Source: Tabrizicola thermarum (GTDB taxonomy: Bacteria > Pseudomonadota > Alphaproteobacteria > Rhodobacterales > Rhodobacteraceae). Taken from it: a DNA stretch of 64,000 nt. Under the pieces are notes generated by a model. That model was not told where the DNA came from. It ran no database searches and was given only the letters and a program-made list of their open reading frames with translations. Shown one piece after another: positions 1 to 64,000 of this stretch. The stretch spans positions 310,001 through 374,000 of the forward strand of contig NZ_QMJY01000013.1 of the NCBI RefSeq assembly GCF_003574395.1, in the 5' to 3' direction. Each line of letters opens with the position of its first letter. The first letter of the stretch is position 1. The position numbers and the translations under genes were made by a program.

Positions 1-115
1 CCGTCACTTCGGGGATGCGCGGGGCGTGCTCGCTGGCCATCCGCTCGCGGATCAGCAGGTTCACCGCCGCCATATCCTCGGCCAGAAGCGCGCTCAGCCT
101 GTCCTGCGGTGTCAT
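1..115 (-). CDS. ispB: Polyprenyl (octa/decaprenyl) diphosphate synthase, 5' end only
   Basis: Only the first 38 codons lie in the window; the gene continues to the left. The visible N-terminus (MTPQDRLSALLAED, then RERMASEHAPRIPEVT) matches the start of alphaproteobacterial long-chain polyprenyl diphosphate synthases, which extend farnesyl diphosphate with isopentenyl units to build the ubiquinone tail. The DDxxD catalytic motifs are outside the window, so activity cannot be judged. An in-frame ATG at 151 is an alternative start. I chose 115 because AGGGA sits just upstream and because it leaves room for a promoter between this gene and the divergent DUF2007 gene. Confidence 0.72.
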   Translation of the reverse strand, partial: MTPQDRLSALLAEDMAAVNLLIRERMASEHAPRIPEVT

Positions 116-196
116 CGTTCCCTGCACCGCGCCTTCGCCCGCCCCGTCCATGACCTTGCCGCCCTTGCCCCGCCCGTCCCGCGGTTGTAACCCGAA

Positions 197-424
197 GTGA
201 TGAAGGAACTTCTGCGCACGACCGACCCGACGGTGATCGCCTTTGCCACGGTCCTTCTTGAGGGCGAGGGTATAGCGGCGTTTCCGCTGGACGTCCACAT
301 GAGCGTCCTCGACGGAAGTCTGGGCATCTTGCCGCAGCGCCTGATGGTGGCGGACCGCGATCACTTCCGCGCCCGCGCGATCCTGCGCGACAACGACATT
401 CCGCTCGCCGCCGATGTTCGCTGA
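197..424 (+). CDS. DUF2007 domain protein
   Basis: A 75-residue protein with the small DUF2007 fold, sometimes labelled putative signal-transducing protein; no biochemical role is established. The pattern is an N-terminal helix with MKELLRTTDPTVIAFATVLL, a central region around PLDVHMSVLDGS, and a C-terminal helix with RDHFRARAILRDN. It starts with two adjacent ATG codons (197 and 200) and either could be used. Its last 11 bases overlap the start of the downstream methyltransferase, so the two are probably translationally coupled. This pairing next to a polyprenyl synthase gene is common in Rhodobacteraceae. Confidence 0.8.
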   Translation: MMKELLRTTDPTVIAFATVLLEGEGIAAFPLDVHMSVLDGSLGILPQRLMVADRDHFRARAILRDNDIPLAADVR

Positions 425-1172
425 CGCCGAACTGTCGGACGACAAGTTCCTCTGCGGCCGGTTGCGCCTCTTGCAGCCGCTGAAGGGCTACCGCGCCGCG
501 ACCGACCCCGTGCTTCTGGCCGCCGCCTGCCCCGCCGAGCCGGGACAAAGCGTGCTGGACCTTGGCTGCGGTGCTGGCGCGGCGGCACTGTGCCTGGGCC
601 TGCGCGTATCGGGCCTGGCCCTCGCCGGGCTGGAACTGCAACCCGCCTATGCCGATCTCGCCCGCCGCAATGCCCTTCGCAACGGCATCGCCGTCGAGGT
701 GCATGAGGGCGATCTGACCCGGATGCCCCCATCCCTGCGCCGAGACTTCGACCATGTCATCGCCAATCCGCCCTATTACCCCGCCCAGGGCAGCCCCTCG
801 CCCGTCGCCGCCCGCGCCCGCGCCATGCAGGTCGACACGCCGCTCTCCGCCTGGGTCGCCGCCGCAACCCGCCGCCTGCGCCCGGGAGGCTGGCTGACGC
901 TCATCTGCGGCGCGGACGGCTTGCCCGAGGTCCTCGGCGCCCTGGCCCCCAAGATGGGCTCGGCCGCCGTTCTGCCGCTGGCCCCGCGCGACGGTCGGCC
1001 CGCGCTGCGCGTCCTTCTCCGCGCCCGCAAGGGAGGCCGCGCCCCCTTCCGCCTGCTCGCCCCCTTCGTCATCCACCAGGGCGCGGCGCATGACGGCGAC
1101 CGCGAAAGCTACACGCCCGCCGCCAATGCCGTCTTGCGGGATGGTGCCGACCTTCTGGACCAGTTCGGCTGA
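414..1172 (+). CDS. SAM-dependent methyltransferase, TrmN6/YfiC-like
   Basis: A class I SAM-dependent methyltransferase of 252 residues. The SAM-binding motif I is LDLGCGAG at residues 49-56. The catalytic NPPYYP motif at 118-123 is the N-x-P-P-Y/F signature of enzymes that methylate exocyclic amino groups of adenine or glutamine. Length and motif spacing fit the tRNA1(Val) adenine-37 N6-methyltransferase family. The substrate is inferred from family resemblance only. The start overlaps the end of the DUF2007 gene by 11 bases, and the start context MFADAELSDDKFLCGRL is typical of the family. Confidence 0.82.
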   Translation: MFADAELSDDKFLCGRLRLLQPLKGYRAATDPVLLAAACPAEPGQSVLDLGCGAGAAALCLGLRVSGLALAGLELQPAYADLARRNALRNGIAVEVHEGDLTRMPPSLRRDFDHVIANPPYYPAQGSPSPVAARARAMQVDTPLSAWVAAATRRLRPGGWLTLICGADGLPEVLGALAPKMGSAAVLPLAPRDGRPALRVLLRARKGGRAPFRLLAPFVIHQGAAHDGDRESYTPAANAVLRDGADLLDQFG

Positions 1173-1273
1173 ATTCGACGCATCATTCTGTCACATGCCC
1201 GTAACAAGGGATGACACGACTCGGGTTTCGTGCTGCACTTCCTGTCGTGGATAGCTTTGACAGGAGGACGACC

Positions 1274-1438
1274 ATGACGATCGCATCGCATCTGGTGGAA
1301 CTGCGCAGGAAGCACGAAACGCTCTCGGAAATGGTCGAAAAGGCTCAGCGCAGCCCCGCAACAGATGCCCTGAAGATCGCGGAACTCAAGAAGCAGAAGC
1401 TGCGCCTGAAAGAGGAAATCGAGCGGCTGAGCCACTAA
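1274..1438 (+). CDS. YdcH/DUF465 family small protein
   Basis: A 54-residue, highly charged helical protein beginning MTIASHLVELRRKHETL and ending LRLKEEIERLSH, matching the DUF465 (YdcH) family of short coiled-coil proteins of unknown function. I placed the start at 1274 because a strong AGGAGG lies 6 bases upstream; an open frame extends further back but lacks a good ribosome-binding site. It is convergent with the downstream exporter gene, and the two stop codons overlap by a few bases. Confidence 0.8.
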   Translation: MTIASHLVELRRKHETLSEMVEKAQRSPATDALKIAELKKQKLRLKEEIERLSH

Positions 1439-2295
1439 TCCCTTCCGGCGCTGGCCCTTGCGGCCAGCGTCGCACCTGCCGTAATCAGCACCGCCGCCAG
1501 GGCGATGCTCCAGTTTGGCCTGGCGAAACCAGAGACGACCAGGGCCAGCGTGGACAACAGCGGTGCCGCATAGCTCGCGACGCCCAGAAGCTGGATGTCG
1601 CCGCGCTTCATCCCGATGTCCCAGGTGAAGAAGGCCGCGCCGACCGGCCCGATCCCCAGCGCCAGCACGGCGGCCCAACCCAGGGTCCCGGACGGCCAGA
1701 CCGTCTCTTCCAGCGCCAGATGGATGACCGCCGACAGGATCGCCGTCGCCAGGCAGAACACCGTCACGCTTTCGGTCGGCACCTCGCCCAACCGCCGCGA
1801 CAGGACGGAATAGCCCGCCCAGGTCAGCGCGCAGAGGAAGGCCAGAACCAGCCCCAGGGTCGAACCTTCCGCATCCTCCCCACGCCCCAGCACGATCACC
1901 GCGGCCCCGGCAAAGGCGACCAGAGCGCCGATCACATGTCGGCTCCGCAACCGCTCGCCCGGCAGAAGGCCCGAGAGAAGCACGATGAACAGGGGCCAGA
2001 GATAGGCGATCAACCCGGTCTCGGCGGTGGGCGACAATCGGAACGCGGTGAAATACAGGAAGTGATAGCCGAAAAGACCCGCCGTCCCAAAGGCATAGAC
2101 CTTCCAGCTGACCGTCTTGAGCACGCCGAACCCGGAGCGCGCCGTCCAGAAAAGGCCGATCACCCCGCCGATCCCGAAGCAGATCGCGTTCAGCAGCAAG
2201 GGCGGCACGGGATCGCTGCCGATGGTCAACAGCGCCAGCAGAGACCACATCAGGACGGCCGTGAAACCGATCAGCGTTGCGCGCGTGCGGCTCAT
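1435..2295 (-). CDS. EamA/DMT family transporter, YddG-like
   Basis: A 286-residue membrane protein with about ten predicted transmembrane helices in two EamA repeats. The first repeat starts TLIGFTAVLMWSLLALLTI; the second starts around GLVLAFLCALTWAGYSVLS. The pattern LIAYLWPLFIVLLSG and the late segment WDIGMKRGDIQLLGVASY resemble YddG-type aromatic amino acid exporters, so export of aromatic or related amino acids is a reasonable inference. The start codon overlaps the stop of the upstream ATP-grasp gene (ATGA), indicating one transcript. Confidence 0.82.
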   Translation of the reverse strand: MSRTRATLIGFTAVLMWSLLALLTIGSDPVPPLLLNAICFGIGGVIGLFWTARSGFGVLKTVSWKVYAFGTAGLFGYHFLYFTAFRLSPTAETGLIAYLWPLFIVLLSGLLPGERLRSRHVIGALVAFAGAAVIVLGRGEDAEGSTLGLVLAFLCALTWAGYSVLSRRLGEVPTESVTVFCLATAILSAVIHLALEETVWPSGTLGWAAVLALGIGPVGAAFFTWDIGMKRGDIQLLGVASYAAPLLSTLALVVSGFARPNWSIALAAVLITAGATLAARASAGRD

Positions 2296-3458
2296 GTCCC
2301 CCCCTTGCAGCGCTTGCGCAGCAGCTGCCGTGCCGCATCCAGCCTTGTCCTGTGCTCGGGGTGCAGGAACCCGCGCCGATAGGCCCGCTGATAGGACATG
2401 TGCAAGGGGTTCGAGTTCACCTCGCCGATCACCGGACCCCGCCGGGTGATCGCTATGTCCCAGCCGATCAGGGCATGGCCCGGGAACAGACGGTGCGCCG
2501 AACGGCAAAGCTCGACGATCTCGGGCCAATGCGGCAAGCGATAGCCCACCAGCGGCAGGTCGGGATTGACCAGGCTGTGCGTGAGCGCGCGTCCGCTGAA
2601 CAGATCGCCCATCTGCGCCGCCGTCACCGTTCCCTCGCCGTCCAGCGCGCAGCCGACATTCGGCTTGCCGAAGATCGCCGCATCCACCCAGGTCCCCGGC
2701 GCGGGATGCCGCCAGACCGCGTACAAGACCTGCGGCCCCTCTGCCTCCCAAAGCGTCACCACCCGCACTGTCCCGATCCCCGGTCCGATCAGCGCCTCGA
2801 TCTCGGGGGGCTGGCGCAACTGCTCCTGGATCAGCCAGCCGCGCGGGTAAAGCCGCGCCACCTCGCGCGCCAGGGCCGCAGTCTCCACCACCTTCGCACC
2901 GATATGCACCCGGCCCGGCCCCGCCGCCGCCAGCGGCACCGAGCCCAGCGACATCGACCCGTTGACCGGCTTGGCGAAGGCGGGCAAGTGCCCCGGCTCT
3001 CCCAGCCAGCCCGCCAGTTCTTCGGCCGAACACGATGTTGGGGTCGGGCCGAACATCCTGGCCGCAGCATAGACCGCCTTCACCTCGGGCACCGGATATC
3101 CGTTGGCCTGCAAGACCAGTCCCGCCAGATACTTGTCGGCCATCAGCTGGGTCTGGTCATCCACGCCCTTCGCGATCAGCGACAGGTTCACCCGACGGTT
3201 GGACGTCGCGCCCACAAAGGCCGACCGCGCGGCCCTGTCGCCCGTCCATGCGCCCTGCACAAAGTATTCGTCCGGGCGCAGCCGTTGCTGGCCCAGCATG
3301 CGACCGATCATGTCCATGCCGATCCGCATCGGCGACCAGCCGGTCTCGCGGGCGGCGCGGGTCAACGCCCCGGCAAGGTCAAACCGCGGGCTCGGTCGCC
3401 GGTTGATCAGAATCGTCGTGGTGTCGGCCAAATTGGATCCTGCAAGCCGGGGACGCAA
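2292..3458 (-). CDS. Sugar-transfer-associated ATP-grasp protein
   Basis: A protein of up to 388 residues with an ATP-grasp fold of the ATPgrasp_ST type, associated with polysaccharide or capsule clusters. Supporting segments are FAKPVNGSMSLGS (ATP-binding lysine region), GWLIQEQLRQPPEIEAL, IGTVRVVTLWE, and the metal-binding end GWDIAITRRGPVIGEVNSNP, where the E and N match ATP-grasp magnesium ligands. Substrate unknown. No ATG lies near the N-terminus: the frame opens at a TTG (3458), and a second TTG at 3431 has GGATC just upstream and may be the real start. It overlaps the YddG-like gene by ATGA, so the two are coupled. Confidence 0.75.
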   Translation of the reverse strand: MRPRLAGSNLADTTTILINRRPSPRFDLAGALTRAARETGWSPMRIGMDMIGRMLGQQRLRPDEYFVQGAWTGDRAARSAFVGATSNRRVNLSLIAKGVDDQTQLMADKYLAGLVLQANGYPVPEVKAVYAAARMFGPTPTSCSAEELAGWLGEPGHLPAFAKPVNGSMSLGSVPLAAAGPGRVHIGAKVVETAALAREVARLYPRGWLIQEQLRQPPEIEALIGPGIGTVRVVTLWEAEGPQVLYAVWRHPAPGTWVDAAIFGKPNVGCALDGEGTVTAAQMGDLFSGRALTHSLVNPDLPLVGYRLPHWPEIVELCRSAHRLFPGHALIGWDIAITRRGPVIGEVNSNPLHMSYQRAYRRGFLHPEHRTRLDAARQLLRKRCKGGT

Positions 3459-3498
3459 GCCGCAGTGCTAGCGGTGGCCAGGCGCCCCTGGCAAGGGG

Positions 3499-4224
3499 TC
3501 AGACGAAAAACTGCCCGCCGTTCGCGCTGATGGTGGACCCGGTGATGAACCCCGCTTCGTCTGCGGCAAGGAACACCACGATCCGCGCGATCTCTTCCGG
3601 TTCGCCCAGGCGGCCGACCGGGATCTGCGGGATGATGCGTTCGTTCAGGACCTTCTCGTCGATGGCGCGCACCATTTCCGTGCCGATATAGCCCGGGCAG
3701 ATCGCGTTGACGGTGATCCCGGCCCGCGCGCCTTCCTGCGCCAGCGCCTTCGTGAACCCCAGGTCCCCGGCCTTGGCCGCCGAATAGTTGGCCTGCCCGG
3801 CCTGGCCCTTCTGTCCGTTGATCGAGCTGATGTTGATGACGCGCCCGAACTTGCGGTCGCGCATCCCCGACCACAGGGGATGGGTCATGTTGAACAGGCC
3901 CGTGAGGTTGGTGTCGATCACCTCTTTCCACTGCTGCGGCGTCATCTTGTGGAACATCGCGTCCCGGGTGATGCCGGCGTTGTTCACCAGCACCTCGACC
4001 GGGCCCAGATCGGCCTCGACCTTGGCGATCCCCGCCGCGCAGGCGTCATAATCCGCGACCGACCACTTGTAGGTCGGGATGCCGGTCTCCCTGGTGAAGG
4101 CCGCCGCCGCCTCGTCGTTGCCGGCATAGTTCGCCGCAACCCTGTAGCCCGCCGCCTTCAACGCGACCGAGATCGCTGCGCCAATCCCCCGCGACCCGCC
4201 CGTGACCAATGCAACCCGTGCCAT
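3499..4224 (-). CDS. phaB: Acetoacetyl-CoA reductase
   Basis: A 241-residue short-chain dehydrogenase that reduces acetoacetyl-CoA to (R)-3-hydroxybutyryl-CoA with NADPH in polyhydroxybutyrate synthesis. The cofactor motif TGGSRGIG is at residues 8-15 and NNAGIT at 81-86. The catalytic triad is Ser134, Tyr147 and Lys151 (YSAAK). The segment INGQKGQAGQANY is characteristic of PhaB. I chose the start at 4224 because GGAGG lies just upstream; an in-frame ATG six codons earlier has no ribosome-binding site. It follows phaA on the same strand after a 108-base gap that contains a strong hairpin. Confidence 0.95.
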   Translation of the reverse strand: MARVALVTGGSRGIGAAISVALKAAGYRVAANYAGNDEAAAAFTRETGIPTYKWSVADYDACAAGIAKVEADLGPVEVLVNNAGITRDAMFHKMTPQQWKEVIDTNLTGLFNMTHPLWSGMRDRKFGRVINISSINGQKGQAGQANYSAAKAGDLGFTKALAQEGARAGITVNAICPGYIGTEMVRAIDEKVLNERIIPQIPVGRLGEPEEIARIVVFLAADEAGFITGSTISANGGQFFV

Positions 4225-4282
4225 TTTGCCTCCTCCCGGCATACTGTTGTATTCCTTGAAATCCTGTTACCGAAACGAAAGA

Positions 4283-4307
4283 GGGCGCGCAAGATTATTG
4301 CGCGCCC
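4283..4307 (-). promoter_or_regulatory. Intergenic hairpin between phaA and phaB
   Basis: A perfect 10-bp stem (GGGCGCGCAA / TTGCGCGCCC) with a five-base loop lies in the phaA-phaB gap. On the minus-strand transcript it is followed by a T-rich stretch (TCTTTCGTTT) rather than a full T-run. It could be a partial terminator or an mRNA-stability hairpin that sets the phaA to phaB ratio. Seen directly; role inferred. Confidence 0.6.
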
Positions 4308-4332
4308 GATCCGGCTCTTCGAGTGAAAAGGC

Positions 4333-5508
4333 TCAGGCGCGTTCCAGACACATGGCGACACCCATGCCGCCGCCGATGCACAGCGTGGCCAGACCCTTGT
4401 TCGCGCCGCGACGGCCCATCTCGAACAGCAGCGTGTTCAGGATGCGCGCTCCGCTCGCGCCGATCGGGTGGCCGATGGCAATCGCGCCGCCGTTCACGTT
4501 CACGATCGCCGGGTCCCAGCCCATGTCCTTGTTCACCGCGCAGGCCTGCGCCGCGAAGGCCTCGTTCGCCTCGACCAGATCCAGGTCGCCGACCTTCCAG
4601 CCCGCCTTGGCCAGAGCCTTGCGGCTGGCATGGATCGGGCCGACGCCCATGATCGACGGGTCCAGACCCGCCGTCGCATAAGACGCGATCCGCGCCAGCG
4701 GGGTCAGGCCGCGCCTGGACGCCTCTTCCGCCGTCATCAGCACCACCGCCGCCGCGCCGTCGTTCAGACCGCTGGCATTCGCCGCCGTGACCGAGCCGTC
4801 CTTCACGAAGGCGGGTTTCAGCTTCTGCATCGCCTCGATGGTCGCGCCGTGGCGAATGTATTCGTCCTGGTCCACCACGATGTCGCCCTTGCGGGTCTTC
4901 ACGGTGAAGGGCACGATCTCGTCCTTGAACTTGCCCGCCTTCTGCGCCGCCTCGGCCTTCAGCTGGCTGGCCAGGGCGAATTCGTCCTGCATGTCGCGGC
5001 TGATCTGCCACTGGTTGGCGACGTTCTCTGCCGTCTGGCCCATGTGATAGCCGTTGAAGGCGTCCCAGAGCCCGTCCTTGATCATCGAGTCGATGAAGTT
5101 CAGGTCGCCCATCTTCTGCCCGGCGCGCAGATGCGCGACATGGGGGGCCAGCGACATCGATTCCTGTCCGCCCGCGACGACGATCTTCGCGTCGCCCAGC
5201 TGCACATGCTGCGCGCCCAGCGCCACCGCCCGCAGCCCCGAACCGCAGACCTGGTTCAGCGACCAGGCGCTGGACTCCTTGGGAAGACCGGCCTTGATAT
5301 GCGCCTGCCGTGCCGGGTTCTGGCCCTGGCCGGCGGTCAGCACCTGGCCCAGGATGGTCTCCTCGACTTCGGCCTTGTCGATCCCGGCTCGCGCCACCAC
5401 CGCCTCGATCACGGCGGCCCCCAGGTCATGCGCCGGGGTATTGGCGAAAGAGCCGTTGAAGCTGCCCACAGCGGTGCGGCCCGCCGACACGATTACGACA
5501 TTGGTCAT
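4333..5508 (-). CDS. phaA: Acetyl-CoA acetyltransferase (beta-ketothiolase)
   Basis: A 391-residue thiolase that condenses two acetyl-CoA to acetoacetyl-CoA, the first step of polyhydroxybutyrate synthesis. The acyl-enzyme cysteine is Cys88 in NQVCGSG. The other catalytic residues are His347 in GHPIGASG and Cys377 in the C-terminal CIGGGMG motif. Length is normal. The start at 5508 has GAGAGGAA upstream; an in-frame ATG six codons earlier lacks one. It is first in the phaA-phaB unit. The 254-base region upstream carries a TGC-rich element and two perfect hairpins. Confidence 0.96.
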
Positions 5509-5591
5509 CTGGTTCCTCTCCCACAAGCGCCCGAGGGGTGCGCCACGGCACGAGGGGCTTCGCGCCGCATCCCTTCATGCCCTAAGGGCAT

Positions 5592-5608
5592 CTTGCTGCA
5601 CTTGCAAG
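5592..5608 (-). promoter_or_regulatory. TGC-rich element upstream of phaA, possible PhaR site
   Basis: The sequence CTTGCTGCACTTGCAAG lies about 90 bases upstream of phaA. It resembles the TGC-rich, partly palindromic sites reported for the PHB regulator PhaR in Paracoccus and Rhodobacter. No PhaR gene is in the window. Two other palindromes sit in the same gap: ATGCCCTAAGGGCAT at 5577-5591, and a perfect 8-bp stem GTCTGCGG/CCGCAGAC at 5619-5642. The match is by eye only. Confidence 0.35.
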
Positions 5609-5762
5609 AAGGATGGTGGTCTGCGGGCAAGGTACCGCAGACCGCTCCGCATCTGCCGGTCGCGCCCGCTCTTTGCCGTCCTGCCGGGCCAGAGGACACG
5701 CCCTGCCGCCGGGATGGGTGCCGCAGGGTCCGGCTGCCCCCCAGTCCCGTCTTGCGCCAGCA

Positions 5763-6617
5763 TCAGCCGGCGAGATTCGGCCGCCCGTGGCGGAAGGCGC
5801 GAAAGTCCGGGGTGACAGTCGGGGCCCCGAACAGATAGCCCTGCAGGCACCCCACCCCGGCGTCGCGCAGCCAGTTCGCCTCACCCTCGGTTTCCACCGA
5901 TTCGGCCACCACATACATGCCCAGCTCCTGCGCCATGGCGATTGCGGCCCGCGCCGCCGACTTCGCCGTCGGGCTGCGGTCGACATCCTTCACCAGCACG
6001 CCGTCAATCTTGGCGATCTCGAAATCCAGCTCTTCCAGCAGGCGCAGCGATGTCATGCCTGCCCCGAAATCGTCCAGCGCAAAGACGATTCCCTTCTCGC
6101 GCATCTCGGACATGAAGGGTTTCAGCACATCGGGGACCTGCAACGCCGATTCCTCGTTGATCTCGAGGATCAGGTTGGAGCCCAGGCGCGGGCTGTCCTG
6201 CAAGGCGCGGTTCAGCAGGTCCATCCACGGCCGATAGCCGACCGACCGGGCCGACATGTTGATGGAAACCCGGATCTGCGGATTGCGCTGCATCGCCATC
6301 AGCCCCAGTTGCAGCGCCGCACAGTCGATGTCCCGGCCAAGTTGCCGCTGTTCCACTGCCGCCATGAAATCGCGGGCCGGGATGACCTGGTCGCGCAGGT
6401 TCAAGAGGCGGATGAACCCCTCGAAGAAGCCGATCAGCGACGTGTCCGCCGCATAGACCACCGGCTGGAAGGCCAGGCGCATCCGCCGATCCTTCAGCGC
6501 CGAGGCAACCATCGCCAGGGTATCGCGGTCCTGCTCCGAAATCGCCACGTTCAGCGGGCTGGACGTGGCGGGGTCCCGGTCGAATTTCGAAACCCTTGGT
6601 TCCTTGATGAAACTCAT
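5763..6617 (-). CDS. EAL-domain c-di-GMP phosphodiesterase-like protein
   Basis: A 284-residue stand-alone EAL-domain protein, predicted cytosolic, that would hydrolyse cyclic di-GMP. The usual EAL(V/I)R signature is changed to EGFIR. The other key acidic and polar positions are still recognisable: SINMSAR (Asn), LEINEES (Glu), ALDDFGAG (DD), AKIDG (Lys), AESVETEG (Glu) and CLQGYLFG (Gln). Catalysis is therefore possible but not assured. No sensory or GGDEF domain is present; about 45 N-terminal residues precede the domain. I chose the start at 6617 (MSFIKEP), since the open frame further upstream reads as non-coding. It is divergent from tag. Confidence 0.82.
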   Translation of the reverse strand: MSFIKEPRVSKFDRDPATSSPLNVAISEQDRDTLAMVASALKDRRMRLAFQPVVYAADTSLIGFFEGFIRLLNLRDQVIPARDFMAAVEQRQLGRDIDCAALQLGLMAMQRNPQIRVSINMSARSVGYRPWMDLLNRALQDSPRLGSNLILEINEESALQVPDVLKPFMSEMREKGIVFALDDFGAGMTSLRLLEELDFEIAKIDGVLVKDVDRSPTAKSAARAAIAMAQELGMYVVAESVETEGEANWLRDAGVGCLQGYLFGAPTVTPDFRAFRHGRPNLAG

Positions 6618-6732
6618 GCACACCCCCGGCCGGTCAGTTCCTTGTCGACAGCCTAGTCCGGCCCGGGTAAACGGAACGTCAATATTCGCATTTTGTTCCA
6701 ATTCGCCCTGCCCGAAATCCGAAGGTCTGCGT

Positions 6733-7290
6733 ATGGAAAATACGGAAAATTCGAACCGTTGCCCCTGGTGCGGGACCGATCCGCTGTATCAGGCCTACCA
6801 CGACCGCGAATGGGGTCGGCCCGAGCAGGATCCGAAACGCCTGTTCGAGCTTCTGATCCTCGAATCCTTCCAGGCCGGGTTGTCCTGGATCACCATCCTG
6901 CGCAAGCGGGACGGCTTCCGCGCCGCCTTCCGGGGCTTCGATCCCGGCGTCCTCGCCACCTGGGGACAGCCCGAGGTCGCCCGCCTGATGCAGGACCCGG
7001 GCATCGTCCGCCACCGCGGCAAGATCGAGGGCACGATCCGCGGCGCGCAGGCCTTCCTGCGGATCGAGGCGCGCGAGGGCTTCTCTCCGTTCCTGTGGTC
7101 CTTCGCCCCGCCGCCGGGGCCCAGACCTGCAACCCTTTCCCAGGTCCCGGCCCAGACGCCCGAGTCGCGGGCCATGTCCAGGGCCCTGAAGCGCGAAGGC
7201 TTCACCTTCGTCGGCCCGACCATCACCTATGCCTTCATGCAGGCCGCAGGTCTGGTCAACGACCACATCGCCGCCTGCGACTGGGGCTGA
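6733..7290 (+). CDS. tag: DNA-3-methyladenine glycosylase I
   Basis: A 185-residue glycosylase that removes 3-methyladenine from alkylated DNA. The zinc-binding signature is intact: Cys10 and His23 in the N-terminal NRCPWCGTDPLYQAYHDREW region, and His178 and Cys182 in the C-terminal DHIAACDW. Both spacings (13 and 4) equal those of E. coli Tag. Other family segments are LLILESFQAGLSW and RHRGKIEG. I placed the start at 6733 (MENTENS) because homology begins directly after it and GAAGG is upstream. Confidence 0.93.
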   Translation: MENTENSNRCPWCGTDPLYQAYHDREWGRPEQDPKRLFELLILESFQAGLSWITILRKRDGFRAAFRGFDPGVLATWGQPEVARLMQDPGIVRHRGKIEGTIRGAQAFLRIEAREGFSPFLWSFAPPPGPRPATLSQVPAQTPESRAMSRALKREGFTFVGPTITYAFMQAAGLVNDHIAACDWG

Positions 7291-7362
7291 TCCTGGGGCT
7301 GACCCCTTGGCCTTTCGCGCCGCAACCGCCATATAAGGCCAAACATCCTTTCGGAGGTCCGA

Positions 7363-8265
7363 ATGCTGGGTATGGGCGAAAAACCGCAAGCCGACGCTAC
7401 TCTCGTCAAGGACGGAACCGAGGCCACCTTCATGGCCGACGTGATCGAGGCCAGCCGCGAGGTGCCGATCATCGTCGATTTCTGGGCCACCTGGTGCGGC
7501 CCGTGCAAGACCCTCGGGCCCATGCTCGAATCCGCCGTGACCGCCGCCAAGGGCAAGGTGCGCATGGTCAAGGTCGACGTCGACCAGAACCAGCGCATCG
7601 CTGCACAACTGCGCATCCAGTCGATCCCCACGGTCTATGCCTTCTGGCAGGGCCAGCCGGTCGACGGCTTTCAGGGCGCCGTGCCTGCATCGGAGCTCAA
7701 GGCCTTCATCGACCGCGTCGCGGCGCTGGCCGGGGACGGCGGCCTGGCCGAGGCGATCCAGGCGGCCGAGGACATGCTGGCCGAAGGTGCTGCCGTCGAT
7801 GCCGCCGAAACCTTCGCCGCGATCCTGGGCGAGGACCCGGAAAACGCCGCCGCCTATGGCGGGCTGATCCGGGCCCACCTTGCGCTGAACAACTTCGACC
7901 AGGCCGAGGGGCTGATCGCCGCGGCACCCGGCAAGCTGGCGAAGTCCAAGGAACTCGACGCCGCCCGCGCGCAGCTGGAACTGGCGAAACTGGCCGCGAA
8001 GGCCGGCCCCGTGGCCGAACTGCGCGCCGCCGTCGAGGCCGACCCGAACAACCATCAGGCCCGCTTCGATCTGGCCGCCGCGCTTCTGGCCGCCGGGAAT
8101 CCGAAAGAGGCGGTGGACGAGCTTCTCGAACTGTTCCGCCGCGACCGGGAATGGAACGGCGGGGCCGCCAAGACGCAGCTTTTCACCATCTTCGAGGCGC
8201 TCAAGCCGCAGGACCCCATCGTGCTGGCCGGCCGTCGCAAGCTGTCGTCGATGATATTTGCCTAA
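7363..8265 (+). CDS. Thioredoxin-domain protein with TPR-like C-terminus (YbbN-like)
   Basis: A 300-residue cytosolic protein. The N-terminal thioredoxin domain carries the redox motif WCGPC at residues 44-48, with the cis-proline in IQSIPTVYAF. The C-terminal half (about residues 125-300) is made of alpha-helical tetratricopeptide-like repeats, as in the YbbN/CnoX co-chaperone family, which protects oxidised proteins and passes them to chaperones. This member keeps both cysteines. A clear GGAGG precedes the start. The LON-domain and Trm112 genes follow closely on the same strand. Confidence 0.9.
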   Translation: MLGMGEKPQADATLVKDGTEATFMADVIEASREVPIIVDFWATWCGPCKTLGPMLESAVTAAKGKVRMVKVDVDQNQRIAAQLRIQSIPTVYAFWQGQPVDGFQGAVPASELKAFIDRVAALAGDGGLAEAIQAAEDMLAEGAAVDAAETFAAILGEDPENAAAYGGLIRAHLALNNFDQAEGLIAAAPGKLAKSKELDAARAQLELAKLAAKAGPVAELRAAVEADPNNHQARFDLAAALLAAGNPKEAVDELLELFRRDREWNGGAAKTQLFTIFEALKPQDPIVLAGRRKLSSMIFA

Positions 8266-8292
8266 GTCGGTTCCTGGGCTAGTTTGGGGATC

Positions 8293-8949
8293 ATGTTCAC
8301 CGCAGCCGACCTGCCGGACACGATTCCGGTCTTTCCCCTGCCGGGGGCGCTCATGCTCCCCCGGGCACGCCTGCCGCTGCACATCTTCGAGCCCCGCTAT
8401 CTGGCGATGATCGAGGATTGCCTGAAGACCCCGCATCGGCTGATCGGCATGATCCAGCCGCGCGAGACGCCGGCCAGCGAAAGGCGCGCGGGGGAAAAGC
8501 GGCTCCAGGCCATCGGCTGCGCAGGCCGCCTGACCGGGTTCTCGGAAACCGAGGACGGTCGCTACATGATTACCCTCTCGGGGATCTCGCGCTTTCGCGT
8601 CCGCGAGGAGGTGCAAGGCTTCACCCCCTACCGCCGCTGTCTGGTGGACTGGGCGCCCTTCACCCGCGACCTCGGCCCCACCGAAGACGACCCCGGCTTC
8701 CGGCGCGAGGATTTCATGGGCCTGCTCGGGCGCTACTTCACCAAGCTGAACCTTTCCACCGACTGGAACAGCCTCAAGGAGGCCGAGACAGAGCTTCTCA
8801 TCAACTCGCTCTCCATGCTCTGCCCCTTCTCGCCCGAGGACAAGCAGGCGCTTCTCGAAGCCCCGACTCTCGTCACCCGGCGCGAGACCATGGTCACGCT
8901 GATCGAATTCGCCCTGCGCGGCGGCGCCGACGAAGAGATCCTGCAATGA
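8293..8949 (+). CDS. LON substrate-binding domain protein
   Basis: A 218-residue protein consisting of the N-terminal domain of Lon proteases (PUA-like fold) with no AAA+ or protease domain. Recognisable features are the opening [26 protein letters not shown] and the segment LIGMIQPRE. Function is unknown; a substrate-recognition or adaptor role is often assumed. The start is the ATG at 8293 after TTTGGGGATC; a TTG nine bases earlier is less likely. Its stop overlaps the start of the Trm112-family gene (ATGA). Confidence 0.85.
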
Positions 8950-9122
8950 CCGAGGCCGCCGACCGCCGCATGCTCGAGGCTCTGGTCTGCCCCGTCACCC
9001 ACGCTGTCCTGACCTATGACGCCGACCGGCAGGAGCTTGTCTCCAAGGCCGCGCACCTCGCCTTCCCGATCCGCGACGGCATCCCGGTCATGCTGCTCAG
9101 CGAGGCGCGCGAGGTGGACTAG
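8946..9122 (+). CDS. Trm112 family protein
   Basis: A 58-residue protein of the Trm112/UPF0434 family. It shows the family's [13 protein letters not shown] and [17 protein letters not shown] segments. The zinc-ribbon cysteines are mostly lost (only one cysteine, in VCPVTH), as is usual in alphaproteobacterial members. Eukaryotic Trm112 activates methyltransferases; the bacterial role is not settled. The start overlaps the stop of the LON-domain gene by four bases, so translation is probably coupled. Confidence 0.88.
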
Positions 9123-9178
9123 GCTTTCCGCCTTGGCAATCCGCTGAAAGCCCGTTACTGATCCGCCAGCGAACTTGG

Positions 9179-9278
9179 AGCCGGGTGCAACTCCCGGCTG
9201 GCTCTTCCGGCCGCCGATCCGCCGGACCACCGTCAAACCGACCCATGCCACAGATCAACCGTCGGTCGCCGGCGGATT
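9179..9278 (+). ncRNA. Structured 5' leader of the SulP gene (candidate cis-regulatory RNA)
   Basis: The 175-base gap before the SulP start contains two strong stems. The first is AGCCGGG/CCCGGCT (9179-9199) with a seven-base loop. The second is a long two-level hairpin: outer stem GATCCGCCGG (9216-9225) with CCGGCGGATT (9269-9278), and inner stem ACCGAC (9237-9242) with GTCGGT (9261-9266). No reading frame with recognisable homology crosses it. A published alphaproteobacterial RNA motif called sul1 is, as I recall, linked to sulfate transporter genes. I cannot test the match here. Confidence 0.5.
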
Positions 9279-9297
9279 GGTCCCGAACGGATTTTTC

Positions 9298-10788
9298 GTG
9301 ATTGCACTCGACGCCTACCGCAATCAGTGGTCCGGCAACATCAAGCCCGACCTTTTGTCCGGTCTTGTCGTCGCCCTCGCCCTGATCCCCGAGGCCATCG
9401 CCTTCTCCATCATCGCGGGCGTAGACCCGAAGGTCGGCCTCTACGCCAGCTTCTCCATCGCCGTCATCACCGCCATCGCAGGCGGCAGGCCCGGGATGAT
9501 CTCGGCCGCCACGGCGGCGACCGCCGTGCTGATGGTCACGCTGGTCCGCGACCACGGCCTGCAATACCTCCTGGCCACGACCATCCTTGCCGGCCTGCTG
9601 CAAATCGCCATGGGCCTTGCCCGGCTGGACTTTGTCATGCGCTACGTCTCGAAATCGGTGATGACCGGCTTTGTGAACGCGCTGGCGATCCTGATCTTCA
9701 TGGCCCAACTGCCCGAGCTTGACCCCCGGCAGGTCACCTGGGCGACCTATGCCCTCGTCGCCGCCGGCCTCGCCATCATCTACCTCTTTCCCTATGTCAC
9801 CAAGGCCATCCCCTCGCCCCTGGTCACGATCGTCGTCCTCACCGCCCTGACCATGACCTTCGGCTGGGACGTCCGCACGGTGGGCGACATGGGCGCGCTG
9901 CCCGACACGCTGCCGGTCTTCCTGATCCCGGACGTGCCCCTGAACCTGGAAACGCTCCAGATCATCTTCCCCTACGCCCTTGCGGTGGCGGTCGTCGGCC
10001 TTCTGGAAAGCCTGATGACGCAATCGCTGGTCGATGACCTCACCGACACGAAATCCGACCGCAACCAGGAATGCATCGGCCAGGGCCTTGCCAACACCGC
10101 CACCGGCTTCATCGGCGGCATGGCGGGCTGCGCGATGATCGGGCAAAGCATGATCAACGTGAAATCCGGCGGACGCGGGCGGCTGTCCTGCGCCTTTGCC
10201 GGTGTGATGCTCCTGATCTTCTGCGTGGGCCTTGGCGACTGGGTCAGCCAGATCCCGATGCCCGCGCTGGTGGCGATCATGGTCATGGTCTCGATCGGCA
10301 CATTCTCCTGGTCCTCGATCAGGAACCTTGCCACCCATCCCCGCTCCTCCTCGGTCGTCATGCTGGCGACGGTGGCTGCCGTCGTCTACACCCACAACCT
10401 CGCCATCGGAGTCCTCCTCGGCGTTCTCCTCTCCGGCATCTTCTTCGCCGGCAAGATCGCCCAGCTCTTCCGCGTCACCAGCACGATCACCGCCGACGGC
10501 CGCACCCGCACCTACCGCGTGGAAGGCCAGCTCTTCTATGCCTCGGTCGAGGATTTCATGGCCGCTTTCGACTTCAAGGAAGCCCTTGACCGCGTGGTGA
10601 TCGACGTCACCGACGCGCATATCTGGGACATCTCCTCGGTGCAGGCGCTGGACATGGCGGTCCTGAAATTCCGCCGTGACGGGGCCGAGGTCGAGATCGT
10701 CGGCATGAACGCCGCCTCCGAAACCATCGTCGACAGGCTTGCGATCCATGACAAGCCCGGCGCGATGGACAAGCTGATGGCGCATTGA
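9298..10788 (+). CDS. SulP family inorganic anion transporter
   Basis: A 496-residue SLC26/SulP transporter with 10-14 hydrophobic segments and a C-terminal cytoplasmic STAS domain (from about [19 protein letters not shown], with [19 protein letters not shown]). Family hallmarks are [23 protein letters not shown] near the N-terminus and [14 protein letters not shown]. Likely substrates are sulfate, bicarbonate or another anion. The start is uncertain: GTG at 9298 ([11 protein letters not shown]) fits family length, while a TTG 123 bases earlier would run through the structured leader. A universal stress protein gene follows 14 bases downstream. Confidence 0.85.
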
Positions 10789-10802
10789 GAAAGGGCCACG
10801 AC

Positions 10803-11723
10803 ATGACCGAACACCCGCAGAAGATCGTCGCCCTCGTGGATGGCTCCGTCTATTCGGCCAGCGTATGCGACCACGCCGCCTGGATTTCGCAACGCACCGG
10901 CGCGCCGGTGGAACTGATCCACGTCCTCGGCCGCCGCGAGGCCGCGGATACCCATGACCGCTCGGGCGCGATCAGGCTTGGCGCGCGGACGGAACTCCTG
11001 AACCAACTGGCCGAGCTTGACGCGCAACGCGCCAGGCTCATCAGCCACCGGGGCCGGGCCATTCTGGAAGACGCCCGCGCGATCCTCGACCGCGACGGAG
11101 TGCATGAGATCACCACCCGCCTGCGCCACGGCGACATCGTCGAGACGGTGGCCGAAGTCGAAAAGGACGCCCGCGTCATCCTGATCGGCAAGCGCGGCGA
11201 GGCGGCGGATTTCGCCAGGGGGCATCTGGGCTCCAACCTCGAACGCATCGTGCGCGCCAGCCACAAGCCGGTCTTCGTCGCCTCGCGCGCGTTCAAGCCG
11301 ATCTCGAAGGTGCTGGTCGCCTACGATGGCGGCGCTTCGGCGATGAAGGCCGTCGATCACATCGCCCGCAGCCCGCTGTTTCAGGGGCTGAGCGTGCATG
11401 TGGTGACCGTGGGCCATGCCACGCCCGAAGCGGTCAAGGGTCTGGACGATGCCAGGGCGATGCTGAAGGCCGCCGGGATTGCGGCCGAGACCTCGATCCT
11501 GCCCGGCCAGCCGGAAACCGCCCTCGGCAAGCTGGTGGATGAGGCGCAGTTCGACATGCTGGTGATGGGGGCCTATGGCCACAGCCGCATCCGCAGCCTC
11601 ATCATCGGGTCCACCACGACCGCGATGATCCGGTCCTGCAAGGTGCCGGTGGTGCTGATCCGCCAGGACGCAGGCGCGGCGGCGGGATCGGTTAACCAGA
11701 CCCTAACGCCCACGCGCAGGTGA
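10803..11723 (+). CDS. Universal stress protein, tandem Usp domains
   Basis: A 306-residue protein with two Usp domains. Each has the nucleotide-loop pattern: GKRGEAADFARGHLGSN in the first half and GAYGHSRIRSLIIGSTT in the second, which fits the ATP-binding G-2X-G-9X-G-S/T motif. It is probably co-transcribed with the SulP gene, an arrangement seen for anion transporters regulated by Usp proteins. The last residues (SVNQTLTPTRR) look like a non-native tail; they are encoded by a partial copy of the dispersed repeat found at 33.3 and 42.2 kb. Confidence 0.88.
   Translation: MTEHPQKIVALVDGSVYSASVCDHAAWISQRTGAPVELIHVLGRREAADTHDRSGAIRLGARTELLNQLAELDAQRARLISHRGRAILEDARAILDRDGVHEITTRLRHGDIVETVAEVEKDARVILIGKRGEAADFARGHLGSNLERIVRASHKPVFVASRAFKPISKVLVAYDGGASAMKAVDHIARSPLFQGLSVHVVTVGHATPEAVKGLDDARAMLKAAGIAAETSILPGQPETALGKLVDEAQFDMLVMGAYGHSRIRSLIIGSTTTAMIRSCKVPVVLIRQDAGAAAGSVNQTLTPTRR
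11690..11716. repeat. Partial copy of the 72-bp dispersed repeat inside the usp 3' end
   Basis: The bases GTTAACCAGACCCTAACG plus the following CCCAC match the outer end of the 72-bp repeats at 33249-33320 and 42213-42284, with only a few differences, and then diverge. This copy lies within the last codons of the universal stress protein and encodes its odd C-terminal tail. Confidence 0.5.
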
Positions 11724-11746
11724 CTGAAAACACTGACCCGCAAGAT

Positions 11747-11764
11747 CTGCCCACGCGTGGGCAG
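11747..11764. terminator. Perfect 18-bp palindrome between convergent genes
   Basis: CTGCCCACGCGTGGGCAG is perfectly self-complementary. It lies in the 42-base gap between the convergent universal stress protein and acyl-CoA dehydrogenase genes. It could act as a bidirectional terminator, though neither side has a T-run. Confidence 0.45.
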
Positions 11765-11765
11765 C

Positions 11766-13469
11766 TCACGCCGCCAGATCGTCCGGCCCCACCTCGTACA
11801 GCCCCGCCGCCCCTTCCCGGACCTGCGCCAGAAGGGCGCCATGTTCCGGCAGCAGCCGCCGGATCATGACCCGGGCCAGTGCCTCCCGGCCCGCGTCCGC
11901 CAGCGCCGCCTTCAGATGCGCCTGCCCGCCCAGAACCCGGGCAAAGGCCCGCAGATAGGCGACCGCCCCGGCAAAGCGGTCGTTCAGCCCCATCGCCACC
12001 AGCGCCTCGGTCGCCTCCCGCAGCGCCTCGGCCGCCGCCCAGACATCGCCCGCCAGATCGGGGAGCTTCGCCCGCGCCGCCTCGGCCCCGCGCTGGACCT
12101 CGTCGATCAGCCGGAACGCGACCTCGCCCCCGTCCGCCATCTTCCGCCCCACCAGGTCCATCGCCTGGATCCCGTTGGTCCCCTCGTAGATCGGCAGGAT
12201 GCGGGCATCCCGCAGGAACTGCGCCGCCCCGGTCTCCTCGATGAAGCCCATGCCGCCGTGCACCTGCACCCCCTGATGCGCCACCTCGCAGGCGATGTCG
12301 GTGCAGTGGGCCTTGGCGATGGGGGTCAGGAAGGCCGCCCGCGCTTTCCAGTCCGCCGCGCCCGTCGCCGTCGCCATGTCGATCGCCACCGCGCAGGAAA
12401 GGGCGATGGACCGCGCCGCGAAGACCTCGGCGCGCATCGCGGCCAGCATCCGGCGGACATCCGCGTGCTCGATGATCGCCCCGTCCTGCGATACCGGAGT
12501 CACCCCCTGCCGCCGCCCTTCGGCATAGGCCAGCGCGTGCTGCAAGGCCGCCTCGGCGACGCCCACCCCCTGCGCCGCCACCGACAGCCGGGCGTTGTTC
12601 ATCATCGTGAACATCGCCGCCATCCCGTTGTGCGGTTCTCCGACCAGCCAGCCCGTCGCGTCCTCGAACTGCATCACGCAGGTCGGGCTGCCGTGGATGC
12701 CCAGCTTGTGCTCCAGACTGACCACCCGCAGACTGTTGCGGGCCCCCGGATTGCCCGCCGCGTCGGGCAGGAACTTCGGCACCATGAACAGACTGATCCC
12801 CTTGGTCCCCGGCACCCCGTCCGGCAGCCGCGCCAGCACCAGGTGGCAGACGTTCGACACCAGATCGCTGTCGCCCCAGGTGATGAAGATCTTCTGCCCG
12901 CTGACCGCATAGGTCCCGTCCCCCTTCGGCACCGCCTTCGACCGGAGCGACCCCACGTCGGTCCCCGCGTGCGGCTCGGTCAGGTTCATCGTCCCCGACC
13001 ATTCGCCCGAAGTCAGCTTCGGCAGATACAGCGCCTTCAGCGCGTCCGAGCCGTGATGCTCCAGCGCCTCGATCTGGCCCTTCGACAAGAGCGGCTTCAG
13101 CTGCAACGCCAGACAGGCGCCCGACATCATCTCGTCCACCGACAGCGCCAGCGCGATCGGCAGGCCCATCCCGCCATGCTCCGGGCTTGCCGCCATCCCG
13201 ACCCAGCCGCCCTCGGCAATCGCGCGGTAACCCTCGGCATAGCCGGGAGAGGACACCACCGCCCCGTTCTCCAGCCGCGCCGGGTTCAGATCGCCCGCCC
13301 GGTTCAGCGGGGCGAGCACATCCGTCGAAATCCGCCCCGCCTCGGCCAGGATAGCCTCGGTCAGGTCCGGCGTGGCGCTGGAAAACCTCGGCGTGGCCGC
13401 AACCTCCGCAAAGCCCACGACGTGATCCAGGATGAACCGGATATCCTTGACCGGAGCGCGATAGGGCAT
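11766..13469 (-). CDS. Acyl-CoA dehydrogenase with C-terminal extension
   Basis: A 567-residue FAD-dependent acyl-CoA dehydrogenase of the long subfamily that has an extra C-terminal helical domain. This group includes DmdC (3-methylmercaptopropionyl-CoA dehydrogenase) as well as fatty acyl-CoA enzymes. The flavin/substrate segment TEPHAGTDVGSL and the catalytic base Glu429 in IYEGTNGIQ are present, so it should be active. The start at 13469 (MPYRAPVKDI) has GGGAGAGG upstream. It is divergent from sua5, with no other beta-oxidation gene adjacent, so the substrate cannot be assigned. Confidence 0.9.
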   Translation of the reverse strand: MPYRAPVKDIRFILDHVVGFAEVAATPRFSSATPDLTEAILAEAGRISTDVLAPLNRAGDLNPARLENGAVVSSPGYAEGYRAIAEGGWVGMAASPEHGGMGLPIALALSVDEMMSGACLALQLKPLLSKGQIEALEHHGSDALKALYLPKLTSGEWSGTMNLTEPHAGTDVGSLRSKAVPKGDGTYAVSGQKIFITWGDSDLVSNVCHLVLARLPDGVPGTKGISLFMVPKFLPDAAGNPGARNSLRVVSLEHKLGIHGSPTCVMQFEDATGWLVGEPHNGMAAMFTMMNNARLSVAAQGVGVAEAALQHALAYAEGRRQGVTPVSQDGAIIEHADVRRMLAAMRAEVFAARSIALSCAVAIDMATATGAADWKARAAFLTPIAKAHCTDIACEVAHQGVQVHGGMGFIEETGAAQFLRDARILPIYEGTNGIQAMDLVGRKMADGGEVAFRLIDEVQRGAEAARAKLPDLAGDVWAAAEALREATEALVAMGLNDRFAGAVAYLRAFARVLGGQAHLKAALADAGREALARVMIRRLLPEHGALLAQVREGAAGLYEVGPDDLAA

Positions 13470-13582
13470 GGACCTCTCCCGTGGCAAGCCTTGGCAAAAC
13501 AGGGGACCTGCCGTAAGGGAGGCCCCGAGCAAGGCTAGTCCTTTCGCCCAAGCCTTCAAGCCGGACGCTGCGTCAGACGCCC

Positions 13583-14530
13583 ATGACCCTTTTGCTTTCC
13601 CCCGATGACGCAGGCATCGCGCAGGCCGCAGGGCTTCTGCGCCGGGGGGAACTGGTCGCCTTCCCGACCGAGACCGTCTATGGCCTTGGCGGCGACGCGC
13701 GGTCGGACCGGGCCGTGGCGGGGATCTTCGCCGCAAAGGGCCGTCCCAGCTTCAACCCGCTGATCGTCCACCTGCCCGACCTCGCCGCGGCCGAGGCGAT
13801 TGCCGACATCGGCCCCAGGGCGCGCGACCTTGCTGCGGCCTTCTGGCCCGGACCGCTGACCCTGGTCCTGCCCCTGCGCGTCGATGCCGGGATCTCGCCG
13901 CTGGTCACCGCTGGCCTGCCCACCGTCGCGATCCGCGTTCCGGCCCATCCCCTTGCGCAACGTCTGTTGCGCGCCTTCGGCGGCCCGGTCGCCGCGCCCT
14001 CGGCCAACCCGTCGGGCCGCGTCTCGCCCACCCGGGCCGAGCATGTGCTGGACGGCCTCTCGGGCCGCATCGCCGCCGTTCTGGATGGGGGCCCCTGCGC
14101 CGTGGGACTGGAATCCACGATCCTGCTGGCTGATCCCGATCCCGTCCTCCTGCGCCCCGGTGGCCTGCCGGTCGAGGCGCTGGAGGCCGCCCTCGGGACC
14201 TCGCTTGCCATCGGCACCCCCTCCTCAAGACCCACCGCGCCCGGTCAGCTTGCCTCGCACTATGCACCGCAGGCGGGCGTGCGCCTGAACGCGACCAGCG
14301 CGCAGGCGGGCGAGGTTCTTGTCGGCTTCGGCCCGGTCAAGGGTGCGCTTACCCTGTCGGACAGCGGCGACCTGGTCGAGGCCGCCGCCCGCCTGTTCCA
14401 GACCCTGCGCGAGGCAGACCGGCTGGCCGGACCCGGCGGACACATCGCCTTTGCCCCGGTGCCCGAAAAGGGCCTTGGTCGCGCGATCAATGATCGGCTG
14501 CGCCGGGCCGCGGCACCCCGGTCGGGTTAG
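13583..14530 (+). CDS. L-threonylcarbamoyladenylate synthase (Sua5 type)
   Basis: A 315-residue enzyme that makes threonylcarbamoyl-AMP from threonine, bicarbonate and ATP, the first step of t6A37 tRNA modification. The YrdC-type N-terminal domain shows PTETVYGLG (28-36) and KGRPSFNPL (52-60). The extra C-terminal Sua5 domain is present, introduced by ASHYAPQ, making this the long Sua5 form rather than TsaC. The start follows directly from the divergent acyl-CoA dehydrogenase promoter region. Confidence 0.93.
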   Translation: MTLLLSPDDAGIAQAAGLLRRGELVAFPTETVYGLGGDARSDRAVAGIFAAKGRPSFNPLIVHLPDLAAAEAIADIGPRARDLAAAFWPGPLTLVLPLRVDAGISPLVTAGLPTVAIRVPAHPLAQRLLRAFGGPVAAPSANPSGRVSPTRAEHVLDGLSGRIAAVLDGGPCAVGLESTILLADPDPVLLRPGGLPVEALEAALGTSLAIGTPSSRPTAPGQLASHYAPQAGVRLNATSAQAGEVLVGFGPVKGALTLSDSGDLVEAAARLFQTLREADRLAGPGGHIAFAPVPEKGLGRAINDRLRRAAAPRSG

Positions 14531-14689
14531 ACCGAAACCTTTCCGTCGCCATGAAAATGCCGGTGCAAGAAACGGCGAATTTTCCCCGTCAATTTTCGTT
14601 TTACCTGTGCGATAGTTCGCCCGGGCCAGAGAGCCCGGACAATCAGACCTCCGGCCATCCAAGGCGGGACAACCAAGGGAACCGTGGAA

Positions 14690-15061
14690 ATGCTTAACGA
14701 ATTCAAAGCTTTCATTGCGCGTGGCAACGTGCTTGATCTGGCCGTCGGTGTTGTGATCGGGGCTGCCTTCACGGCCATCGTCACCTCGCTTGTGGACGAC
14801 ATCATCAACCCGCTTATCGGCCTGATCGTCGGCGGGGTGGACTTCAGCGGCCTCAGCTTCGGCATCGGCGAAGCGCAATTCATGTATGGCAACTTCATCA
14901 CCGCGATCATCAAGTTCCTGATCGTCGCCTGGGTGGTGTTCCTGATCGTGAAGGCGGTGAACCGGCTGATGCCGAAGAAGGAAGAGGCTCCGGCCGCCCC
15001 GGCCGGTCCGACGGACAATGAGCTGCTGAAGGAAATCCTTGCAACGCTGAAGGCGAAGTAA
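14690..15061 (+). CDS. mscL: Large-conductance mechanosensitive channel
   Basis: A 123-residue MscL, the homopentameric membrane channel that opens under osmotic downshock. TM1 is [20 protein letters not shown], preceded by the N-terminal helix [13 protein letters not shown]2 is [20 protein letters not shown]. The short C-terminal helix ends [15 protein letters not shown] chose the ATG at 14690 because AAGGGA lies 8 bases upstream; a GTG two codons earlier is possible. A terminator follows. The 159 bases before it hold a CCGGGC/GCCCGG stem but no gene. Confidence 0.96.
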
Positions 15062-15081
15062 GCCGGGTTCGGGATCGGAGC

Positions 15082-15116
15082 GGCCCGCGGGAGCAATCCT
15101 GCGGGTCGATCTTTTT
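15082..15116 (+). terminator. Rho-independent terminator after mscL
   Basis: A 10-bp stem, GGCCCGCGGG with CCTGCGGGTC (two G-U pairs) and a six-base loop, is followed by GATCTTTTT. It lies 20 bases after the mscL stop and ends at the stop codon of the convergent gene. Confidence 0.75.
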
Positions 15117-15724
15117 CAGGCAGCAGCAATCGGCGCGCGCGGCCGCAGATACCAGTACCAGAGCCGATAGGCCCACAGCGCCACAAGCGGGCCGAAATGC
15201 ACAGCGGCGGGCGGCCAGCTGCCCCAGTTGTGCAGGGCGGCCCAGTGGATCAGGACCAGCACGGCAGCAGGATAGGCCCAGCGTTGCAGCGTCTTCCAGC
15301 CCGCGTGCAGCCAGCGTTGCGCGGCGCTGTTCGAGGTGACCGCCAGCGGCACGAAGATCAGCATGGCCAGCCAGCCGGTCCAGATGTCGGTATGAGGCAG
15401 GGCTTCGACGATCCGGTCCCAGGTGCCGCGGTCGATGACGTAGATCACGGTGTGAAGGGCCGCATAGACAAAGGCCGCCACCTCGATGTCGCGGCGGTGG
15501 TGGACCAGCCAGCGCGGCCACTGGCGTCCCTTGAACAGCAGCATCAGGCCCGAGGCCATCATGCCGATGATCATGAAGCGCGCCGCCCATTCCCCTGTCG
15601 GATGCAGCAGGCGGTGGAAGGCCTGCGCGTCATCTCCGAACAATGGGCCGATCAAGGGAATGGCGGGGATGGAAAGCACGACCCAGAGGACAAGGGTCGA
15701 GGGTTTCTGGCCGAGAAATGTCAT
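15116..15724 (-). CDS. MsrQ/YedZ-like heme b membrane protein
   Basis: A 202-residue inner-membrane protein of the ferric-reductase-like transmembrane family, with about six hydrophobic segments. Histidines suited to heme ligation lie in FHRLLHPTGEW, YAALHTVIY and VLIHWAALHNW. This is the pattern of MsrQ, which passes electrons from the quinone pool to the periplasmic methionine sulfoxide reductase MsrP. No msrP gene is adjacent: the neighbours are mscL and ald. It is therefore either an orphan MsrQ with msrP elsewhere or another heme-b electron carrier of the same fold. Confidence 0.78.
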   Translation of the reverse strand: MTFLGQKPSTLVLWVVLSIPAIPLIGPLFGDDAQAFHRLLHPTGEWAARFMIIGMMASGLMLLFKGRQWPRWLVHHRRDIEVAAFVYAALHTVIYVIDRGTWDRIVEALPHTDIWTGWLAMLIFVPLAVTSNSAAQRWLHAGWKTLQRWAYPAAVLVLIHWAALHNWGSWPPAAVHFGPLVALWAYRLWYWYLRPRAPIAAA

Positions 15725-15786
15725 GGGGCACCTGTTGTCTGGTGCCCCACATACGCCGGAACCCGGCGGATCCGTCGTGATCCGGA

Positions 15787-16905
15787 TCAGAGTTTCAGCG
15801 CCTCCGCTGCCGAAATCACCGGCATGTTCAGCGCAACCCCGACCGCCTCGTAGGTCAGCTTGCCCGCATGCACGTTCAAACCGTTCAACAGGTGCTTGTC
15901 GTCCGCGCAGGCCTTCTTCCAGCCCTTGTCGGCCAGCGCCAGCATGAAGGGCATCGTCGCGTTGCCCAGCGCCTGCGTCGAGGTGCGCGCCACGGCGCCG
16001 GGCATGTTGGCAACGCAGTAATGCATGATGCCGTCGACTTCGTAGATCGGGTCCTGATGCGTGGTCGGCCTCGAGGTCTCGAAACAGCCGCCCTGGTCGA
16101 TGGCGACGTCCACCAGCGCCGCACCAGGCTTCAGCTCCTTCAGTTGCGCCCTGGAGATCAGCTTCGGCGCCGCCGCGCCCGGGATCAGCACCGCGCCGAT
16201 GATGAGATCGGCCTCGCGCGCCAGCGCAATTGTGTTCCCCGCGCTTGCATAGGCGTTCTTGAACTGGCCGCCAAAGACATCGTCCAGATAGCGCAGCCGG
16301 TTGATCGACCGGTCCAGCACGGTGACATCCGCGCCCATCCCCGCCGCGACCTTGGCCGCATGGGTGCCGACGACCCCGCCGCCGATGACCAGCACGCGGG
16401 CAGGCGACACGCCCGGCACACCGCCCAGCAGCACGCCCCGCCCGCCGTTGGCCTTCTGCAAGGTCCAGGCCCCGACCTGCGGCGCCAGACGGCCCGCCAC
16501 CTCGGACATCGGCGCCAGCAGCGGCAACCCGCCGCGGTCGTCGGTCACGGTTTCATAAGCGATGCAGGTCGCCCCGCTGGCCAGAAGATCCCTGGTCTGC
16601 TCGGGATCGGGCGCAAGGTGCAGGTAGGTGAACAGCACCTGACCTTCGCGCAGACGCTTCCGCTCCACCGCCTGAGGCTCCTTGACCTTGACGATCATGT
16701 CGGCCTTGGCAAAGACCTCCTCGGCCGTGTCGACGATCTTCGCCCCCGCCGCCACATAATCGGCATCGGCAAAGCCCGCGCCCATTCCGGCCCTGGCCTC
16801 GATCATCACTTCATGGCCATGGTTGACAGCCTCCCGCACGGCGTCGGGCGTCATGCCGACGCGGAACTCCTGCGGCTTGATCTCTTTCGGGCATCCGATT
16901 CTCAT
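15787..16905 (-). CDS. ald: Alanine dehydrogenase
   Basis: A 372-residue NAD-dependent alanine dehydrogenase that interconverts alanine with pyruvate and ammonia. Lys75 (VKVKEP) and His96 (YLHLA) sit exactly where the pyruvate-binding lysine and catalytic histidine are known in the family. The NAD motif VIGGGVVGTHAA begins at about 174. The C-terminal NMPGAVARTSTQAL segment is typical. GGAGGAA precedes the start at 16905. It is divergently transcribed from an Lrp-type regulator 141 bases away, the usual arrangement for amino-acid-responsive control. Confidence 0.95.
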   Translation of the reverse strand: MRIGCPKEIKPQEFRVGMTPDAVREAVNHGHEVMIEARAGMGAGFADADYVAAGAKIVDTAEEVFAKADMIVKVKEPQAVERKRLREGQVLFTYLHLAPDPEQTRDLLASGATCIAYETVTDDRGGLPLLAPMSEVAGRLAPQVGAWTLQKANGGRGVLLGGVPGVSPARVLVIGGGVVGTHAAKVAAGMGADVTVLDRSINRLRYLDDVFGGQFKNAYASAGNTIALAREADLIIGAVLIPGAAAPKLISRAQLKELKPGAALVDVAIDQGGCFETSRPTTHQDPIYEVDGIMHYCVANMPGAVARTSTQALGNATMPFMLALADKGWKKACADDKHLLNGLNVHAGKLTYEAVGVALNMPVISAAEALKL

Positions 16906-17046
16906 GATTTCCTCCCTCTTGGGACCTGGTCCCTGTGCAAGCAATCCTGATCCGATTTCCTGACGATGCTTTGAATTCTGGTTGGCGCTTTGCTGCATCC
17001 GGCGTAGATTCTTCGGACGAACCAGCCAACAAGCGCAGAATCTTCC
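16906..17046. promoter_or_regulatory. Divergent ald/Lrp promoter region
   Basis: This 141-base region between ald and the Lrp-type gene must hold both promoters and probably the regulator's binding site. An imperfect inverted repeat is visible, with GAATTCTGGTTGGC on one side and GCCAACAAGCGCAGAATC (reverse orientation) on the other. The ATTCTG/CAGAAT ends are exact. Role inferred from the gene arrangement. Confidence 0.4.
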
Positions 17047-17511
17047 ATGGCCCTGGACCTTGACGCCACCGACCGCCGCATCCTGACCGTGTTGCAGAAG
17101 AACGGCCGGATCACCAACGCCGAACTGTCCGAGGCGGTGAACCTGTCGCCCTCGGCCTGTCATCGGCGCGTGCAGCGGCTGGAGGAAGAGAAGTATATCG
17201 CAGGCTACGTCGCGCTTCTGGACGCGCGGCGCCTGGGGCGGATGACCACGGTCTTCGTGGAGATCACCCTGCAAAGCCAGGCCGAAGACCTGCTGGACGC
17301 CTTCGAACGCGAGGTGGCCAAGGTGCCGGACCTCTTGGAATGTCACCTGATGGCGGGGACGGCGGACTATCTGCTCAAGCTGATGGCCGAAGATACCGAG
17401 GACTTCGCCCGCATCCACCGCCAGTTCCTGTCGCGCCTGCCGGGCGTGCGGCAGATGCAGTCCAGCTTCGCGCTGCGGACCGTGGTCAAGACGACCGCGC
17501 TGGCGGTCTAG
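17047..17511 (+). CDS. Lrp/AsnC family transcriptional regulator (probable ald regulator)
   Basis: A 154-residue Lrp/AsnC protein. The N-terminal winged helix-turn-helix covers about residues 8-50 (DATDRRILTVLQKNGRITNAE, then LSPSACHRRVQRLEE). The C-terminal RAM ligand-binding domain carries LLECHLMAGTADYLLKL, the usual amino-acid-sensing G-x-x-D-Y pattern. Divergence from ald suggests it is the local alanine-responsive activator (AldR-like). Its end overlaps the convergent TetR gene by four bases. Confidence 0.9.
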   Translation: MALDLDATDRRILTVLQKNGRITNAELSEAVNLSPSACHRRVQRLEEEKYIAGYVALLDARRLGRMTTVFVEITLQSQAEDLLDAFEREVAKVPDLLECHLMAGTADYLLKLMAEDTEDFARIHRQFLSRLPGVRQMQSSFALRTVVKTTALAV

Positions 17512-18098
17512 GCGGCGACCTGAAGATAACCCATCACCGCGCGGCGGGTGCGGTCGGCCAGGGCCGAGCGGTCGCCCTCATGCGCTTCGCTGGCCGCGTC
17601 GATCATGCCGTGCAGGATCGCCAGAATGTCCTGCGCCGTGGTTTCCGGGCGCTCGACCTTCAACTCGTCCAGCCGCGCCGCGATCAGCACGGTGATCCGC
17701 GCCGAAAATTCGGCCGCAGCCGGGTCGGGCGGCAGCTGGGTCCGCGCCAGGTTCAGCGTCCGCGACAAGGCCGGCCGCGCCAGATAATGGGCAACCGTGG
17801 CCTCGATCAACTCGTCGACCAGGTCCGACAGGTTCAGCGCGGCATCCGAACTGACGATCCGCTCCACCGCCTCCAGAAGGTTCGCCCGTTCGTCCCGGAT
17901 CAGCGCGGCCAGCAGCGCCGCCTTGTGCGGAAAATACTGGTAGAGCGACCCGATCGAGATCCCGGCCCGCGCCGCCACCGCGTTGGTCGTCACCGCCTCA
18001 AGCCCGCGGCCCGACACGATATCGGCTGCGGCGGCAAGAATGCCCGCGACCTTGGCACGAGAACGGTTCTGGCGGGGATGTTTGCGTAGCTGCGTCAT
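17508..18098 (-). CDS. TetR family transcriptional regulator
   Basis: A 196-residue TetR-type repressor. The DNA-binding domain is at residues 10-58: the helix-turn-helix is TTNAVAARAGISIGSLYQYFPHKAALL, here split between TTNAVAARAG and SIGSLYQYFPHKAAL. The C-terminal ligand domain is unassigned (TetR_C-like, with LARTQLPPDP). No obvious target gene is adjacent: ald/Lrp is on one side and rpsU on the other. Effector unknown. Confidence 0.88.
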   Translation of the reverse strand: MTQLRKHPRQNRSRAKVAGILAAAADIVSGRGLEAVTTNAVAARAGISIGSLYQYFPHKAALLAALIRDERANLLEAVERIVSSDAALNLSDLVDELIEATVAHYLARPALSRTLNLARTQLPPDPAAAEFSARITVLIAARLDELKVERPETTAQDILAILHGMIDAASEAHEGDRSALADRTRRAVMGYLQVAA

Positions 18099-18273
18099 GC
18101 CCCAGACCTACGGCGCTCCGGGCCACCGGCAAACAGCTAAATGTGGCACAAATTGGAAATAATCTGTTGATACCCGCCCCAGTTGCAACATGCCGCCGCC
18201 ACGATTTCGCCATACAATCCTCAGTTGCAGGCAGCCTGTCTGTCCGGGGTTCGCAGACGGTCTTAGGGCAATG

Positions 18274-18293
18274 AAAAACCCCCGGGCCGGGGG
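18274..18293 (-). terminator. Terminator after rpsU
   Basis: On the minus strand the sequence GCCCCCGGCCCGGGGG is followed directly by TTTTTC, a short GC hairpin with a T-run, about 50 bases after the rpsU stop. The rest of the 18099-18341 gap shows no gene. Confidence 0.7.
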
Positions 18294-18341
18294 CGCGGGG
18301 GTTGATCGGGCGGGAATCGCTTCCCCAGTGTCGCTGACGCC

Positions 18342-18548
18342 TTAAAGACCGCCTTCGCGCTGAAGCTTCTTCCGGGCAAGTTTCCTTGCACGGCGGACCG
18401 CTTCGGCCTGTTCCCGCGCCCTCTTGACGGAGGGCTTCTCGAAATGCTGCTTGAGCTTCATTTCGCGAAACACGCCTTCACGCTGAAGTTTTTTCTTCAG
18501 AGCACGGAGAGCCTGTTCGACGTTATTGTCGCGGACGCTGACCTGCAT
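18342..18548 (-). CDS. rpsU: 30S ribosomal protein S21
   Basis: A 68-residue basic protein, clearly bS21. It starts [20 protein letters not shown], with [17 protein letters not shown] in the middle and the C-terminal [15 protein letters not shown]21 binds near the anti-Shine-Dalgarno region of 16S rRNA and aids initiation. It is single-cistron, with a GC hairpin terminator downstream and a 107-base divergent region shared with the COQ9 gene. Confidence 0.97.
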
Positions 18549-18655
18549 GTGGTTGTCACCACCTTCCTAAGCTAGAGTTGCACTATGATGTGCAGGCTCG
18601 CGGCCTATAACAAACACCGGGTGGCTTGTCCACCGACAGCACAGGAGTGACGGAA

Positions 18656-19330
18656 ATGGCCGAAGACCCGGTGAAGGCGCAGCTTCTGGACGCTGCCCTG
18701 GTGCATGTGCCCTTTGATGGCTGGTCGGACAAGACCCTGGCGGCAGCGGCCGCCGATGCGGGCATTGCCACTGGCCTGGCGCGGTCTCTGTTCCCGCGCG
18801 GCGGCGTCGACCTCGCGCTGGCCTATCACCGGCGCGGCGATGCCGAAATGGCGGCCCGACTGGGCCAGATGGACCTTTCGGGCCTGCGCTTCCGCGACCG
18901 GATCGCCCGCGCCGTGCAAGTGCGGCTTGACCTTGCGGACCGCGAACTGGTGCGGCGAGGCAGCGCCCTGTTCTCCTTGCCGCATCACGCGGCCGACGGC
19001 GCCCGGGCGCTCTGGGGCACCGCCGACGCGATCTGGACCGCGCTTAGCGACAGCTCGGACGATCTGAACTGGTACACCAAGCGTGCGACGCTTTCGGCTG
19101 TCTACGGGGCCACTGTCCTGTTCTGGCTTGGCGATGATTCGTCAGGTCATCAGGCAACCTGGGACTTCCTCGACCGCCGCATCGACCAGGTGATGCAGGT
19201 GGAAAAGCTGAAGGCATCCTTCCGGGAAAATCCGCTGGGCAAGGCGCTCATGGCCGGTCCCGGAAAGATTTTCGCAAGCATTCGTGCCCCAAGAAGGCCG
19301 GACGACCTTCCCGGCCACCATCAAGGTTGA
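18656..19330 (+). CDS. COQ9 family protein
   Basis: A 224-residue member of the COQ9 family, a lipid-binding TetR-like fold needed for ubiquinone biosynthesis in mitochondria and alphaproteobacteria. The N-terminal helix-turn-helix-like part contains DKTLAAAAADAGIATGLARSLFP. The C-terminal COQ9 domain has the family's LNWYTKRATLSAVYGATVLFWLGD signature, here the segments LNWYTKRATL and VYGATVLFWLGDDS. I chose the ATG at 18656 because AGGAG lies 8 bases upstream. A quinone oxidoreductase gene follows 9 bases later, so the pair is probably co-transcribed. Confidence 0.9.
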   Translation: MAEDPVKAQLLDAALVHVPFDGWSDKTLAAAAADAGIATGLARSLFPRGGVDLALAYHRRGDAEMAARLGQMDLSGLRFRDRIARAVQVRLDLADRELVRRGSALFSLPHHAADGARALWGTADAIWTALSDSSDDLNWYTKRATLSAVYGATVLFWLGDDSSGHQATWDFLDRRIDQVMQVEKLKASFRENPLGKALMAGPGKIFASIRAPRRPDDLPGHHQG

Positions 19331-19339
19331 GTTGAACTG

Positions 19340-20332
19340 ATGACCCTGTCCGACAGCATGCTTGCGATGGAAATCTCGGCACCCGGGGGGCCCGACGTGC
19401 TGATGCCGGTCGCCGTGCCGGTCCCGGTGCCCGGCCATGGCCAGATCATCATCCGCGTCGCCTATGCCGGGGTGAACCGCCCCGATGCGCTTCAACGTGC
19501 CGGGGCCTATGCGCCCCCGCCCTCGGCCTCGCCGCTTCCCGGTCTGGAATGTTCCGGCACCGTGGTCGAGGTCGGGCCCGGCGTCAGCCGCTGGAAGATC
19601 GGCGATCGGGTCTGCGCGCTTCTGCCCGGCGGTGGCTATGCCGAATATGCCGTCACGCATGAAGCGCACGCCCTGCCGATCCCCAGGGGCCTGTCCCTGA
19701 AAGAGGCCGCCTGCCTGCCGGAAACCTGCTTCACCGTCTGGTCGAACATGGTGACACGGGGCGGGCTGCGGGCGGGGGAAAGGTTCCTGGTCCACGGCGG
19801 CACCAGCGGCATCGGCACCACCGCGATCCAGATCGCCAATGCCCTTGGAGCAAGGGTATTCGCCACCGCCGGGTCGGACGAAAAGTGCGAGGTCTGCCGT
19901 TCGCTTGGCGCCGAAGTGGCGATCAACTACCGGACCGAGGATTTCGTTTCGGTCATGACGGCGGAAGGCGGCGCCAACCTGATCCTCGACATGGTCGGCG
20001 GGCCCTATATCGAACGCAACATCAAGGCGCTGGCCGACGGCGGCCGCCTGGTGCAGATCGCCTTCCTGCAAGGCGCCAAGGTCACGCTGAACCTGGCCGA
20101 GGTGATGACCCGCCGCCTGGTCCTCACCGGATCGACGCTGCGCCCGCAGTCCGACCTCGCCAAGGCGCGAATCGCCCGGGCGGTCGAGGCCGAGGTCTGG
20201 CCGATGATCGAACGCGGGGCGGTCCGGGTGGTGATGGACAGCGAGTATGAACTGCCGCAGGCCGCGGCGGCGCATTGGCGGCTGGAATCGGGGGCCCATG
20301 TCGGCAAGATCGTGCTGCGCGTCGAAGAATAG
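19340..20332 (+). CDS. NAD(P)H quinone oxidoreductase, PIG3/QOR family
   Basis: A 330-residue medium-chain dehydrogenase/reductase without the structural-zinc cysteine cluster, so of the zeta-crystallin/PIG3 quinone oxidoreductase type. The N-terminal GroES-like domain contains YAGVNRPDALQRAGAYAPPP. The Rossmann domain carries HGGTSGIGTTAIQIANALGA. It should reduce quinones with NADPH. Its position directly after COQ9 fits a quinone-related function. Confidence 0.88.
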   Translation: MTLSDSMLAMEISAPGGPDVLMPVAVPVPVPGHGQIIIRVAYAGVNRPDALQRAGAYAPPPSASPLPGLECSGTVVEVGPGVSRWKIGDRVCALLPGGGYAEYAVTHEAHALPIPRGLSLKEAACLPETCFTVWSNMVTRGGLRAGERFLVHGGTSGIGTTAIQIANALGARVFATAGSDEKCEVCRSLGAEVAINYRTEDFVSVMTAEGGANLILDMVGGPYIERNIKALADGGRLVQIAFLQGAKVTLNLAEVMTRRLVLTGSTLRPQSDLAKARIARAVEAEVWPMIERGAVRVVMDSEYELPQAAAAHWRLESGAHVGKIVLRVEE

Positions 20333-20571
20333 GGGGGCCGCCGTAGGGATTTCCTTACCTTCAACCACGTGGTGGGGCTTTGACGCTTTCTTCACGCGCA
20401 AGCGAAGTTGACGTTTGGTAAACCTGTCTCAGGCGGGATCGGATGTTTCGATCCACAACTCAGGCCCGCAGGCGCTTCCCCAGACGCCCAAAGGCACCGA
20501 TGATTTGATAAAGCGGTTTTCCCCAGACTTCCCCTCGACGGTTGCTTTTTCAGATTGCCGATCCCGCCCCC
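20333..20571. other. Intergenic region without recognisable gene
   Basis: The 239 bases between two convergent genes contain no convincing reading frame. One possible hairpin is GGATCG/CGATCC around the ATGTTT loop near 20440-20455. No clear terminator with a T-run was seen. Confidence 0.5.
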
Positions 20572-21210
20572 TCACCGCACCGGCTTCAGCACCGCGTCCT
20601 GCAACCGGCAGTCCCGGATGACATCGTCGCCGCAGCGGCGGAACGCCAGGTCCGGGGTCAGGCAGACCCGCGCCTCCTGGATCAGCCCGTCCTTGCAGGT
20701 GATGGTGATCTGATCGCGCGCAAGGCCCGGATTCGCCTCAAGAAACGCCGCTTCGATCACACTGGCGGGCAGGGTCAGCGGGCTTGAGACATCCTTGAAC
20801 AGGTCCGGAATGGCAACGCGCCCATAGGCCTCGCGCGCCGCCCGGTAGAACTCGGCCGCAGACAGGCCCGAACAGCGCCCGTGCTTCTTCCACTGATGGA
20901 ACGCCGTCCCCGACCCGCCCATGATATCGGCCATCGCCGCCGTCTCGGCGCGGGTCGGATCGCGCTCCACCGTGCGGCACCAGGACGGCCAGCCGCTTTC
21001 GTACTGCGGCCAAAGCCCGTGCAGCACGAAGGTCAGCCCGCGCCCGGTGTCGCATTGCGGATCACCGCGCCCATCCCCCTCCAGTGCACACCAGGCGGGC
21101 GACCAGGACAGGGACAGGACATAGTAGTCGAAATCCCCCGCCCGCTCGCCCTCGGCCCGTGCGGCAGCGGCCCAGCACAAAGCCGCAACAGCCATCAGGA
21201 ACAGGCGCAT
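20572..21210 (-). CDS. Ribonuclease T2 family protein, exported
   Basis: A 212-residue secreted RNase T2 homologue. Residues 1-19 are a signal peptide (MRLFLMAVAALCWAAAARA). The first catalytic segment HGLWPQY (His64) is intact. The second reads HQWKKHG, with His105, Lys109 and His110, so the glutamate usual in HEWxKHG is glutamine here (Gln106). Several cysteines suggest disulfides. It would cleave RNA in the periplasm through a 2',3'-cyclic intermediate, probably with reduced or altered activity if the Glu is essential. Confidence 0.88.
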   Translation of the reverse strand: MRLFLMAVAALCWAAAARAEGERAGDFDYYVLSLSWSPAWCALEGDGRGDPQCDTGRGLTFVLHGLWPQYESGWPSWCRTVERDPTRAETAAMADIMGGSGTAFHQWKKHGRCSGLSAAEFYRAAREAYGRVAIPDLFKDVSSPLTLPASVIEAAFLEANPGLARDQITITCKDGLIQEARVCLTPDLAFRRCGDDVIRDCRLQDAVLKPVR

Positions 21211-21335
21211 TTCCGCTTTCCCTTCTTGCGTTTCGGCCCTATATGCACGCTGGAATTCCCCGAAATCGTGGAACTCGCGGGCCAGGCCCGCAGCCGTTTT
21301 CCCGGCACGGGACAGGTTTGTAAAGGAGAGATCCG

Positions 21336-22094
21336 ATGTCGAAACCGCTTATGGCCAAGGCCACTGCCGTCTGGCTGGTGGACAACACGACGCTCAGCTT
21401 CGCGCAGATCGCGGATTTCTGCGGGATGCACGAACTGGAAGTGCAGGGCATCGCCGACGGCGACGTCGCAGCCGGGGTCAAGGGCTTCGATCCCGTCGCC
21501 AACAACCAGCTTGACCCGATCGAGATCGAACGAGCCCAGGCCGATCCGCTGTATCGGATGAAGCTGAAATTCAACCCCGCCGCCCAGGGCGAGGAAAAGC
21601 GTCGCGGTCCGCGCTACACGCCGCTGTCGAAACGCCAGGACCGTCCCGCCGCCATCCTCTGGCTGGTGAAATTCCACCCCGAACTGTCCGATGGCGCCAT
21701 CGGCAAGCTGGTCGGCACCACCAAGCCCACGATCCAGTCGATCCGCGAACGCACGCACTGGAACATCGGCCAGATCCAGCCCATCGACCCGGTCGCGCTC
21801 GGCCTGTGCAAGCAGTCCGAACTTGACGCCGCCGTCCAGGCCGCCGCCCGCAAGAAGGCCGCCGAGGGCACGGTGATGTCCGACGACGAACGCCGCAAGC
21901 TGGTGTCGACCGAACAGTCGCTCGGCATGGCGCCCGAGCCGCGGATGCCCTCGTCGCTCACCGGTCTTGAAGTCTTCGGCGACGACGAAAAGGACAACGG
22001 CCCGGCCGCGGACTTTTCGGACGCCGACAGCTTCTTCAACCTGCCCGGCGGCGACCACGACGACGAGGACGAAGACGACACCCGTCGCCGCTGA
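21336..22094 (+). CDS. trcR: DUF1013 protein, cell-cycle transcriptional regulator TrcR
   Basis: A 252-residue DUF1013 protein, conserved across alphaproteobacteria and described as the cell-cycle regulator TrcR. It opens MAKATAVWLVDNTTLSFAQIAD. A helix-turn-helix-like part around AIGKLVGTTKPTIQSIRERTHW probably binds DNA. The C-terminal tail is strongly acidic (DHDDEDEDD). GGAGAG lies upstream of the start. It is followed by two hairpin terminators, then tRNA-Leu on the opposite strand. Confidence 0.88.
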   Translation: MSKPLMAKATAVWLVDNTTLSFAQIADFCGMHELEVQGIADGDVAAGVKGFDPVANNQLDPIEIERAQADPLYRMKLKFNPAAQGEEKRRGPRYTPLSKRQDRPAAILWLVKFHPELSDGAIGKLVGTTKPTIQSIRERTHWNIGQIQPIDPVALGLCKQSELDAAVQAAARKKAAEGTVMSDDERRKLVSTEQSLGMAPEPRMPSSLTGLEVFGDDEKDNGPAADFSDADSFFNLPGGDHDDEDEDDTRRR

Positions 22095-22116
22095 TCCCGC
22101 CCGTCCGGCAAATCCG

Positions 22117-22146
22117 AACCCGGTCGCCCCGCGGCCGGGTTTTTTC
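22117..22146 (+). terminator. Terminator after trcR
   Basis: Stem AACCCGG/CCGGGTT with an 11-base loop, followed by a run of T (TTTTTT), 23 bases after the trcR stop. Classic Rho-independent form. Confidence 0.8.
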
Positions 22147-22174
22147 TTGTCCGCCGACCGAAGACCGCAAAAGC

Positions 22175-22211
22175 AAAAAGCCCGCAACCGGTTAGGGTTG
22201 CGGGCTTTTTT
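22175..22211. terminator. Bidirectional terminator between trcR and tRNA-Leu
   Basis: Perfect 10-bp stem GCCCGCAACC (22180-22189) with GGTTGCGGGC (22196-22205), flanked by AAAAA on the left and TTTTTT on the right, so it works on both strands. It ends the tRNA-Leu transcript on the minus strand and backs up the trcR terminator. Confidence 0.85.
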
Positions 22212-22217
22212 GATAGC

Positions 22218-22302
22218 TGGTGCCCAGAAGAGGACTCGAACCTCCACGCCTTGCAGCGCTGGTACCTGAAACCAGTGCGTCTACCAATTCCGCCATCTGG
22301 GC
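22218..22302 (-). tRNA. tRNA-Leu (anticodon CAG)
   Basis: An 85-base type II tRNA with encoded CCA. The acceptor stem is GCCCAGA paired with TCTGGGC, then A and CCA. The D-arm contains TGGCGGAATTGGTAGAC. The anticodon stem is CTGGT/ACCAG around the loop TTCAGGT, giving anticodon CAG for leucine codon CUG. A long variable arm and a GGTTCGAGTCC T-arm follow. CUG is the dominant leucine codon expected in this GC-rich genome. Confidence 0.95.
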
Positions 22303-22455
22303 ACTGATGGGCGATGTAACGGCGCCATTTGCCAGAGTCAACGGCCCCGCCGCGAAATTTCGCAAGACCGCTTTGGCCTTGCCCGGGAAGGACGGCACGG
22401 ATATTGATCCGCGAGGATTCCGGCGCCCCGGGGCGCCCTTTCGGAGATTGCGCGG

Positions 22456-23442
22456 ATGAGCAAGCTGGTCACCATCTTTGGCGGTTCGGGCTTTGTCGGA
22501 CGCTACATCGCCCGCCGCATGGCCAAGGAAGGCTGGCGCGTCCGCGTCGCCGTCCGCCGCCCGAACGAGGCCCTGTTCGTCAAGCCCTACGGCGTGCCGG
22601 GACAGGTGGAGCCGCTGGCCTGCAACATCCGCGACGATGCCTCGGTCCGGGCGATGATCCGGGGGGCGGATGCGGTGGTGAACTGCGTCGGCATCCTGAA
22701 CGGGGTCGGCAAGAACACCTTTGACGCGGTGCAGGCCGAAGGTGCCGGCCGGATTGCCCGCATCGCTGCCGAAGAGGGCGTGGCGACCTTCGTGCATATC
22801 TCCGCCATCGGCGCCGACGCAGACTCGGACAGCGCATATTCCCGTACCAAGGCCGAAGGCGAAGCCGCCGTTCTGGCCGCTTTCCCCAACGCGGTGATCC
22901 TGCGCCCCTCGATCATCTTCGGCACCGAGGACGGCTTCTTCAACCGCTTTGCCGGCATGGCCCGGCTTGGTCCGATCCTGCCCATCGTCGGCGCCGACAC
23001 GAAATTCCAGCCGGTCTATGTCGATGACGTGGCCCAGGCCGCCGTGAAGGGCGTTCTGGGTCAGGCCGCGCCCGGCATCTATGAACTCGGCGGGCCCGAG
23101 ATTGACACCTTCCGCGGGCTGATGCGCCGGATGCTGAAGGTCATCCACCGCCGCCGCGCCGTGATCGGCATCCCGTTCTTCCTCGCCCGGATCATGGCCT
23201 TCGTCTTCGACATGGTGCAGGCCGTGACCCTTGGCCTGATCGAGAACAAGATGCTGACCCGCGACCAGGTCCGCAACCTTGCACGCGACAATGTCGTCGC
23301 CCCGGGCGCCAGGGGCCTGTCCGACCTCGGCATCACCCCGACCGCGATGGAGGCCGTGTTGCCCGAATACCTCTGGCGCTATCGCCCGGCAGGCCAGTTT
23401 GCGGCGATCAAGGAATCGGCCAAGAACCTGAAGAAGGTCTGA
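22456..23442 (+). CDS. NDUFA9-like NAD-binding protein (complex I associated)
   Basis: A 328-residue extended/atypical short-chain dehydrogenase related to the mitochondrial complex I accessory subunit NDUFA9. It has the N-terminal nucleotide-binding motif GGSGFVGR (residues 9-16), then [15 protein letters not shown] and YSRTKAEGE, where the YxxxK pair is retained. Such proteins are found in alphaproteobacteria and are thought to stabilise complex I by binding NAD(P). It is followed by uppP after only four bases, so the two are probably co-transcribed. Confidence 0.88.
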
Positions 23443-23446
23443 GGTC

Positions 23447-24247
23447 GTGGACACCACGCTCACGGCGGCCGTTCTGGGGCTTCTGGAAGGGCTGACCGAG
23501 TTCCTTCCGGTCTCCTCCACCGGGCATCTGCTGCTGGCCGGTCATTTCCTGGGCTTCGAGTCGAAGGGCCGCACCTTCGAGGTGGTGATTCAGCTGGGCG
23601 CCATCCTGGCCCTGTTCTCGGTCTATGCCGCGCTGATTGGCCGGCTTCTCGTGCGCGCCCGGCACGACGATGCGGCGCGGCGGGCGATCGTCTCGGTTCT
23701 GCTGGCCTTTCTTCCCGCCGTCTTCGTCGGGCTCCTGGTGCATGACTTCGTCAAGACGGTCCTGTTCGAAACACCCGCGCTGATCGCGGTGATGCTGATC
23801 CTGGGCGGCATCGTCCTTCTGGTCATCGACCGCATCGCTCCGGCCCCCGTCCACACCGATGCGCTCGCCCTGCCCTTCGGCAAGTCGCTGGTGATCGGCT
23901 TCTGCCAGTGCCTCGCCATGGTGCCCGGCGTATCGCGATCCGGGGCCACCATCGTCGGCGCGCTGCTGCTCGGCGTCGAAAAGCGCGCGGCGGCAGAGTT
24001 TTCGTTCCTGTTGTCCCTGCCCACCATGGGCGCCGCCGTCGCCTACGACCTGTTCAAGAACCGCGACGTGCTGGATTTCGGCGCCGTATGGGAGATCGCC
24101 GTGGGCTTTGCCGTCGCCTTCGTGACCGCCGTGATCGTGGTGCGCTGGGTGCTCAGCTTCATCAGCCGCAACGGCTATGCCCTGTTCGGCTGGTGGCGGA
24201 TCATCGTCGGCGCCGCCGCGCTTTTCGCGCTGCAACTGGGCTACTGA
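23447..24247 (+). CDS. uppP: Undecaprenyl-diphosphate phosphatase
   Basis: A 266-residue polytopic inner-membrane BacA/UppP enzyme that dephosphorylates undecaprenyl diphosphate to recycle the lipid carrier for cell-wall synthesis; the family also confers bacitracin resistance. Both catalytic segments are present: EGLTEFLPVSSTGHL near residues 14-28 and PGVSRSGATI near 165. About eight transmembrane helices. It starts with GTG four bases after the stop of the preceding gene. Confidence 0.95.
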   Translation: MDTTLTAAVLGLLEGLTEFLPVSSTGHLLLAGHFLGFESKGRTFEVVIQLGAILALFSVYAALIGRLLVRARHDDAARRAIVSVLLAFLPAVFVGLLVHDFVKTVLFETPALIAVMLILGGIVLLVIDRIAPAPVHTDALALPFGKSLVIGFCQCLAMVPGVSRSGATIVGALLLGVEKRAAAEFSFLLSLPTMGAAVAYDLFKNRDVLDFGAVWEIAVGFAVAFVTAVIVVRWVLSFISRNGYALFGWWRIIVGAAALFALQLGY

Positions 24248-24302
24248 CCCCTCGCTGCCCGCATGTGCCGGGGCGGCCGCCAGGCGACCGCCCCGTGCCG
24301 CG

Positions 24303-25748
24303 TCAAGCCTGGCTCTGGCCCATGGTCGCAAAGCGCTCCGGGTCCGCCGACTTCAGCCGCATCGCCAGAAGATAGCCGATCACGCCGCCCAAGGGGATCA
24401 GCGAGGGCAGGATCCAGCTCAGGCTGCCGCCCGTCGTCCCGGTCAGGTCGCCGTAGTTCAGGAAGATGTAGACGAACAGCGCCGCCATGATGATCCCGGC
24501 GATGGCAGGCAGGATCTTCGTCGACAGGGGCGAGCCGTCGCCCCGTTTCGCGAAGAAGGCGATCACCGAAGCCGAAGTGATCGCCATCATCCCGATCACC
24601 CCCAGCGTGCCGATCTGGCTGATCCAGGTGAACATGTTCAGGATCGGGTCCAGCCCCAGCCCGGCGAAGATCGCCAGCACGATCAGCGCACCCACGGTCT
24701 GCACCACCGACCCGACATGCGGGCTTTGATGCGCGTCATGGGTCTGACCAAAGGCCGCGGGCAGCAGCCCGTCACGGCCCGCCACATAGGAATAGCGGGC
24801 GATGTAGTTGTGAAAGGCCGACAGTGCGGCGAAGAGGCTCGAGACCAGCAGCAGCCCCGCGATCATCGAGATCGTCGGGTTGGTATAGGTCTCGGCCAGG
24901 ATGAAGAAATAGGCCGTCGGATCTTCCAGTGCGCCAAGTGTCTCCAGCAGCTTGTCCGCCCCCGTGCCCGCGATCATCAGCCAGGTGGTGAAGACGAAGA
25001 ACAGCCCGATCATCAGGATCGACAGGTAGGTCGCGCGGGGAATGGTCTTTTCCGGGTTCCTGGCCTCTTCGCCGTAGATCGTGGTGGCCTCGATCCCGAT
25101 GAAAGACCCCAGGCAGAACAGGACCGCCGCCGTCAGCGATCCCGAGGACAGCGCCGAAAAGTCGAAGATGTTGACGGCAAGCCCCTTGCCCTCGGCCCCG
25201 CCTGCACCCAGGATGGCGAAGTCGACGATGAAGACGATCAGATATTCCAGGCCCACCAGCACGACCATCACCCTGGCCGACAGGTCCACCTGCCGATAGC
25301 CCAGGATGCCGACCAAGGCGATGGCGATCAGGCTGTAGATCCACCAGGGCAGGTTGATGCCGAACTGGCTGAACACCCCCGCCGAAACGCCGCCCAGAAG
25401 ACCGATCAGGCCGAACTGCATGGTGTTGTAGGCCACCAGCGCCATCACGGACACCGCCCCGCCCATGCCGCCGCCCAGGCCCCGCGCGGCATAGGCGTAG
25501 AAGGCGCCCGCGTTGATGACATGGCGGCTCATCGCCACATAGCCCGCCGCAAAGGCCAGCATGACCAGCGTGAGAAGGATGAAGGTCAGCGGGATCCCGG
25601 TCCCGTTGCCCAGAAGAAAGGCCAGAGGCATGGCGCCCGCCACCCCGGTCAGGGGCGCCGCGGCCGAGATGACCATGAAGGTCACGGCGACAAGGCCAAG
25701 CGAATTCCGGCGCAGCCGGTTCGGGCCGATTTCGGTAAAGTCAGACAT
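24303..25748 (-). CDS. APC family amino acid/amine permease
   Basis: A 481-residue permease of the amino acid-polyamine-organocation superfamily with about twelve transmembrane helices. The first helix shows the family pattern around VISAAAPLTGVAGAMPLA. A conserved interior segment reads SFIGIEATTIYGEEARNPEKTIP, characteristic of APC proteins (here SFIGIEATTIYGEEARNP). It is the last gene of the minus-strand cluster that contains the glutamine-synthetase-like enzyme, so it probably imports the amine or amino acid substrate. A GGAGGGAA ribosome-binding site and an inverted repeat upstream suggest it may also have its own promoter. Confidence 0.85.
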   Translation of the reverse strand: MSDFTEIGPNRLRRNSLGLVAVTFMVISAAAPLTGVAGAMPLAFLLGNGTGIPLTFILLTLVMLAFAAGYVAMSRHVINAGAFYAYAARGLGGGMGGAVSVMALVAYNTMQFGLIGLLGGVSAGVFSQFGINLPWWIYSLIAIALVGILGYRQVDLSARVMVVLVGLEYLIVFIVDFAILGAGGAEGKGLAVNIFDFSALSSGSLTAAVLFCLGSFIGIEATTIYGEEARNPEKTIPRATYLSILMIGLFFVFTTWLMIAGTGADKLLETLGALEDPTAYFFILAETYTNPTISMIAGLLLVSSLFAALSAFHNYIARYSYVAGRDGLLPAAFGQTHDAHQSPHVGSVVQTVGALIVLAIFAGLGLDPILNMFTWISQIGTLGVIGMMAITSASVIAFFAKRGDGSPLSTKILPAIAGIIMAALFVYIFLNYGDLTGTTGGSLSWILPSLIPLGGVIGYLLAMRLKSADPERFATMGQSQA

Positions 25749-25820
25749 GTTCCCTCCGTGTTGCGCGGCGACCGGTCTTCTTGCCGGTTCACCCTTTGCC
25801 CACAGCCATCACGGGCCGCG

Positions 25821-25844
25821 AGATACTTAACAGTTTAACTATCT
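25821..25844. promoter_or_regulatory. Inverted repeat upstream of the permease gene
   Basis: AGATACTTAA, then CAGT, then TTAACTATCT: arms of ten bases matching at nine positions around a four-base spacer. It spans the stop codon of the flavin reductase and lies 73-96 bases upstream of the permease start. It could be an operator for the cluster's TetR protein or an AT-rich hairpin. Different in sequence from the palindrome at 32228-32243. Confidence 0.35.
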
Positions 25845-26353
25845 CCGCTCAGATGTATAGCCTTTCTGTAGGCCCGCTGCCCGTAAAGCAGCGCCGAACC
25901 CTCGCCTGACAGCCGCACCGCCGTGACCCGTCCGACGATGATGTGATGCGTCTCCCACAACAGCGCGGTGGCCAGGCGGCATTCGAAGGCCGCCGTCGCC
26001 CCCGACAGGATCGGCTGGCCCAGCGCCCCGGCCTCCCAGGCCGAGCGGTCGAACCGTTCCGCCCGGTCCGTCCCGCTGCGCCCGGCGAACAGGTTCGCCA
26101 GGTCCTGCTGGGTCTCGGCCAGAAGGTTGGCGCAGAAGGCCCGGTTCTGCAGGATCGCCGCCGCCGCCGGGGATTGCCGGTTGATGCAGACCAGAAGCGA
26201 GGGCTGCTCGCCATCCGCCGAGACCGAGGTCAGCGAGGACACGGTCACCCCGTGCCTCCCGCCCTCGCCATCGGTGGTGGCAACGGCCACGAAGGTCGCG
26301 GCGCGGCTCATCCCTTCGACAAAGGCGGCGCGCAGGTCGGCGGTGTCGGTCAT
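25835..26353 (-). CDS. Flavin reductase domain protein (cluster copy B)
   Basis: A 172-residue FMN-binding split-barrel flavin reductase of the type that supplies reduced flavin to two-component monooxygenases. Typical segments are GMSRAATFVAVATTDGEGG, HGVTVSSLTSVSADGEQPS, NRAFCANLLAE and LLWETHHIIVGRV. The start at 26353 follows the GS-like gene stop by four bases, so it belongs to the same operon. A second, different flavin reductase heads the cluster. Flavin reductases usually pair with a monooxygenase; the acyl-CoA-dehydrogenase-fold protein in the cluster is the obvious candidate. Confidence 0.87.
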   Translation of the reverse strand: MTDTADLRAAFVEGMSRAATFVAVATTDGEGGRHGVTVSSLTSVSADGEQPSLLVCINRQSPAAAAILQNRAFCANLLAETQQDLANLFAGRSGTDRAERFDRSAWEAGALGQPILSGATAAFECRLATALLWETHHIIVGRVTAVRLSGEGSALLYGQRAYRKAIHLSGDS

Positions 26354-26357
26354 CGTG

Positions 26358-27698
26358 TCATCCAAGATCAAAGAATCGGTCCAGTTCCACATCCGGGACC
26401 TTGCGGCGAAACTCGTCGTACTGCGACTCCCGCGTGGCGGTGAACCCGTCCACGAAGCGGTCGCCCAGCCAGTCCCGCGCAAAGGCCGACCCGCGCAGCC
26501 GCGCGATCGCCTCGGGCATCGAGCGGGCAAAGTCGCGGTCGGGCGTCCGGGCATAGCCCGAGCCGATGACCTCCGGGTCCGGCTCGATCCTGCCCGATAT
26601 CCCCGCGATCCCCGCCGCCAGGGTCGCCGCCGTCGTGAGGTAAGGGTTCGTGTCCGACCCAGGCAGCCGGTTTTCCACCCTCAGCGACCCCGGATCATGC
26701 CCGACCAGCCGGAAACAGGTGGTGCGGTTTTCATAGCCCCAGGTCAGGCCGGGCGGCGCGAAGGTGCCGGGGGCAAAGCGCCGGTAACTGTTCACCGTGG
26801 GCTGGAAGATCAGCGTCATGTCCCCGACATAGGCCTGCAACCCGCCAAGGAAATGCCGGAACGTCTCGCTGACCCCGTTCTTCTGCGCCGCATCCCAGAA
26901 CACCGGCGCCCCCGCCTTGTCCTTCAGGCTCATGTGCAGGTGGATCGACTGGCTGTCCGCCGTCTCGCTCCAGCGCGGCATGAAGGTCACCGACTTGCCC
27001 TGCCGCAGGGCCAGCGCCCGCAGGAAGTTCTTCAGCAGCACCAGCTGGTCCGCCGGCTCCAGCCCGCCGCCCGCCCCGATGCAGGCCTCCATGAACCCCG
27101 CGCCGATCTCTTCATGCATCTTGGCCAGATCGACCCTCAACGGCTCGCAGATCGCCGCCAGAGCCTCGTACCATTCCGTCTGCACCGCCTGATACAGGAT
27201 CAGATCGTGGCTGGCATGCTGGGTCGCGGGCTTGAGATTGCGGTAGCCCTTCGCCCTGGCACTTTCCGGGGTCTCGTCGAACAGCGTGTATTCCAGCTCC
27301 ATCCCGTATTTCGGGAAGAACCCCGCCTCTGCCGCCCGCGTCAGCACCTTCGACAGGATCGACCGGGGGCACAGCTCCGCCGAGGCCCCGGAGAAATTCG
27401 ACAGCACCAGCAGGTCATGCCCCGGCTTCGACCACGGCATCCGCCGCACGCTGGCCGGGTCCAGCACCAGCGGATCGTCGTGGAAATCGCCTGCGTCGTC
27501 ATTCACCCCCGGCAGGTTCAGAAACACATCCGTCGGGTCCAGCGCCAGCTGCGCCGGGGCCATGCCCATCCCGGCCCTGACAATCCCGCGCAGGCTGCTC
27601 ACCGACACCATCTGCCCGCGCAACAGACCGTTGGTATCCGTCATCGCCACCGTGGCAAAGCGGCTGCCGGGATCGGCCAGATAGTCGTCAAGCGTCAT
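26358..27698 (-). CDS. Glutamine synthetase family protein (gamma-glutamyl-amide ligase type)
   Basis: A 446-residue member of the glutamine synthetase superfamily, shorter and more divergent than GlnA and nearer to PuuA/GlnT-type enzymes that join glutamate to an organic amine using ATP. Metal and ATP motifs are visible: GMELEYTLF at 132-140, the SIHLHMSL histidine segment, NSYRRFAPG, and the C-terminal ENRLPGSDTNPYL. It is therefore probably catalytic. Its start overlaps the end of the TetR gene by 11 bases and its stop is four bases from the flavin reductase. The amine substrate is unknown. Confidence 0.87.
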   Translation of the reverse strand: MTLDDYLADPGSRFATVAMTDTNGLLRGQMVSVSSLRGIVRAGMGMAPAQLALDPTDVFLNLPGVNDDAGDFHDDPLVLDPASVRRMPWSKPGHDLLVLSNFSGASAELCPRSILSKVLTRAAEAGFFPKYGMELEYTLFDETPESARAKGYRNLKPATQHASHDLILYQAVQTEWYEALAAICEPLRVDLAKMHEEIGAGFMEACIGAGGGLEPADQLVLLKNFLRALALRQGKSVTFMPRWSETADSQSIHLHMSLKDKAGAPVFWDAAQKNGVSETFRHFLGGLQAYVGDMTLIFQPTVNSYRRFAPGTFAPPGLTWGYENRTTCFRLVGHDPGSLRVENRLPGSDTNPYLTTAATLAAGIAGISGRIEPDPEVIGSGYARTPDRDFARSMPEAIARLRGSAFARDWLGDRFVDGFTATRESQYDEFRRKVPDVELDRFFDLG

Positions 27699-28368
27699 GT
27701 CTCACCTGTTGCGAAGGGGCGCTTGCCAGCGCTTCGAGTTGGTGCAGGTCCGGCGCGGGGGCCGTCGAATAGGCCTTCAGGAACACCCGCAGGCCGTTCG
27801 TGATATAGCGATGCAGCGTCGCCCGGTCGGGCAGGGCATCGGGCATGTACAATGCCTGCGTCCGGGGCGCCGACAGGATCAGACCCCACAGGTCCTGCGC
27901 CGCCAGTTCCGCATCCTCGAACGCCAGCCGCCCGGCGCGGCGCTGGCTGTCCAGATAGCGCATGATCCCGCGCAACAGATGGTCGGGGCCGGATGCCTGA
28001 TAGGCCCGGCCGATTTCCGGAAACCGCTGCACCTCGCCGATGATAAGCCGCGCCAGCGCCAGCATTTCGGGCCGCATCACCGTGTCGGCATAGGCCCAGG
28101 CAAAGACCAAGAGGTCCGCCACCATGTCGCCCGAGGGATGCTCGAACACGTCCAGCATCACGTCGCGCTTGCCCAGCATCATCGCCTGGAACAGGCTCTC
28201 CTTCGACGGGAAGTAGCTGTAAAGCGTGGGCTTCGTCACCCCTGCCTCGGCCGCCACCGCATCCATCGAGGCGCCCGTGTAGCCCTGCGCCGCAAAGACC
28301 TTCAGCGCCGCATCCAGGATCGCCCGTTCCCGGTTCAGCCGGTTCTGCTGGCGACGCGAGCCGGTCAC
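27688..28368 (-). CDS. TetR family transcriptional regulator of the catabolic operon
   Basis: A 226-residue TetR repressor. The DNA-binding part is ERAILDAALKVFAAQGYTG and then VTKPTLYSYFPSKESLF, covering residues 13-60. The C-terminal domain is the AcrR-type ligand pocket. It starts with GTG whose A-adjacent bases overlap the stop of the upstream hydrolase (GTGA), and its end overlaps the GS-like gene by 11 bases. It is thus embedded in the operon and probably controls it by negative feedback. A palindrome at 32228-32243 is a candidate operator. Confidence 0.9.
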   Translation of the reverse strand: MTGSRRQQNRLNRERAILDAALKVFAAQGYTGASMDAVAAEAGVTKPTLYSYFPSKESLFQAMMLGKRDVMLDVFEHPSGDMVADLLVFAWAYADTVMRPEMLALARLIIGEVQRFPEIGRAYQASGPDHLLRGIMRYLDSQRRAGRLAFEDAELAAQDLWGLILSAPRTQALYMPDALPDRATLHRYITNGLRVFLKAYSTAPAPDLHQLEALASAPSQQVRHDA

Positions 28369-29798
28369 GGCAGCCGCCCCAGCAGGTCCAGAAGCGGGCG
28401 GTTGTAGGCCGCGGGTGCCTCCACATTGCAGACATGGCCTGCGCCTGCAATCACCTCGAACCGCACATCCGGCCGGGGCGCCATGTCCCAGATGCGCCCG
28501 GCGATGCCGCGAATCTCGGCCGGCGGCGCGAGGCGGTCATGTTCCCCGGTCATCAGCAAGACGGGCATCGTCAGACGGGAAAAGTCGAACCGCTCCAACG
28601 GGTTGGTAAAGCAGGTCAGGGCATCGCGGTAGGTTGCGGCGGGGATGGCGGCCATGCTGTCGAACAACCTCTGCCGCACCGCCTCTGACGCGCCGGGGCT
28701 TGCCAGCACCTTCACCACGGCGGGCGCAAAATCGGCCGGGGTCTGCCCCGCGTTCAACGGCACCTCGCGGCTGACCCGGAACGCCTCGCGCTCGTCCGGC
28801 CCCGCCTCGGACATGCCGGTGCAGCCGCCGGACAGGACCAGAGCGTCCAGCATCTCGGGATGCCGCATGGCAAAGGAGGTTGCGATCCACGACCCGTAGG
28901 ACAGCCCCACCAGCACCAGCCGCTTTGCCCCCAGCCTTTCCGCCACCCGCAGGATATCGGCGCAATAGTCGTCCACCGTGGACTGCCGCGCGCCCAGCGA
29001 GCTGTCGCCATAGCCCCGCAGATCCAGCGCCGCCGCTCGCATCACGCCGCCCACCGCGCGCAACTGATCCTCCCAGTTCGACCGCCCGCCGCCGATCCCG
29101 TGCAGGAACAGGCACAGTCGCCCGCCTGGCGCGTCCCCCCCACCCCCCTCCCCTCCCCACAGGGGGGAGGGGAGGCGCGCAGCGGATGCCGCAGCGCCGG
29201 ACCCCGAAAGCCGGGAGCCTCCCTCCCCCCGCGTGGGGGAGGGAGGGGGTGGGGGGGCGGCGATGGACAGGGCCAGCCGGGGCAGATCGTCGAAGACGCG
29301 CGTCTCCAGCCGGACCCCCGCGTCCGGGCCTGATGCATCTCCCTCTCGCCCGGGGCGCAAGGGTTGGGGAAAGGGTATCGCCGCCGCGTCACCCAGCGCC
29401 GCGATGCCCGCTTCGAAAACCCTTTTCGTCCCCTCGCAGATCGCCCCCAGCCGCGCCGCCGGCGCGCGCACTGTCGCGGTCCAGCCGACCACCGACCCGC
29501 GCGCCTCGGCCGGGCTCACCGTCACCCGCGCATCATAAGCCTCGCAATCGCGGATGCCCTCCAGATGGGTATAGCCCAGCACACGGTCGCTGTCGGAAAA
29601 GTAGGTCAGCTGCTCACGGTAGGTCGTATCCTCGCCCGCGACCGTAAAGGCCCGAATGCGCGCCCCCTTCGCCCCCCGCTCCTCGCGGATCGTCGCCACC
29701 CACGGATGCCAGGCCCCGCTGAAATCGCGCACGACCCGCCACACGTCCTCCGGCGCACGGGGCACATGTCCCTGAACCTGGATTATCTCCCGCCCCAT
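28365..29798 (-). CDS. SRPBCC domain fused to alpha/beta hydrolase, with in-frame repeat insertion
   Basis: A 477-residue fusion. Residues 1-145 form an SRPBCC (polyketide cyclase/START-like) domain. The alpha/beta hydrolase begins near residue 163. It has oxyanion motif HGIGG (233-237), nucleophile Ser300 in GLSYG, acid Asp421 in GEHD and His455 in GAGH, so the triad is complete. Residues 181-222 are a low-complexity stretch (PPPPPSPTRGEGGSRL, then LPSPLWGGEGGGG) encoded by a palindromic DNA repeat that interrupts the hydrolase between its first strands. Both ends overlap neighbours by ATGA/GTGA. It may cleave an amide or C-C bond in the ring-degradation product, as NicD does in nicotinate catabolism. 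Confidence 0.85.
   Translation of the reverse strand: MGREIIQVQGHVPRAPEDVWRVVRDFSGAWHPWVATIREERGAKGARIRAFTVAGEDTTYREQLTYFSDSDRVLGYTHLEGIRDCEAYDARVTVSPAEARGSVVGWTATVRAPAARLGAICEGTKRVFEAGIAALGDAAAIPFPQPLRPGREGDASGPDAGVRLETRVFDDLPRLALSIAAPPPPPSPTRGEGGSRLSGSGAAASAARLPSPLWGGEGGGGDAPGGRLCLFLHGIGGGRSNWEDQLRAVGGVMRAAALDLRGYGDSSLGARQSTVDDYCADILRVAERLGAKRLVLVGLSYGSWIATSFAMRHPEMLDALVLSGGCTGMSEAGPDEREAFRVSREVPLNAGQTPADFAPAVVKVLASPGASEAVRQRLFDSMAAIPAATYRDALTCFTNPLERFDFSRLTMPVLLMTGEHDRLAPPAEIRGIAGRIWDMAPRPDVRFEVIAGAGHVCNVEAPAAYNRPLLDLLGRLP
29134..29260. repeat. Palindromic repeat inserted in the hydrolase coding sequence
   Basis: About 127 bases made of two inverted, roughly 42-base units. Each folds into a C/G-rich hairpin (CCTCCCCTCCCC...GGGGAGGGGAGG on the left, CTCCCTCCCCC...GGGGGAGGGAG on the right) and each has an outer CCCCCCCACCCCC box. 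Between them is a short core, GCAGCGGATGCCGCAGCGCC. The element keeps the reading frame open. This kind of translation (SPTRGEGG, PLWGGEGGG) is familiar from repetitive palindromes in alphaproteobacterial genomes. Confidence 0.75.
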
Positions 29799-31138
29799 CA
29801 GCGCAGCGCCTTCAGGGACCCGCTGTCCCCCCGCCACAGGGAATTGCGCGCGCCGCCCTCATCGCCGGGGGCGCTGTCCAACTCGTCCATCTCGTACAGC
29901 GCCAGCACCCCGATGTAATCCTCCATGATTTCCGAGGTATAGGGCAACATCAACGCCCCGCAGCGGCTGTCGCGATACATCCGCTCCAGCGGCAGAGACT
30001 TCAGCATCGACTGCCCGCCGCAGGTGCGGATCGCCAGGGCGGTGATCTCCTGCACGCCCTCCATCACGTTGTACTGCGCCGCATACATCCGCATCACCTC
30101 GGCCTTGGACGGCATCCCCTTCGCCTCGGAAAACGCCTGCCACCACAGCGCCCGCATGTTCGCCAGCCGGGCATACATCTTGCTGACCGCCACCCGCTTG
30201 GTCGCATACATCCGCCGGTCGATCGGCGGCTGGCCCGGCACCAGGCCCTTCAGATAGGCGATGGTGAAGTCATAGGCCCCCTGCGCCACGCCCATGTAGG
30301 TGGGCGAAAGCGTCGCCATCATGTGCGGCCAGTTCGGCAGGGTCTTGCCGAAGATGCCGCGAGGCATCAGCAGGTCGTCCTTGGTGGCGAAAACGTCTTT
30401 CAGAATGAGATCCCGGCTGTTCGTCCCCCGCATCCCCAGCGGGTCCCAGTCCCCCTTCACCGTCAGACCCGGCGCATCCTTGTGGACCACGAACAGCATC
30501 GTGTCCTCGTGCCGGGGCTCCTGCCCTTCAAAGACCTCCGTGCAGACGATGGTGTAGTAGTCGCAATACCCCGCCAGCGAGGCGAACTTCTTGAACCCGT
30601 TGATCCTCCAGCCGCCCTCGACCGCGCGGCACTGGGTCTGGTTCGGCTTCGAGGTCCAGTTCTGCCCGCCCTCGGATATGGGCTGCGAATAGATCGCCCG
30701 CTCCTTCATCGCCCGGGTGAACTGCCGCGCCCGCAGCGGCGCAAACTCCGCCCGCTCGGCCTCGGTCAGGTTCGGCATGTCATACATGAACCGCGACCAG
30801 GCCATGGACGAGTTGTGCATGTTGAAGGTCAGCGCCGTCGCCCCGCAGTACTTGGCGATCTCGGCGCCCACCATGGCATATTCGCCCATGGAAAAGCCCC
30901 AGCCGCCGAACTCCTCGGGGATCGACAGGCCCAGGAACCCCGCCTCTGCCAGATCGCGGTAATTCGCCTCCGGAAACGACGCCTCGTCATCCACCGCCTT
31001 CGCCCGCGCGGCAAAGACCGGCCCCATCGCGTTGATCTTCCGCATCGCCTCGGCCACCTCGGGCCGGACGCGCGTCATGTCGTAGTAATCGGCGGGCATG
31101 CTCATCGGCATCGCGGCAACGGGGGTTTGCACGTTCAT
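29798..31138 (-). CDS. Acyl-CoA dehydrogenase-fold flavoprotein lacking the catalytic Glu, probable monooxygenase
   Basis: A 446-residue protein with the acyl-CoA dehydrogenase fold: N-terminal helical domain with YRDLAEAGFLGLSIPEEFGGWG, middle segment GFKKFASLAGYCDYYTIV, C-terminal domain with IRTCGGQSMLKSLPLERMYRD. In dehydrogenases the C-terminal motif continues to the base in YEGT. Here RDSRCGALMLPYTSEI places Leu398 at that position, so it should not be a normal dehydrogenase. Flavin-dependent monooxygenases such as DszC share this fold without the Glu. Two flavin reductases in the operon support that role. ATGA overlaps on both sides show tight coupling to the NicX-like and hydrolase genes. 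Confidence 0.82.
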   Translation of the reverse strand: MNVQTPVAAMPMSMPADYYDMTRVRPEVAEAMRKINAMGPVFAARAKAVDDEASFPEANYRDLAEAGFLGLSIPEEFGGWGFSMGEYAMVGAEIAKYCGATALTFNMHNSSMAWSRFMYDMPNLTEAERAEFAPLRARQFTRAMKERAIYSQPISEGGQNWTSKPNQTQCRAVEGGWRINGFKKFASLAGYCDYYTIVCTEVFEGQEPRHEDTMLFVVHKDAPGLTVKGDWDPLGMRGTNSRDLILKDVFATKDDLLMPRGIFGKTLPNWPHMMATLSPTYMGVAQGAYDFTIAYLKGLVPGQPPIDRRMYATKRVAVSKMYARLANMRALWWQAFSEAKGMPSKAEVMRMYAAQYNVMEGVQEITALAIRTCGGQSMLKSLPLERMYRDSRCGALMLPYTSEIMEDYIGVLALYEMDELDSAPGDEGGARNSLWRGDSGSLKALR

Positions 31139-32187
31139 GGGGCAAGCTCTCCTTGCAGAACGCCGTCCTTCACGACGACGCGCCCGTCGAGGGCGATGGT
31201 GCAGTTGCGCATCGGCAAATCGAAATGGCCCAGGGTGTAGCGCCCGGCATACTGGTTCGCGCCCGTGGACCACAGGAACGACCCGGCGATGGCCCGGAAC
31301 TCCACCGCCTGCATGTCGCGCTTGTCATACATGGCGGCGCTGACCCATGTCGCGCCGGGGTTCATCCCCCAGCCGACATGGCTGATCCCATAGGCGTTCC
31401 GGTCGCCCCAGGCCTCCAGGTATTCGCGGAAATGCAGCGCATCGATCCCGTCGCCCCTGATCGCGGTGACGAAGTCGTTCTCGATGGTGACATCGATCCG
31501 GCTGGTCAGGACGGTCTTGAAGGTCAGGTTCATGTCGCCCACCCCCATCACGATCCGCCCGTTCACCGCGTTCTGCCCCGGAAAAGCCAGGCACAGCCCC
31601 CCCGGCCAATGCGCCACCGACCCCGGAGCCGTCCCGAACCCCGCCGTCCCGCCACAGGGCGCGCCGCGCAGGTCCACCACCAGATCGGTGCCCAGGGCCG
31701 AAGTCACCCGCATCTCCGACGCCTCGCGCAACATCTGGATACCCAGCTGAACCTTCGGCCCGTGTTCCGCCTTCGGCTCGGTCCGCTCCAGGATCTCGGG
31801 ATGCTCGTTGGTGATGACCAAGAGCCGCGTCCGCCCCGCCGCCTCGATCTCCGGCCACTCGGGCGCGTGGATCAGCCCCTCCACCGTGCAATCGACGATC
31901 ACGTCAACCAGCTTCAGCGCCTCGATCACCGCGCGGTTGCCCTGGATCGCCCAGCTGGTGCCGGTGGATTTGACCGGGACAGGGGCCGTCTGCACCGGGG
32001 TCGGCATCTGGATCATGCAGAACTCGGCCCCCAGGTCATAGGCCGCCAACTCGCACAGATGGACCAGCACGGGCCGCGACTGGGTTTCGGACAGGATGGC
32101 AATCGGAGTGCCCTTGCCGATCCCGTTCAGCGCCAACACCCGGCGAAAGGCCGCCAGCCATTTGCCTTCGACGCGCTCCTGCAGCAT
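31135..32187 (-). CDS. NicX-like protein (2,5-dihydroxypyridine dioxygenase / M29 family)
   Basis: A 350-residue protein of the family that contains 2,5-dihydroxypyridine 5,6-dioxygenase (NicX) and M29-type aminopeptidases. The C-terminal third is very close to NicX from memory: AYGISHVGWGMNP, DMQAVEFRAIAGSFLWSTG and HFDLPMRNCTI. His270 (GISH), His321 and Asp323 (HFD) correspond to NicX iron-ligand positions, so an Fe(II) ring-opening dioxygenase is more likely than a peptidase. The start at 32187 is the ATG after AACGGGGAAAACGCG; a longer frame upstream runs through a palindromic operator and is rejected. Ring substrate unknown. Confidence 0.8.
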   Translation of the reverse strand: MLQERVEGKWLAAFRRVLALNGIGKGTPIAILSETQSRPVLVHLCELAAYDLGAEFCMIQMPTPVQTAPVPVKSTGTSWAIQGNRAVIEALKLVDVIVDCTVEGLIHAPEWPEIEAAGRTRLLVITNEHPEILERTEPKAEHGPKVQLGIQMLREASEMRVTSALGTDLVVDLRGAPCGGTAGFGTAPGSVAHWPGGLCLAFPGQNAVNGRIVMGVGDMNLTFKTVLTSRIDVTIENDFVTAIRGDGIDALHFREYLEAWGDRNAYGISHVGWGMNPGATWVSAAMYDKRDMQAVEFRAIAGSFLWSTGANQYAGRYTLGHFDLPMRNCTIALDGRVVVKDGVLQGELAP

Positions 32188-32227
32188 CGCGTTTTCCCCG
32201 TTGACGATTCGCGGCTTTGCGAATTTC

Positions 32228-32243
32228 TTTACTTGTGAGTAAA
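32228..32243. promoter_or_regulatory. Perfect 16-bp palindrome upstream of the NicX-like gene
   Basis: TTTACT-TGTG-AGTAAA: six-base arms match exactly around a four-base spacer. It sits 41-56 bases upstream of the NicX-like start codon, where a promoter would lie, within the 129-base gap that separates the first flavin reductase from the rest of the cluster. It is a good candidate operator for the TetR protein encoded downstream in the same cluster. Site seen directly; regulator inferred. Confidence 0.55.
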
Positions 32244-32316
32244 GGTTCGCGAGCCTGCGACATTCTGTCAACCGAAGTTTCGCAAATCCCGCGAGTTTCG
32301 ATAAACCCTTGCCGCC

Positions 32317-32949
32317 TCAGACCTTTCCCTCGGCCTTCAGCCCGGCCCAGGTCGGGCGCGGCAGGTCAAAGCGGTCGTGGGTGCGGATGTATTCCGCCCC
32401 GAAACTGCGGGCGACAAGGTCCAGCGCGTCGGTGTCGACATGCGCGCGCTCGGGGTTTTTCAGATAGGCGTCGTCGATATGCACCGCCAGCACCCGGCCG
32501 ATCACCACGGTCTGACACGGCCCCGTCACCACCGACGACAGCGCCCGACACTCGAAGGCCACCGGGCTGTCCGCGATCCGGGGCGGCACGACATGCGCGC
32601 TCGGCAGCACCGCCAACCCGGCCAAGGCCAGCTCGTCCACCCCGCGCGGGGCGTCCGCCGAGGTCAGGTTCATCGCGGCGACCAGCCGCTCCGGCACCAG
32701 GTTCACCACGAACTCTCCGGTCTCCAGGATGTTCAGCGCGGTGTCCTTGAACCCCCTGCCAGGGGCTGCCATCAGGCCCAGCGCCACGGTCGGCGGGGCC
32801 GATCCCATGACGTTGAAAAAGGAATAGGGTGCTCCGTTCACGCCTTGCGCGCCCTGCGTCACCACCCAGGCGATGGGCCGGGGAATCACCGTCGCGGCCA
32901 GCAGCTTGTAGGCGATGGCTTCCGGCACCTGATCCAGATCGTAGCGCAT
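32317..32949 (-). CDS. Flavin reductase family protein (cluster copy A)
   Basis: A 210-residue FMN-binding split-barrel protein of the DIM6/NTAB-type flavin reductase group, longer than copy B and only distantly related to it. Diagnostic segments are KLLAATVIPRPIAWVVTQG, NGAPYSFFNVMGSAPPTV, KDTALNILETGEFVVNLV and MNLTSADAPRGVDELALAG. GGGAGG precedes the start. It is the first gene of the minus-strand cluster, 129 bases before the NicX-like gene. It may reduce flavin for the acyl-CoA-dehydrogenase-fold protein, or itself act on a substrate. Confidence 0.85.
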   Translation of the reverse strand: MRYDLDQVPEAIAYKLLAATVIPRPIAWVVTQGAQGVNGAPYSFFNVMGSAPPTVALGLMAAPGRGFKDTALNILETGEFVVNLVPERLVAAMNLTSADAPRGVDELALAGLAVLPSAHVVPPRIADSPVAFECRALSSVVTGPCQTVVIGRVLAVHIDDAYLKNPERAHVDTDALDLVARSFGAEYIRTHDRFDLPRPTWAGLKAEGKV

Positions 32950-33091
32950 CAGACCTCCCTCGCTGCCGGTTTGGCTTGAGTGTCCACCCCCGGTGCGAAC
33001 ACATCGGGCCGGGCATAATGCCCCGTCACGTCGAAATCAAACCTTGCCCGCATCACCTCGGCCGGGTCGATCTGCGCCCACCCCTTCCGGC

Positions 33092-33247
33092 GTGCCCAGA
33101 GGCTCGGACCTCAGCCAGTATTCCCGGCGCGACTTCGACTACATCGCAAAACTGATGAACGACCGACCCCGAAAGACCCTCGGCTGGCGAACCCCAGCCG
33201 AAGCCTTCGCCGAGGAAATCGCAAAAAGCGTTGCAATTGGAACTTGA
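33092..33247 (+). pseudogene. IS30 family transposase remnant (C-terminal end)
   Basis: Fifty codons read PRGSDLSQYSRRDFDYIAKL, then NDRPRKTLGWRTPAEAF, which is the distinctive C-terminus of IS30-type transposases (PRGTDLS, N-x-RPRKTLG-x-TPAE). The upstream DDE domain is missing and the preceding frame shows no transposase similarity, so this is a decayed fragment. No terminal inverted repeats were identified. It ends immediately before the 72-bp dispersed repeat. Confidence 0.85.
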
Positions 33248-33248
33248 G

Positions 33249-33320
33249 TTAACCAATCCCTAACGTCCACAGCTAACCCATTGAAATCCTTTGCGGCCTC
33301 CACCGCGCCGCGCGCGGCGC
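33249..33320 (-). repeat. 72-bp dispersed repeat, copy A
   Basis: Begins TTAACCAATCCCTAACG and ends with the palindrome GCGCCGCGCGCGGCGC (plus-strand reading). The copy at 42213-42284 is in opposite orientation and differs at five of 72 positions. In both cases the GC-rich palindrome sits just after the stop codon of a gene (acuI here), so the element follows genes in the same relative orientation. Confidence 0.85.
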
Positions 33321-33324
33321 GGGC

Positions 33325-34314
33325 TCAGCGGTTCACATCCACCACCACCCGTCCCTGCACGCCTCCCTTCAGGATCGCAGCGCCCAAGGCAGGCACCTCC
33401 CCCAGACCCACCTCCCGGACCATTGCCTCCAGCTTCCCCATCGGCAGGTCCGCGACCACCCGCCCCCAGGCCCGCACCCGCCGCTCGAAGGGGACGGTCA
33501 CGGAATCGATCCCCAGCAGGTTCACCCCCCGCAGCAGGAACGGGATGACCGAGGCCGGCAGCGCCGCCCCCCCCGCCAGCCCCACCGCCGCGACCGAGGC
33601 GCCGTGCTTCATCTGCCCCAGCACCCGCGCCAGCATCGCGCCGCCCACCGCATCCACGCATCCCGCCCAGGTCTCGCTCTCCAGCGGTCGCTTCACCGTC
33701 TCGGCCAGGTCAGCCCGCGGCACGATCCGCGAGGCGCCAAGGTCGCGCAGATACCCCTCAGTCTCTGCCCGCCCCGTCACCGCCGCGACCTGATAGCCCA
33801 GACCAGCCAGCACCGCGACAGCCACCGAGCCCACGCCGCCCGAGGCGCCCGTCACCAGCACCTCGCCCTTGTCCGGCGTCAGCCCATGCTCCTCCAGCGC
33901 CATCACCGCCAGCATCGCCGTGAACCCCGCCGTCCCCACCGCCATCGCCTGCCGCGTGGTGAGGCCCGAGGGCAGCGGCACCAGCCAGTCCGCCCTGACC
34001 CGCGCCTTCTGGGCATAGCCGCCCCAATGGATCTCTCCCACCCGCCAGCCGGTCAGCACCACCTTGTCGCCGGGCCTGTAGCGGGCATCCTCCGACGCCT
34101 CGACCGTCCCGGCAAAGTCGATCCCCGCCACATGCGGCCAGGACCGGACGATCCCCCCGCCGGTCGGCGACAGCGCCAACCCGTCCTTGTAGTTCAGCGT
34201 CGAATACTCGACCGCCACCGTCACGTCCCCCGCAGGCAGGGCGCTTTCGTCCAGCTCTCGCAGATGCGCCACGGCGGCATCGCCTTCCTTCTCCAGAACC
34301 AGTGCGCGGAACAT
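33325..34314 (-). CDS. acuI: Acryloyl-CoA reductase-type MDR oxidoreductase (AcuI/YhdH)
   Basis: A 329-residue NADPH-dependent medium-chain reductase of the AcuI/YhdH family. It reduces acryloyl-CoA to propionyl-CoA during DMSP and 3-hydroxypropionate metabolism. Family features are the opening MFRALVLEKEGD, STLNYKDGLALSPTGG, the PHVAGIDFAGTV segment and the nucleotide motif VTGASGGVGSVAVAVLAGLG. No zinc-binding cysteine cluster. It stands alone, divergent from the beta-hydroxyacid dehydrogenase. A dispersed repeat follows its stop codon. Confidence 0.87.
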   Translation of the reverse strand: MFRALVLEKEGDAAVAHLRELDESALPAGDVTVAVEYSTLNYKDGLALSPTGGGIVRSWPHVAGIDFAGTVEASEDARYRPGDKVVLTGWRVGEIHWGGYAQKARVRADWLVPLPSGLTTRQAMAVGTAGFTAMLAVMALEEHGLTPDKGEVLVTGASGGVGSVAVAVLAGLGYQVAAVTGRAETEGYLRDLGASRIVPRADLAETVKRPLESETWAGCVDAVGGAMLARVLGQMKHGASVAAVGLAGGAALPASVIPFLLRGVNLLGIDSVTVPFERRVRAWGRVVADLPMGKLEAMVREVGLGEVPALGAAILKGGVQGRVVVDVNR

Positions 34315-34410
34315 GATCGCCTCCCTTGTTGACCGGCGCCAGTCGGCCCGGTGGAAGCCGGATTGTCAACCCGCGCCGCCTGGGCCACCTTGCCCGGAAA
34401 GGAGACCCGC

Positions 34411-35298
34411 ATGACCCAGGAACACATCGGTTTCGCAGGCTTGGGCCTGATGGGCCACGGCATGGCGAAGAACATCGTGGAGAAGGGATACCCCCTGACC
34501 GTCACCGCCCACCGCAACCGCGCGCCCGTCGATGACCTGATCGCGCGCGGCGCGACCGAGGCGACCATCGAAGACCTCGCCGCACGCTGCACGATCATCT
34601 TCCTCACCCTCCCCGGCTCGCCTCAGGTCTCCGAGGCCGTAGCGAAGATGATCCCCCACCTGAAGCCCGGCGCGGTGATCGTGGACTGCTCCACCTCCGA
34701 CCCCACGGTCACCGAACGCCTCGCCGCCAACCTCGCCGCCAAAGGTGTCCACTTCGCCGACGCCCCCCTGTCGCGGACGCCCAAGGAGGCGTGGGAGGGC
34801 ACGCTCGACTGCATGGTGGGGGCCGAGCCCGACATCTTCGCCCGCATCCAGCCCGTCATCGCCACCTGGGCCGGGAAGATCGTCCATATCGGGCGGGTGG
34901 GCGACGGGCACCGGATGAAGCTTCTGAACAACTTCCTCTCCCTCGGCTACGCCGCGATCTATGCCGAGGCGCTGGCGCTGGCCGCCAAGGTCGGCATCTC
35001 CACCGCCACGTTCGACAGCGTGATCCGCGGGGGCCGGATGGACTGCGGCTTTTACCAGACCTTCATGGGCTACGCGCTGGAGGGCAACCGCGAGGCGCAC
35101 CGCTTCACCCTGTCGAACGCCTACAAGGACCTGCGCTATCTGGAGAGCATGGCCAACGCCGCCACCGTCACCACCACGATGGCGAGCGCGGCGAAGAACA
35201 GCTTCGCATCAGCGGTGGCGCAGGGCGGTGCGGGGCCGGAGGACTATGTGCCCCACCTGACGGATTTCGTCGCATGGGCGAATGGGGTGAAACGCTAG
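34411..35298 (+). CDS. NAD(P)-dependent beta-hydroxyacid dehydrogenase
   Basis: A 295-residue member of the 3-hydroxyisobutyrate dehydrogenase/tartronate semialdehyde reductase family. The Rossmann motif is GFAGLGLMGHGMAKNI near the N-terminus. The substrate-binding signature appears as DAPLSRTPKEAWEGTL, a variant of the usual DAPVSGG segment. The catalytic lysine lies in GDGHRMKLLNN. Substrate not assignable. I chose the start at 34411 because AAAGGAG lies 8 bases upstream. The stop overlaps the convergent hicA stop. Confidence 0.87.
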   Translation: MTQEHIGFAGLGLMGHGMAKNIVEKGYPLTVTAHRNRAPVDDLIARGATEATIEDLAARCTIIFLTLPGSPQVSEAVAKMIPHLKPGAVIVDCSTSDPTVTERLAANLAAKGVHFADAPLSRTPKEAWEGTLDCMVGAEPDIFARIQPVIATWAGKIVHIGRVGDGHRMKLLNNFLSLGYAAIYAEALALAAKVGISTATFDSVIRGGRMDCGFYQTFMGYALEGNREAHRFTLSNAYKDLRYLESMANAATVTTTMASAAKNSFASAVAQGGAGPEDYVPHLTDFVAWANGVKR

Positions 35299-35486
35299 AG
35301 TTTCTTCTGGATCCCGGCGTCCTTCAGGATGCCGTTGGCCGTGTGGCGGCTCATGATCTTGTGCGGGACGGTCACGGTCGGCTTGCCGTCGTCATGGCAC
35401 CATTTCTGGTGTTTCGATCCGCCGTCATGGTAATAGCCCGCCTCGGCCAGAAGCCGCACCACCTCGTCGTAGAAGCCCTTGACCAC
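35295..35486 (-). CDS. HicA-type toxin
   Basis: A 63-residue YcfA/HicA-like protein with a double-stranded-RNA-binding fold; HicA toxins cleave mRNA. The family pattern is seen as VRLLAEAGYYHDGGSKHQKW, with the histidine of the G-S-x-H motif, then TVTVPHKIMSRHTANGILKDAG. It starts with GTG two bases after the stop of the DUF1902 gene, the usual tight toxin-antitoxin spacing. The order here is antitoxin first. Confidence 0.8.
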   Translation of the reverse strand: MVKGFYDEVVRLLAEAGYYHDGGSKHQKWCHDDGKPTVTVPHKIMSRHTANGILKDAGIQKKL

Positions 35487-35488
35487 CC

Positions 35489-35746
35489 TCAGGCCGCCGC
35501 TGCGCCGCCGGTCTGAGGGGCGCGGAACCTGATCCAGGGGATCAGCTCGGACAGCGACCGCTGCGCGAGGTCGCGTTTGGTGATGTGGTTTTCCACGATC
35601 AGCTGCGGCCCGAGCTCGGCCGCCGCGGCCTCGAATTCCTCAAGCGTTTCGGCCTCGACATGCAGGCCGATGATGTCGCTTTCCGAGACCCAGACCCCGG
35701 CCTCGGAATCCCAGACGGCCTTGACGTAGAATTCAAGGGGTTTCAT
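35489..35746 (-). CDS. DUF1902 protein, probable HicB-like antitoxin
   Basis: An 85-residue DUF1902 protein, beginning MKPLEFYVKAVWDSEAGVWV and continuing SDIIGLHVEAETLEEFEAA. This is the HicB-type partial RNase H fold found in antitoxins. It lies two bases upstream of the HicA-type gene on the same strand. No C-terminal DNA-binding domain is evident (the tail is alanine-rich), so autoregulation may need another factor. GGAG precedes the start at 35746. Confidence 0.8.
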   Translation of the reverse strand: MKPLEFYVKAVWDSEAGVWVSESDIIGLHVEAETLEEFEAAAAELGPQLIVENHITKRDLAQRSLSELIPWIRFRAPQTGGAAAA

Positions 35747-35853
35747 CGGTAGCTCCTGTTCGCTTGCACTATGCAGCGAGACTGCGGCCAAGATATGGCC
35801 CTGCTCCGCACGGATGCAACAGGAAGGTTAGGAATGCGTTCCCTTCGCGCCCC

Positions 35854-38130
35854 TCACCCGCACTTCGAATGCCCGCACGACCCGCAGGTCAGGCAGCCCT
35901 CGACCATCCGCAGATCATACGACCCGCAGGCCGGGCAGGCCTTGCCCTTCGGAGCCTCTCCGACCCGCAAAAGCTCCGCCTTGGGGTCAGACTTCAGCCC
36001 CAGCCCCTCGCCCGCGATGAAACCGATGTCGATCAGGTGGCGTTCGATCACGCCTCCGATGGCCGCCAGAATAGACGGGATGTAGCGGCCCTCCATCCAG
36101 GCCCCGCCGCGGGGGTCGAAGACGGCTTTCAGCTCCTCGACCACGAACGAGATATCCCCGCCCCGCCGGAAGACGGCCGAGATCATCCGGGTCAGCGCCA
36201 CGGTCCAGGCGTAATGCTCCATGTTCTTCGAGTTGATGAACACCTCGAAGGGCCGCCGGTGGCCTGCCGTCACGATGTCGTTGATCGTGATATACAGGGC
36301 GTGTTCCGTGCCCGGCCATTTCAGCTTGTAGGTCCGCCCCTCCAGCGCCGCAGGCCGGTCGAGCGGTTCGGACAGATACACGACCTCCCCGCCCCGGACC
36401 TGATCCGGGGCCTCCCCCGGCACCTTTTCCGAGGACTCGGACACGGTCAGAACACTCCCCGTCACCTCGTTCGGCCGGTAGGTCGTGCAGCCCTTGCAGC
36501 CCTGATCCCAGGCGGCCATGTAGACCTCCTTGAAATCGTCAAAGCTGATGTCCGCCGGGCAGTTGATCGTCTTGGAAATCGAGGAATCGACCCATTTCTG
36601 CGCCGCCGCCTGCATCCGCACATGGTCGAGCGGCGGCAGGGTCTGGGCGTTGACGAAATGGTCCGGCAGGGGCGCATCGCCGAACTTCTCGCGCCAGAGG
36701 CGGACGGCGTAGTCCACCACTTCCTCCTCGGTGCGGGAGCCGTCCTTCTGCAACACCTTGCGGGTGTAGGCATAGGCGAAGACCGGCTCGATGCCCGACG
36801 ACACGTTCCCGGCGTAAAGCGAGATCGTCCCGGTCGGCGCGATCGAGGTCAGGAGCGCATTGCGGATCCCATGCGCCCGGATCGCCTCACGCACATCGGC
36901 GTCCATCCGGGCCATGTTGCCCGAGGCCAGATAGCGTTCGGCGTCGAACAGCGGGAAGGCCCCCTTTTCCCTGGAGAGGTCCACGCTGGCGAGATAGGCC
37001 GACCGAGCGATGGCATGCATCCAGATCTCGGTGACGCGCGTGGCCTCCTCGGACCCGTAGCGCAGACCGACCATCAGCAGCGCATCGGCAAGGCCCGTGA
37101 CCCCCAGCCCGATCCGCCGCTTGGCTTTCGCCTCGGCCTGCTGTTCGGGCAAGGGAAAGCGGCTGACATCGACCACGTTGTCCATCGCCCGGACGGCGGT
37201 GCGGACCAGACGGTCCAGCGCCTTCATGTCCATGCTGGAATGCGCGTCGAAGGGATCCTTCACCAGCGTCGGCAGGTTGACCGACCCCAGCAGGCAGGCG
37301 CCATAGGGCGGCAGGGGCTGCTCGCCGCAGGGGTTGGTGGCGGCAATGGTCTCGCAATAGTTCAGGTTGTTCATCGCGTTGATGCGGTCGATGAAGATCA
37401 CCCCCGGCTCGGCATAGTCGAAGGTGGACCGCATGATCTTGTTCCACAGGTCGCGCGCCTGAAGGGTGCGATACACCTTGCCGCCGAAGACCAGCTCCCA
37501 CGGGCCGTCGGCCTTGACGGCGGCCATGAAGGCATCGGTGACCAGAACCGACAGGTTGAACATGCGCAGCCGCGCGGGGTCGCGCTTGGCCTCGATGAAG
37601 GCCTCGATGTCGGGGTGGTCGCAGCGCATCGTCGCCATCATCGCGCCGCGACGGCTGCCCGCGGACATGATCGTCCGGCACATCGCGTCCCAGACATCCA
37701 TGAAGGACAAGGGCCCCGAGGCATCCGCCGCCACCCCCTTCACCTCGGCCCCGCGCGGGCGGATGGTGGAGAAATCATAGCCGATCCCGCCGCCCTGCTG
37801 CATGGTCAGCGCGGCCTCTTTCAGCGCGGTGAAGATGCCCTCCATCGTGTCGGGGATCGTGCCCATGACAAAGCAGTTGAACAGCGTGACGCTGCGCCCC
37901 GTCCCCGCGCCCGCCGTGATCCGGCCCGCAGGCAGGAACTTGAACCCTTCAAGCGCCGCGTAGAACTCCGCCTCCCACTTCGCGGGGTCCTGCTCCACCT
38001 CGGCCAGGGCGCGCGCGATCCGTCGCCAGGTATCCTCCACGCTGCCGTCGATGGGTGTCCCGTCCGCCTCCTTGAAGCGGTACTTCATGTCCCAGATGGC
38101 TTCGGCAATGGGGGCATGGAATCGCGACAT
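35854..38130 (-). CDS. nrdJ: Adenosylcobalamin-dependent ribonucleotide reductase
   Basis: A 758-residue class II ribonucleotide reductase, which makes deoxyribonucleotides using B12 without oxygen dependence. Active-site pieces are NLNYCETIAATNPCGEQPLP (thiyl/reductant cysteine and the N-x-C-x-E site) and the substrate-loop PTGTISLYAGNVSSGIEP. The C-terminus has a redox/zinc domain with CPACGSYDL and CLTCGSCGHSKCG. The first cysteine site is LFNCFVMG. It is monocistronic. A perfect DnaA box lies 23 bases upstream of the start codon. Confidence 0.94.
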   Translation of the reverse strand: MSRFHAPIAEAIWDMKYRFKEADGTPIDGSVEDTWRRIARALAEVEQDPAKWEAEFYAALEGFKFLPAGRITAGAGTGRSVTLFNCFVMGTIPDTMEGIFTALKEAALTMQQGGGIGYDFSTIRPRGAEVKGVAADASGPLSFMDVWDAMCRTIMSAGSRRGAMMATMRCDHPDIEAFIEAKRDPARLRMFNLSVLVTDAFMAAVKADGPWELVFGGKVYRTLQARDLWNKIMRSTFDYAEPGVIFIDRINAMNNLNYCETIAATNPCGEQPLPPYGACLLGSVNLPTLVKDPFDAHSSMDMKALDRLVRTAVRAMDNVVDVSRFPLPEQQAEAKAKRRIGLGVTGLADALLMVGLRYGSEEATRVTEIWMHAIARSAYLASVDLSREKGAFPLFDAERYLASGNMARMDADVREAIRAHGIRNALLTSIAPTGTISLYAGNVSSGIEPVFAYAYTRKVLQKDGSRTEEEVVDYAVRLWREKFGDAPLPDHFVNAQTLPPLDHVRMQAAAQKWVDSSISKTINCPADISFDDFKEVYMAAWDQGCKGCTTYRPNEVTGSVLTVSESSEKVPGEAPDQVRGGEVVYLSEPLDRPAALEGRTYKLKWPGTEHALYITINDIVTAGHRRPFEVFINSKNMEHYAWTVALTRMISAVFRRGGDISFVVEELKAVFDPRGGAWMEGRYIPSILAAIGGVIERHLIDIGFIAGEGLGLKSDPKAELLRVGEAPKGKACPACGSYDLRMVEGCLTCGSCGHSKCG

Positions 38131-38152
38131 CGGGGCGAATCTTTCTGTCTGT

Positions 38153-38161
38153 TGTGGATAA
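38153..38161 (-). promoter_or_regulatory. DnaA box upstream of nrdJ
   Basis: TGTGGATAA on the plus strand reads TTATCCACA on the minus strand, the consensus DnaA box, 23-31 bases before the nrdJ start. DnaA control of ribonucleotide reductase is established for E. coli nrdAB. A single box has some chance probability. Confidence 0.4.
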
Positions 38162-38242
38162 GTGCGGCGAAGGACCCAAGATACGCCCCAAGCCCCCTCG
38201 GGTCAACTTGAAGCCCCCGCCGCAGGCCCTATGATCCGCCGC

Positions 38243-38662
38243 ATGATCCACCTCCTGAAACTCTGCGTCGGCGCCGACTCGGTCGAGGACCTCATCGACT
38301 GGCAGCGTGAGCAACGCCCGCATTGGCCCGAAGGCCGCGCGATCCACGTCACCCGCATGTGGCCCAAGCGCGAGGCCGAGGTGCTGGAAGGCTCGCTCTA
38401 CTGGGTCATCAAGGGTGCGATCCTGGCCCGCCAGCGCATCCTCGACCTGCAAGAGGTGAACCTCGGCGACGGCATCCCGCGCTGCGCCCTGGTGCTGGAT
38501 CAGGAGGTCATCCGCACCGAAGCCGCTGCCCGCCGCCCCTTCCAGGGCTGGCGCTACCTTGACCCGAAAGAGGCCCCGCGCGACCTGCCCAGGGGCCGGG
38601 CCAAGGATGACCCGCTGCCGCCGAAACTGGCGCAGGCCCTGGCGGAACTGGGCCTGCACTGA
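38243..38662 (+). CDS. DUF1489 family protein
   Basis: A 139-residue protein of the alphaproteobacterial DUF1489 family, function unknown. Typical parts are MIHLLKLCVGADSVEDL at the start, HVTRMWPKREAEVLEGSLYW in the middle and DGIPRCALVLDQEVIRTE. I chose the start at 38243 by comparison with family N-termini; an in-frame ATG at 38231 adds four residues. No strong ribosome-binding site is seen for either. It is divergent from nrdJ and convergent with hisG. Confidence 0.8.
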   Translation: MIHLLKLCVGADSVEDLIDWQREQRPHWPEGRAIHVTRMWPKREAEVLEGSLYWVIKGAILARQRILDLQEVNLGDGIPRCALVLDQEVIRTEAAARRPFQGWRYLDPKEAPRDLPRGRAKDDPLPPKLAQALAELGLH

Positions 38663-38686
38663 CCCCGCCGGGGACCCGCGGTCACG

Positions 38687-39382
38687 CTAGAACGGCGACC
38701 GGACACCCAGCCGCTGCGCCAGCTGCTCCATCGCCGCCCGGTCCTCCGCCGACCACTCCGCCATCCGGCTGGCCCAAAGCACCGCCTGGCTGGAATGGAT
38801 CAACCCGTCCGACAGGATGCGCAGGTGGTTGGCCCGCAGGGTCTCGCCCGACGAGGTGATGTCGGCGATGCACTCCGCCGTCCCGTTCTTCACCGTGCCT
38901 TCGGTCGCGCCCTGGCTGTCCACCAGCTGATAATCCGCAACCCCTTGCGCCTGAAGGAATTCCCGCACCAGCCGGTGATACTTGGTGGCGATCCGCAGCC
39001 GGTGGCCATGCACCTTGCGGAAGGCGGCGGCGGCGGCGTCCAGATCGTCCACCGTTTCCACGTCGATCCAGACGTTCGGCACCGCGATCACCAGATCGGC
39101 CTTCCCGAAACCCAGCTTCGCCACCTCGGCCACCTCGTCCTCGGCCAGCTGCTCGCGCACGAGGTCCGACCCGGTCACGCCCAGGTGAATCCGCCCGGCG
39201 GCCAGTTCACGCGGGATTTCCCCTGCGGACAGCAGCACCGGGACCACACCCTCCACGCCTTCCACGACGCCCGAATACTCCCGGTCGGACCCGGAGCGCC
39301 TCATCATCACGCCCCGTGCGCCGAACCAGTCGAAGCAATCCTGCATCAGCCGCCCCTTGGACGGCACGCCCAGCCGGATCAT
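38687..39382 (-). CDS. hisG: ATP phosphoribosyltransferase, short form
   Basis: A 231-residue short-form HisG, the first enzyme of histidine synthesis, joining ATP and PRPP. The short form lacks the C-terminal regulatory domain and needs HisZ, which is encoded next door. Family segments are GVPSKGRL at the start, GVTGSDLV, RIATKYHRL and the PRPP-binding stretch DITSSGETLRAN. The start codon overlaps the hisZ stop by four bases (ATGA). The order hisS-hisZ-hisG on one transcript is a known alphaproteobacterial arrangement. Confidence 0.96.
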   Translation of the reverse strand: MIRLGVPSKGRLMQDCFDWFGARGVMMRRSGSDREYSGVVEGVEGVVPVLLSAGEIPRELAAGRIHLGVTGSDLVREQLAEDEVAEVAKLGFGKADLVIAVPNVWIDVETVDDLDAAAAAFRKVHGHRLRIATKYHRLVREFLQAQGVADYQLVDSQGATEGTVKNGTAECIADITSSGETLRANHLRILSDGLIHSSQAVLWASRMAEWSAEDRAAMEQLAQRLGVRSPF

Positions 39383-40476
39383 GCCAGCGCCCCCTTCAGC
39401 CGCGCGACGAGGCCGGGCCGGATCACGCCCCCCACCGCCGGGATGAAGGCGCCCGCCCCCAGCACCGCCGTCAGCGCGTCATAGCGCCCGCCACTGGCCA
39501 CGGGCGGCATACCCTCGGCCAGAAAGCTGAAGACGAAGCCGTCATAGTATTCCAGCGCCGTCCGCCCGTGGCTGGCCTCGAAGGCCAGCGTCGCCACATC
39601 GACGCCCCTCGCGGCCAGAGCCTCCAGCCGCGCGGCGAAACGGTCCACCGCAGGGGCGATGGCGGGCAGCATCGGGGTGATCCCGCGCAGATGGGCCAGG
39701 GCATGGGCCGCAGGGGCCTCCAGCGACAGAAGGTCGTAGAGCAGCGCCGCCTCGGTCGCCCGGATCGGCGGGGTTTCGGCATCGGCGACCAGAGCCTCGG
39801 CCCGGGTGGCGATTTCCTCGGCAGAGCGCAGGCCGACGAAGGTGCCGGCTTCCGCGATCAGCTGCGCCGGGCTTCCCGCCTTAAGCCGTTCCAGCAGCGC
39901 CAGCCGCCCCGCCGGAACCGAAGCCCGCCCGGCAAAGCGATCCAGCAGCGCCTTGAACCGGTGCGGCCGCCAGACATGGCGCAAGAGCGCCGCCTTCCGC
40001 CGCTCGCTGGTCTCCAGCCCCCGGACGGCGGCCATCAGGATGCCGATGTCGCCGGTGACGGGGCGCAGGTCCAGGCCGGCCAGAAGGTCGCGGAACAGCG
40101 CAAAGACCTCGGCATCCGCCACTTCGGGCGCTGCGCGGTCAAACACCTCGTAGCCGACCTGAAGGTATTCGCTGGCCCGGCCCGAACCGCGCGCCTGCTT
40201 GCGGAAGACCTCGCCCAGATAGGCATAGCGCGCCGGTTCCGCGCCGTGGGCCATGTGCGCCTGCACCACGGGGACGGTGAAATCGGGGCGCAGCATCATC
40301 TCGCCGCGCACCGGATCGTCGGTCACATAGGCCCGTGCCCGGATGTCCTCGCCATACAGGTCCAGCAGCGTGCCCGCCGGTTGCAGGATATCCGCCTCGA
40401 CCGGCACCGCCCCCGCCTGCACGAAGGCCGCCAGCAGCCGCTCGCCCTCGGCCCGGATGGCGGCCTTGGGGGTCAT
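39379..40476 (-). CDS. hisZ: ATP phosphoribosyltransferase regulatory subunit
   Basis: A 365-residue HisZ, a catalytically inactive paralogue of histidyl-tRNA synthetase that assembles with short HisG into the active, histidine-regulated complex. It keeps the class II synthetase core, with [15 protein letters not shown] (motif 2-like), [19 protein letters not shown] and the late [16 protein letters not shown]. The N-terminus is [15 protein letters not shown]. Start and stop each overlap a neighbour by four bases (hisS and hisG). Confidence 0.94.
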
Positions 40477-41939
40477 TGGCCCAGCATCTTCCGGACCGCC
40501 GCCACCAGATCGGCGCGCGGCACCTCGACCTGCGCGGGGCGGTCCTTCCATTCTTCCAGCGTGGCGCTTTCGGCGATCTTCGCACCCAGGATCAGGTCCT
40601 TGAGGATCACCGTCCCCTTCGCCGCCTCGTCCCCGCCCTGGATCACCGCCACCGGCGATTGCCGCTTGTCGGCGTATTTCAGCTGGTTGCCGAAGTTCTT
40701 CGGATTGCCCAGATAGACCTCGGCCCGGATGCCCGCCTGCCGCAACTCGCCGACCATGGCCATGTAATCGGCCATCCGGTCGCGGTCCATCACGGTCACG
40801 ACGACTGGCCCGGCCGTCTCGCCCCCGACGCGCCCCTTCGCCCGCAGCGCCGCGAGAAGGCGGTCCACCCCGATGGACACCCCCGTCGCGGGCACATCCT
40901 GCCCGGTGAAGCGTTTCACCAGCCCATCATACCGTCCGCCCCCGGCGACCGAGCCGAAGTTGCGCGGACGGCCCTTCTCGTCGGTGATCTGGAAGGTCAG
41001 TTCCGCCTCATAGACCGGCCCGGTATAGTAGCCGAGGCCCCGGACCACGCCGGGGTCCAGCATGATCCGGTCCGGCCCGTATCCTTGCGCGTCGAGCAGC
41101 GCCGCGATGGCTTCCAGTTCGGACACACCCTCGGCCCCGATCACCGAGCCGCCGACCAGCTCGCGCAGCCGAGCCACCGTCGCGGCTCCCGCGTCGCGCT
41201 TGGCCGAGGTGAAGCCCATCACCACTTCGGCCTGTTCGGTGCCCAGACCGGCGCCCCTGGTGAAGTCGCCGCTCTCGTCCTTGCGGCCCTCGCCCAGGAG
41301 CGCCCGGACACCCTCTGGCCCCAGACGGTCGATCTTGTCGATGGCCCGCAACACGATGCCGCGTTCGGCCTCCTTGTCGTCACCCGCCAGCCCCGCGACC
41401 TCCATCACGCCATTCAGGACCTTGCGGTTATTGACCTTCACCACATAGTCGCCGCGGGGGATGCCGACTTCTTCCAGCGCATCGGCCAGCATGGCGCAGA
41501 TTTCGGCGTCCGCCGCCACGGAAGCCGACCCCACCGTGTCGGCGTCGCACTGGTAGAACTGGCGAAAGCGGCCCGGACCCGGTTTCTCGTTCCGCCAGAC
41601 CGGGCCCATCGCGTAGCGGCGGTAGGGGGAGGGGAGGTCGTTCCGGTACTGGGCCGCGACCCGCGCCAGCGGGGCGGTGAGGTCGTACCTCAGGGCCAGC
41701 CAGTCGCCCTCCTCCTCCCAGGCAAAGACGCCTTCGTTCGGGCGGTCCACGTCGGGCAGGAACTTGCCGAGGGCCTCGACGGTTTCCACGGCGGAGGTTT
41801 CCAGCGGGTCGAACCCGTAGCGATGATAGACCCCCGCGATGCGGTCGAGCATGGCCTTGCGTTCGGTGACCTCGGCCCCGAAGTAGTCGCGGAATCCCTT
41901 CGGGGTCTCGGCGCGGGGGCGGCGGGGTTTGTCGGCCAT
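40473..41939 (-). CDS. hisS: Histidyl-tRNA synthetase
   Basis: A 488-residue class II aminoacyl-tRNA synthetase for histidine. Motif 1 region is around [13 protein letters not shown]. Motif 2 is [22 protein letters not shown], seen as [20 protein letters not shown]. The histidine A motif is [11 protein letters not shown] and motif 3 is [10 protein letters not shown]. The C-terminal anticodon-binding domain starts near [11 protein letters not shown]. The start at 41939 (MADKPRR) follows AAGG. It heads the hisS-hisZ-hisG transcript and is divergent from slyX. Confidence 0.96.
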
Positions 41940-42009
41940 GGGCGGGACCTTCGCTTTTGATCGGGGTCCGTGTATCCCGTGGGAGAGAGGCGGGCAAGCG
42001 GGGGGTGCG

Positions 42010-42210
42010 ATGGACCGGGTCGAGGCTCTGGAGGAACGGGTGGCCCACCTGATGCGGGCGGTGGAGGATCTGTCGGACGTGGTGGCCCGGCAGGCGGGGG
42101 AGATCGCGGGGCTGGAGCGGCGGGTTCGGCTGCTGATGGAGCGGGCTGCGGAGGAGGAGGCCCTGGGGGGAGCCCCTCCGGAGGCGAACGTCCGCCCGCC
42201 GCACTGGTGA
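42010..42210 (+). CDS. SlyX family protein
   Basis: A 66-residue coiled-coil protein of the SlyX family, function unknown. It has the characteristic heptad pattern [19 protein letters not shown] and [20 protein letters not shown] chose the ATG at 42010 because GGGGGTG lies upstream and the similarity starts there. It is divergent from hisS across 70 bases. A copy of the dispersed 72-bp repeat starts three bases after its stop codon. Confidence 0.78.
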
Positions 42211-42212
42211 GC

Positions 42213-42284
42213 GCGCCGCGCGCGGCGCGGTGGAGGCCGCAAAGGATTCCAAGGGGTTAGCTGTGGGCGTTAGGGGTTTGTTAA
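42213..42284 (+). repeat. 72-bp dispersed repeat, copy B
   Basis: Inverted relative to copy A at 33249-33320, with 67 of 72 positions identical. It starts with the palindrome GCGCCGCGCGCGGCGC immediately after slyX and ends GTTAGGGGTTTGTTAA. The AT-rich reverse transcriptase island begins right after it. The remaining roughly 110 bases before the reverse transcriptase start show no gene. Confidence 0.85.
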
Positions 42285-42393
42285 GCTTTTGCTGCCATCA
42301 TTTTCCTGAGTGCTGCCCTACAACTTTGGCTTGTCTCGCATTGCGTCTAAGGTTGATATTGCCTTGAGTAGCGGCCTTTTCAGGACCTAACGA

Positions 42394-44037
42394 ATGAACA
42401 AAACTGAGCGTTTGAAGTTACTTTTGGAGAAAGGTCACTTTCCCGCAGAACTTCCACCACCTTTCAACACAGCGGACTTTGCCAAATACCGAAAGTCACT
42501 CGCGGCGGCTTGGCCGAACAACGATCCGCCCAAGACTGCACCGGAAGTTTACAACACTCAGCGGCTCGGCTGGAAGCGGCGAAGCTTAGCGATTGTGAAT
42601 CCAATTTCGCAGTATCACCTGAGCAAGACGATCGCAGACAACTGGATTGCAATTAAGACCTTCCTAGACACAAGCAAGATTTCGCTAGACAGCGCAAACC
42701 TAGTGAAAGAAGCAACTAGAGCCGTACCCAAACCTGATTTCTCCCGGATTGAGTTCATGAAGCTCAATGCAGGTGGGGACTTCGACCACATTCTCATAAG
42801 TGATATCTCTAGGTTTTATGGAACGATTTACACACATACACTACCTTGGGCCTTTACTGGCAAGGCATGGTGTAAAAGCCATGTTAACTCGCCTCTACTA
42901 AAGGCCACGATAGGTGATCAACTGGACCGTGCCGTTCGAAAAGGACAAGACAATCAAACTATAGGCATTCCGATTGGACCCGATACGTCTAGGATTCTAT
43001 CTGAAATTGTAGCAATTGGAATCGAGAGAGAATTCCTTAGATTGGCAAATCCAGAGATCGGCAGTGCGTATAGATTCGTTGATGATTGGTTCATCGGTCA
43101 CAACTCAGCTCAAGCCGCCGAGTCTGCCATTCGCTTTCTAGCGGAGGCTTGTGCCGAATTTGAGCTAGAATTAAATCTTGAAAAGACCAGCGTGATAAAC
43201 GCCAAGGACGAAATTGTTGAAGTGTGGCCCAATGAACTCTTAGAACTAGTAGTAAACCACACCAAAGCCAGTGAGCAAGCCCGTCAATTAAATCGATTCT
43301 TCCCAAAAGCATTCAGTTTAGCGAAGGAGAAGCCAGGGAGCAACGTAATGGACTATGCTCTGAAAGCTTCGCGCTCGTTCAGGATTGGCAAGGATACCTA
43401 TCCACTCTTTGAAAGCTACATCTTAAGGAGCGCGCGGGCTTATCCCATTACGCTCCCTACAGTCGTACAGATACTAGTTAACTACAAGAAAGACAGGGCG
43501 CCAGTCAATCTAGCGCGCTGCAAGAAGTTGATTGTGGATGAAATCAAAAGATCCGCGCCACTTCGCCATACAGCGGAAGTTTCGTGGGCACTCTTCCTTG
43601 CCAAAGCTCTAGGCATTGCAATACCCTCTTTGGAGCTTGATGTGATTGTGCGAACAGACAACGCCACGTGGGCACTGTTGGTGCTGGATCTTGAGCAGCG
43701 CGGCTTGATTGACGGAGTCTTGGACAAGACCTATTGGACAAGTCTTATGGTCGACGGTAGCTTGTATACCGCCAATTGGCTCCTTGTTTACGAGGCTGAT
43801 CTTAAGGGCTGGCTCACGCCTGCGGACCCAAACTTGATTAGCAACAATCCATGGTTCAAACCCCTTAAAGCGAAGAAGGTTAGCTTCTACGACACCAACA
43901 GGAATGTTGAGACATTCAAGAAGTCTAGATCAACTTCTATATCAGCTGCGAAAATACGGCGAGCAGTGACGCAGTCCTGGCTGGAGGCATTCCTTCGCAC
44001 AAGTTCAATACCTCCAAGCGAAGTTGCGGCTCCATGA
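42394..44037 (+). CDS. Solitary reverse transcriptase, probable antiphage (UG/Abi-like)
   Basis: A 547-residue protein with a reverse transcriptase domain in about residues 60-290. Visible motifs are the motif A aspartate Asp137 in LISDISRFYGTIY, GIPIGPDTSR (191-200, motif B region), the active-site YRFVDDWFI with Asp230-Asp231, and the LELNLEKTS segment (motif E). The N-terminal FPAELPPPFNTADFA and the long C-terminal all-helical extension resemble the unknown-group/abortive-infection reverse transcriptases rather than retrons or group II introns; no maturase or HNH domain is seen. Base use is far more AT-rich than its neighbours (26 G/C in 60 in sampled rows at 42661 and 43021), so it was acquired by transfer. 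It is a single-gene island. Which UG family it belongs to cannot be decided here. Confidence 0.87.
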   Translation: MNKTERLKLLLEKGHFPAELPPPFNTADFAKYRKSLAAAWPNNDPPKTAPEVYNTQRLGWKRRSLAIVNPISQYHLSKTIADNWIAIKTFLDTSKISLDSANLVKEATRAVPKPDFSRIEFMKLNAGGDFDHILISDISRFYGTIYTHTLPWAFTGKAWCKSHVNSPLLKATIGDQLDRAVRKGQDNQTIGIPIGPDTSRILSEIVAIGIEREFLRLANPEIGSAYRFVDDWFIGHNSAQAAESAIRFLAEACAEFELELNLEKTSVINAKDEIVEVWPNELLELVVNHTKASEQARQLNRFFPKAFSLAKEKPGSNVMDYALKASRSFRIGKDTYPLFESYILRSARAYPITLPTVVQILVNYKKDRAPVNLARCKKLIVDEIKRSAPLRHTAEVSWALFLAKALGIAIPSLELDVIVRTDNATWALLVLDLEQRGLIDGVLDKTYWTSLMVDGSLYTANWLLVYEADLKGWLTPADPNLISNNPWFKPLKAKKVSFYDTNRNVETFKKSRSTSISAAKIRRAVTQSWLEAFLRTSSIPPSEVAAP

Positions 44038-44046
44038 TTGGCTAGG

Positions 44047-44871
44047 TCACACCCTCCCAAACCACTCCTCCACCTTGTCCAGCACGTCGTCGATCAGGCC
44101 GGGGGACCTCGCCTGGGGGCCGGTGAAGCGGAGGAGCCAGCCGGTGGGGGTGGGCTCTCGGGTGATCGTCAGGCCTTGGCGGAGGCGGAGCAGCCTGCGG
44201 GGGCGGCGGGTTGTGGGGTTTGCGGGCTCGCGCGCGATGTCCAGCAGGACGGGGCGGAGGGCGGACCATTGGGTCTCCGGTCCCTTGCCCCCGTGCGGGT
44301 GGAGGGTGGCGGTGAGGAGGTCCTCATGCCCGCCGGTGATCGCGGCGGCGAGGGTGTCGAGTTGGCGGGTGGTGAGGGTTTCCGGGGCGGTGAGGAGGGG
44401 GCCGAGCGCCTCGACCACGGTCGCATGGGCGCGGAGGCGGCGGTGGGAGGATTTGGGCAGAGCGGGGAAGAGGGTGGCGATGGCGGCGTCGGGGGTGGGG
44501 AAGTGGCCCTCGGTCACGGCGTTCAGGATGAGGGCGGCCTTTTCCCACGGGGAGACGGGGGCGCGGATTTCGTTCTCGCTCACCATGGCGGTGAGGGCCT
44601 GGGCGAGGGACTGGGGGGAGCGGAGGAAGGCGGGGATGGTTTCGTGGCCGAGGGCGCGGGCTGCGGTGAGGCGGCGGAGGCCGGAGATGAGGCCGTAGCG
44701 GAAGGGCTCGCGGGGGGTGGAGAGGCGCCAGACCTCGATGGGGGTGCGCAGGCCCTCGGTCGCGATGGAGTGCTGGAGTTGGGCGAGGGCGTCGGGGTCG
44801 AGGGTGGTGCGGTCGCGGAGGAGGGCGGAGGGGTCGATTTCGGCGAGGGGGAGGTGGTGGAGAGGGTCCAT
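44047..44871 (-). CDS. Orphan ParB-domain protein
   Basis: A 274-residue ParB/Spo0J-type protein. The N-terminal ParB nuclease/CTPase-like domain shows LPLAEIDPSALLRDRTTLDP, EGLRTPIEVW and the GLRRLTAARALGHETIPAFL motif. The helix-turn-helix linker follows, with ENEIRAPVSPWEKAALI. No parA partner or parS-like site is nearby, so it is not the chromosomal partition locus. It could be an orphan regulator or plasmid-derived. GAAAGGAG precedes its start. It is convergent with the reverse transcriptase gene. Confidence 0.82.
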   Translation of the reverse strand: MDPLHHLPLAEIDPSALLRDRTTLDPDALAQLQHSIATEGLRTPIEVWRLSTPREPFRYGLISGLRRLTAARALGHETIPAFLRSPQSLAQALTAMVSENEIRAPVSPWEKAALILNAVTEGHFPTPDAAIATLFPALPKSSHRRLRAHATVVEALGPLLTAPETLTTRQLDTLAAAITGGHEDLLTATLHPHGGKGPETQWSALRPVLLDIAREPANPTTRRPRRLLRLRQGLTITREPTPTGWLLRFTGPQARSPGLIDDVLDKVEEWFGRV

Positions 44872-44937
44872 GGCGCGTGCTCCTTTCTGCGGGAGGGAAC
44901 GCCATGGGGGTTAAGGGGCGGTGAGGCGGGCGGGCGG

Positions 44938-47349
44938 TTATTCGGCCGGGACGGCCGCGCGGCGGGGCTTGAGGAAGGTGCGCTCCGCCCAGGTGTAGAG
45001 ATGCGCGCCGATGATGCCGGTGATGATCGACAGGATCAGGGCGAGCCAGGGGCGGTGTTCGCCGAAGATTTTGTCGACGAGCGAGATCATCTGGTAGTGC
45101 GTCAGGTACATGAACATCGAGGCCCCGGCGATTTCGGCGATGAGGACCTTGACCGGGGCGGGGACGATGAGCGTGCGGATGAAGAGGACGACGGCGACCC
45201 CCCCGGCGACGTAGTAGGCGGCGGAGGTGAAGTGCCAGTAGGCGAAGATGGTGACCAGCGAGAGGGCGAAGGCGAAGAGGCGCGAGGGCAGGTCGCGGGC
45301 CTGGGCGAGGACCATGCCCAAGGCGAAGCACCAGCCGTAGTGCCAGGGGGTGCGGTCGTAGTTGTAGTCGCCGGTCCACTTGAGCTCGATCACATAGTCC
45401 AGCGCGGCGGTGAAGGCGAAGAAGGCGACGGCGCTGAGCATGGGCCGGGCGGCGAAGGCGCGGCGGACCGGGGCGAAGGAGAAGAACAGCGCGGCGAGGA
45501 TCAGGATCTGGATGTAGAATTCCACGAAGTAGAAGGTGTAGCCGCGGATCGTGTCGGGGTCGAAGTAGTTCGAGACGAGCAGAAGCTCGGGCAGCTCGAA
45601 CTTGCGGGTGGCGAGTTCCAGGAATACGCCGATCAGGATCGTGGGAATCGCGACGTAGCGGATGGTGCCCCAGAGGGTGCGGGTCGAGCCGGAGCGGATG
45701 ATCTCGGGCAGCTGGAAGCGGGCGACGGAATAGCCTGCGAGCATGACGAGGAAATAGGCCGCACCCCAGTTGGGGGAGTAGACGAAGGCCTCGGTGTGCA
45801 AGGCCACGATGCAGATCATGAAGAAGGCGCGGGTCAGCGTCGCGGTTTCAAGGCGACGCCAGGAGGAGGCGTTGCTGCCGTCGGCATGGGCCTGAAGCTG
45901 GGCGACGGTCAGCTTTTCCCAGTCGTCGGGCAGCTGGCCGAAGCGGGATTCGTAGGCCAGCGAGAACTGGATGTAGTGAAGCGAGTCGCCGCCGAGCGAG
46001 TCGAAGCTGTCGTCGGGTGACACGTCCTGGCCCGGAAATTCACGGGTGAAGAGCGAGCGGACATCGGTGATCTCGCCCCTGGCCGGAGCGGTCGGGGGGG
46101 AAGTGACCTTGCGCAGGGCGAATTGCTCGGCCAGCACGCGGCGCTGGACCTTGCCGGTGCCGGTGACCGGCAGGGCGTCCAGCGCCATCACATGCAGCGC
46201 GGAACCGGCTGCGATCCCCATCTCGGCCAGCGCGGCGGTGGCGGCCTCTTTCACCTGGGCGGACTGGTCGGAGGTGCCGGCAAGGGCGACGAGGATGCCA
46301 TCGCCCCGCTGGGCGTCGGGGACCTTGGCGACAGCGATCTGGAGCCCTGGCTTCAACCGGGCGCGGATGCGGTCTTCCAGCTGGTCGGGCACGACTTTCT
46401 GACCGCCGCAATTGATGAGATCATCGGCGCGCCCGTCGAAGAACAGATACCCGTCCTGAAGATGGCCGAGGTCGTTGGTCTGGAGCCAGCCCTCGGCGTC
46501 GGTCAGGTCGTGCAGCCCGTCGGCGTCGATGCGCGACCGGGCAACCTGCGGGCCGCGGATGCGGATGCGGCCATCGGCGGAAAGGGCGACTTCGCCCTGC
46601 CCCACGGGACGACCGACCGAGTCAAGCTGGGCATCGGTGGCCTCGGAGATGACAAGGAAGGTCGAGCGCGAGGCTTCGGTCAGGCCGTAGTGCTGCACGA
46701 TCCGGGCCTTGGGGAACATCGCCCGGACCTGGCGCTTTTCGTCGGCCGTCATTGCCTGCGAGCCGATCTCCAGCCAGCGCAGCGCCTTGCCCGCGTTGCC
46801 GATGATCGCCGGATCGGCAAGCAGAATGCGCAACAGCGTCGGCACGGCAGAAAGCGCGTTGACCTCGCCCGCAGCCAGCATCCGCGCCAGTTCCATCGGA
46901 TCGAAACCGCGCGGCGGCATGTAGGCGCGGCCGCCCACTGCGCTGACGGCCCGGTAGCGCGCCATGCCAAAGCTGAAGGTGGCCGGGACACCGACATATT
47001 CGCGAATCTCGGATGTCATCTGCATCACGTCGATGATGCGTTCGGTGGTGTAGCCAAGGTTGCGGTAAGTCAGCAGGATGCCCTTGGGCAGGCCTTCGGT
47101 TCCCGAGGTGTAGCTGACCTGGGCCGGGAGATCGTCCAGGATCACGGGATGCTGTGCGGTGAACCAGCCGGTCCGGTCGCCGGGGTCGATGGTGCGGTCG
47201 ATCTGCAACCCGGGAAGCTGGTCGGCCTGCGCGGCACCCGACACCAGCACCAGCGGGCGCCGGGCTGCGTACAGCGCGAACAACTGTTCGACGAAGGCGA
47301 TCGAGTTCCTGCGAACGACAGCCGTGGCCTGAAGCTTTCCGAAATCCAT
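44938..47349 (-). CDS. Adenylation-carrier-acyltransferase 3 fusion protein
   Basis: An 803-residue three-part protein. Residues 1-410 are an AMP-forming adenylation domain, with the P-loop YTSGTEGLPKG (80-90), GLTEAS (222-227) and the catalytic Lys400 in GTGKVQRR; its N-terminus is about 100 residues shorter than usual. Residues 425-495 are an acyl/peptidyl carrier domain with phosphopantetheine Ser456 in GGDSLHY. Residues 503-803 form a membrane acyltransferase 3 (OafA-like) domain of about ten helices, starting with RAFFMICIVALHTEAF. This suggests loading of an acyl or amino acid onto the carrier and transfer to a glycan or lipid across the membrane. AGGAAG precedes the start. Substrate unknown. 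Confidence 0.85.
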   Translation of the reverse strand: MDFGKLQATAVVRRNSIAFVEQLFALYAARRPLVLVSGAAQADQLPGLQIDRTIDPGDRTGWFTAQHPVILDDLPAQVSYTSGTEGLPKGILLTYRNLGYTTERIIDVMQMTSEIREYVGVPATFSFGMARYRAVSAVGGRAYMPPRGFDPMELARMLAAGEVNALSAVPTLLRILLADPAIIGNAGKALRWLEIGSQAMTADEKRQVRAMFPKARIVQHYGLTEASRSTFLVISEATDAQLDSVGRPVGQGEVALSADGRIRIRGPQVARSRIDADGLHDLTDAEGWLQTNDLGHLQDGYLFFDGRADDLINCGGQKVVPDQLEDRIRARLKPGLQIAVAKVPDAQRGDGILVALAGTSDQSAQVKEAATAALAEMGIAAGSALHVMALDALPVTGTGKVQRRVLAEQFALRKVTSPPTAPARGEITDVRSLFTREFPGQDVSPDDSFDSLGGDSLHYIQFSLAYESRFGQLPDDWEKLTVAQLQAHADGSNASSWRRLETATLTRAFFMICIVALHTEAFVYSPNWGAAYFLVMLAGYSVARFQLPEIIRSGSTRTLWGTIRYVAIPTILIGVFLELATRKFELPELLLVSNYFDPDTIRGYTFYFVEFYIQILILAALFFSFAPVRRAFAARPMLSAVAFFAFTAALDYVIELKWTGDYNYDRTPWHYGWCFALGMVLAQARDLPSRLFAFALSLVTIFAYWHFTSAAYYVAGGVAVVLFIRTLIVPAPVKVLIAEIAGASMFMYLTHYQMISLVDKIFGEHRPWLALILSIITGIIGAHLYTWAERTFLKPRRAAVPAE

Positions 47350-47578
47350 TCTTACTTCCTGCAAAGACTTGCTAAAACGTGACCCGCGATGCGCGCTTCT
47401 AGTCCTGATTGTTGACCAAACTTTGACTGGAAAGCGGTCGGGCGGAGACAGCGTCGATTCAATGCAGGTCAGAAGTGCCGCGCCGAAGGTCGGCTGGCAA
47501 GGGCGACTGTTTCGGGTTGTTCGGAGGGCCGGTCACGATTTCCTGACCTGCACAACCTGAGGGCGCAAACCGCGCCGA
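47350..47578. other. Upstream region of the adenylation-acyltransferase gene
   Basis: 229 bases between the fusion gene and the TIGR02302 gene, both on the minus strand. No reading frame or strong hairpin was recognised. It is long enough to hold a separate promoter for the fusion gene. Confidence 0.5.
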
Positions 47579-50185
47579 TCAGAACATCTGGAGGAGACGC
47601 TTGAGGTAGTCCAGTTCTTCCAGCGGGCGGGCGAGGTCACCGGACCGGCGGCGGATTTCGTCCAGAAGTTCCTGGGCGCGCTGATCGGGAGTGTTCTGGA
47701 CCATGTTCTCGTCGGAACCGATTCGCGCCGTTTCGCCCGGGCGGCGGCCAAGCGGATCGCTGCCCTGCGGATCGGCAGAGCCGATGTCGCGGTTGCCGCC
47801 CTGCGAATCGCGGTTCTCGCGCTGTTCCTGGGCCAGCGCCTCGCCGAAATCGCGCATTCCGTTGCGGAGCGCCTCCATCGCCTCGGCCTGACGGTCGAGC
47901 GCGCCGTCAAGATCGCCGTCGCGCAGCGCCTGCTCGGCCTGTTCCATCGCGCGGCCGGCGCGGTCGAGGTTGCGGCGGCCCTCTTCGCCCTGCTCGGTGC
48001 CGTCGCCGGGAAGCTGGCCCTGCTGCAACTGGTTGAGCCGGTCGCGCAATTCGCGCTGGCGGTCGGTGAGGCTGCGGTCGTCAGCGCCGCCCTGCCCGTC
48101 GCCCTGCTGCGGGTCCTGGCCCTGCTGGTCGCCTTGTTGACCCTGGCCCTGGCTGTCGCCCTGCTGGTCGCCCTGCCCCTGCTGTTCGCCAGTGCGCGGC
48201 ACGCCCTGGAGGTCGCGGAAGGCGTCGTCGGACAGGCTTTGCTGGTCGCGCAGGGTATCGCCCAGCTCGCCCATCGGGCCGTTCTGGCCCTGCCCCTGGC
48301 CCTGACCCTGCTGGCCCTGCACCACCTGCATGTTTTCCATCAGCTGGCGCAGCTGTTCCATCAGCTCGGCGGCTTCGGCGGTCTTGCCCTGCTCCATCAG
48401 TTCCTGAAGCTTGTCGAGCATCTGCTGCAGCTGGTCGCCGGACATCATCTGGCCCTGCATCATCTGCTGTTGCTGCTGGTCGCCGGGGTTGCGCTGCGCC
48501 TCTTCGGCGAGTTCGCGCATGTATTCGTTCAGCGCCTGCTGCATTTCCTTCATCAGCTGGTCGATTTCCTCGGGCGAGGCGCCGTTCTTGATGGCCTCTT
48601 GCAGCCGGTCCTGCGCGCGTTGCAGACGGTCGAGCGCGGACTGGAGGTTCCCCTCCTCGACCATCAGGGCGATCTTCCACAACTTCTCGGCGATGGCATC
48701 GCGGTCTTCGGTGGTCAGGCTTGCCTCTTTGGCCTCAAGGTCGCGCATGAGCACGCGGAAGTGCAGGAAGGCGCGGTCGTGGCGGATGAAGCCTTCGGGG
48801 CGGTTGGTGACGGCCTTGAGGATTTCGACCGCGCGGGGGGCGTTGACGCGGTTCCACAGGATGTCGCGGCGCATCTCGATGAGCGCGGCGGCGAAGGGGT
48901 CGAAGAATCGCTTGCCGTGCAGGGTGACGGCATAGGGGGCGGAGCTGCCCTCGTTGCCGGCAGCGTCCACGGCGGTGAAGACCATGGTCACGGGCAGGTT
49001 GGCGAAGACGTGTTTCGACAGGTCGTCGACCAGGGTCGAGGTCAGTTCGGTCCGGCTGCCTTTGCGCGGCATGGGCAGGTCGAGGACGACGGGAGGGGTG
49101 GCTTCGGGATCGACTTTCAGGCCGTGGCGGCGGTCGACGCGGGCGAGGTCCAGCGTGATGGTGACGCGACCGGCGGTGACGCCGTAGTCGTCGCTGGCCT
49201 TGAAGCCCTGCTTGAAGCGGCCGTCCGCCTCGCGCGTCATCTCGCCGGTGACTTCGATGGTGGGGGCGCGGTCCGGCGTTGCGGTGATCTGCCACTCGCG
49301 CCCGCCGGGGCCTTCGATGGCCAGGTCGCCCGAGCGGGTGATGGTCAGGTCGTGGACGCCCTTGATGCCGTTCGGGACGGCGGCGGCGGGGGTGGCCTCG
49401 GTGCCGGGTTCGGGGACGGGGGGCGGGGGCACGCCGGCGACGGTCTGGGTGACGGTCAGGCTGCCTTCGGGACCGTAGAGGCGGATCTGCAGGCGGGTGC
49501 CGGTGGGGACTTCCAGCGCGGGGTCGGTGATGTCGTTGAGGTAGAGCGAGGGCTTGCCGGTATAGGCGGGGGGCTGGGCCCAGGCCTCCCACGAGGGGCC
49601 GGCGGGGGTGGCGAGGGCGGCGCCGGGGGTGAGGCCGGCGACGGAGCCTGCGCGCCAGAACGAGCCGAACAGCGCGGCCATGACGAAGGCGGTCAGCGCG
49701 ACATAGCGCAAGGAAAAGCGGTCGCGCGAGGACAGGCGCAGGTCGGGCTGGACGGGGCGGGCGCCGGCGGCGCGTTGGGCCATCCGTTCCTGGTGCGCGC
49801 GCCAGACCGCCAGCGACGCGGGGTCGGCGGTGCCGATGGCCTGGGTGTCGCGCAGGGCGGCGATGGGGCGGCCGGGCATCGTGCTGTCCAGCCGGTCCAG
49901 CGCGTCCATCGCGTTGGGCTTGCGGAACTGCTTCACGCCCCAGGCAAGAAGGCCGAGGGCGAAAAGGGCGATGACGGCGCCGCCGGCCTGCGCGTAGTGA
50001 AGGGGGCCGAGGTCCTGGACGCCGAAGGCCAGCGCGGCGAGGGTGACAAGACCCAGCGACCAGAGCGGCCAGAAGGCCCGGGCAAGCCGTTCGGCCCACA
50101 GCCCCGCCAGCGTCAGGCGCATCGGCCAGACAAGCGATTTCAGCGGGGGCGATTTCAGCGGGGGTTGGTCCTGGGGTCCGGTCAT
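47579..50185 (-). CDS. TIGR02302 family membrane protein
   Basis: An 868-residue protein of the alphaproteobacterial TIGR02302 family, function unknown. Two or three N-terminal transmembrane helices (FWPLWSLGLVTLAALAFGV; AVIALFALGLLAWGV; VALTAFVMAALFGSF) anchor it. A large periplasmic part follows. A long coiled-coil region around residues 520-650 (MEELREL-type repeats, for example LQKLQELMEQGKTAEAAEL) leads to a glutamine/glycine-rich low-complexity stretch (QGQGQQGDQQGQDPQQ). The start at 50185 has AGGTGAG upstream. It is next to lysA, as in many Rhodobacteraceae. Confidence 0.85.
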   Translation of the reverse strand: MTGPQDQPPLKSPPLKSLVWPMRLTLAGLWAERLARAFWPLWSLGLVTLAALAFGVQDLGPLHYAQAGGAVIALFALGLLAWGVKQFRKPNAMDALDRLDSTMPGRPIAALRDTQAIGTADPASLAVWRAHQERMAQRAAGARPVQPDLRLSSRDRFSLRYVALTAFVMAALFGSFWRAGSVAGLTPGAALATPAGPSWEAWAQPPAYTGKPSLYLNDITDPALEVPTGTRLQIRLYGPEGSLTVTQTVAGVPPPPVPEPGTEATPAAAVPNGIKGVHDLTITRSGDLAIEGPGGREWQITATPDRAPTIEVTGEMTREADGRFKQGFKASDDYGVTAGRVTITLDLARVDRRHGLKVDPEATPPVVLDLPMPRKGSRTELTSTLVDDLSKHVFANLPVTMVFTAVDAAGNEGSSAPYAVTLHGKRFFDPFAAALIEMRRDILWNRVNAPRAVEILKAVTNRPEGFIRHDRAFLHFRVLMRDLEAKEASLTTEDRDAIAEKLWKIALMVEEGNLQSALDRLQRAQDRLQEAIKNGASPEEIDQLMKEMQQALNEYMRELAEEAQRNPGDQQQQQMMQGQMMSGDQLQQMLDKLQELMEQGKTAEAAELMEQLRQLMENMQVVQGQQGQGQGQGQNGPMGELGDTLRDQQSLSDDAFRDLQGVPRTGEQQGQGDQQGDSQGQGQQGDQQGQDPQQGDGQGGADDRSLTDRQRELRDRLNQLQQGQLPGDGTEQGEEGRRNLDRAGRAMEQAEQALRDGDLDGALDRQAEAMEALRNGMRDFGEALAQEQRENRDSQGGNRDIGSADPQGSDPLGRRPGETARIGSDENMVQNTPDQRAQELLDEIRRRSGDLARPLEELDYLKRLLQMF

Positions 50186-50224
50186 CTCACCTGCCTGCGA
50201 CCGGGCACCCCGACGCATGCGGGG

Positions 50225-51490
50225 TCACAGCCATGGGGGGATGGTATCGCGGTTGAGGATTTCGTCAAAGCTCGGTCTGGCCCGGATGACAGCGAAGTGA
50301 TCTCCGTGGACGAGCACTTCGGGGATCAGGGGCCGGGTATTGTATTCCGATGCCATGACCGCACCATAGGCTCCGGCGCTGCGGAAGGCCACGAGGTCGC
50401 CTTCGGCCAGCAGCGGCAGGTCGCGGCCCCTGGCGAAAGTGTCGCCGGTTTCGCACACCGGGCCGACCACGTCGAACTCTTGCGTCGGGCTGGCCACGGG
50501 GGGTTCCGCGACGGGCACGATGTCGTGGTGCGCGCCATACATCGAGGGGCGGACAAGGTCGTTCATCGCCGCATCGAGGATCAGGAAGTCGCGCCCCTCG
50601 CCGTTCTTCACATAGATCACCCTGGACACCAGGATGCCCGCATTGCCCGAGATCAGGCGACCGGGCTCGATCTCGATCTCGCAGCCGAGGTCGCCCACGG
50701 TGCGCTTGATGAGGGCACCGTAGTCGGTGGGCAAGGGCGGGGCCTCGTTCGTGCGCTGGTAGGGGATGCCAAGCCCGCCGCCAAGGTCAAGGCGAGTGAT
50801 CGAATGGCCTTCGGACCGCAGGCGGCGGGTCAGGTCGGCGACCTTGAGGTAGGCCTGCTCGAAGGGCTCAAGCTCCGTGAGCTGCGAGCCGATGTGGACG
50901 TCGATGCCCACCACCTGAAGGCCCGGCAGGCGCGCGGCCTCGGCATAGACTTCCGAGGCGCGGGCGATGGGGATGCCGAACTTGTTTTCCTTCTTGCCCG
51001 TGGCGATCTTCTCATGCGTGCGGGCGTCCACGTCGGGGTTGACGCGGACGGTGATCGGCGCGGTGACGCCAAGGCTGGTGGCGACTTCGGACAGGGCCCG
51101 CATCTCGGGCTCGGATTCCACGTTGAACTGCCGGATGCCGCCCGTGAGGGCGAGGCGCATCTCGTCGCGCGTCTTGCCGACGCCGGAAAAGACGATGCGG
51201 TCGCCGGGCACCCCTGCCGCCCTGGCGCGGAGGTATTCGCCGCCCGAGACCACGTCCATCCCGGCGCCAAGGTTGCCGAGCGTCTTGAGGACGGCCACGT
51301 TCGACAGCGACTTGATCGCAAAGCAGACGAGGTGGGGCAGCGGGCTGAGGGCCTCGGTGAACAGCTGGTAGTGCCGGGTCAGGGTGGCGGTGGAATAGAC
51401 GTAGAACGGGGTGCCGACGCTGGCGGCAATGTCGGGGATGGCGACGTCTTCGGCCTGGAGGGTGCCGTTCTTGTAGAGGAAATGGTCCAT
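50225..51490 (-). CDS. lysA: Diaminopimelate decarboxylase
   Basis: A 421-residue PLP enzyme of alanine-racemase fold III that decarboxylates meso-diaminopimelate to lysine, the last step of lysine synthesis. The PLP lysine is Lys60 in CFAIKSLSN. Other hallmarks are GAGMDVVSGGEYLRA, the DVHIGSQL histidine, LDLGGGLGIPY, EPGRLISGNAG and the catalytic cysteine in GPVCETGDTFA. The start at 51490 follows GGGGA. It is upstream of TIGR02302 with 39 bases between them, so they are probably co-transcribed. Confidence 0.96.
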   Translation of the reverse strand: MDHFLYKNGTLQAEDVAIPDIAASVGTPFYVYSTATLTRHYQLFTEALSPLPHLVCFAIKSLSNVAVLKTLGNLGAGMDVVSGGEYLRARAAGVPGDRIVFSGVGKTRDEMRLALTGGIRQFNVESEPEMRALSEVATSLGVTAPITVRVNPDVDARTHEKIATGKKENKFGIPIARASEVYAEAARLPGLQVVGIDVHIGSQLTELEPFEQAYLKVADLTRRLRSEGHSITRLDLGGGLGIPYQRTNEAPPLPTDYGALIKRTVGDLGCEIEIEPGRLISGNAGILVSRVIYVKNGEGRDFLILDAAMNDLVRPSMYGAHHDIVPVAEPPVASPTQEFDVVGPVCETGDTFARGRDLPLLAEGDLVAFRSAGAYGAVMASEYNTRPLIPEVLVHGDHFAVIRARPSFDEILNRDTIPPWL

Positions 51491-51547
51491 CGCTGTCCCC
51501 GGGTGCTTCCGCGCCGTCATAGCCGGGTGGAACGGTGGTGCAAAGCG

Positions 51548-51615
51548 CCGATTTCTTCGAAGAAATCGGTTCGGAGCCTTTGCAGGCTCCGGTCCGGAAT
51601 TTTCGATGATTCCGG
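51548..51615. repeat. Cluster of three palindromes between lysA and the LacI gene
   Basis: Three hairpins in a row: a perfect 22-bp palindrome centred on CTTCGAAG with arms CCGATTTC/GAAATCGG (51548-51569); GGAGCCT/AGGCTCC with a four-base loop (51573-51590); and CCGGAAT/ATTCCGG (51594-51615). The first and third have the same arms as the two palindromes at 63463-63506, so they are copies of a repeated intergenic element. Confidence 0.75.
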
Positions 51616-51730
51616 GGTCTGCAGGGCAGGCCTTCCGCAAGGTGCCGATGGCCGGGCGACAGTGGCGCTGGACGGTTCCCACAGCGAACGGGGCATGTAT
51701 ACTTGCGTGAACTCGGAAAGGGTGCGGCGG

Positions 51731-52729
51731 ATGGCGGTGACGCTGAGAGAGGTGGCGGAACGGGCCGGTGTGTCGCGGTCGGCGGTGTCGCGCACCTTCA
51801 CCCCTGGCGCCTCGGTCTCGGCCAGGACCCGGGCCAAGGTGGAGAAGGCGGCGGCCGAACTGGGCTATGCGCCCAATGCCCTGGCCTCGAGCCTGACGAC
51901 GGGGCGGACCAAGCTGATCGGCCTTGTGGTCAACAATTTCCACAACCCGCTGATCCTGGAGGTGTTCGACCTGTTCACCCGGGGCTTGCAGGACCGGGGC
52001 CTGCGGCCGCTGCTGGTGAACCTGAGCGGCGCGACCGATCCGGCCGCCACGGTGCGGATGCTGCGGCAGTATTCGGTGGACGGGGTGATCGTCGCGTCCT
52101 CGACCCTGCCGGCGAGTTTCGCCGAGGCCTTCAAGGCCGCCGGGCTGCCCGTTGTGCACGCCTTCGGCCGGGCCTCGACCGCGCCGGACGTGTCGGTGGT
52201 GGGGATCGACAACGTCGCCTGCGGTCGGATGGCGGCCGAGGCGCTGATCTCGCGCGGATATGCGCGGGTGGGGTTTCTGGGCGGACCGAGGGGGGCGACC
52301 TCGACCCAGGACCGGGCCGCGGGGTTTCTGGGCAGGCTGGCCGAACGGCCGGAGATCGCAGTCAGTGTCAGCTATGCCGAGGACTACACCTTCGACGCCG
52401 GTCGCGCCCGGATGCAGCGGCTGCTGGAGGGCGACCGGGCCGAGGCCTATTTCTGCGGCGACGATCTGCTGGCGGTGGGGGCGCTGAGCGCGATCCGCGA
52501 GGCGGGGCTGTCGGTGCCCAGGGACATCGGGCTGATCGGGCTGAACGACATGGAAATGGCCCGCTGGCAGGTGATCGGGCTGACCACGATCCGCCAGCCG
52601 GTGGCGGCGATCATCGACGCGGCCATCGAGATCGTGGTGGCGACCATCGAAGCGCCGGACATGGCCCCCGAGGTCAGGCTGTTTCCCTGCGAGGTGGTCG
52701 AGCGCGGGACGCTGCGCCCGGTCGCCTGA
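51731..52729 (+). CDS. LacI family transcriptional regulator (first)
   Basis: A 332-residue LacI/GalR repressor. The N-terminal helix-turn-helix is TLREVAERAGVSRSAVSRTF (residues 4-23), with the hinge helix near ALASSLTTGRTKLIGLV. The C-terminal periplasmic-binding-like sugar domain follows. Its place next to two Gfo/Idh dehydrogenases, an IolE-like gene and iolCBJ suggests control of inositol or related polyol use. The palindrome at 55947-55962 is a candidate operator. I chose the ATG at 51731; a GGAAAGGG lies about 10 bases upstream. Confidence 0.9.
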   Translation: MAVTLREVAERAGVSRSAVSRTFTPGASVSARTRAKVEKAAAELGYAPNALASSLTTGRTKLIGLVVNNFHNPLILEVFDLFTRGLQDRGLRPLLVNLSGATDPAATVRMLRQYSVDGVIVASSTLPASFAEAFKAAGLPVVHAFGRASTAPDVSVVGIDNVACGRMAAEALISRGYARVGFLGGPRGATSTQDRAAGFLGRLAERPEIAVSVSYAEDYTFDAGRARMQRLLEGDRAEAYFCGDDLLAVGALSAIREAGLSVPRDIGLIGLNDMEMARWQVIGLTTIRQPVAAIIDAAIEIVVATIEAPDMAPEVRLFPCEVVERGTLRPVA

Positions 52730-52752
52730 ACGGGCGCAGGGGGCTTGCGGGC

Positions 52753-53886
52753 CTAGCGGAACATCGGCGGGCGGGCGTCGACCCAGGTGCCGCCAGCCCT
52801 GGCCGAAGCGACGGCGGCATGGACGGCGGCCATCGAGCGGACCCCGGCCGGGGCACGGGGCAGGCCGTCGCGGTGCTCGCCCCGGATCGCGTCGGCGAGG
52901 TCGCAGTAGATGTTGGCGACGGCCAGCGGAAAGCCCTCCGGGTGGGCGATGGCGACGCGGGACAGGCGTCGGGCCTCGTCATACAGCCCGGCTTCGCCCT
53001 TTTCGATGATCTGGGTGCGGCCGCCGACCGGGGTGTAGATCAGCTGGTTCGGCTGTTCGGAGTGCCAGCGCAGGCCGCCGGTTTCTCCGAACACCTGGAT
53101 GTCGAAGCCGTGCTGCCGCCCGATGGCGACAGAGGAGGTCCAGAGCCGGCCCACGGTGCCGCGGCCCATGCGGAAGTTGACCATGGCGTCGTCTTCCAGC
53201 TGGCGGCTGGGAATCGTCGAGGCGAAATCGGCGGAGAGCTTTTCCACCTCGTCGTCGCAGATGAAGCTGGCCATGTGCAGCGCATGGATGCCGCAGTCGG
53301 CGAACTGGCCGGAGACGCCCGCCATCGCCGGGTCATAGCGCCAGCGGACGCGGGGGTTGTCGGCGTCGGTCGCGTCGGCATGGTGGCCGTGGCTGAAATT
53401 CGTCACCACGAGGCGCACCTTGCCGATGTCGCCCGCCCGCACCATGGCGCGGGCCTGGCGGATCATGGGATAGGCGGAATAGCAGTAGTTCACCGCGCAG
53501 ATGCGGCCCGTGCGTTCGGCGATGCGGACGATCTCTTCGCCTTCCTCGACCGTCATCGTCATCGGCTTTTCGCACAGGACGTTGAAGCCGGCCTCGAGAA
53601 AGGCCCTGGTGATCTGGAAATGGGTGGAGTTCGGGGTCGCCACCGTCACCAGATCGCAGCGGTCGGGGCGGTTCCTTTCGCCCTCCAGCATCTCCTGCCA
53701 GTCGCCATAGGCGCGGTCGGGTGCGATGCCCAGTCGTTGCGCATAGGCGCGCCCGGCTTCGGGCCGGTGGTCCAGCGCGCCTGCGACGAAGGCGAAATGC
53801 CCGTCCGCCTGCGCGCCCAGCCGATGCGCCGGGCCGATCTGGCTGCCTTCGCCACCGCCGATCATGCCCCAGTTCAGTTTTGTCAT
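52753..53886 (-). CDS. Gfo/Idh/MocA family dehydrogenase (first)
   Basis: A 377-residue NAD(P)-dependent sugar or polyol dehydrogenase. The N-terminal Rossmann fold has GMIGGGEGSQIG. The family's catalytic lysine lies in VLCEKPMTM, and the second conserved patch is GQFADCGIHALHMA, with Asp and His. The substrate is probably inositol or a related cyclitol, judging from neighbours, but this is inference. It is the last gene of a three-gene minus-strand unit (dehydrogenase, IolE-like, dehydrogenase). Confidence 0.87.
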   Translation of the reverse strand: MTKLNWGMIGGGEGSQIGPAHRLGAQADGHFAFVAGALDHRPEAGRAYAQRLGIAPDRAYGDWQEMLEGERNRPDRCDLVTVATPNSTHFQITRAFLEAGFNVLCEKPMTMTVEEGEEIVRIAERTGRICAVNYCYSAYPMIRQARAMVRAGDIGKVRLVVTNFSHGHHADATDADNPRVRWRYDPAMAGVSGQFADCGIHALHMASFICDDEVEKLSADFASTIPSRQLEDDAMVNFRMGRGTVGRLWTSSVAIGRQHGFDIQVFGETGGLRWHSEQPNQLIYTPVGGRTQIIEKGEAGLYDEARRLSRVAIAHPEGFPLAVANIYCDLADAIRGEHRDGLPRAPAGVRSMAAVHAAVASARAGGTWVDARPPMFR

Positions 53887-53897
53887 GGTCGGACCCT

Positions 53898-54788
53898 TCA
53901 GAAGCCGATGGATTTCAGATATTTGCGGTTGCGCCGTGCGTCGTCGATGGGATGCACGTCCAGCGTCGGGTCGCAGTCCTGTTCGACGGTGCACCAGCCC
54001 TGGTAGCCCGCATCCAGAAGGATCTGGCGGACGGCCGGAAAATCGACATCGCCCTTGCCGAGGTTGCAGAAGATGCCCTGGCCGCAGGCCTCGTAGAAGC
54101 CGGTGCTTTTGGCGATGGCATCGGCCTTCACCACCGGGTCGATGTCCTTGAAGTGCATGTAGGAGATCCGCCCGATATGGCGGCGCATGAAGGCCACCGG
54201 GTCGTAGCCGGCATAGGAGTGGTGGCCGGTGTCGAAGCAGATCTTCAGGATACTGTCGTCCACCTCGTCCAGAAGCCGTTCGAGTTCCGGCTCGAAGTCG
54301 ATGAAGCCCGCAGCATGGGCGTGGATGCCGACGGTAAGGCCGAATTCCTCGGTTCCCAGCCGGGCGATGGTGGCGATCCGGTCGCGGAAGGCGGTCCATT
54401 CGGCGCGGTCCATCTGCTCGGCGGCATCGGCCCGGCCTGCGGTGGGGGCACGGCGGGGGGAGATCGAGTCGATCAGCACCAGATGCTGCGCGCCGTGGGC
54501 GGTCAGCGCGCGGCAGGTGCGCCATGCGGCGTCGCGGACATCGTCCCAGGCGGCGGGGTCGTGGAAGGGCCGGAAGACCACGCCGCCGATCAGGTCGAGG
54601 CCGTTCTCCTCCAGCGCGTCGAAGAGGATCGCCGGGTCCTCGGGCATGAAGCCGATGGGGCCGAGCTCGATACCCGTGTAGCCCGCCTCGGCGCAGTCCT
54701 TCAGGACCTGCCGCCACGGCGGGTTGCGCGGGTCGCCTGCGAATTCGACGCCCCAGGAACAGGGCGCATTGCCGATGCGGATGGTCAT
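53898..54788 (-). CDS. IolE-like TIM-barrel protein (inosose dehydratase family)
   Basis: A 296-residue sugar phosphate isomerase/epimerase-type TIM barrel. Metal-binding residues lie in GYTGIELGP, VGIHAHAAGF, CFDTGHHSYAG and YMHFKDIDP, with a C-terminal WCTVEQDCDP. This is the layout of IolE, which dehydrates 2-keto-myo-inositol. The setting beside iolC, iolB and iolJ supports that role, but overall identity to IolE looks moderate and related epimerases share the motifs. The start at 54788 is just inside the preceding dehydrogenase gap (7 bases). Confidence 0.78.
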   Translation of the reverse strand: MTIRIGNAPCSWGVEFAGDPRNPPWRQVLKDCAEAGYTGIELGPIGFMPEDPAILFDALEENGLDLIGGVVFRPFHDPAAWDDVRDAAWRTCRALTAHGAQHLVLIDSISPRRAPTAGRADAAEQMDRAEWTAFRDRIATIARLGTEEFGLTVGIHAHAAGFIDFEPELERLLDEVDDSILKICFDTGHHSYAGYDPVAFMRRHIGRISYMHFKDIDPVVKADAIAKSTGFYEACGQGIFCNLGKGDVDFPAVRQILLDAGYQGWCTVEQDCDPTLDVHPIDDARRNRKYLKSIGF

Positions 54789-54795
54789 TTGGTCC

Positions 54796-55911
54796 TCATG
54801 TGGCGGGAACGGCGAGCCATTGCCCGCTGTCGGATGACTGGAAGGCGGTTTCGACAAGCTGGCTGACCGCCAGCCCGTCGCGGAAGGTGGGCCAGACGGG
54901 CTGGCCGGTCTCGATGGCGGTCAGGAAGTCGCGCGCCTCGATGATGATCTGGTCCTGATAGCCGGTGCCGTGGCCGGGGCCCTGGCAGAAGGCGAGGTAA
55001 TCCGGGTGGCAGGGTCCGGTCAGGATGCGGGTGAAGCCGCGCGCGGCCTCTGGCCCCTCGGCGCGGTAGAGGTGGACGGCATTCTGGTCCTCCTGATCGA
55101 AGCGGATCGCGCCTTTGGTGCCGTGGATTTCATAGGCATAGCCCATCTTCCGGCCCGTCGCGGTGCGGCTGATGTAAAGGTGGCCCATCACGCCGGAGGC
55201 GAAGCGGAGCATGATCTGGGCGTGGTCGTCGTTCGTCACCTTCTCGGGACCATTCGGGCCGGGGCGGGTGGCGTGGACCGTCTCGATGCGGGCGTTCAGT
55301 TCCGCGACCGGACCCATCAGCGCGAGCATGCAGTTGATCGGATGCGGGGCCAGGTCGCCCATGCAGCCGTTCGCCCGGTCACGGGTGCGCCAGTTGGCGG
55401 GAAGCGTCGGGTCGGACAGGAAATCCTCGGTATGTTCGCCGCGGAACCAGGTGATGTCGCCGATGGCGCCCTGCGCCAGAAGCTGGCGGACGAATTGCGT
55501 GGCCGGGGTGCGGACGTAGTTGAAGCCGATCATGTTCGGCAGGCCGGAGGCTTCGGCGGCGGCAGTCATGGCGCGGGCGTCGTCCAGCGAGGCGCCAAGC
55601 GGCTTTTCGCAGAACACGGGTTTTCCGGCGGCAAAGGCGGCCTCGGCAATCGCGCGGTGGGTGGATTGCGGCGAGGCGATGACCACGGCCTGCACCTTGG
55701 GGTCGGCGACAAGGTCCTGCCAGTCGCGGGCGGCGCGGGCGAAGCCGTAGGCCTTGGCGTAGGTTTCGGCCGAGGCTTGCGAGGTGGCCGCGATCACCTC
55801 CAGCCGGGGGCGGAGCCTGGTGTTGAACACCGCACCCACGGCGGAATAGGCGACGGCATGCGCCTTGCCCATGTAGCCGCCGCCGACCAGTCCGATCCCG
55901 ATCTGTGTCAT
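54796..55911 (-). CDS. Gfo/Idh/MocA family dehydrogenase (second), possible inositol dehydrogenase
   Basis: A 371-residue Gfo/Idh/MocA oxidoreductase. The nucleotide motif is IGLVGGGYMGKAHA near the N-terminus, the lysine lies in VFCEKPLGA, and the histidine/aspartate patch is GCMGDLAPHPINCML. It is first in the minus-strand unit and divergent from iolC across a 120-base region with a perfect LacI-type palindrome. Role as myo- or scyllo-inositol dehydrogenase (IolG/IolX-like) is inferred from position. AGGACC precedes the start at 55911. Confidence 0.86.
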   Translation of the reverse strand: MTQIGIGLVGGGYMGKAHAVAYSAVGAVFNTRLRPRLEVIAATSQASAETYAKAYGFARAARDWQDLVADPKVQAVVIASPQSTHRAIAEAAFAAGKPVFCEKPLGASLDDARAMTAAAEASGLPNMIGFNYVRTPATQFVRQLLAQGAIGDITWFRGEHTEDFLSDPTLPANWRTRDRANGCMGDLAPHPINCMLALMGPVAELNARIETVHATRPGPNGPEKVTNDDHAQIMLRFASGVMGHLYISRTATGRKMGYAYEIHGTKGAIRFDQEDQNAVHLYRAEGPEAARGFTRILTGPCHPDYLAFCQGPGHGTGYQDQIIIEARDFLTAIETGQPVWPTFRDGLAVSQLVETAFQSSDSGQWLAVPAT

Positions 55912-55946
55912 GTCATGGTCCTGCGCGGCGGCATGTGCCGTTGGTG

Positions 55947-55962
55947 TTGCAACCGGTTGCAA
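55947..55962. promoter_or_regulatory. LacI-type operator between iolC and the dehydrogenase
   Basis: TTGCAACCGGTTGCAA is a perfect 16-bp palindrome with a central CG step, the hallmark of LacI/GalR operators. It lies 36-51 bases from the dehydrogenase start and about 70 bases from the iolC start, so one repressor could control both directions. The LacI gene at 51731 is the nearest candidate binder. Confidence 0.7.
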
Positions 55963-56031
55963 AAGTTGTATCGTGGCCTTCGAAGGCGCGCAAGTCCCTC
56001 TGTGGGGCTGCGGGCGGGGGTGGAGAGCGGG

Positions 56032-57009
56032 ATGGCAGAGCTGGAGCGGCTGAAGGGACGGAACTTTCTGGTCATCGGCCGGGCCGGGATGGACCTTTAT
56101 GCCGATCCTGCGGGCACGCGGATCGAGGAGGCAAGCCGGTTCGTCGCGCATCTGGGCGGGTCCTCGGCCAATATCGCGGTGGCGCTGGTCCGGCAGGGCT
56201 GCAAGGCCGCGCTGCTGACGCGGGTGTCGGACGATGCGGTGGGGCGGTTCTGTCTGGCGCAGCTGGATGGCTATGGCGTGGACCGGACGCTGGTGCAGGT
56301 CGCGGGCGGCGAGGCGCGCAACTCTCTGGCGGTGGTGGAGACGCGGGTCGAGGACTGCCAGTCGGTGATCTATCGCAACGGGGCGGCGGATTTCGCGATG
56401 GTCGCGGCGGATGTCGAGGCGGTGGATTACGCGGGCTTTTCCGCGCTGGTCACCACGGGGACGGTGCTTGCGGCGGAACCCTCGCGGTCGGCGGCGTTCC
56501 GGGCCTTCGATCTGGCGCGGGCGGCGGGGCTGCCCCTGGTCTTCGACGTGGACTACCGGCCCTATTCCTGGCCCTCGGCCGAGGCCGCCGCCGAGACCTA
56601 TTCCCGCGCGGCGGCCCTGTGCAACGTGATCGTCGGCAATGATGTGGAGTTCGGCTTCATGGCCGGGCATCCCGACCGGGGTCTGGACAAGGCGCGTGAG
56701 TTGGTGGCCGAGGGGGCGCAGGTCGTCGTGTACAAGATGGGCGAGAAGGGGGCGGTCACGATCACCCGTGAGGGCGAGTTTGCGACCGGCATTTACCCGA
56801 CGCGGGCGCTGAAACCGACCGGGGCCGGGGACAGTTTCCTTGGCGCTTTCCTTGCGGGCCTGGCTTCGGGCCTGCCGGTGAAGGCCGCCGTTCTGCGCGG
56901 GTCGGCGGCGGCGGCGCTGGTCGTGGCGCGGGTCGGCTGCGCCCCGGCGATGCCGACGGGACCGGAGCTTGACGAATTTCTAACCACCCACCCCGGCCCA
57001 AGTGCCTGA
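56032..57009 (+). CDS. iolC: 5-dehydro-2-deoxygluconokinase
   Basis: A 325-residue PfkB/ribokinase-family kinase matching IolC, which phosphorylates 5-dehydro-2-deoxygluconate in myo-inositol catabolism. Key parts are RNFLVIGRAGMDLYADP at the start, FVAHLGGSSANIAVAL (substrate-binding GG switch), FDVDYRPYSWPS, and the catalytic ALKPTGAGDSFLGAFLAG with the GAGD motif. I chose the ATG at 56032 because GGAGAG lies just upstream. It heads iolC-iolB-iolJ on the plus strand. Confidence 0.92.
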   Translation: MAELERLKGRNFLVIGRAGMDLYADPAGTRIEEASRFVAHLGGSSANIAVALVRQGCKAALLTRVSDDAVGRFCLAQLDGYGVDRTLVQVAGGEARNSLAVVETRVEDCQSVIYRNGAADFAMVAADVEAVDYAGFSALVTTGTVLAAEPSRSAAFRAFDLARAAGLPLVFDVDYRPYSWPSAEAAAETYSRAAALCNVIVGNDVEFGFMAGHPDRGLDKARELVAEGAQVVVYKMGEKGAVTITREGEFATGIYPTRALKPTGAGDSFLGAFLAGLASGLPVKAAVLRGSAAAALVVARVGCAPAMPTGPELDEFLTTHPGPSA

Positions 57010-57020
57010 AGGGACATCCG

Positions 57021-57860
57021 ATGCACATTCCTCCGCATGACAACCGCAACCGGGCCATTGTCGACATGGCCGATCCGCTGGTGCCGCTGGTCTATTTCAA
57101 CATCGTCCGGCTGAAACCGGGCGAGCATTTCGACTATCGCACGCCGGGCTACGAGACCTGCGTGGTGCCCGCGACGGGGACGGTGACGGTCGAGGTCGGG
57201 GGCGAGGTCTTTGCCGATATCGGCAACCGGGGCGTCGATGTCTGGGATGGAGAGCCGGAGGGGGTTTATGTGCCCAGTGGCACCGGCACGCGGATCACGG
57301 CGCGGACAGAGACGGAGTGTTTCATCGCCGGGGCGAAGTTCGATGAGGCGCTGAGCCCGTTTGCCGTCAGGTCAGGCGATCTGGATGTGGTGCAATACGG
57401 GTCGGACGAGACGAAGACTCACCGCAAGATCAAGCATATCCTGGGGACCAGGTATCACGACCGGGTGGGGCGGCTTCTGGTGAGTGAGCTGTTCACCGTG
57501 GGCGCGGGGGGCTGGTCGGGGTTTCCGTCGCACAAGCATGACACCGACCGCCTGCCGGAGGAGACGCGGCATGACGAGTGCTACAATTTCCGCTTCCGGC
57601 CCGACTATGGCTCGGGGCTCCAGATGTTGCAGCGGGTGGATAACGAGCCGGGGGATGCCTATCACATCATGAACCGGTCCACGGTGCTGATCGACAAGGG
57701 CTATCACCCCTGCTGCGCGCTGCCGGGTTATGAGATGTATTACTTCACCATCCTTGGCGGGCAATCGCAGCGGAGTCTGAAGCAGTACTTCCAGCCGACC
57801 CATGCGGCGCAGGTGCAGACGATCCCGGGGATCATGGACATGGTGGCCAAGTTCAGATGA
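57021..57860 (+). CDS. iolB: 5-deoxy-glucuronate isomerase
   Basis: A 279-residue IolB, a cupin-type isomerase converting 5-deoxy-D-glucuronate to 5-dehydro-2-deoxygluconate. Metal-binding and active-site segments are WSGFPSHKHDTDRLPEE (histidines), ECYNFRF and DKGYHPCCALPGYEMYYFTI, seen as KGYHPCCALPGYEMYYF. The N-terminal MHIPPHDNRNRAIV is typical. It starts 11 bases after iolC, and its stop overlaps the iolJ start by ATGA. Confidence 0.95.
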   Translation: MHIPPHDNRNRAIVDMADPLVPLVYFNIVRLKPGEHFDYRTPGYETCVVPATGTVTVEVGGEVFADIGNRGVDVWDGEPEGVYVPSGTGTRITARTETECFIAGAKFDEALSPFAVRSGDLDVVQYGSDETKTHRKIKHILGTRYHDRVGRLLVSELFTVGAGGWSGFPSHKHDTDRLPEETRHDECYNFRFRPDYGSGLQMLQRVDNEPGDAYHIMNRSTVLIDKGYHPCCALPGYEMYYFTILGGQSQRSLKQYFQPTHAAQVQTIPGIMDMVAKFR

Positions 57861-58693
57861 TCGCCACGCTGGCCGAGGTGCTGGGGCCCGCCCTGCGGGA
57901 CGGCTATGCGGTGCCGGGGCTGGTCTGCCTGGGCTGGGAGGATGCGCGGGCCTATGTCCGGGCGGCCGAGGCAGAGCGGGCTCCGGTGATCCTGCAGGCG
58001 GGGCCGGGGGCGCGGGCGCATATGCCGGTCGGCGTTTGGGGGGCGATGTTCCGCGCTTTGGCCGAGAGCGCGTCGGTGCCGGTGGTCGCGCATCTGGACC
58101 ATGGGCTGACGGTGGGGGATTGCCGGGAGGCGATTGCGGCGGGGTTCAGTTCAGTGATGATCGACGGGTCGGCTTTGCCGCTGGAGCAGAACATCCGCCT
58201 GACGGCAGAGGTCGCGGCGCTGGCCCATGCGGCGGGGCTGTCCTGCGAGGGTGAGCTTGGCGTCGTCGGCTATGCGGGGGGCAAGGCCTCGACCGGGACC
58301 GACCCGGAGGAGGCGGCGCGCTTTGTCCGCGAGACGGGGGTCGATGCGCTGGCGGTGTCGGTGGGGAATGTCCATTTGCAGCAGGACGCGGGTCAGGGGC
58401 TGGACCTGGCGCGGCTGCGGGCGATCGAGGCGGTGACGGGCTTGCCGCTGGTGATCCATGGCGGGTCGGGCGTGCCGGTGGATCAGCGCGCGGCGCTGGC
58501 GGCGGGGTCGCGGATCGCCAAGTTCAACATCGGCACAGAGCTGCGGATGGCCTTCGGCGCGGCGCTGCGGGCGGCGGTGGCGAAGGACCCGGGGCGGTTC
58601 GACCGGATTGCCATCCTGCGCGACACGGAGGAGCCGGTGATGGAGGCGGCGCGGGCGGTGTTTCGCGGCATGGGCGCCTCAAACCGGGTGTAG
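57857..58693 (+). CDS. iolJ: Class II aldolase, IolJ-like
   Basis: A 278-residue class II (zinc) fructose-bisphosphate aldolase-type protein. In this setting it would split 5-dehydro-2-deoxy-gluconate 6-phosphate into malonic semialdehyde and DHAP. Zinc ligands fit PVVAHLDHGLT, where His and Asp-His are present, SVGNVH and VIHGGSGV. A glutamate region, SCEGELGVVGYAGG, matches the class II pattern. The start overlaps the iolB stop by four bases, so the three genes form one operon. Confidence 0.9.
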   Translation: MIATLAEVLGPALRDGYAVPGLVCLGWEDARAYVRAAEAERAPVILQAGPGARAHMPVGVWGAMFRALAESASVPVVAHLDHGLTVGDCREAIAAGFSSVMIDGSALPLEQNIRLTAEVAALAHAAGLSCEGELGVVGYAGGKASTGTDPEEAARFVRETGVDALAVSVGNVHLQQDAGQGLDLARLRAIEAVTGLPLVIHGGSGVPVDQRAALAAGSRIAKFNIGTELRMAFGAALRAAVAKDPGRFDRIAILRDTEEPVMEAARAVFRGMGASNRV

Positions 58694-58727
58694 CGCTGGC
58701 GAGGGGCCCCGCCAGCGCCGGTCTGGC

Positions 58728-59771
58728 CTACTTGCCCCAGATCGCGGCATAAGCCTCGCGGTAGCCATTGTTCGGGTCGAAGGCGTTGCCCTCGGTGCCC
58801 GCAAGGGCTTCCTCGGTCACCAGCGCAGGCGCGGTGATGTAACCCGAGCAGGGTTCACCCTGGATGGCACGGTTCAGCTCATCGACCAGCTGCCAGCCCT
58901 GGAGGTTCAGGGGCTCCGCCACGGTGACCGCCTGATACTGCCCGGTGCGGATGCGCTGGAAGGCGGCTTCGGAGCCGTCGCCCGCCGAGCCGTTCCGGGG
59001 CGCGCCCTTGCCGTCGATCCCGGCAGCGGCCAGCGACGGCCCCATGAAGTCGAAGTAGAGGTCGTTGATCGCCAGCGAATGGGTCCAGGCCGCGCCGTAT
59101 TTCTGCAGCAGCGTGGTGGTCAGCGGGCCCATGCGGGTGGACGTCTCGGCAATGGGCGTATCGACATATTCCAGCACCGTGCCGCCTGCGTCCTCGATGG
59201 CCTTCTTCATCCGGTCGGCCTTGTCGATGGCGATCTGGTAGGTGGAATCGGTGAAGATCACCACGCCCGGCTTGCCGCCCGCATCCTCGATGGCCCATTT
59301 CGCGGCCACGTCGGACACCTGCATCGCGTCGGTCGAGACGTTGGCGAAGATGCCGCCCGGCGCGTCGCAGCCGATCTTCGGGCCGGAGTGCCACGATACC
59401 ATCGGGATGCCCGCCGCCGTGACGCCCTCAAGAGCTGCGGCCTGTTCGGCGGCGTCGAAGCCGTTGATGACGATCCCGTCAGGGTTCAGCGCCAGCGCCT
59501 GGCCCACGGCGGCGGAGCGGCTTTGCACCGAGCCCGCGCCATCAAGGACTTTCACTTCCCAGCCGATCCTGGCGGCGGCTTCCTCGATGCCGGTGGTGAC
59601 GCCCAGGATACCGCCGTTCTTCAGATCGGCGGCGAGGACGACGATGGTCTTGCCTTCCGCCGCTTTCGGGCCGGTGGTCGGGCCGTCGAAGGCCTCTTGC
59701 GCGAAGGCCGCGCCTGCGAAGGCAAGGGCCGTTCCGGCGAGAAGTGTCTGTAGCAGGGTCCGTCTCAGCAT
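58728..59771 (-). CDS. Sugar ABC transporter substrate-binding protein
   Basis: A 347-residue periplasmic binding protein of the ribose/inositol type (Peripla_BP_4). It has a cleavable signal peptide, roughly MLRRTLLQTLLAGTALAF then AGAAFA. The mature protein begins EAFDGPTTGPKAAEGKTIVV, with GIVINGFDAAEQ and IFTDSTYQIAIDKADRM in the binding lobes. Next to iol genes it probably binds inositol or another cyclitol. It lies 29 bases after the permease gene; GGAGG precedes its start. Confidence 0.9.
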   Translation of the reverse strand: MLRRTLLQTLLAGTALAFAGAAFAQEAFDGPTTGPKAAEGKTIVVLAADLKNGGILGVTTGIEEAAARIGWEVKVLDGAGSVQSRSAAVGQALALNPDGIVINGFDAAEQAAALEGVTAAGIPMVSWHSGPKIGCDAPGGIFANVSTDAMQVSDVAAKWAIEDAGGKPGVVIFTDSTYQIAIDKADRMKKAIEDAGGTVLEYVDTPIAETSTRMGPLTTTLLQKYGAAWTHSLAINDLYFDFMGPSLAAAGIDGKGAPRNGSAGDGSEAAFQRIRTGQYQAVTVAEPLNLQGWQLVDELNRAIQGEPCSGYITAPALVTEEALAGTEGNAFDPNNGYREAYAAIWGK

Positions 59772-59800
59772 GGTTGGTATCCTCCCGTAAGATGCTGTTG

Positions 59801-60823
59801 TCATTTCGATTTCGCGCCCTTCTTGCGCTGGGCGTATCCGGCGATGCCGATGGCGATCAGCAGCGTGGTGCCGTTGAAAAGCGGTTCCACCCAGAAGCTG
59901 CCGCCGAACTGCTGGATGCCGCTGATGCCGACGGCAAGGATCATCACGCCGACGATGGTGCCCCAGACGTTGACGCGGCCCGGCTTGATGGTGGTGGAGC
60001 CGAGGAAGGCCCCGACAAGGGCGGGCAGCAGGAATTCGAGGCCGACGCTCGCCTGCCCGATCCGCAGTTTCGAGGCGAGAAGGACCCCGGCAAGGGCGGT
60101 CAGGGCGCCGGAGGTCACGAAGGCTCCGATGACGAATTTGCGCGTCGGGATGCCGTTCAGCTCTGCCGCGCGCTGGTTGGCGCCGATGGCATAGAGGTAG
60201 CGGCCGATGGGGGTGTAGTCGAGGACGACCCAGAGGATCAGGGTTACGCCCAGGACGTAGAAGGCGGTGATCGGCAGGCCCAGGACGAAGGTGCCGTTGA
60301 TCGCGTAGAAGGCGTCGGGCAGTTGGCCGACCATCTGGCGGCCGCCGGTGTGCCAGAGGGCCAGCGCGTAGAGGATCGTGCCGGTGCCCAAGGTGGCGAT
60401 GAAGCTGTCGATGCGGGCGACTTCGACGAGAAGGCCGTTGAGGGCTCCGACCACGATGCCGAGGATCAGGACAATACAGACCGCGACCGGCCACGGGATG
60501 CCGTAGATGGTCTGCAGGCTGATCGCGAGGATGTGCCAGAGGACGATGCCGTAGCCGACGGTCAGGTCGATGCGGCCCGCGACCATGGGTATCATCGCGG
60601 CCAGCGACAGGAGGGCGATGATCGCCTTGTCCGACAGGATGGAGCGGAGATTCAGAAGCGTCGGGAAGGTGTTCGGCAGGAGGAGCGAGAAGAACAGGAT
60701 CAGCGCGACCATCAGGATGACGAGGCCGTAGGTGGGCGCGAGGCGGATCAGCTTCTGCCCGGTGGAGAGGCCGCGGAGTTCGTCCTTGGTGGGCTCGACG
60801 GCGTTGGATTCGATACCGGGCAT
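59801..60823 (-). CDS. Sugar ABC transporter permease
   Basis: A 340-residue inner-membrane permease of the RbsC/BPD_transp_2 type, with about ten hydrophobic segments including LVILMVALILFFSLLLPNTF. The cytoplasmic coupling region reads RAAELNGIPTRKFVIGAFV. It pairs with the ATPase and binding protein on either side. The start follows the ATPase stop by nine bases. The preceding open sequence and family N-terminus agree on MPGIESNAVEP. Confidence 0.92.
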   Translation of the reverse strand: MPGIESNAVEPTKDELRGLSTGQKLIRLAPTYGLVILMVALILFFSLLLPNTFPTLLNLRSILSDKAIIALLSLAAMIPMVAGRIDLTVGYGIVLWHILAISLQTIYGIPWPVAVCIVLILGIVVGALNGLLVEVARIDSFIATLGTGTILYALALWHTGGRQMVGQLPDAFYAINGTFVLGLPITAFYVLGVTLILWVVLDYTPIGRYLYAIGANQRAAELNGIPTRKFVIGAFVTSGALTALAGVLLASKLRIGQASVGLEFLLPALVGAFLGSTTIKPGRVNVWGTIVGVMILAVGISGIQQFGGSFWVEPLFNGTTLLIAIGIAGYAQRKKGAKSK

Positions 60824-60832
60824 GCGGGACCT

Positions 60833-62326
60833 TTAAGCGGCTTCACCGGCCGATGCGGCCTGGATCAGGGATTCGGTGGACAGTTCGACGCCGGTCAGTT
60901 CGGCGACGGGGAGGCCCCGGCTGAACACAATGGCGCGGTGGCAGATGTTGGCGATTTCCTCGAAGTCGGTGGAGACGACGAGGACCCCCATGCCGGAGGC
61001 AAGCGCCTGGTAGAGCAGGTGGTAGATCTCGGCCTTGGCGCCGACATCGACGCCGGCGGTGGGGTCCTCGGTGACCAGAAGTCGGCGGCCGGAATCGAGC
61101 CAGCGGCCGACGACGACCTTCTGCTGGTTGCCGCCCGAGAGGGCCTCGATGGCGAGGGTCGGGTCGTTCGGGGAAAGGCCGACGCGGGTGCCGATGGCCT
61201 TGGCCTTGGCTTCTTCCCTGCCGGCAGCCATCAGCGTCAGGAGGCCGCGACCGGTGGCGGAGGGGTTGAGGAAGGCGTTCTCGCGGATCGCCATGCCGGG
61301 GGCGACGCTTTCGCCGACGCGGTCGCGGGCGACGAGGCCGATGCCGGAGCACATGGCGGTCTGGGCGGTGCGGAGGTCGGGTTGCTTGCCGTCGAGGGTA
61401 ATGCGTCCGGCATGGGGGATGACGCCGAACAATGCGCGGCCGATGTCTTCGTGGCCTGCGCCCCGGAGACCTGCGAGGCCGAGAAGCTCGCCGCGCCTGA
61501 TCTGAAAGCTGACGGGGCCGACGGCGGGGGTTTTCAGGTGTTCGACGTTCAGGATCGCGGGGCCGTCCTGCACGGGGGGCCGGGCGATTTCGCGCGCCTT
61601 GCGGCCGACGATGAGGGAGACCAGCTCCTCGGGCGTGGTGTGCTCGACGGGGCGCATGCCGACCATCTGGCCGTCGCGCAAAACGGCGACGCGGTCGGCG
61701 ATGCGGAAGATCTCGTCGAGGCGGTGGGAGACGTAGATCATGCCAACGCCCTTGGCCTTCAGCGGGCGGAGGGCGCCGAACAGGAGTTCGACTTCGTCGG
61801 CTGGCAAGCTGGCGGTGGGCTCGTCGAGGACGAGGAAGTCGCAGTCGGCAGCCAGCGCCCGGGCGATGGCGACGAGGGATTTCTGCGTGCGCGTCAGGCT
61901 GGAGACGCGGGCGGTGGCGGGAAACTCGGCTTTGACCAGCTTGAGGGCTTCGTCCGCGCGGGCTTCGGTCGCGGTCCAGTCGATGCGGCCGCCCCTGCGG
62001 ACATAGCCGAGGGAGAGGGCGATGTTTTCGGCGACAGACATCCAGTCGATCAGGCCGAGGTCCTGGTGGATGAAGGCGACCTTCTGGCCGCCGGACCTTC
62101 CGGCCTCATGCGCGTAGGGCGTGCCGTCGATCAGCACGCCGCCTGCTTCGGGGCGATGGATGCCGCCGAGCACCTTGATGAGGGTGGATTTGCCCGCACC
62201 GTTTTCGCCGAGAAGCGCCACGATCTCGCCCCGCGCGACCTTCAGCGAAACGCCCTTCAGCGCCTGCGTCCCGCCGAAGGACTTGACGATGCGGTCGAAG
62301 AACAGGCCGTCGGACGACGGTTGCAT
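60833..62326 (-). CDS. Sugar ABC transporter ATPase, double-domain (RbsA-like)
   Basis: A 497-residue ATPase with two nucleotide-binding domains. In the first, Walker A is GENGAGKSTL and Walker B VLDEPTAS, but the signature LSGGQ is replaced by LTRTQKS. In the second, Walker A is degenerate (LAGLRGAGHED, no Lys), the signature LSGGNQQK is intact, and Walker B reads VTEDPTAG, with the usual DE order swapped. So one composite ATP site looks normal and the other degenerate. It is first in the transporter operon, divergent from the second LacI gene, with two palindromic operators between them. Confidence 0.92.
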   Translation of the reverse strand: MQPSSDGLFFDRIVKSFGGTQALKGVSLKVARGEIVALLGENGAGKSTLIKVLGGIHRPEAGGVLIDGTPYAHEAGRSGGQKVAFIHQDLGLIDWMSVAENIALSLGYVRRGGRIDWTATEARADEALKLVKAEFPATARVSSLTRTQKSLVAIARALAADCDFLVLDEPTASLPADEVELLFGALRPLKAKGVGMIYVSHRLDEIFRIADRVAVLRDGQMVGMRPVEHTTPEELVSLIVGRKAREIARPPVQDGPAILNVEHLKTPAVGPVSFQIRRGELLGLAGLRGAGHEDIGRALFGVIPHAGRITLDGKQPDLRTAQTAMCSGIGLVARDRVGESVAPGMAIRENAFLNPSATGRGLLTLMAAGREEAKAKAIGTRVGLSPNDPTLAIEALSGGNQQKVVVGRWLDSGRRLLVTEDPTAGVDVGAKAEIYHLLYQALASGMGVLVVSTDFEEIANICHRAIVFSRGLPVAELTGVELSTESLIQAASAGEAA

Positions 62327-62371
62327 GGGCAGGCTCCTCCCCTTCCCGGTGTGCCCGATCTTGCGTCAGGT

Positions 62372-62381
62372 TTACCGGTAA
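62372..62381. promoter_or_regulatory. LacI-type operator 1 upstream of the ABC operon
   Basis: TTACCGGTAA, a perfect 10-bp palindrome with a central CG, 46 bases upstream of the ATPase start. It resembles the second site at 62426 (TTATCGATAA core), suggesting one repressor binds both. Confidence 0.6.
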
Positions 62382-62425
62382 CGTAGCCTAGCCTGAGCCC
62401 GTGGCCCTTTCGAGTCAAGCGGAAA

Positions 62426-62437
62426 GTTATCGATAAC
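62426..62437. promoter_or_regulatory. LacI-type operator 2 upstream of the second LacI gene
   Basis: GTTATCGATAAC, a perfect 12-bp palindrome with a central CG, 23 bases before the LacI start codon. Centre-to-centre distance to operator 1 is about 55 bases, about five helical turns. Probably autoregulation plus control of the divergent transporter. Confidence 0.65.
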
Positions 62438-62459
62438 ATATGATCGGGTGAGCGTGCGC

Positions 62460-63455
62460 ATGAAGGCCAATCTGGAGGACATCGCAAAGGCGGCGGGGGT
62501 GTCGAAGATGACGGTCAGCCGCGTCTTGCGCGGGGGGACCGGGTTTTCCGACGAGACGCGGGACCGGGTGATCAAGGTCGCGGAAAGACTGGGATATGTC
62601 CCGAACAAGCTGGCGGCGGCCTTCGGGTCGTATCAGGCCAGCACACTGGTGGGCATGTGCGTGCCGCGCCTCACCTCGGGCCTCTTTGCGCATGTGCTGG
62701 ACGGGGTGGACCGGGCGCTGAGTCGGCTTGGCTATCAGCTGATGATCGGGGCCAACAACCATTCCACCGCCGAGGAGGAAGCCTGGGTCCGCCAGATCGT
62801 CAGCTGGCGGCCTGCGGGGCTGATTCTGTCGGGGCGGAATCATACGCCCGCGACGGTTGACCTCTTGCGGCAGGTGGCGGTGCCGGTGGTGGAGATCTGG
62901 GACCTGACGACCAGCCCGATCGACATGTCGGTGGGGTTTTCGCATTACGACTGCGGGGCGGAGATGGGGCAGTTCCTGCTGCGGCGGGGGCGGCGGCGGG
63001 CGGGCTATGTGGGCGCGCTGGCGCGGGCCGACGTGATGGGTCAGGCGCGGCTGGAGGGGTTCCAGGCGGTGCTGGCGCAGGCGGGCGCCCCGCTGGTGGA
63101 CCGTGAGGTGCTGCTGGACATGCCGGGGTTCTATGCCGGGTATTACGGGCTGGAGACGCTGCTGACCCGGACGCCGGACCTGGATGTGGTCTATTTCCAC
63201 AACGACGACATGGCGGTGGGGGGGTTGGCCTATGCACAGGCCAAGGGCATCCGGGTGCCGGAGGATCTGGGGATCGCGGGCTGGGGCGGAATGGAGGCGG
63301 CGTCGATCCTGCCCCGGCGGCTGACGACGACGGTGGTGCCGACAACGGCGATCGGGAAGGCTGCGGCAGAGGCCCTGGTCGCGCGGCTGAAGGGCGAGCC
63401 GGGTCAGGAGGTGACGGTGGTGCCCACGCGGCTGGTGCCGGGCGAGACGGGGTAG
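62460..63455 (+). CDS. LacI family transcriptional regulator (second)
   Basis: A 331-residue LacI/GalR repressor. The helix-turn-helix is LEDIAKAAGVSKMTVSRVLR (residues 4-23). The hinge is followed by STLVGMCVPRLTSGLFAHVL and the sugar-binding domain, with the late VVYFHNDDMAVGGLAYAQ. It is of GntR/GalR type within the LacI family; effector not assignable, though the divergent sugar importer is its likely target. GGTGAG lies 7 bases before the ATG at 62460; a GTG at 62448 is an alternative start. It ends in a convergent pair with gnd. Confidence 0.9.
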   Translation: MKANLEDIAKAAGVSKMTVSRVLRGGTGFSDETRDRVIKVAERLGYVPNKLAAAFGSYQASTLVGMCVPRLTSGLFAHVLDGVDRALSRLGYQLMIGANNHSTAEEEAWVRQIVSWRPAGLILSGRNHTPATVDLLRQVAVPVVEIWDLTTSPIDMSVGFSHYDCGAEMGQFLLRRGRRRAGYVGALARADVMGQARLEGFQAVLAQAGAPLVDREVLLDMPGFYAGYYGLETLLTRTPDLDVVYFHNDDMAVGGLAYAQAKGIRVPEDLGIAGWGGMEAASILPRRLTTTVVPTTAIGKAAAEALVARLKGEPGQEVTVVPTRLVPGETG

Positions 63456-63462
63456 CAGGGCG

Positions 63463-63506
63463 CCGGAATTCGAGGAATTCCGGTCCGATTTCCGTGCGGA
63501 AATCGG
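63463..63506. repeat. Palindrome pair between the second LacI gene and gnd
   Basis: Two perfect hairpins: CCGGAATTC/GAATTCCGG with a three-base loop (63463-63483), and CCGATTTCC/GGAAATCGG with a four-base loop (63485-63506). The arms match those of the palindromes at 51548-51615 but in the opposite order. They may also stop transcription from both convergent genes, although no T-run is present. Confidence 0.75.
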
Positions 63507-63509
63507 TGG

Positions 63510-64000
63510 TCAGCCGTGCGCCCAGGGGCCGTGGTGGAGGTCCTTCCCGTCCAGCCGATCGAACCCGTGCAGGCCGAAGAAATCGCGCTGGCCCTGGATC
63601 ATGTTCGCCGTCCCGCGCGCGGTGCGCATCAGGTCGAACCAGGCGAGGCCGGCCGAAAGAGCGGGCAGGCCAAGGCCATGCAGCGCCCCGGCGGCGACGA
63701 CGCGGCGGAGGGCGGGCACCGACCGGCGCAGGTGGTCGGCGAAGAACGGGGCGAGCATCAGGTTGCGCGCGGGGTCCTGGGCGAGGGCGGTTACCATATC
63801 GTTCAGCATTGCCGAGCGGATGATGCAGCCCGCGCGCCAGACCCGCGCGATGGCGGGCATGTCGAGCGCCCAGCCGAACTCTTTCGCGGCGGCGGTCATC
63901 ATGGCGAAGCCTTGCGCGTAGCAGAGGATCTTCCCGGCGATGAGGGCGTGTTCGAGGTCGGCGAGCGGGACCTCGGCGCGTTCCGGCGCGGGGCCGTAAA
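63510..64000 (-). CDS. gnd: 6-phosphogluconate dehydrogenase, C-terminal part
   Basis: Only the 3' end is in the window; the gene continues to the right. The visible C-terminal helical domain contains LIAGKILCYAQGFAMM, IARVWRAGCIIRSAML and the family's end ARGTANMIQGQRDFFGLHGF, followed by the gnd-like tail HHGPWAHG. The enzyme oxidatively decarboxylates 6-phosphogluconate in the pentose phosphate pathway. The NADP-binding N-terminus and most catalytic residues lie outside, so completeness cannot be judged. It is convergent with the second LacI gene. Confidence 0.9.
   Translation of the reverse strand, partial: YGPAPERAEVPLADLEHALIAGKILCYAQGFAMMTAAAKEFGWALDMPAIARVWRAGCIIRSAMLNDMVTALAQDPARNLMLAPFFADHLRRSVPALRRVVAAGALHGLGLPALSAGLAWFDLMRTARGTANMIQGQRDFFGLHGFDRLDGKDLHHGPWAHG

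Follow-up and report, generated by a model that had tools for sequence, protein, structure and literature searches.

What does the group of eight genes on the minus strand of this part of the Tabrizicola thermarum genome do, and do all eight belong to one operon? A preliminary description of the window (the whole 64,000-nucleotide stretch of DNA that was analysed) proposed an eight-gene operon for an uncharacterised catabolic pathway, and reading of the open reading frames (ORFs) confirmed that all eight named genes are intact and on the minus strand, with Pfam domains that fit their names. The gene set is real and is conserved beyond chance: in the best 80 of 582 relatives the order NicX-like protein, acyl-CoA-dehydrogenase-fold protein, SRPBCC, alpha/beta hydrolase is kept in 77, these genes plus those for TetR and the glutamine-synthetase-like ligase are found in 68, and the full set of eight through the APC permease in 49. 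The genes co-occur in order in these relatives and are not scattered, which was the test that the preliminary description had set itself. Co-occurrence was counted in 95 window-type, 38 sister and 8 true-NicX-type loci as follows: sets of loci that share an identical NicX protein entered as one, 15 fetched loci with no core NicX match were excluded, and the 276 amino acid L180 protein was left out of residue counts. Among the matches listed, the core is present in Rhodobacteraceae, Mesorhizobium, Rhizobium, Shinella, a SAR116-cluster cell (L099) and a Chromatiales bacterium, and the sister family, which keeps the NicX, hydrolase and flavoprotein genes, is present in further Alphaproteobacteria and in other classes of the same phylum. 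Transport genes differ among loci; the APC permease of the window (24303-25748, minus strand; Pfam AA_permease) is one of several types, the others being TctABC-, ProU- and TRAP-like by sequence reading.

The upstream limit of the operon is probably not where the preliminary description placed it. Flavin reductase A (32949-32317; PF01613, Flavin_Reduct) ends 129 bp before the ATG of the NicX-like gene at 32187, and this gap contains a promoter- and operator-like site (minus strand, 32227-32271) made up of a TTGACA box (32271-32266) and a CTTTACTCACAAGTAAAG inverted repeat (32244-32227). Counting the window itself, 63 of 96 window-type upstream regions have the box plus repeat pattern, 62 of them with TTGACN, against 0 of 38 sister loci; among controls it occurs in 0.2% of shuffles and 0.9% of random stretches. 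Judged by this pattern, the two elements are probably a promoter and the operator of the TetR/AefR-type regulator encoded at 27688-28368 (minus strand; Pfam TetR_N). Reductase A itself is probably a relic of a second module, mostly deleted here, that comprises GntR, gentisate dioxygenase, FAH, nitrilase and reductase. About 3.85 kb of Tabrizicola flagellatus sequence, carrying GntR, gentisate dioxygenase, FAH and most of the nitrilase, is missing at a plus-strand junction segment at 33078-33248 (blastn against L030, L033 and L115), and a 3' remnant of the nitrilase (carbon-nitrogen hydrolase) gene remains at about 32952-33077 on the minus strand (tblastn, 63-81% in those of the best 80 of 582 relatives that carry it; the intact L111 nitrilase is a Pfam CN_hydrolase). 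The preliminary description had overlooked both the nitrilase end and the junction. An ORF end in the junction segment resembles what we take to be the C-terminus of an IS30-type transposase; these 48 amino acids have no Pfam match. Eight 20-kb stretches (L165, L167-L170, L172, L174 and L175) have the gentisate-dioxygenase module with its reductase and no NicX core; against this reading, reductase A stands without a gentisate dioxygenase match in 7 of the 95 window-type loci (some at contig ends). Because the module is separable, the junction marks a deletion and the promoter pattern is intergenic, we set reductase A aside as an operon member: the operon probably begins at the NicX-like gene, downstream of the conserved promoter and inverted repeat, and probably consists of seven genes, NicX-like to APC, under their own TetR, with the eighth a remnant of another module.

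The NicX-like gene (31135-32187, minus strand) encodes a putative Fe(II) ring-cleaving dioxygenase that has no Pfam or NCBIfam match, and annotations of plasmid copies call it "peptidase M29". It matches NicX, the 2,5-dihydroxypyridine 5,6-dioxygenase (7cn3), with an E value of 7e-55 and is 33% identical to it in structural alignment; its TM scores are 0.90-0.91 to NicX and 0.56-0.60 to M29 aminopeptidases. The NicX iron ligands are His265, Ser302, His318 and Asp320, and Glu177 touches N1/O1 of the substrate and leaves 2.7% activity when changed to Ala (PMC7910607). The first three ligands are kept in 95/95 window-type proteins and Asp320 in 94/95, and all four in 38/38 sister and 8/8 true-NicX-type proteins; His105 and His189 are likewise shared with NicX, but the Glu177 position is Thr in 95/95 window-type proteins. 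The protein has a NicX fold and a full iron site but has lost Glu177, and a peptidase reading was rejected on its fold and iron ligands, in line with the NicX-like assignment of the preliminary description.

The acyl-CoA-dehydrogenase-fold flavoprotein (29798-31138, minus strand, with 31138 the likely start codon by sequence reading; Pfam acyl-CoA dehydrogenase N, middle and C domains) was said in the preliminary description to be without its catalytic Glu, and this is so: the base position, located by what we take to be the YEGT-type motif of acyl-CoA dehydrogenases, is Pro in 92/93 window-type and 29/30 sister flavoproteins, the rest being gaps. A normal acyl-CoA dehydrogenase was rejected for the missing base, although the fold search alone is indecisive: its matches mix monooxygenases with dehydrogenases, and the model is weak near the active site. 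The window also contains flavin reductase B (RutF/HpaC-like, 25835-26353, minus strand, likely start at 26353; Pfam Flavin_Reduct), and a flavin reductase gene accompanies the flavoprotein gene in 74/95 window-type and 17/38 sister loci. Such an oxygenase and reductase gene pair is that of C1/C2-type monooxygenases such as p-hydroxyphenylacetate 3-hydroxylase, although the genes here fall far under the curated family cut-offs; some sister loci also have a MarR gene, and in sister locus L205 it adjoins the flavoprotein gene together with a reductase resembling that of p-hydroxyphenylacetate 3-hydroxylase (below cut-off). The flavoprotein is probably a monooxygenase component and reductase B probably its partner. 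One protein combines SRPBCC and alpha/beta hydrolase parts (28365-29801, minus strand; Pfam Polyketide_cyc2 and Abhydrolase_1), the latter with a GLSYG motif, and the linker region of its gene contains a palindromic repeat (29126-29262, no strand assigned) with 41 genome-wide matches, itself and both strands counted. The glutamine-synthetase-like ligase (26358-27698, minus strand; Pfam Gln-synt_C) is encoded in 81/95 window-type loci. It shares its scaffold with gamma-glutamylputrescine synthetase, whose curated cut-off it falls far under, and presumably with gamma-glutamylanilide synthase; the ammonia-site Glu is lost, its position (which we take to be Glu327 of glutamine synthetase, located by motif) being Phe in 86/87 ligases and not located in one.

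Can these parts be joined into a pathway? We give a probability of roughly 45% to the reading that the seven-gene operon carries out hydroxylation, Fe(II)-dependent ring opening beside nitrogen and amide hydrolysis to an anthranilate-type product. The APC permease or another carrier would import the substrate, and the flavoprotein, fed by reductase B, would hydroxylate an N-heteroaromatic ring; the NicX-like enzyme would open this ring by cleaving the bond from the hydroxylated carbon to the CH adjoining nitrogen, and the alpha/beta hydrolase would remove the resulting N-formyl (or N-acyl) group. The anthranilate-like (2-aminobenzoate type) product would pass to an aryl-CoA ligase and a bifunctional monooxygenase/reductase, both encoded elsewhere in this genome, and in relatives to gentisate cleavage. 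Our most specific guess is indoxyl to N-formylanthranilate to anthranilate; we infer every reaction, the substrate, and the roles of the glutamine-synthetase-like and SRPBCC parts.

Neighbouring genes point more to anthranilate/gentisate than to nicotinate/hydroxypyridine chemistry. Some core and sister loci adjoin genes for an aryl-CoA ligase (11 window-type loci, 78-89% to this genome's ligase), a salicylyl/anthraniloyl-CoA-type monooxygenase (PRK08255-type, in 8/38 sister loci of three genera and 2/95 window-type loci) or tryptophan dioxygenase (three loci), gentisate dioxygenase is present in 37/95 window-type loci, and L205 has arylformamidase, kynureninase and tryptophan dioxygenase genes above cut-offs; these counts are not independent, since five of the eight monooxygenase sister loci are of one genus and the three tryptophan-dioxygenase loci are all Shinella. 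The full-length monooxygenase is present in 10/12 core-bearing versus 10/35 core-less genomes (p 0.0017), and in this genome it lies, above cut-off, together with the aryl-CoA ligase (L230); an Amidohydro_2 search of the same genome gave no useful lead. Against the anthranilate route are the absence of both ligase and monooxygenase from the fetched stretch of 82/95 window-type loci, the homoprotocatechuate-type genes (7/95) and P450/second-ligase sets (5/95) that it leaves unexplained, the varying transporters, which are odd for neutral indole, and the conserved glutamine-synthetase-like gene, which has no clear step in it.

That ligase would lead the way in arylamine or phenolic-amine catabolism, with aniline-type gamma-glutamylation and cleavage of a ring of the aminophenol type by the NicX-like protein. 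Its conservation and Phe substitution, the homoprotocatechuate-type genes, amidotransferase-like matches in 10 window-type loci (loose 24% identity floor) and an L111 protein annotated as tyramine oxidase subunit B all fit, but sister loci keep NicX, hydrolase and flavoprotein with the ligase in 0/38, and we consider this alternative unlikely. Breakdown of a quinolone or quinoline by 3-hydroxylation and cleavage to an N-acylanthranilate, in which the hydrolase would act either as an amidase or as a cofactor-free dioxygenase, would lead to the same anthranilate node, as the quinaldine pathway does; we think it quite unlikely, no quinoline-specific oxidoreductase having been noticed nearby on non-systematic reading of the loci. 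The operon could also be all or part of a homarine (N-methylpicolinate) pathway, in which hydroxylation followed by NicX-type 5,6-cleavage and loss of the formyl group would leave an N-methylglutamate skeleton. Homarine breakdown was published in 2026 and is reported to involve an operon homABCDER for five enzymes and a regulator, a gene count that could fit here; the carbon count would fit as well, and the core occurs in a SAR116-cluster cell (L099). However, neighbours indicate benzoate-type lower pathways, and the core is in 0/6 genomes of genus g16 (Ruegeria pomeroyi itself not being among the genomes searched). One member of that genus, G017, has the gentisate dioxygenase nearest (93%), among those found, to PDB 3bu7, presumably the R. 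pomeroyi enzyme. We consider homarine quite unlikely. A nic variant acting on 2,5-dihydroxypyridine, suggested by the NicX fold and iron site, is highly improbable (a hydrolase gene does accompany the ring-opening gene, as in the NicD/NicF/NicE lower pathway) and was rejected for the loss of Glu177 and the missing neighbours, since NicF and NicD at 45% identity or more are in 0/95 window-type loci (fetched stretches) versus 4/8 and 5/8 true-NicX-type loci (one of which supplied queries), and a NicE-like gene at that identity is only in L056 and L061, both with the gentisate module. The preliminary description was right that NicF is lacking and about the type of pathway, but a nicotinate/hydroxypyridine substrate does not agree with Thr at Glu177 in every window-type protein or with the anthranilate/gentisate neighbours.

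How does the anthranilate route compare with known indole pathways? The iif and ipo-dho pathways (PMC12538310, PMC9871250) also have a two-component flavin oxygenase and the anthranilate end point proposed here, but theirs are a styrene-monooxygenase-type enzyme and a cofactor-independent oxygenase, whereas the candidates here are an acyl-CoA-dehydrogenase-fold protein and a putative Fe(II) dioxygenase, and we rejected membership in that group for the type of oxygenase. The iad auxin locus (PMC9613470) likewise ends at anthranilate; its key genes are iadDE, and none were noticed in loci read by eye here. A literature search whose coverage did not include the published homarine pathway turned up no paper on this combination of genes.

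An indole-anthranilate-gentisate route was reported in 1983, and its functional gene had not been revealed according to a 2018 review (PMC6221969). We suggest, tentatively and with more doubt than the general scheme, that the NicX-like protein represents a new Fe(II)-dependent branch of the NicX type that acts on a benzo-fused heterocycle and cleaves its nitrogen-containing ring, as in a conversion of indoxyl to N-formylanthranilate. Alphaproteobacteria and one or more further classes would then have an undescribed indole/quinolone-to-anthranilate route. If this is true, the core plus the gentisate module would be candidate genes for the 1983 route, and tryptophan-derived chemistry would be joined to a lower pathway by enzymes that are undescribed for that role in the literature searched; if the pathway is that of homarine, it would concern a marine metabolite. 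The operon is compact, has a candidate promoter and regulator, and is experimentally tractable in cultivable strains.

All eight genes named in the preliminary description are present and intact on the minus strand, with the domains it had assigned to them, in a genome (G000) of 3.65 Mb in which the window lies at G000:C8:310001-374000. Conservation of their order, which it had left to be checked, was found in a genome scan from which the best 80 of 582 relatives were retained: the NicX-like, acyl-CoA-dehydrogenase-fold flavoprotein and SRPBCC-alpha/beta hydrolase genes are in order in 77 of these 80, TetR and the glutamine-synthetase-like ligase also in 68, and all eight through the APC permease in 49. 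Among these best 80 the nearest NicX-like gene with a named record is that of Tabrizicola flagellatus (Rhodobacteraceae; 95%). Of 390 genomes of the order, 12, own genome included, carry a NicX at ≥69%. Leaving the window aside, we collected 95 distinct loci of the window type (NicX identity 63-98%), in which flavoprotein, hydrolase, TetR, ligase, reductase B and permease number 92, 90, 85, 81, 74 and 58, and gentisate dioxygenase, FAH and nitrilase 37, 40 and 25; members of the same genus are not independent in these counts. The 76 loci with at least 6 kb on each side give 76, 76, 72, 69, 65 and 52 for the former and 31, 31 and 19 for the latter.

Reductase A (32317-32949, minus strand) ends 129 bp upstream of the NicX-like ATG, and this gap contains TTGACA and the inverted repeat CTTTACTCACAAGTAAAG, a candidate promoter/operator to which TetR may bind. 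Counting the window, 63 of 96 window-type NicX genes have the pattern TTWAC-N4-6-NGTWAA on their 5' side, in 62 cases with a TTGACN box before it, against 0 of 38 sister NicX genes; its background is 0.2% in shuffled sequence and 0.9% in random stretches, some of which may include the site itself. A G+C-rich palindromic repeat at 29126-29262 lies in frame within the linker of the SRPBCC-hydrolase fusion, and with 41 genome-wide matches, a figure that includes both strands and the repeat itself, it looks like a member of a REP-like family. The G+C content falls to 0.515 at 42001-44000, and the GC skew changes sign at ~42-44 kb, at the turn of the cumulative skew.

Is the NicX-like protein a dioxygenase or a peptidase? 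Its AlphaFold model (pLDDT 90.1) gives TM 0.90-0.91 to NicX versus 0.56-0.60 to M29 aminopeptidases, which upholds the NicX assignment. PMC7910607 gives His265, Ser302, His318 and Asp320 as NicX iron ligands and Glu177 and His189 as holding the substrate. Across 95 window-type proteins (the window's own among them), 38 sister proteins and 8 of the true-NicX type, the iron ligands are kept with one exception, L076 (Val for Asp320). At the Glu177 position the window-type proteins have Thr (95/95), the 38 sister proteins mainly Val (21) or Gly (14), and 5/8 true-NicX controls Glu. At what we take to be the position of the acyl-CoA dehydrogenase base Glu, the flavoprotein has Pro in 92/93 and 29/30 sequences, the remainder being gaps; the fold matches of its model (pLDDT 78.2) are a mixture of monooxygenases and dehydrogenases. 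The ligase has Phe in 86/87 at what is presumably the Glu327 position.

The 38 sister loci (NicX identity 45-58%) come from Alphaproteobacteria and from further classes of the phylum; they contain hydrolase (33), flavoprotein (30), acyl-CoA ligase (25), flavin reductase (17) and MarR (12), and matches to the glutamine-synthetase-like ligase, APC permease and TetR in 0/38. The 8 true-NicX control loci (32-39%) contain NicE (5), NicD (5) and NicF (4), the Nic queries coming from L131, itself one of the eight; flavoprotein was found in 0/8. In a FastTree tree rooted on NicX, the window-type genes group together (support 0.55), as do the window-type and sister genes combined (0.96), and the sister genes are paraphyletic.

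Gentisate dioxygenase lies within the fetched stretch in 37 of the 95 window-type loci, an aryl-CoA ligase/bifunctional monooxygenase in 13, and one or the other in 48. At five loci (L040, L046, L050, L089 and L098) the aryl-CoA ligase is directly behind the permease (gaps 76-99 bp) and is 86-89% identical to that of the G000 monooxygenase cluster (L230), whose monooxygenase scores above the PRK08255 cut-off; the ligase scores just under the benzoate-CoA ligase subfamily cut-off. The gentisate module adjoins such a monooxygenase cluster at L174, and at L176 gentisate dioxygenase and FAH adjoin the cluster's ligase, hydratase and SDR. A PRK08255-type bifunctional salicylyl-CoA 5-hydroxylase/oxidoreductase, mostly with its hydratase and SDR, is found in 8/38 sister loci (three genera, five loci from one; L196 above cut-off). 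Arylformamidase, kynureninase and tryptophan 2,3-dioxygenase, each above cut-off, adjoin sister locus L205; three Shinella loci have a putative tryptophan dioxygenase match (60-63%), and L232 has monooxygenase, ligase and a tryptophan dioxygenase just under cut-off together. Full-length monooxygenase (at ≥66% identity) is present in 10/12 core-bearing versus 10/35 core-less genomes (p 0.0017), the latter hand-picked and their lack of the core resting on genome searches; counting a 49% match in G002 gives 11/35 (p 0.0026), and removing four genomes of one genus gives 6/31 (p 0.0002), kinship being ignored throughout. Against these lower pathways stand homoprotocatechuate-type genes in 7/95 window-type loci and a P450/second-ligase set in 5/95. 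The latter (L035, L043, L062, L097, L102) comprises a second glutamine-synthetase-like ligase, P450 and amidotransferase-like genes near the core, with a ferredoxin in L035 and L043, and resembles a P450 version of an aniline-oxygenase set.

The module GntR-gentisate dioxygenase-FAH-nitrilase-reductase A, whole or partial, also occurs without the core; L168, L170, L172, L174 and L175 are examples that have gentisate dioxygenase, FAH, nitrilase and the reductase, with GntR seen only in the first two. Reductase A is present in 38 of the 95 window-type loci, 31 of them with gentisate dioxygenase and 7 without a match to it, including L035 and L043. Compared with locus L030, the window lacks ~3.85 kb of gentisate module and has in its stead 33078-33248, a deletion junction in which the end of a transposase-like ORF lies; the flanking DNA begins to match L115 at 33240 and L033 at 33249. 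A genome search found no gentisate dioxygenase anywhere in G000. G337, with a contig matching T. flagellatus, has the gentisate module, and its bifunctional monooxygenase match (G337:C2:9172-10281) is limited to the first half with one internal stop; the window genome, conversely, has a full-length monooxygenase and has lost the module. Low dN/dS values against L030 (custom script; 0.07-0.16 in 7/9 segments, SRPBCC 0.18, reductase B 0.23) indicate that purifying selection has acted on the window genes, the period after the module deletion not being covered by them. In L056 (9126-9860) and L061 (9003-9740) a gene between gentisate module and NicX resembles maleate isomerase (64-65% to the L131 NicE), which suggests direct maleylpyruvate hydrolysis. 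L180, whose genome measures 2.3 Mb and belongs to the same family, has its core NicX near a gentisate dioxygenase-FAH pair and near TctABC-type transport and Rieske oxygenase-like genes (the last two identified by reading sequence), and L111 (Aminobacter aminovorans plasmid pAA02) has a full 12-gene version, with beta-hydroxyaspartate-cycle genes nearby as well as a protein that carries the annotation tyramine oxidase subunit B.

What, then, might the operon degrade? It could be the published homarine pathway, whose operon is reportedly named homABCDER, and if so it would be already known; a 2026 homarine catabolism paper is cited in PMC13390433. The chemistry that we infer is ring opening of indoxyl and deformylation. 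NicX cuts 2,5-dihydroxypyridine between C-OH and the CH adjacent to nitrogen, leaving an N-formyl group, and indoxyl and 3-hydroxy-4-quinolones contain the same motif. Indoxyl would be opened to N-formylanthranilate, which would be deformylated to anthranilate; this scheme assigns no step to the glutamine-synthetase-like and SRPBCC parts. An indole-indoxyl-isatin-anthranilate-gentisate route is reported in PMC6221969, which adds that for its gentisate pathway the functional gene had not been revealed. Anthranilate would be the meeting point of several of the gene sets that neighbour the core.
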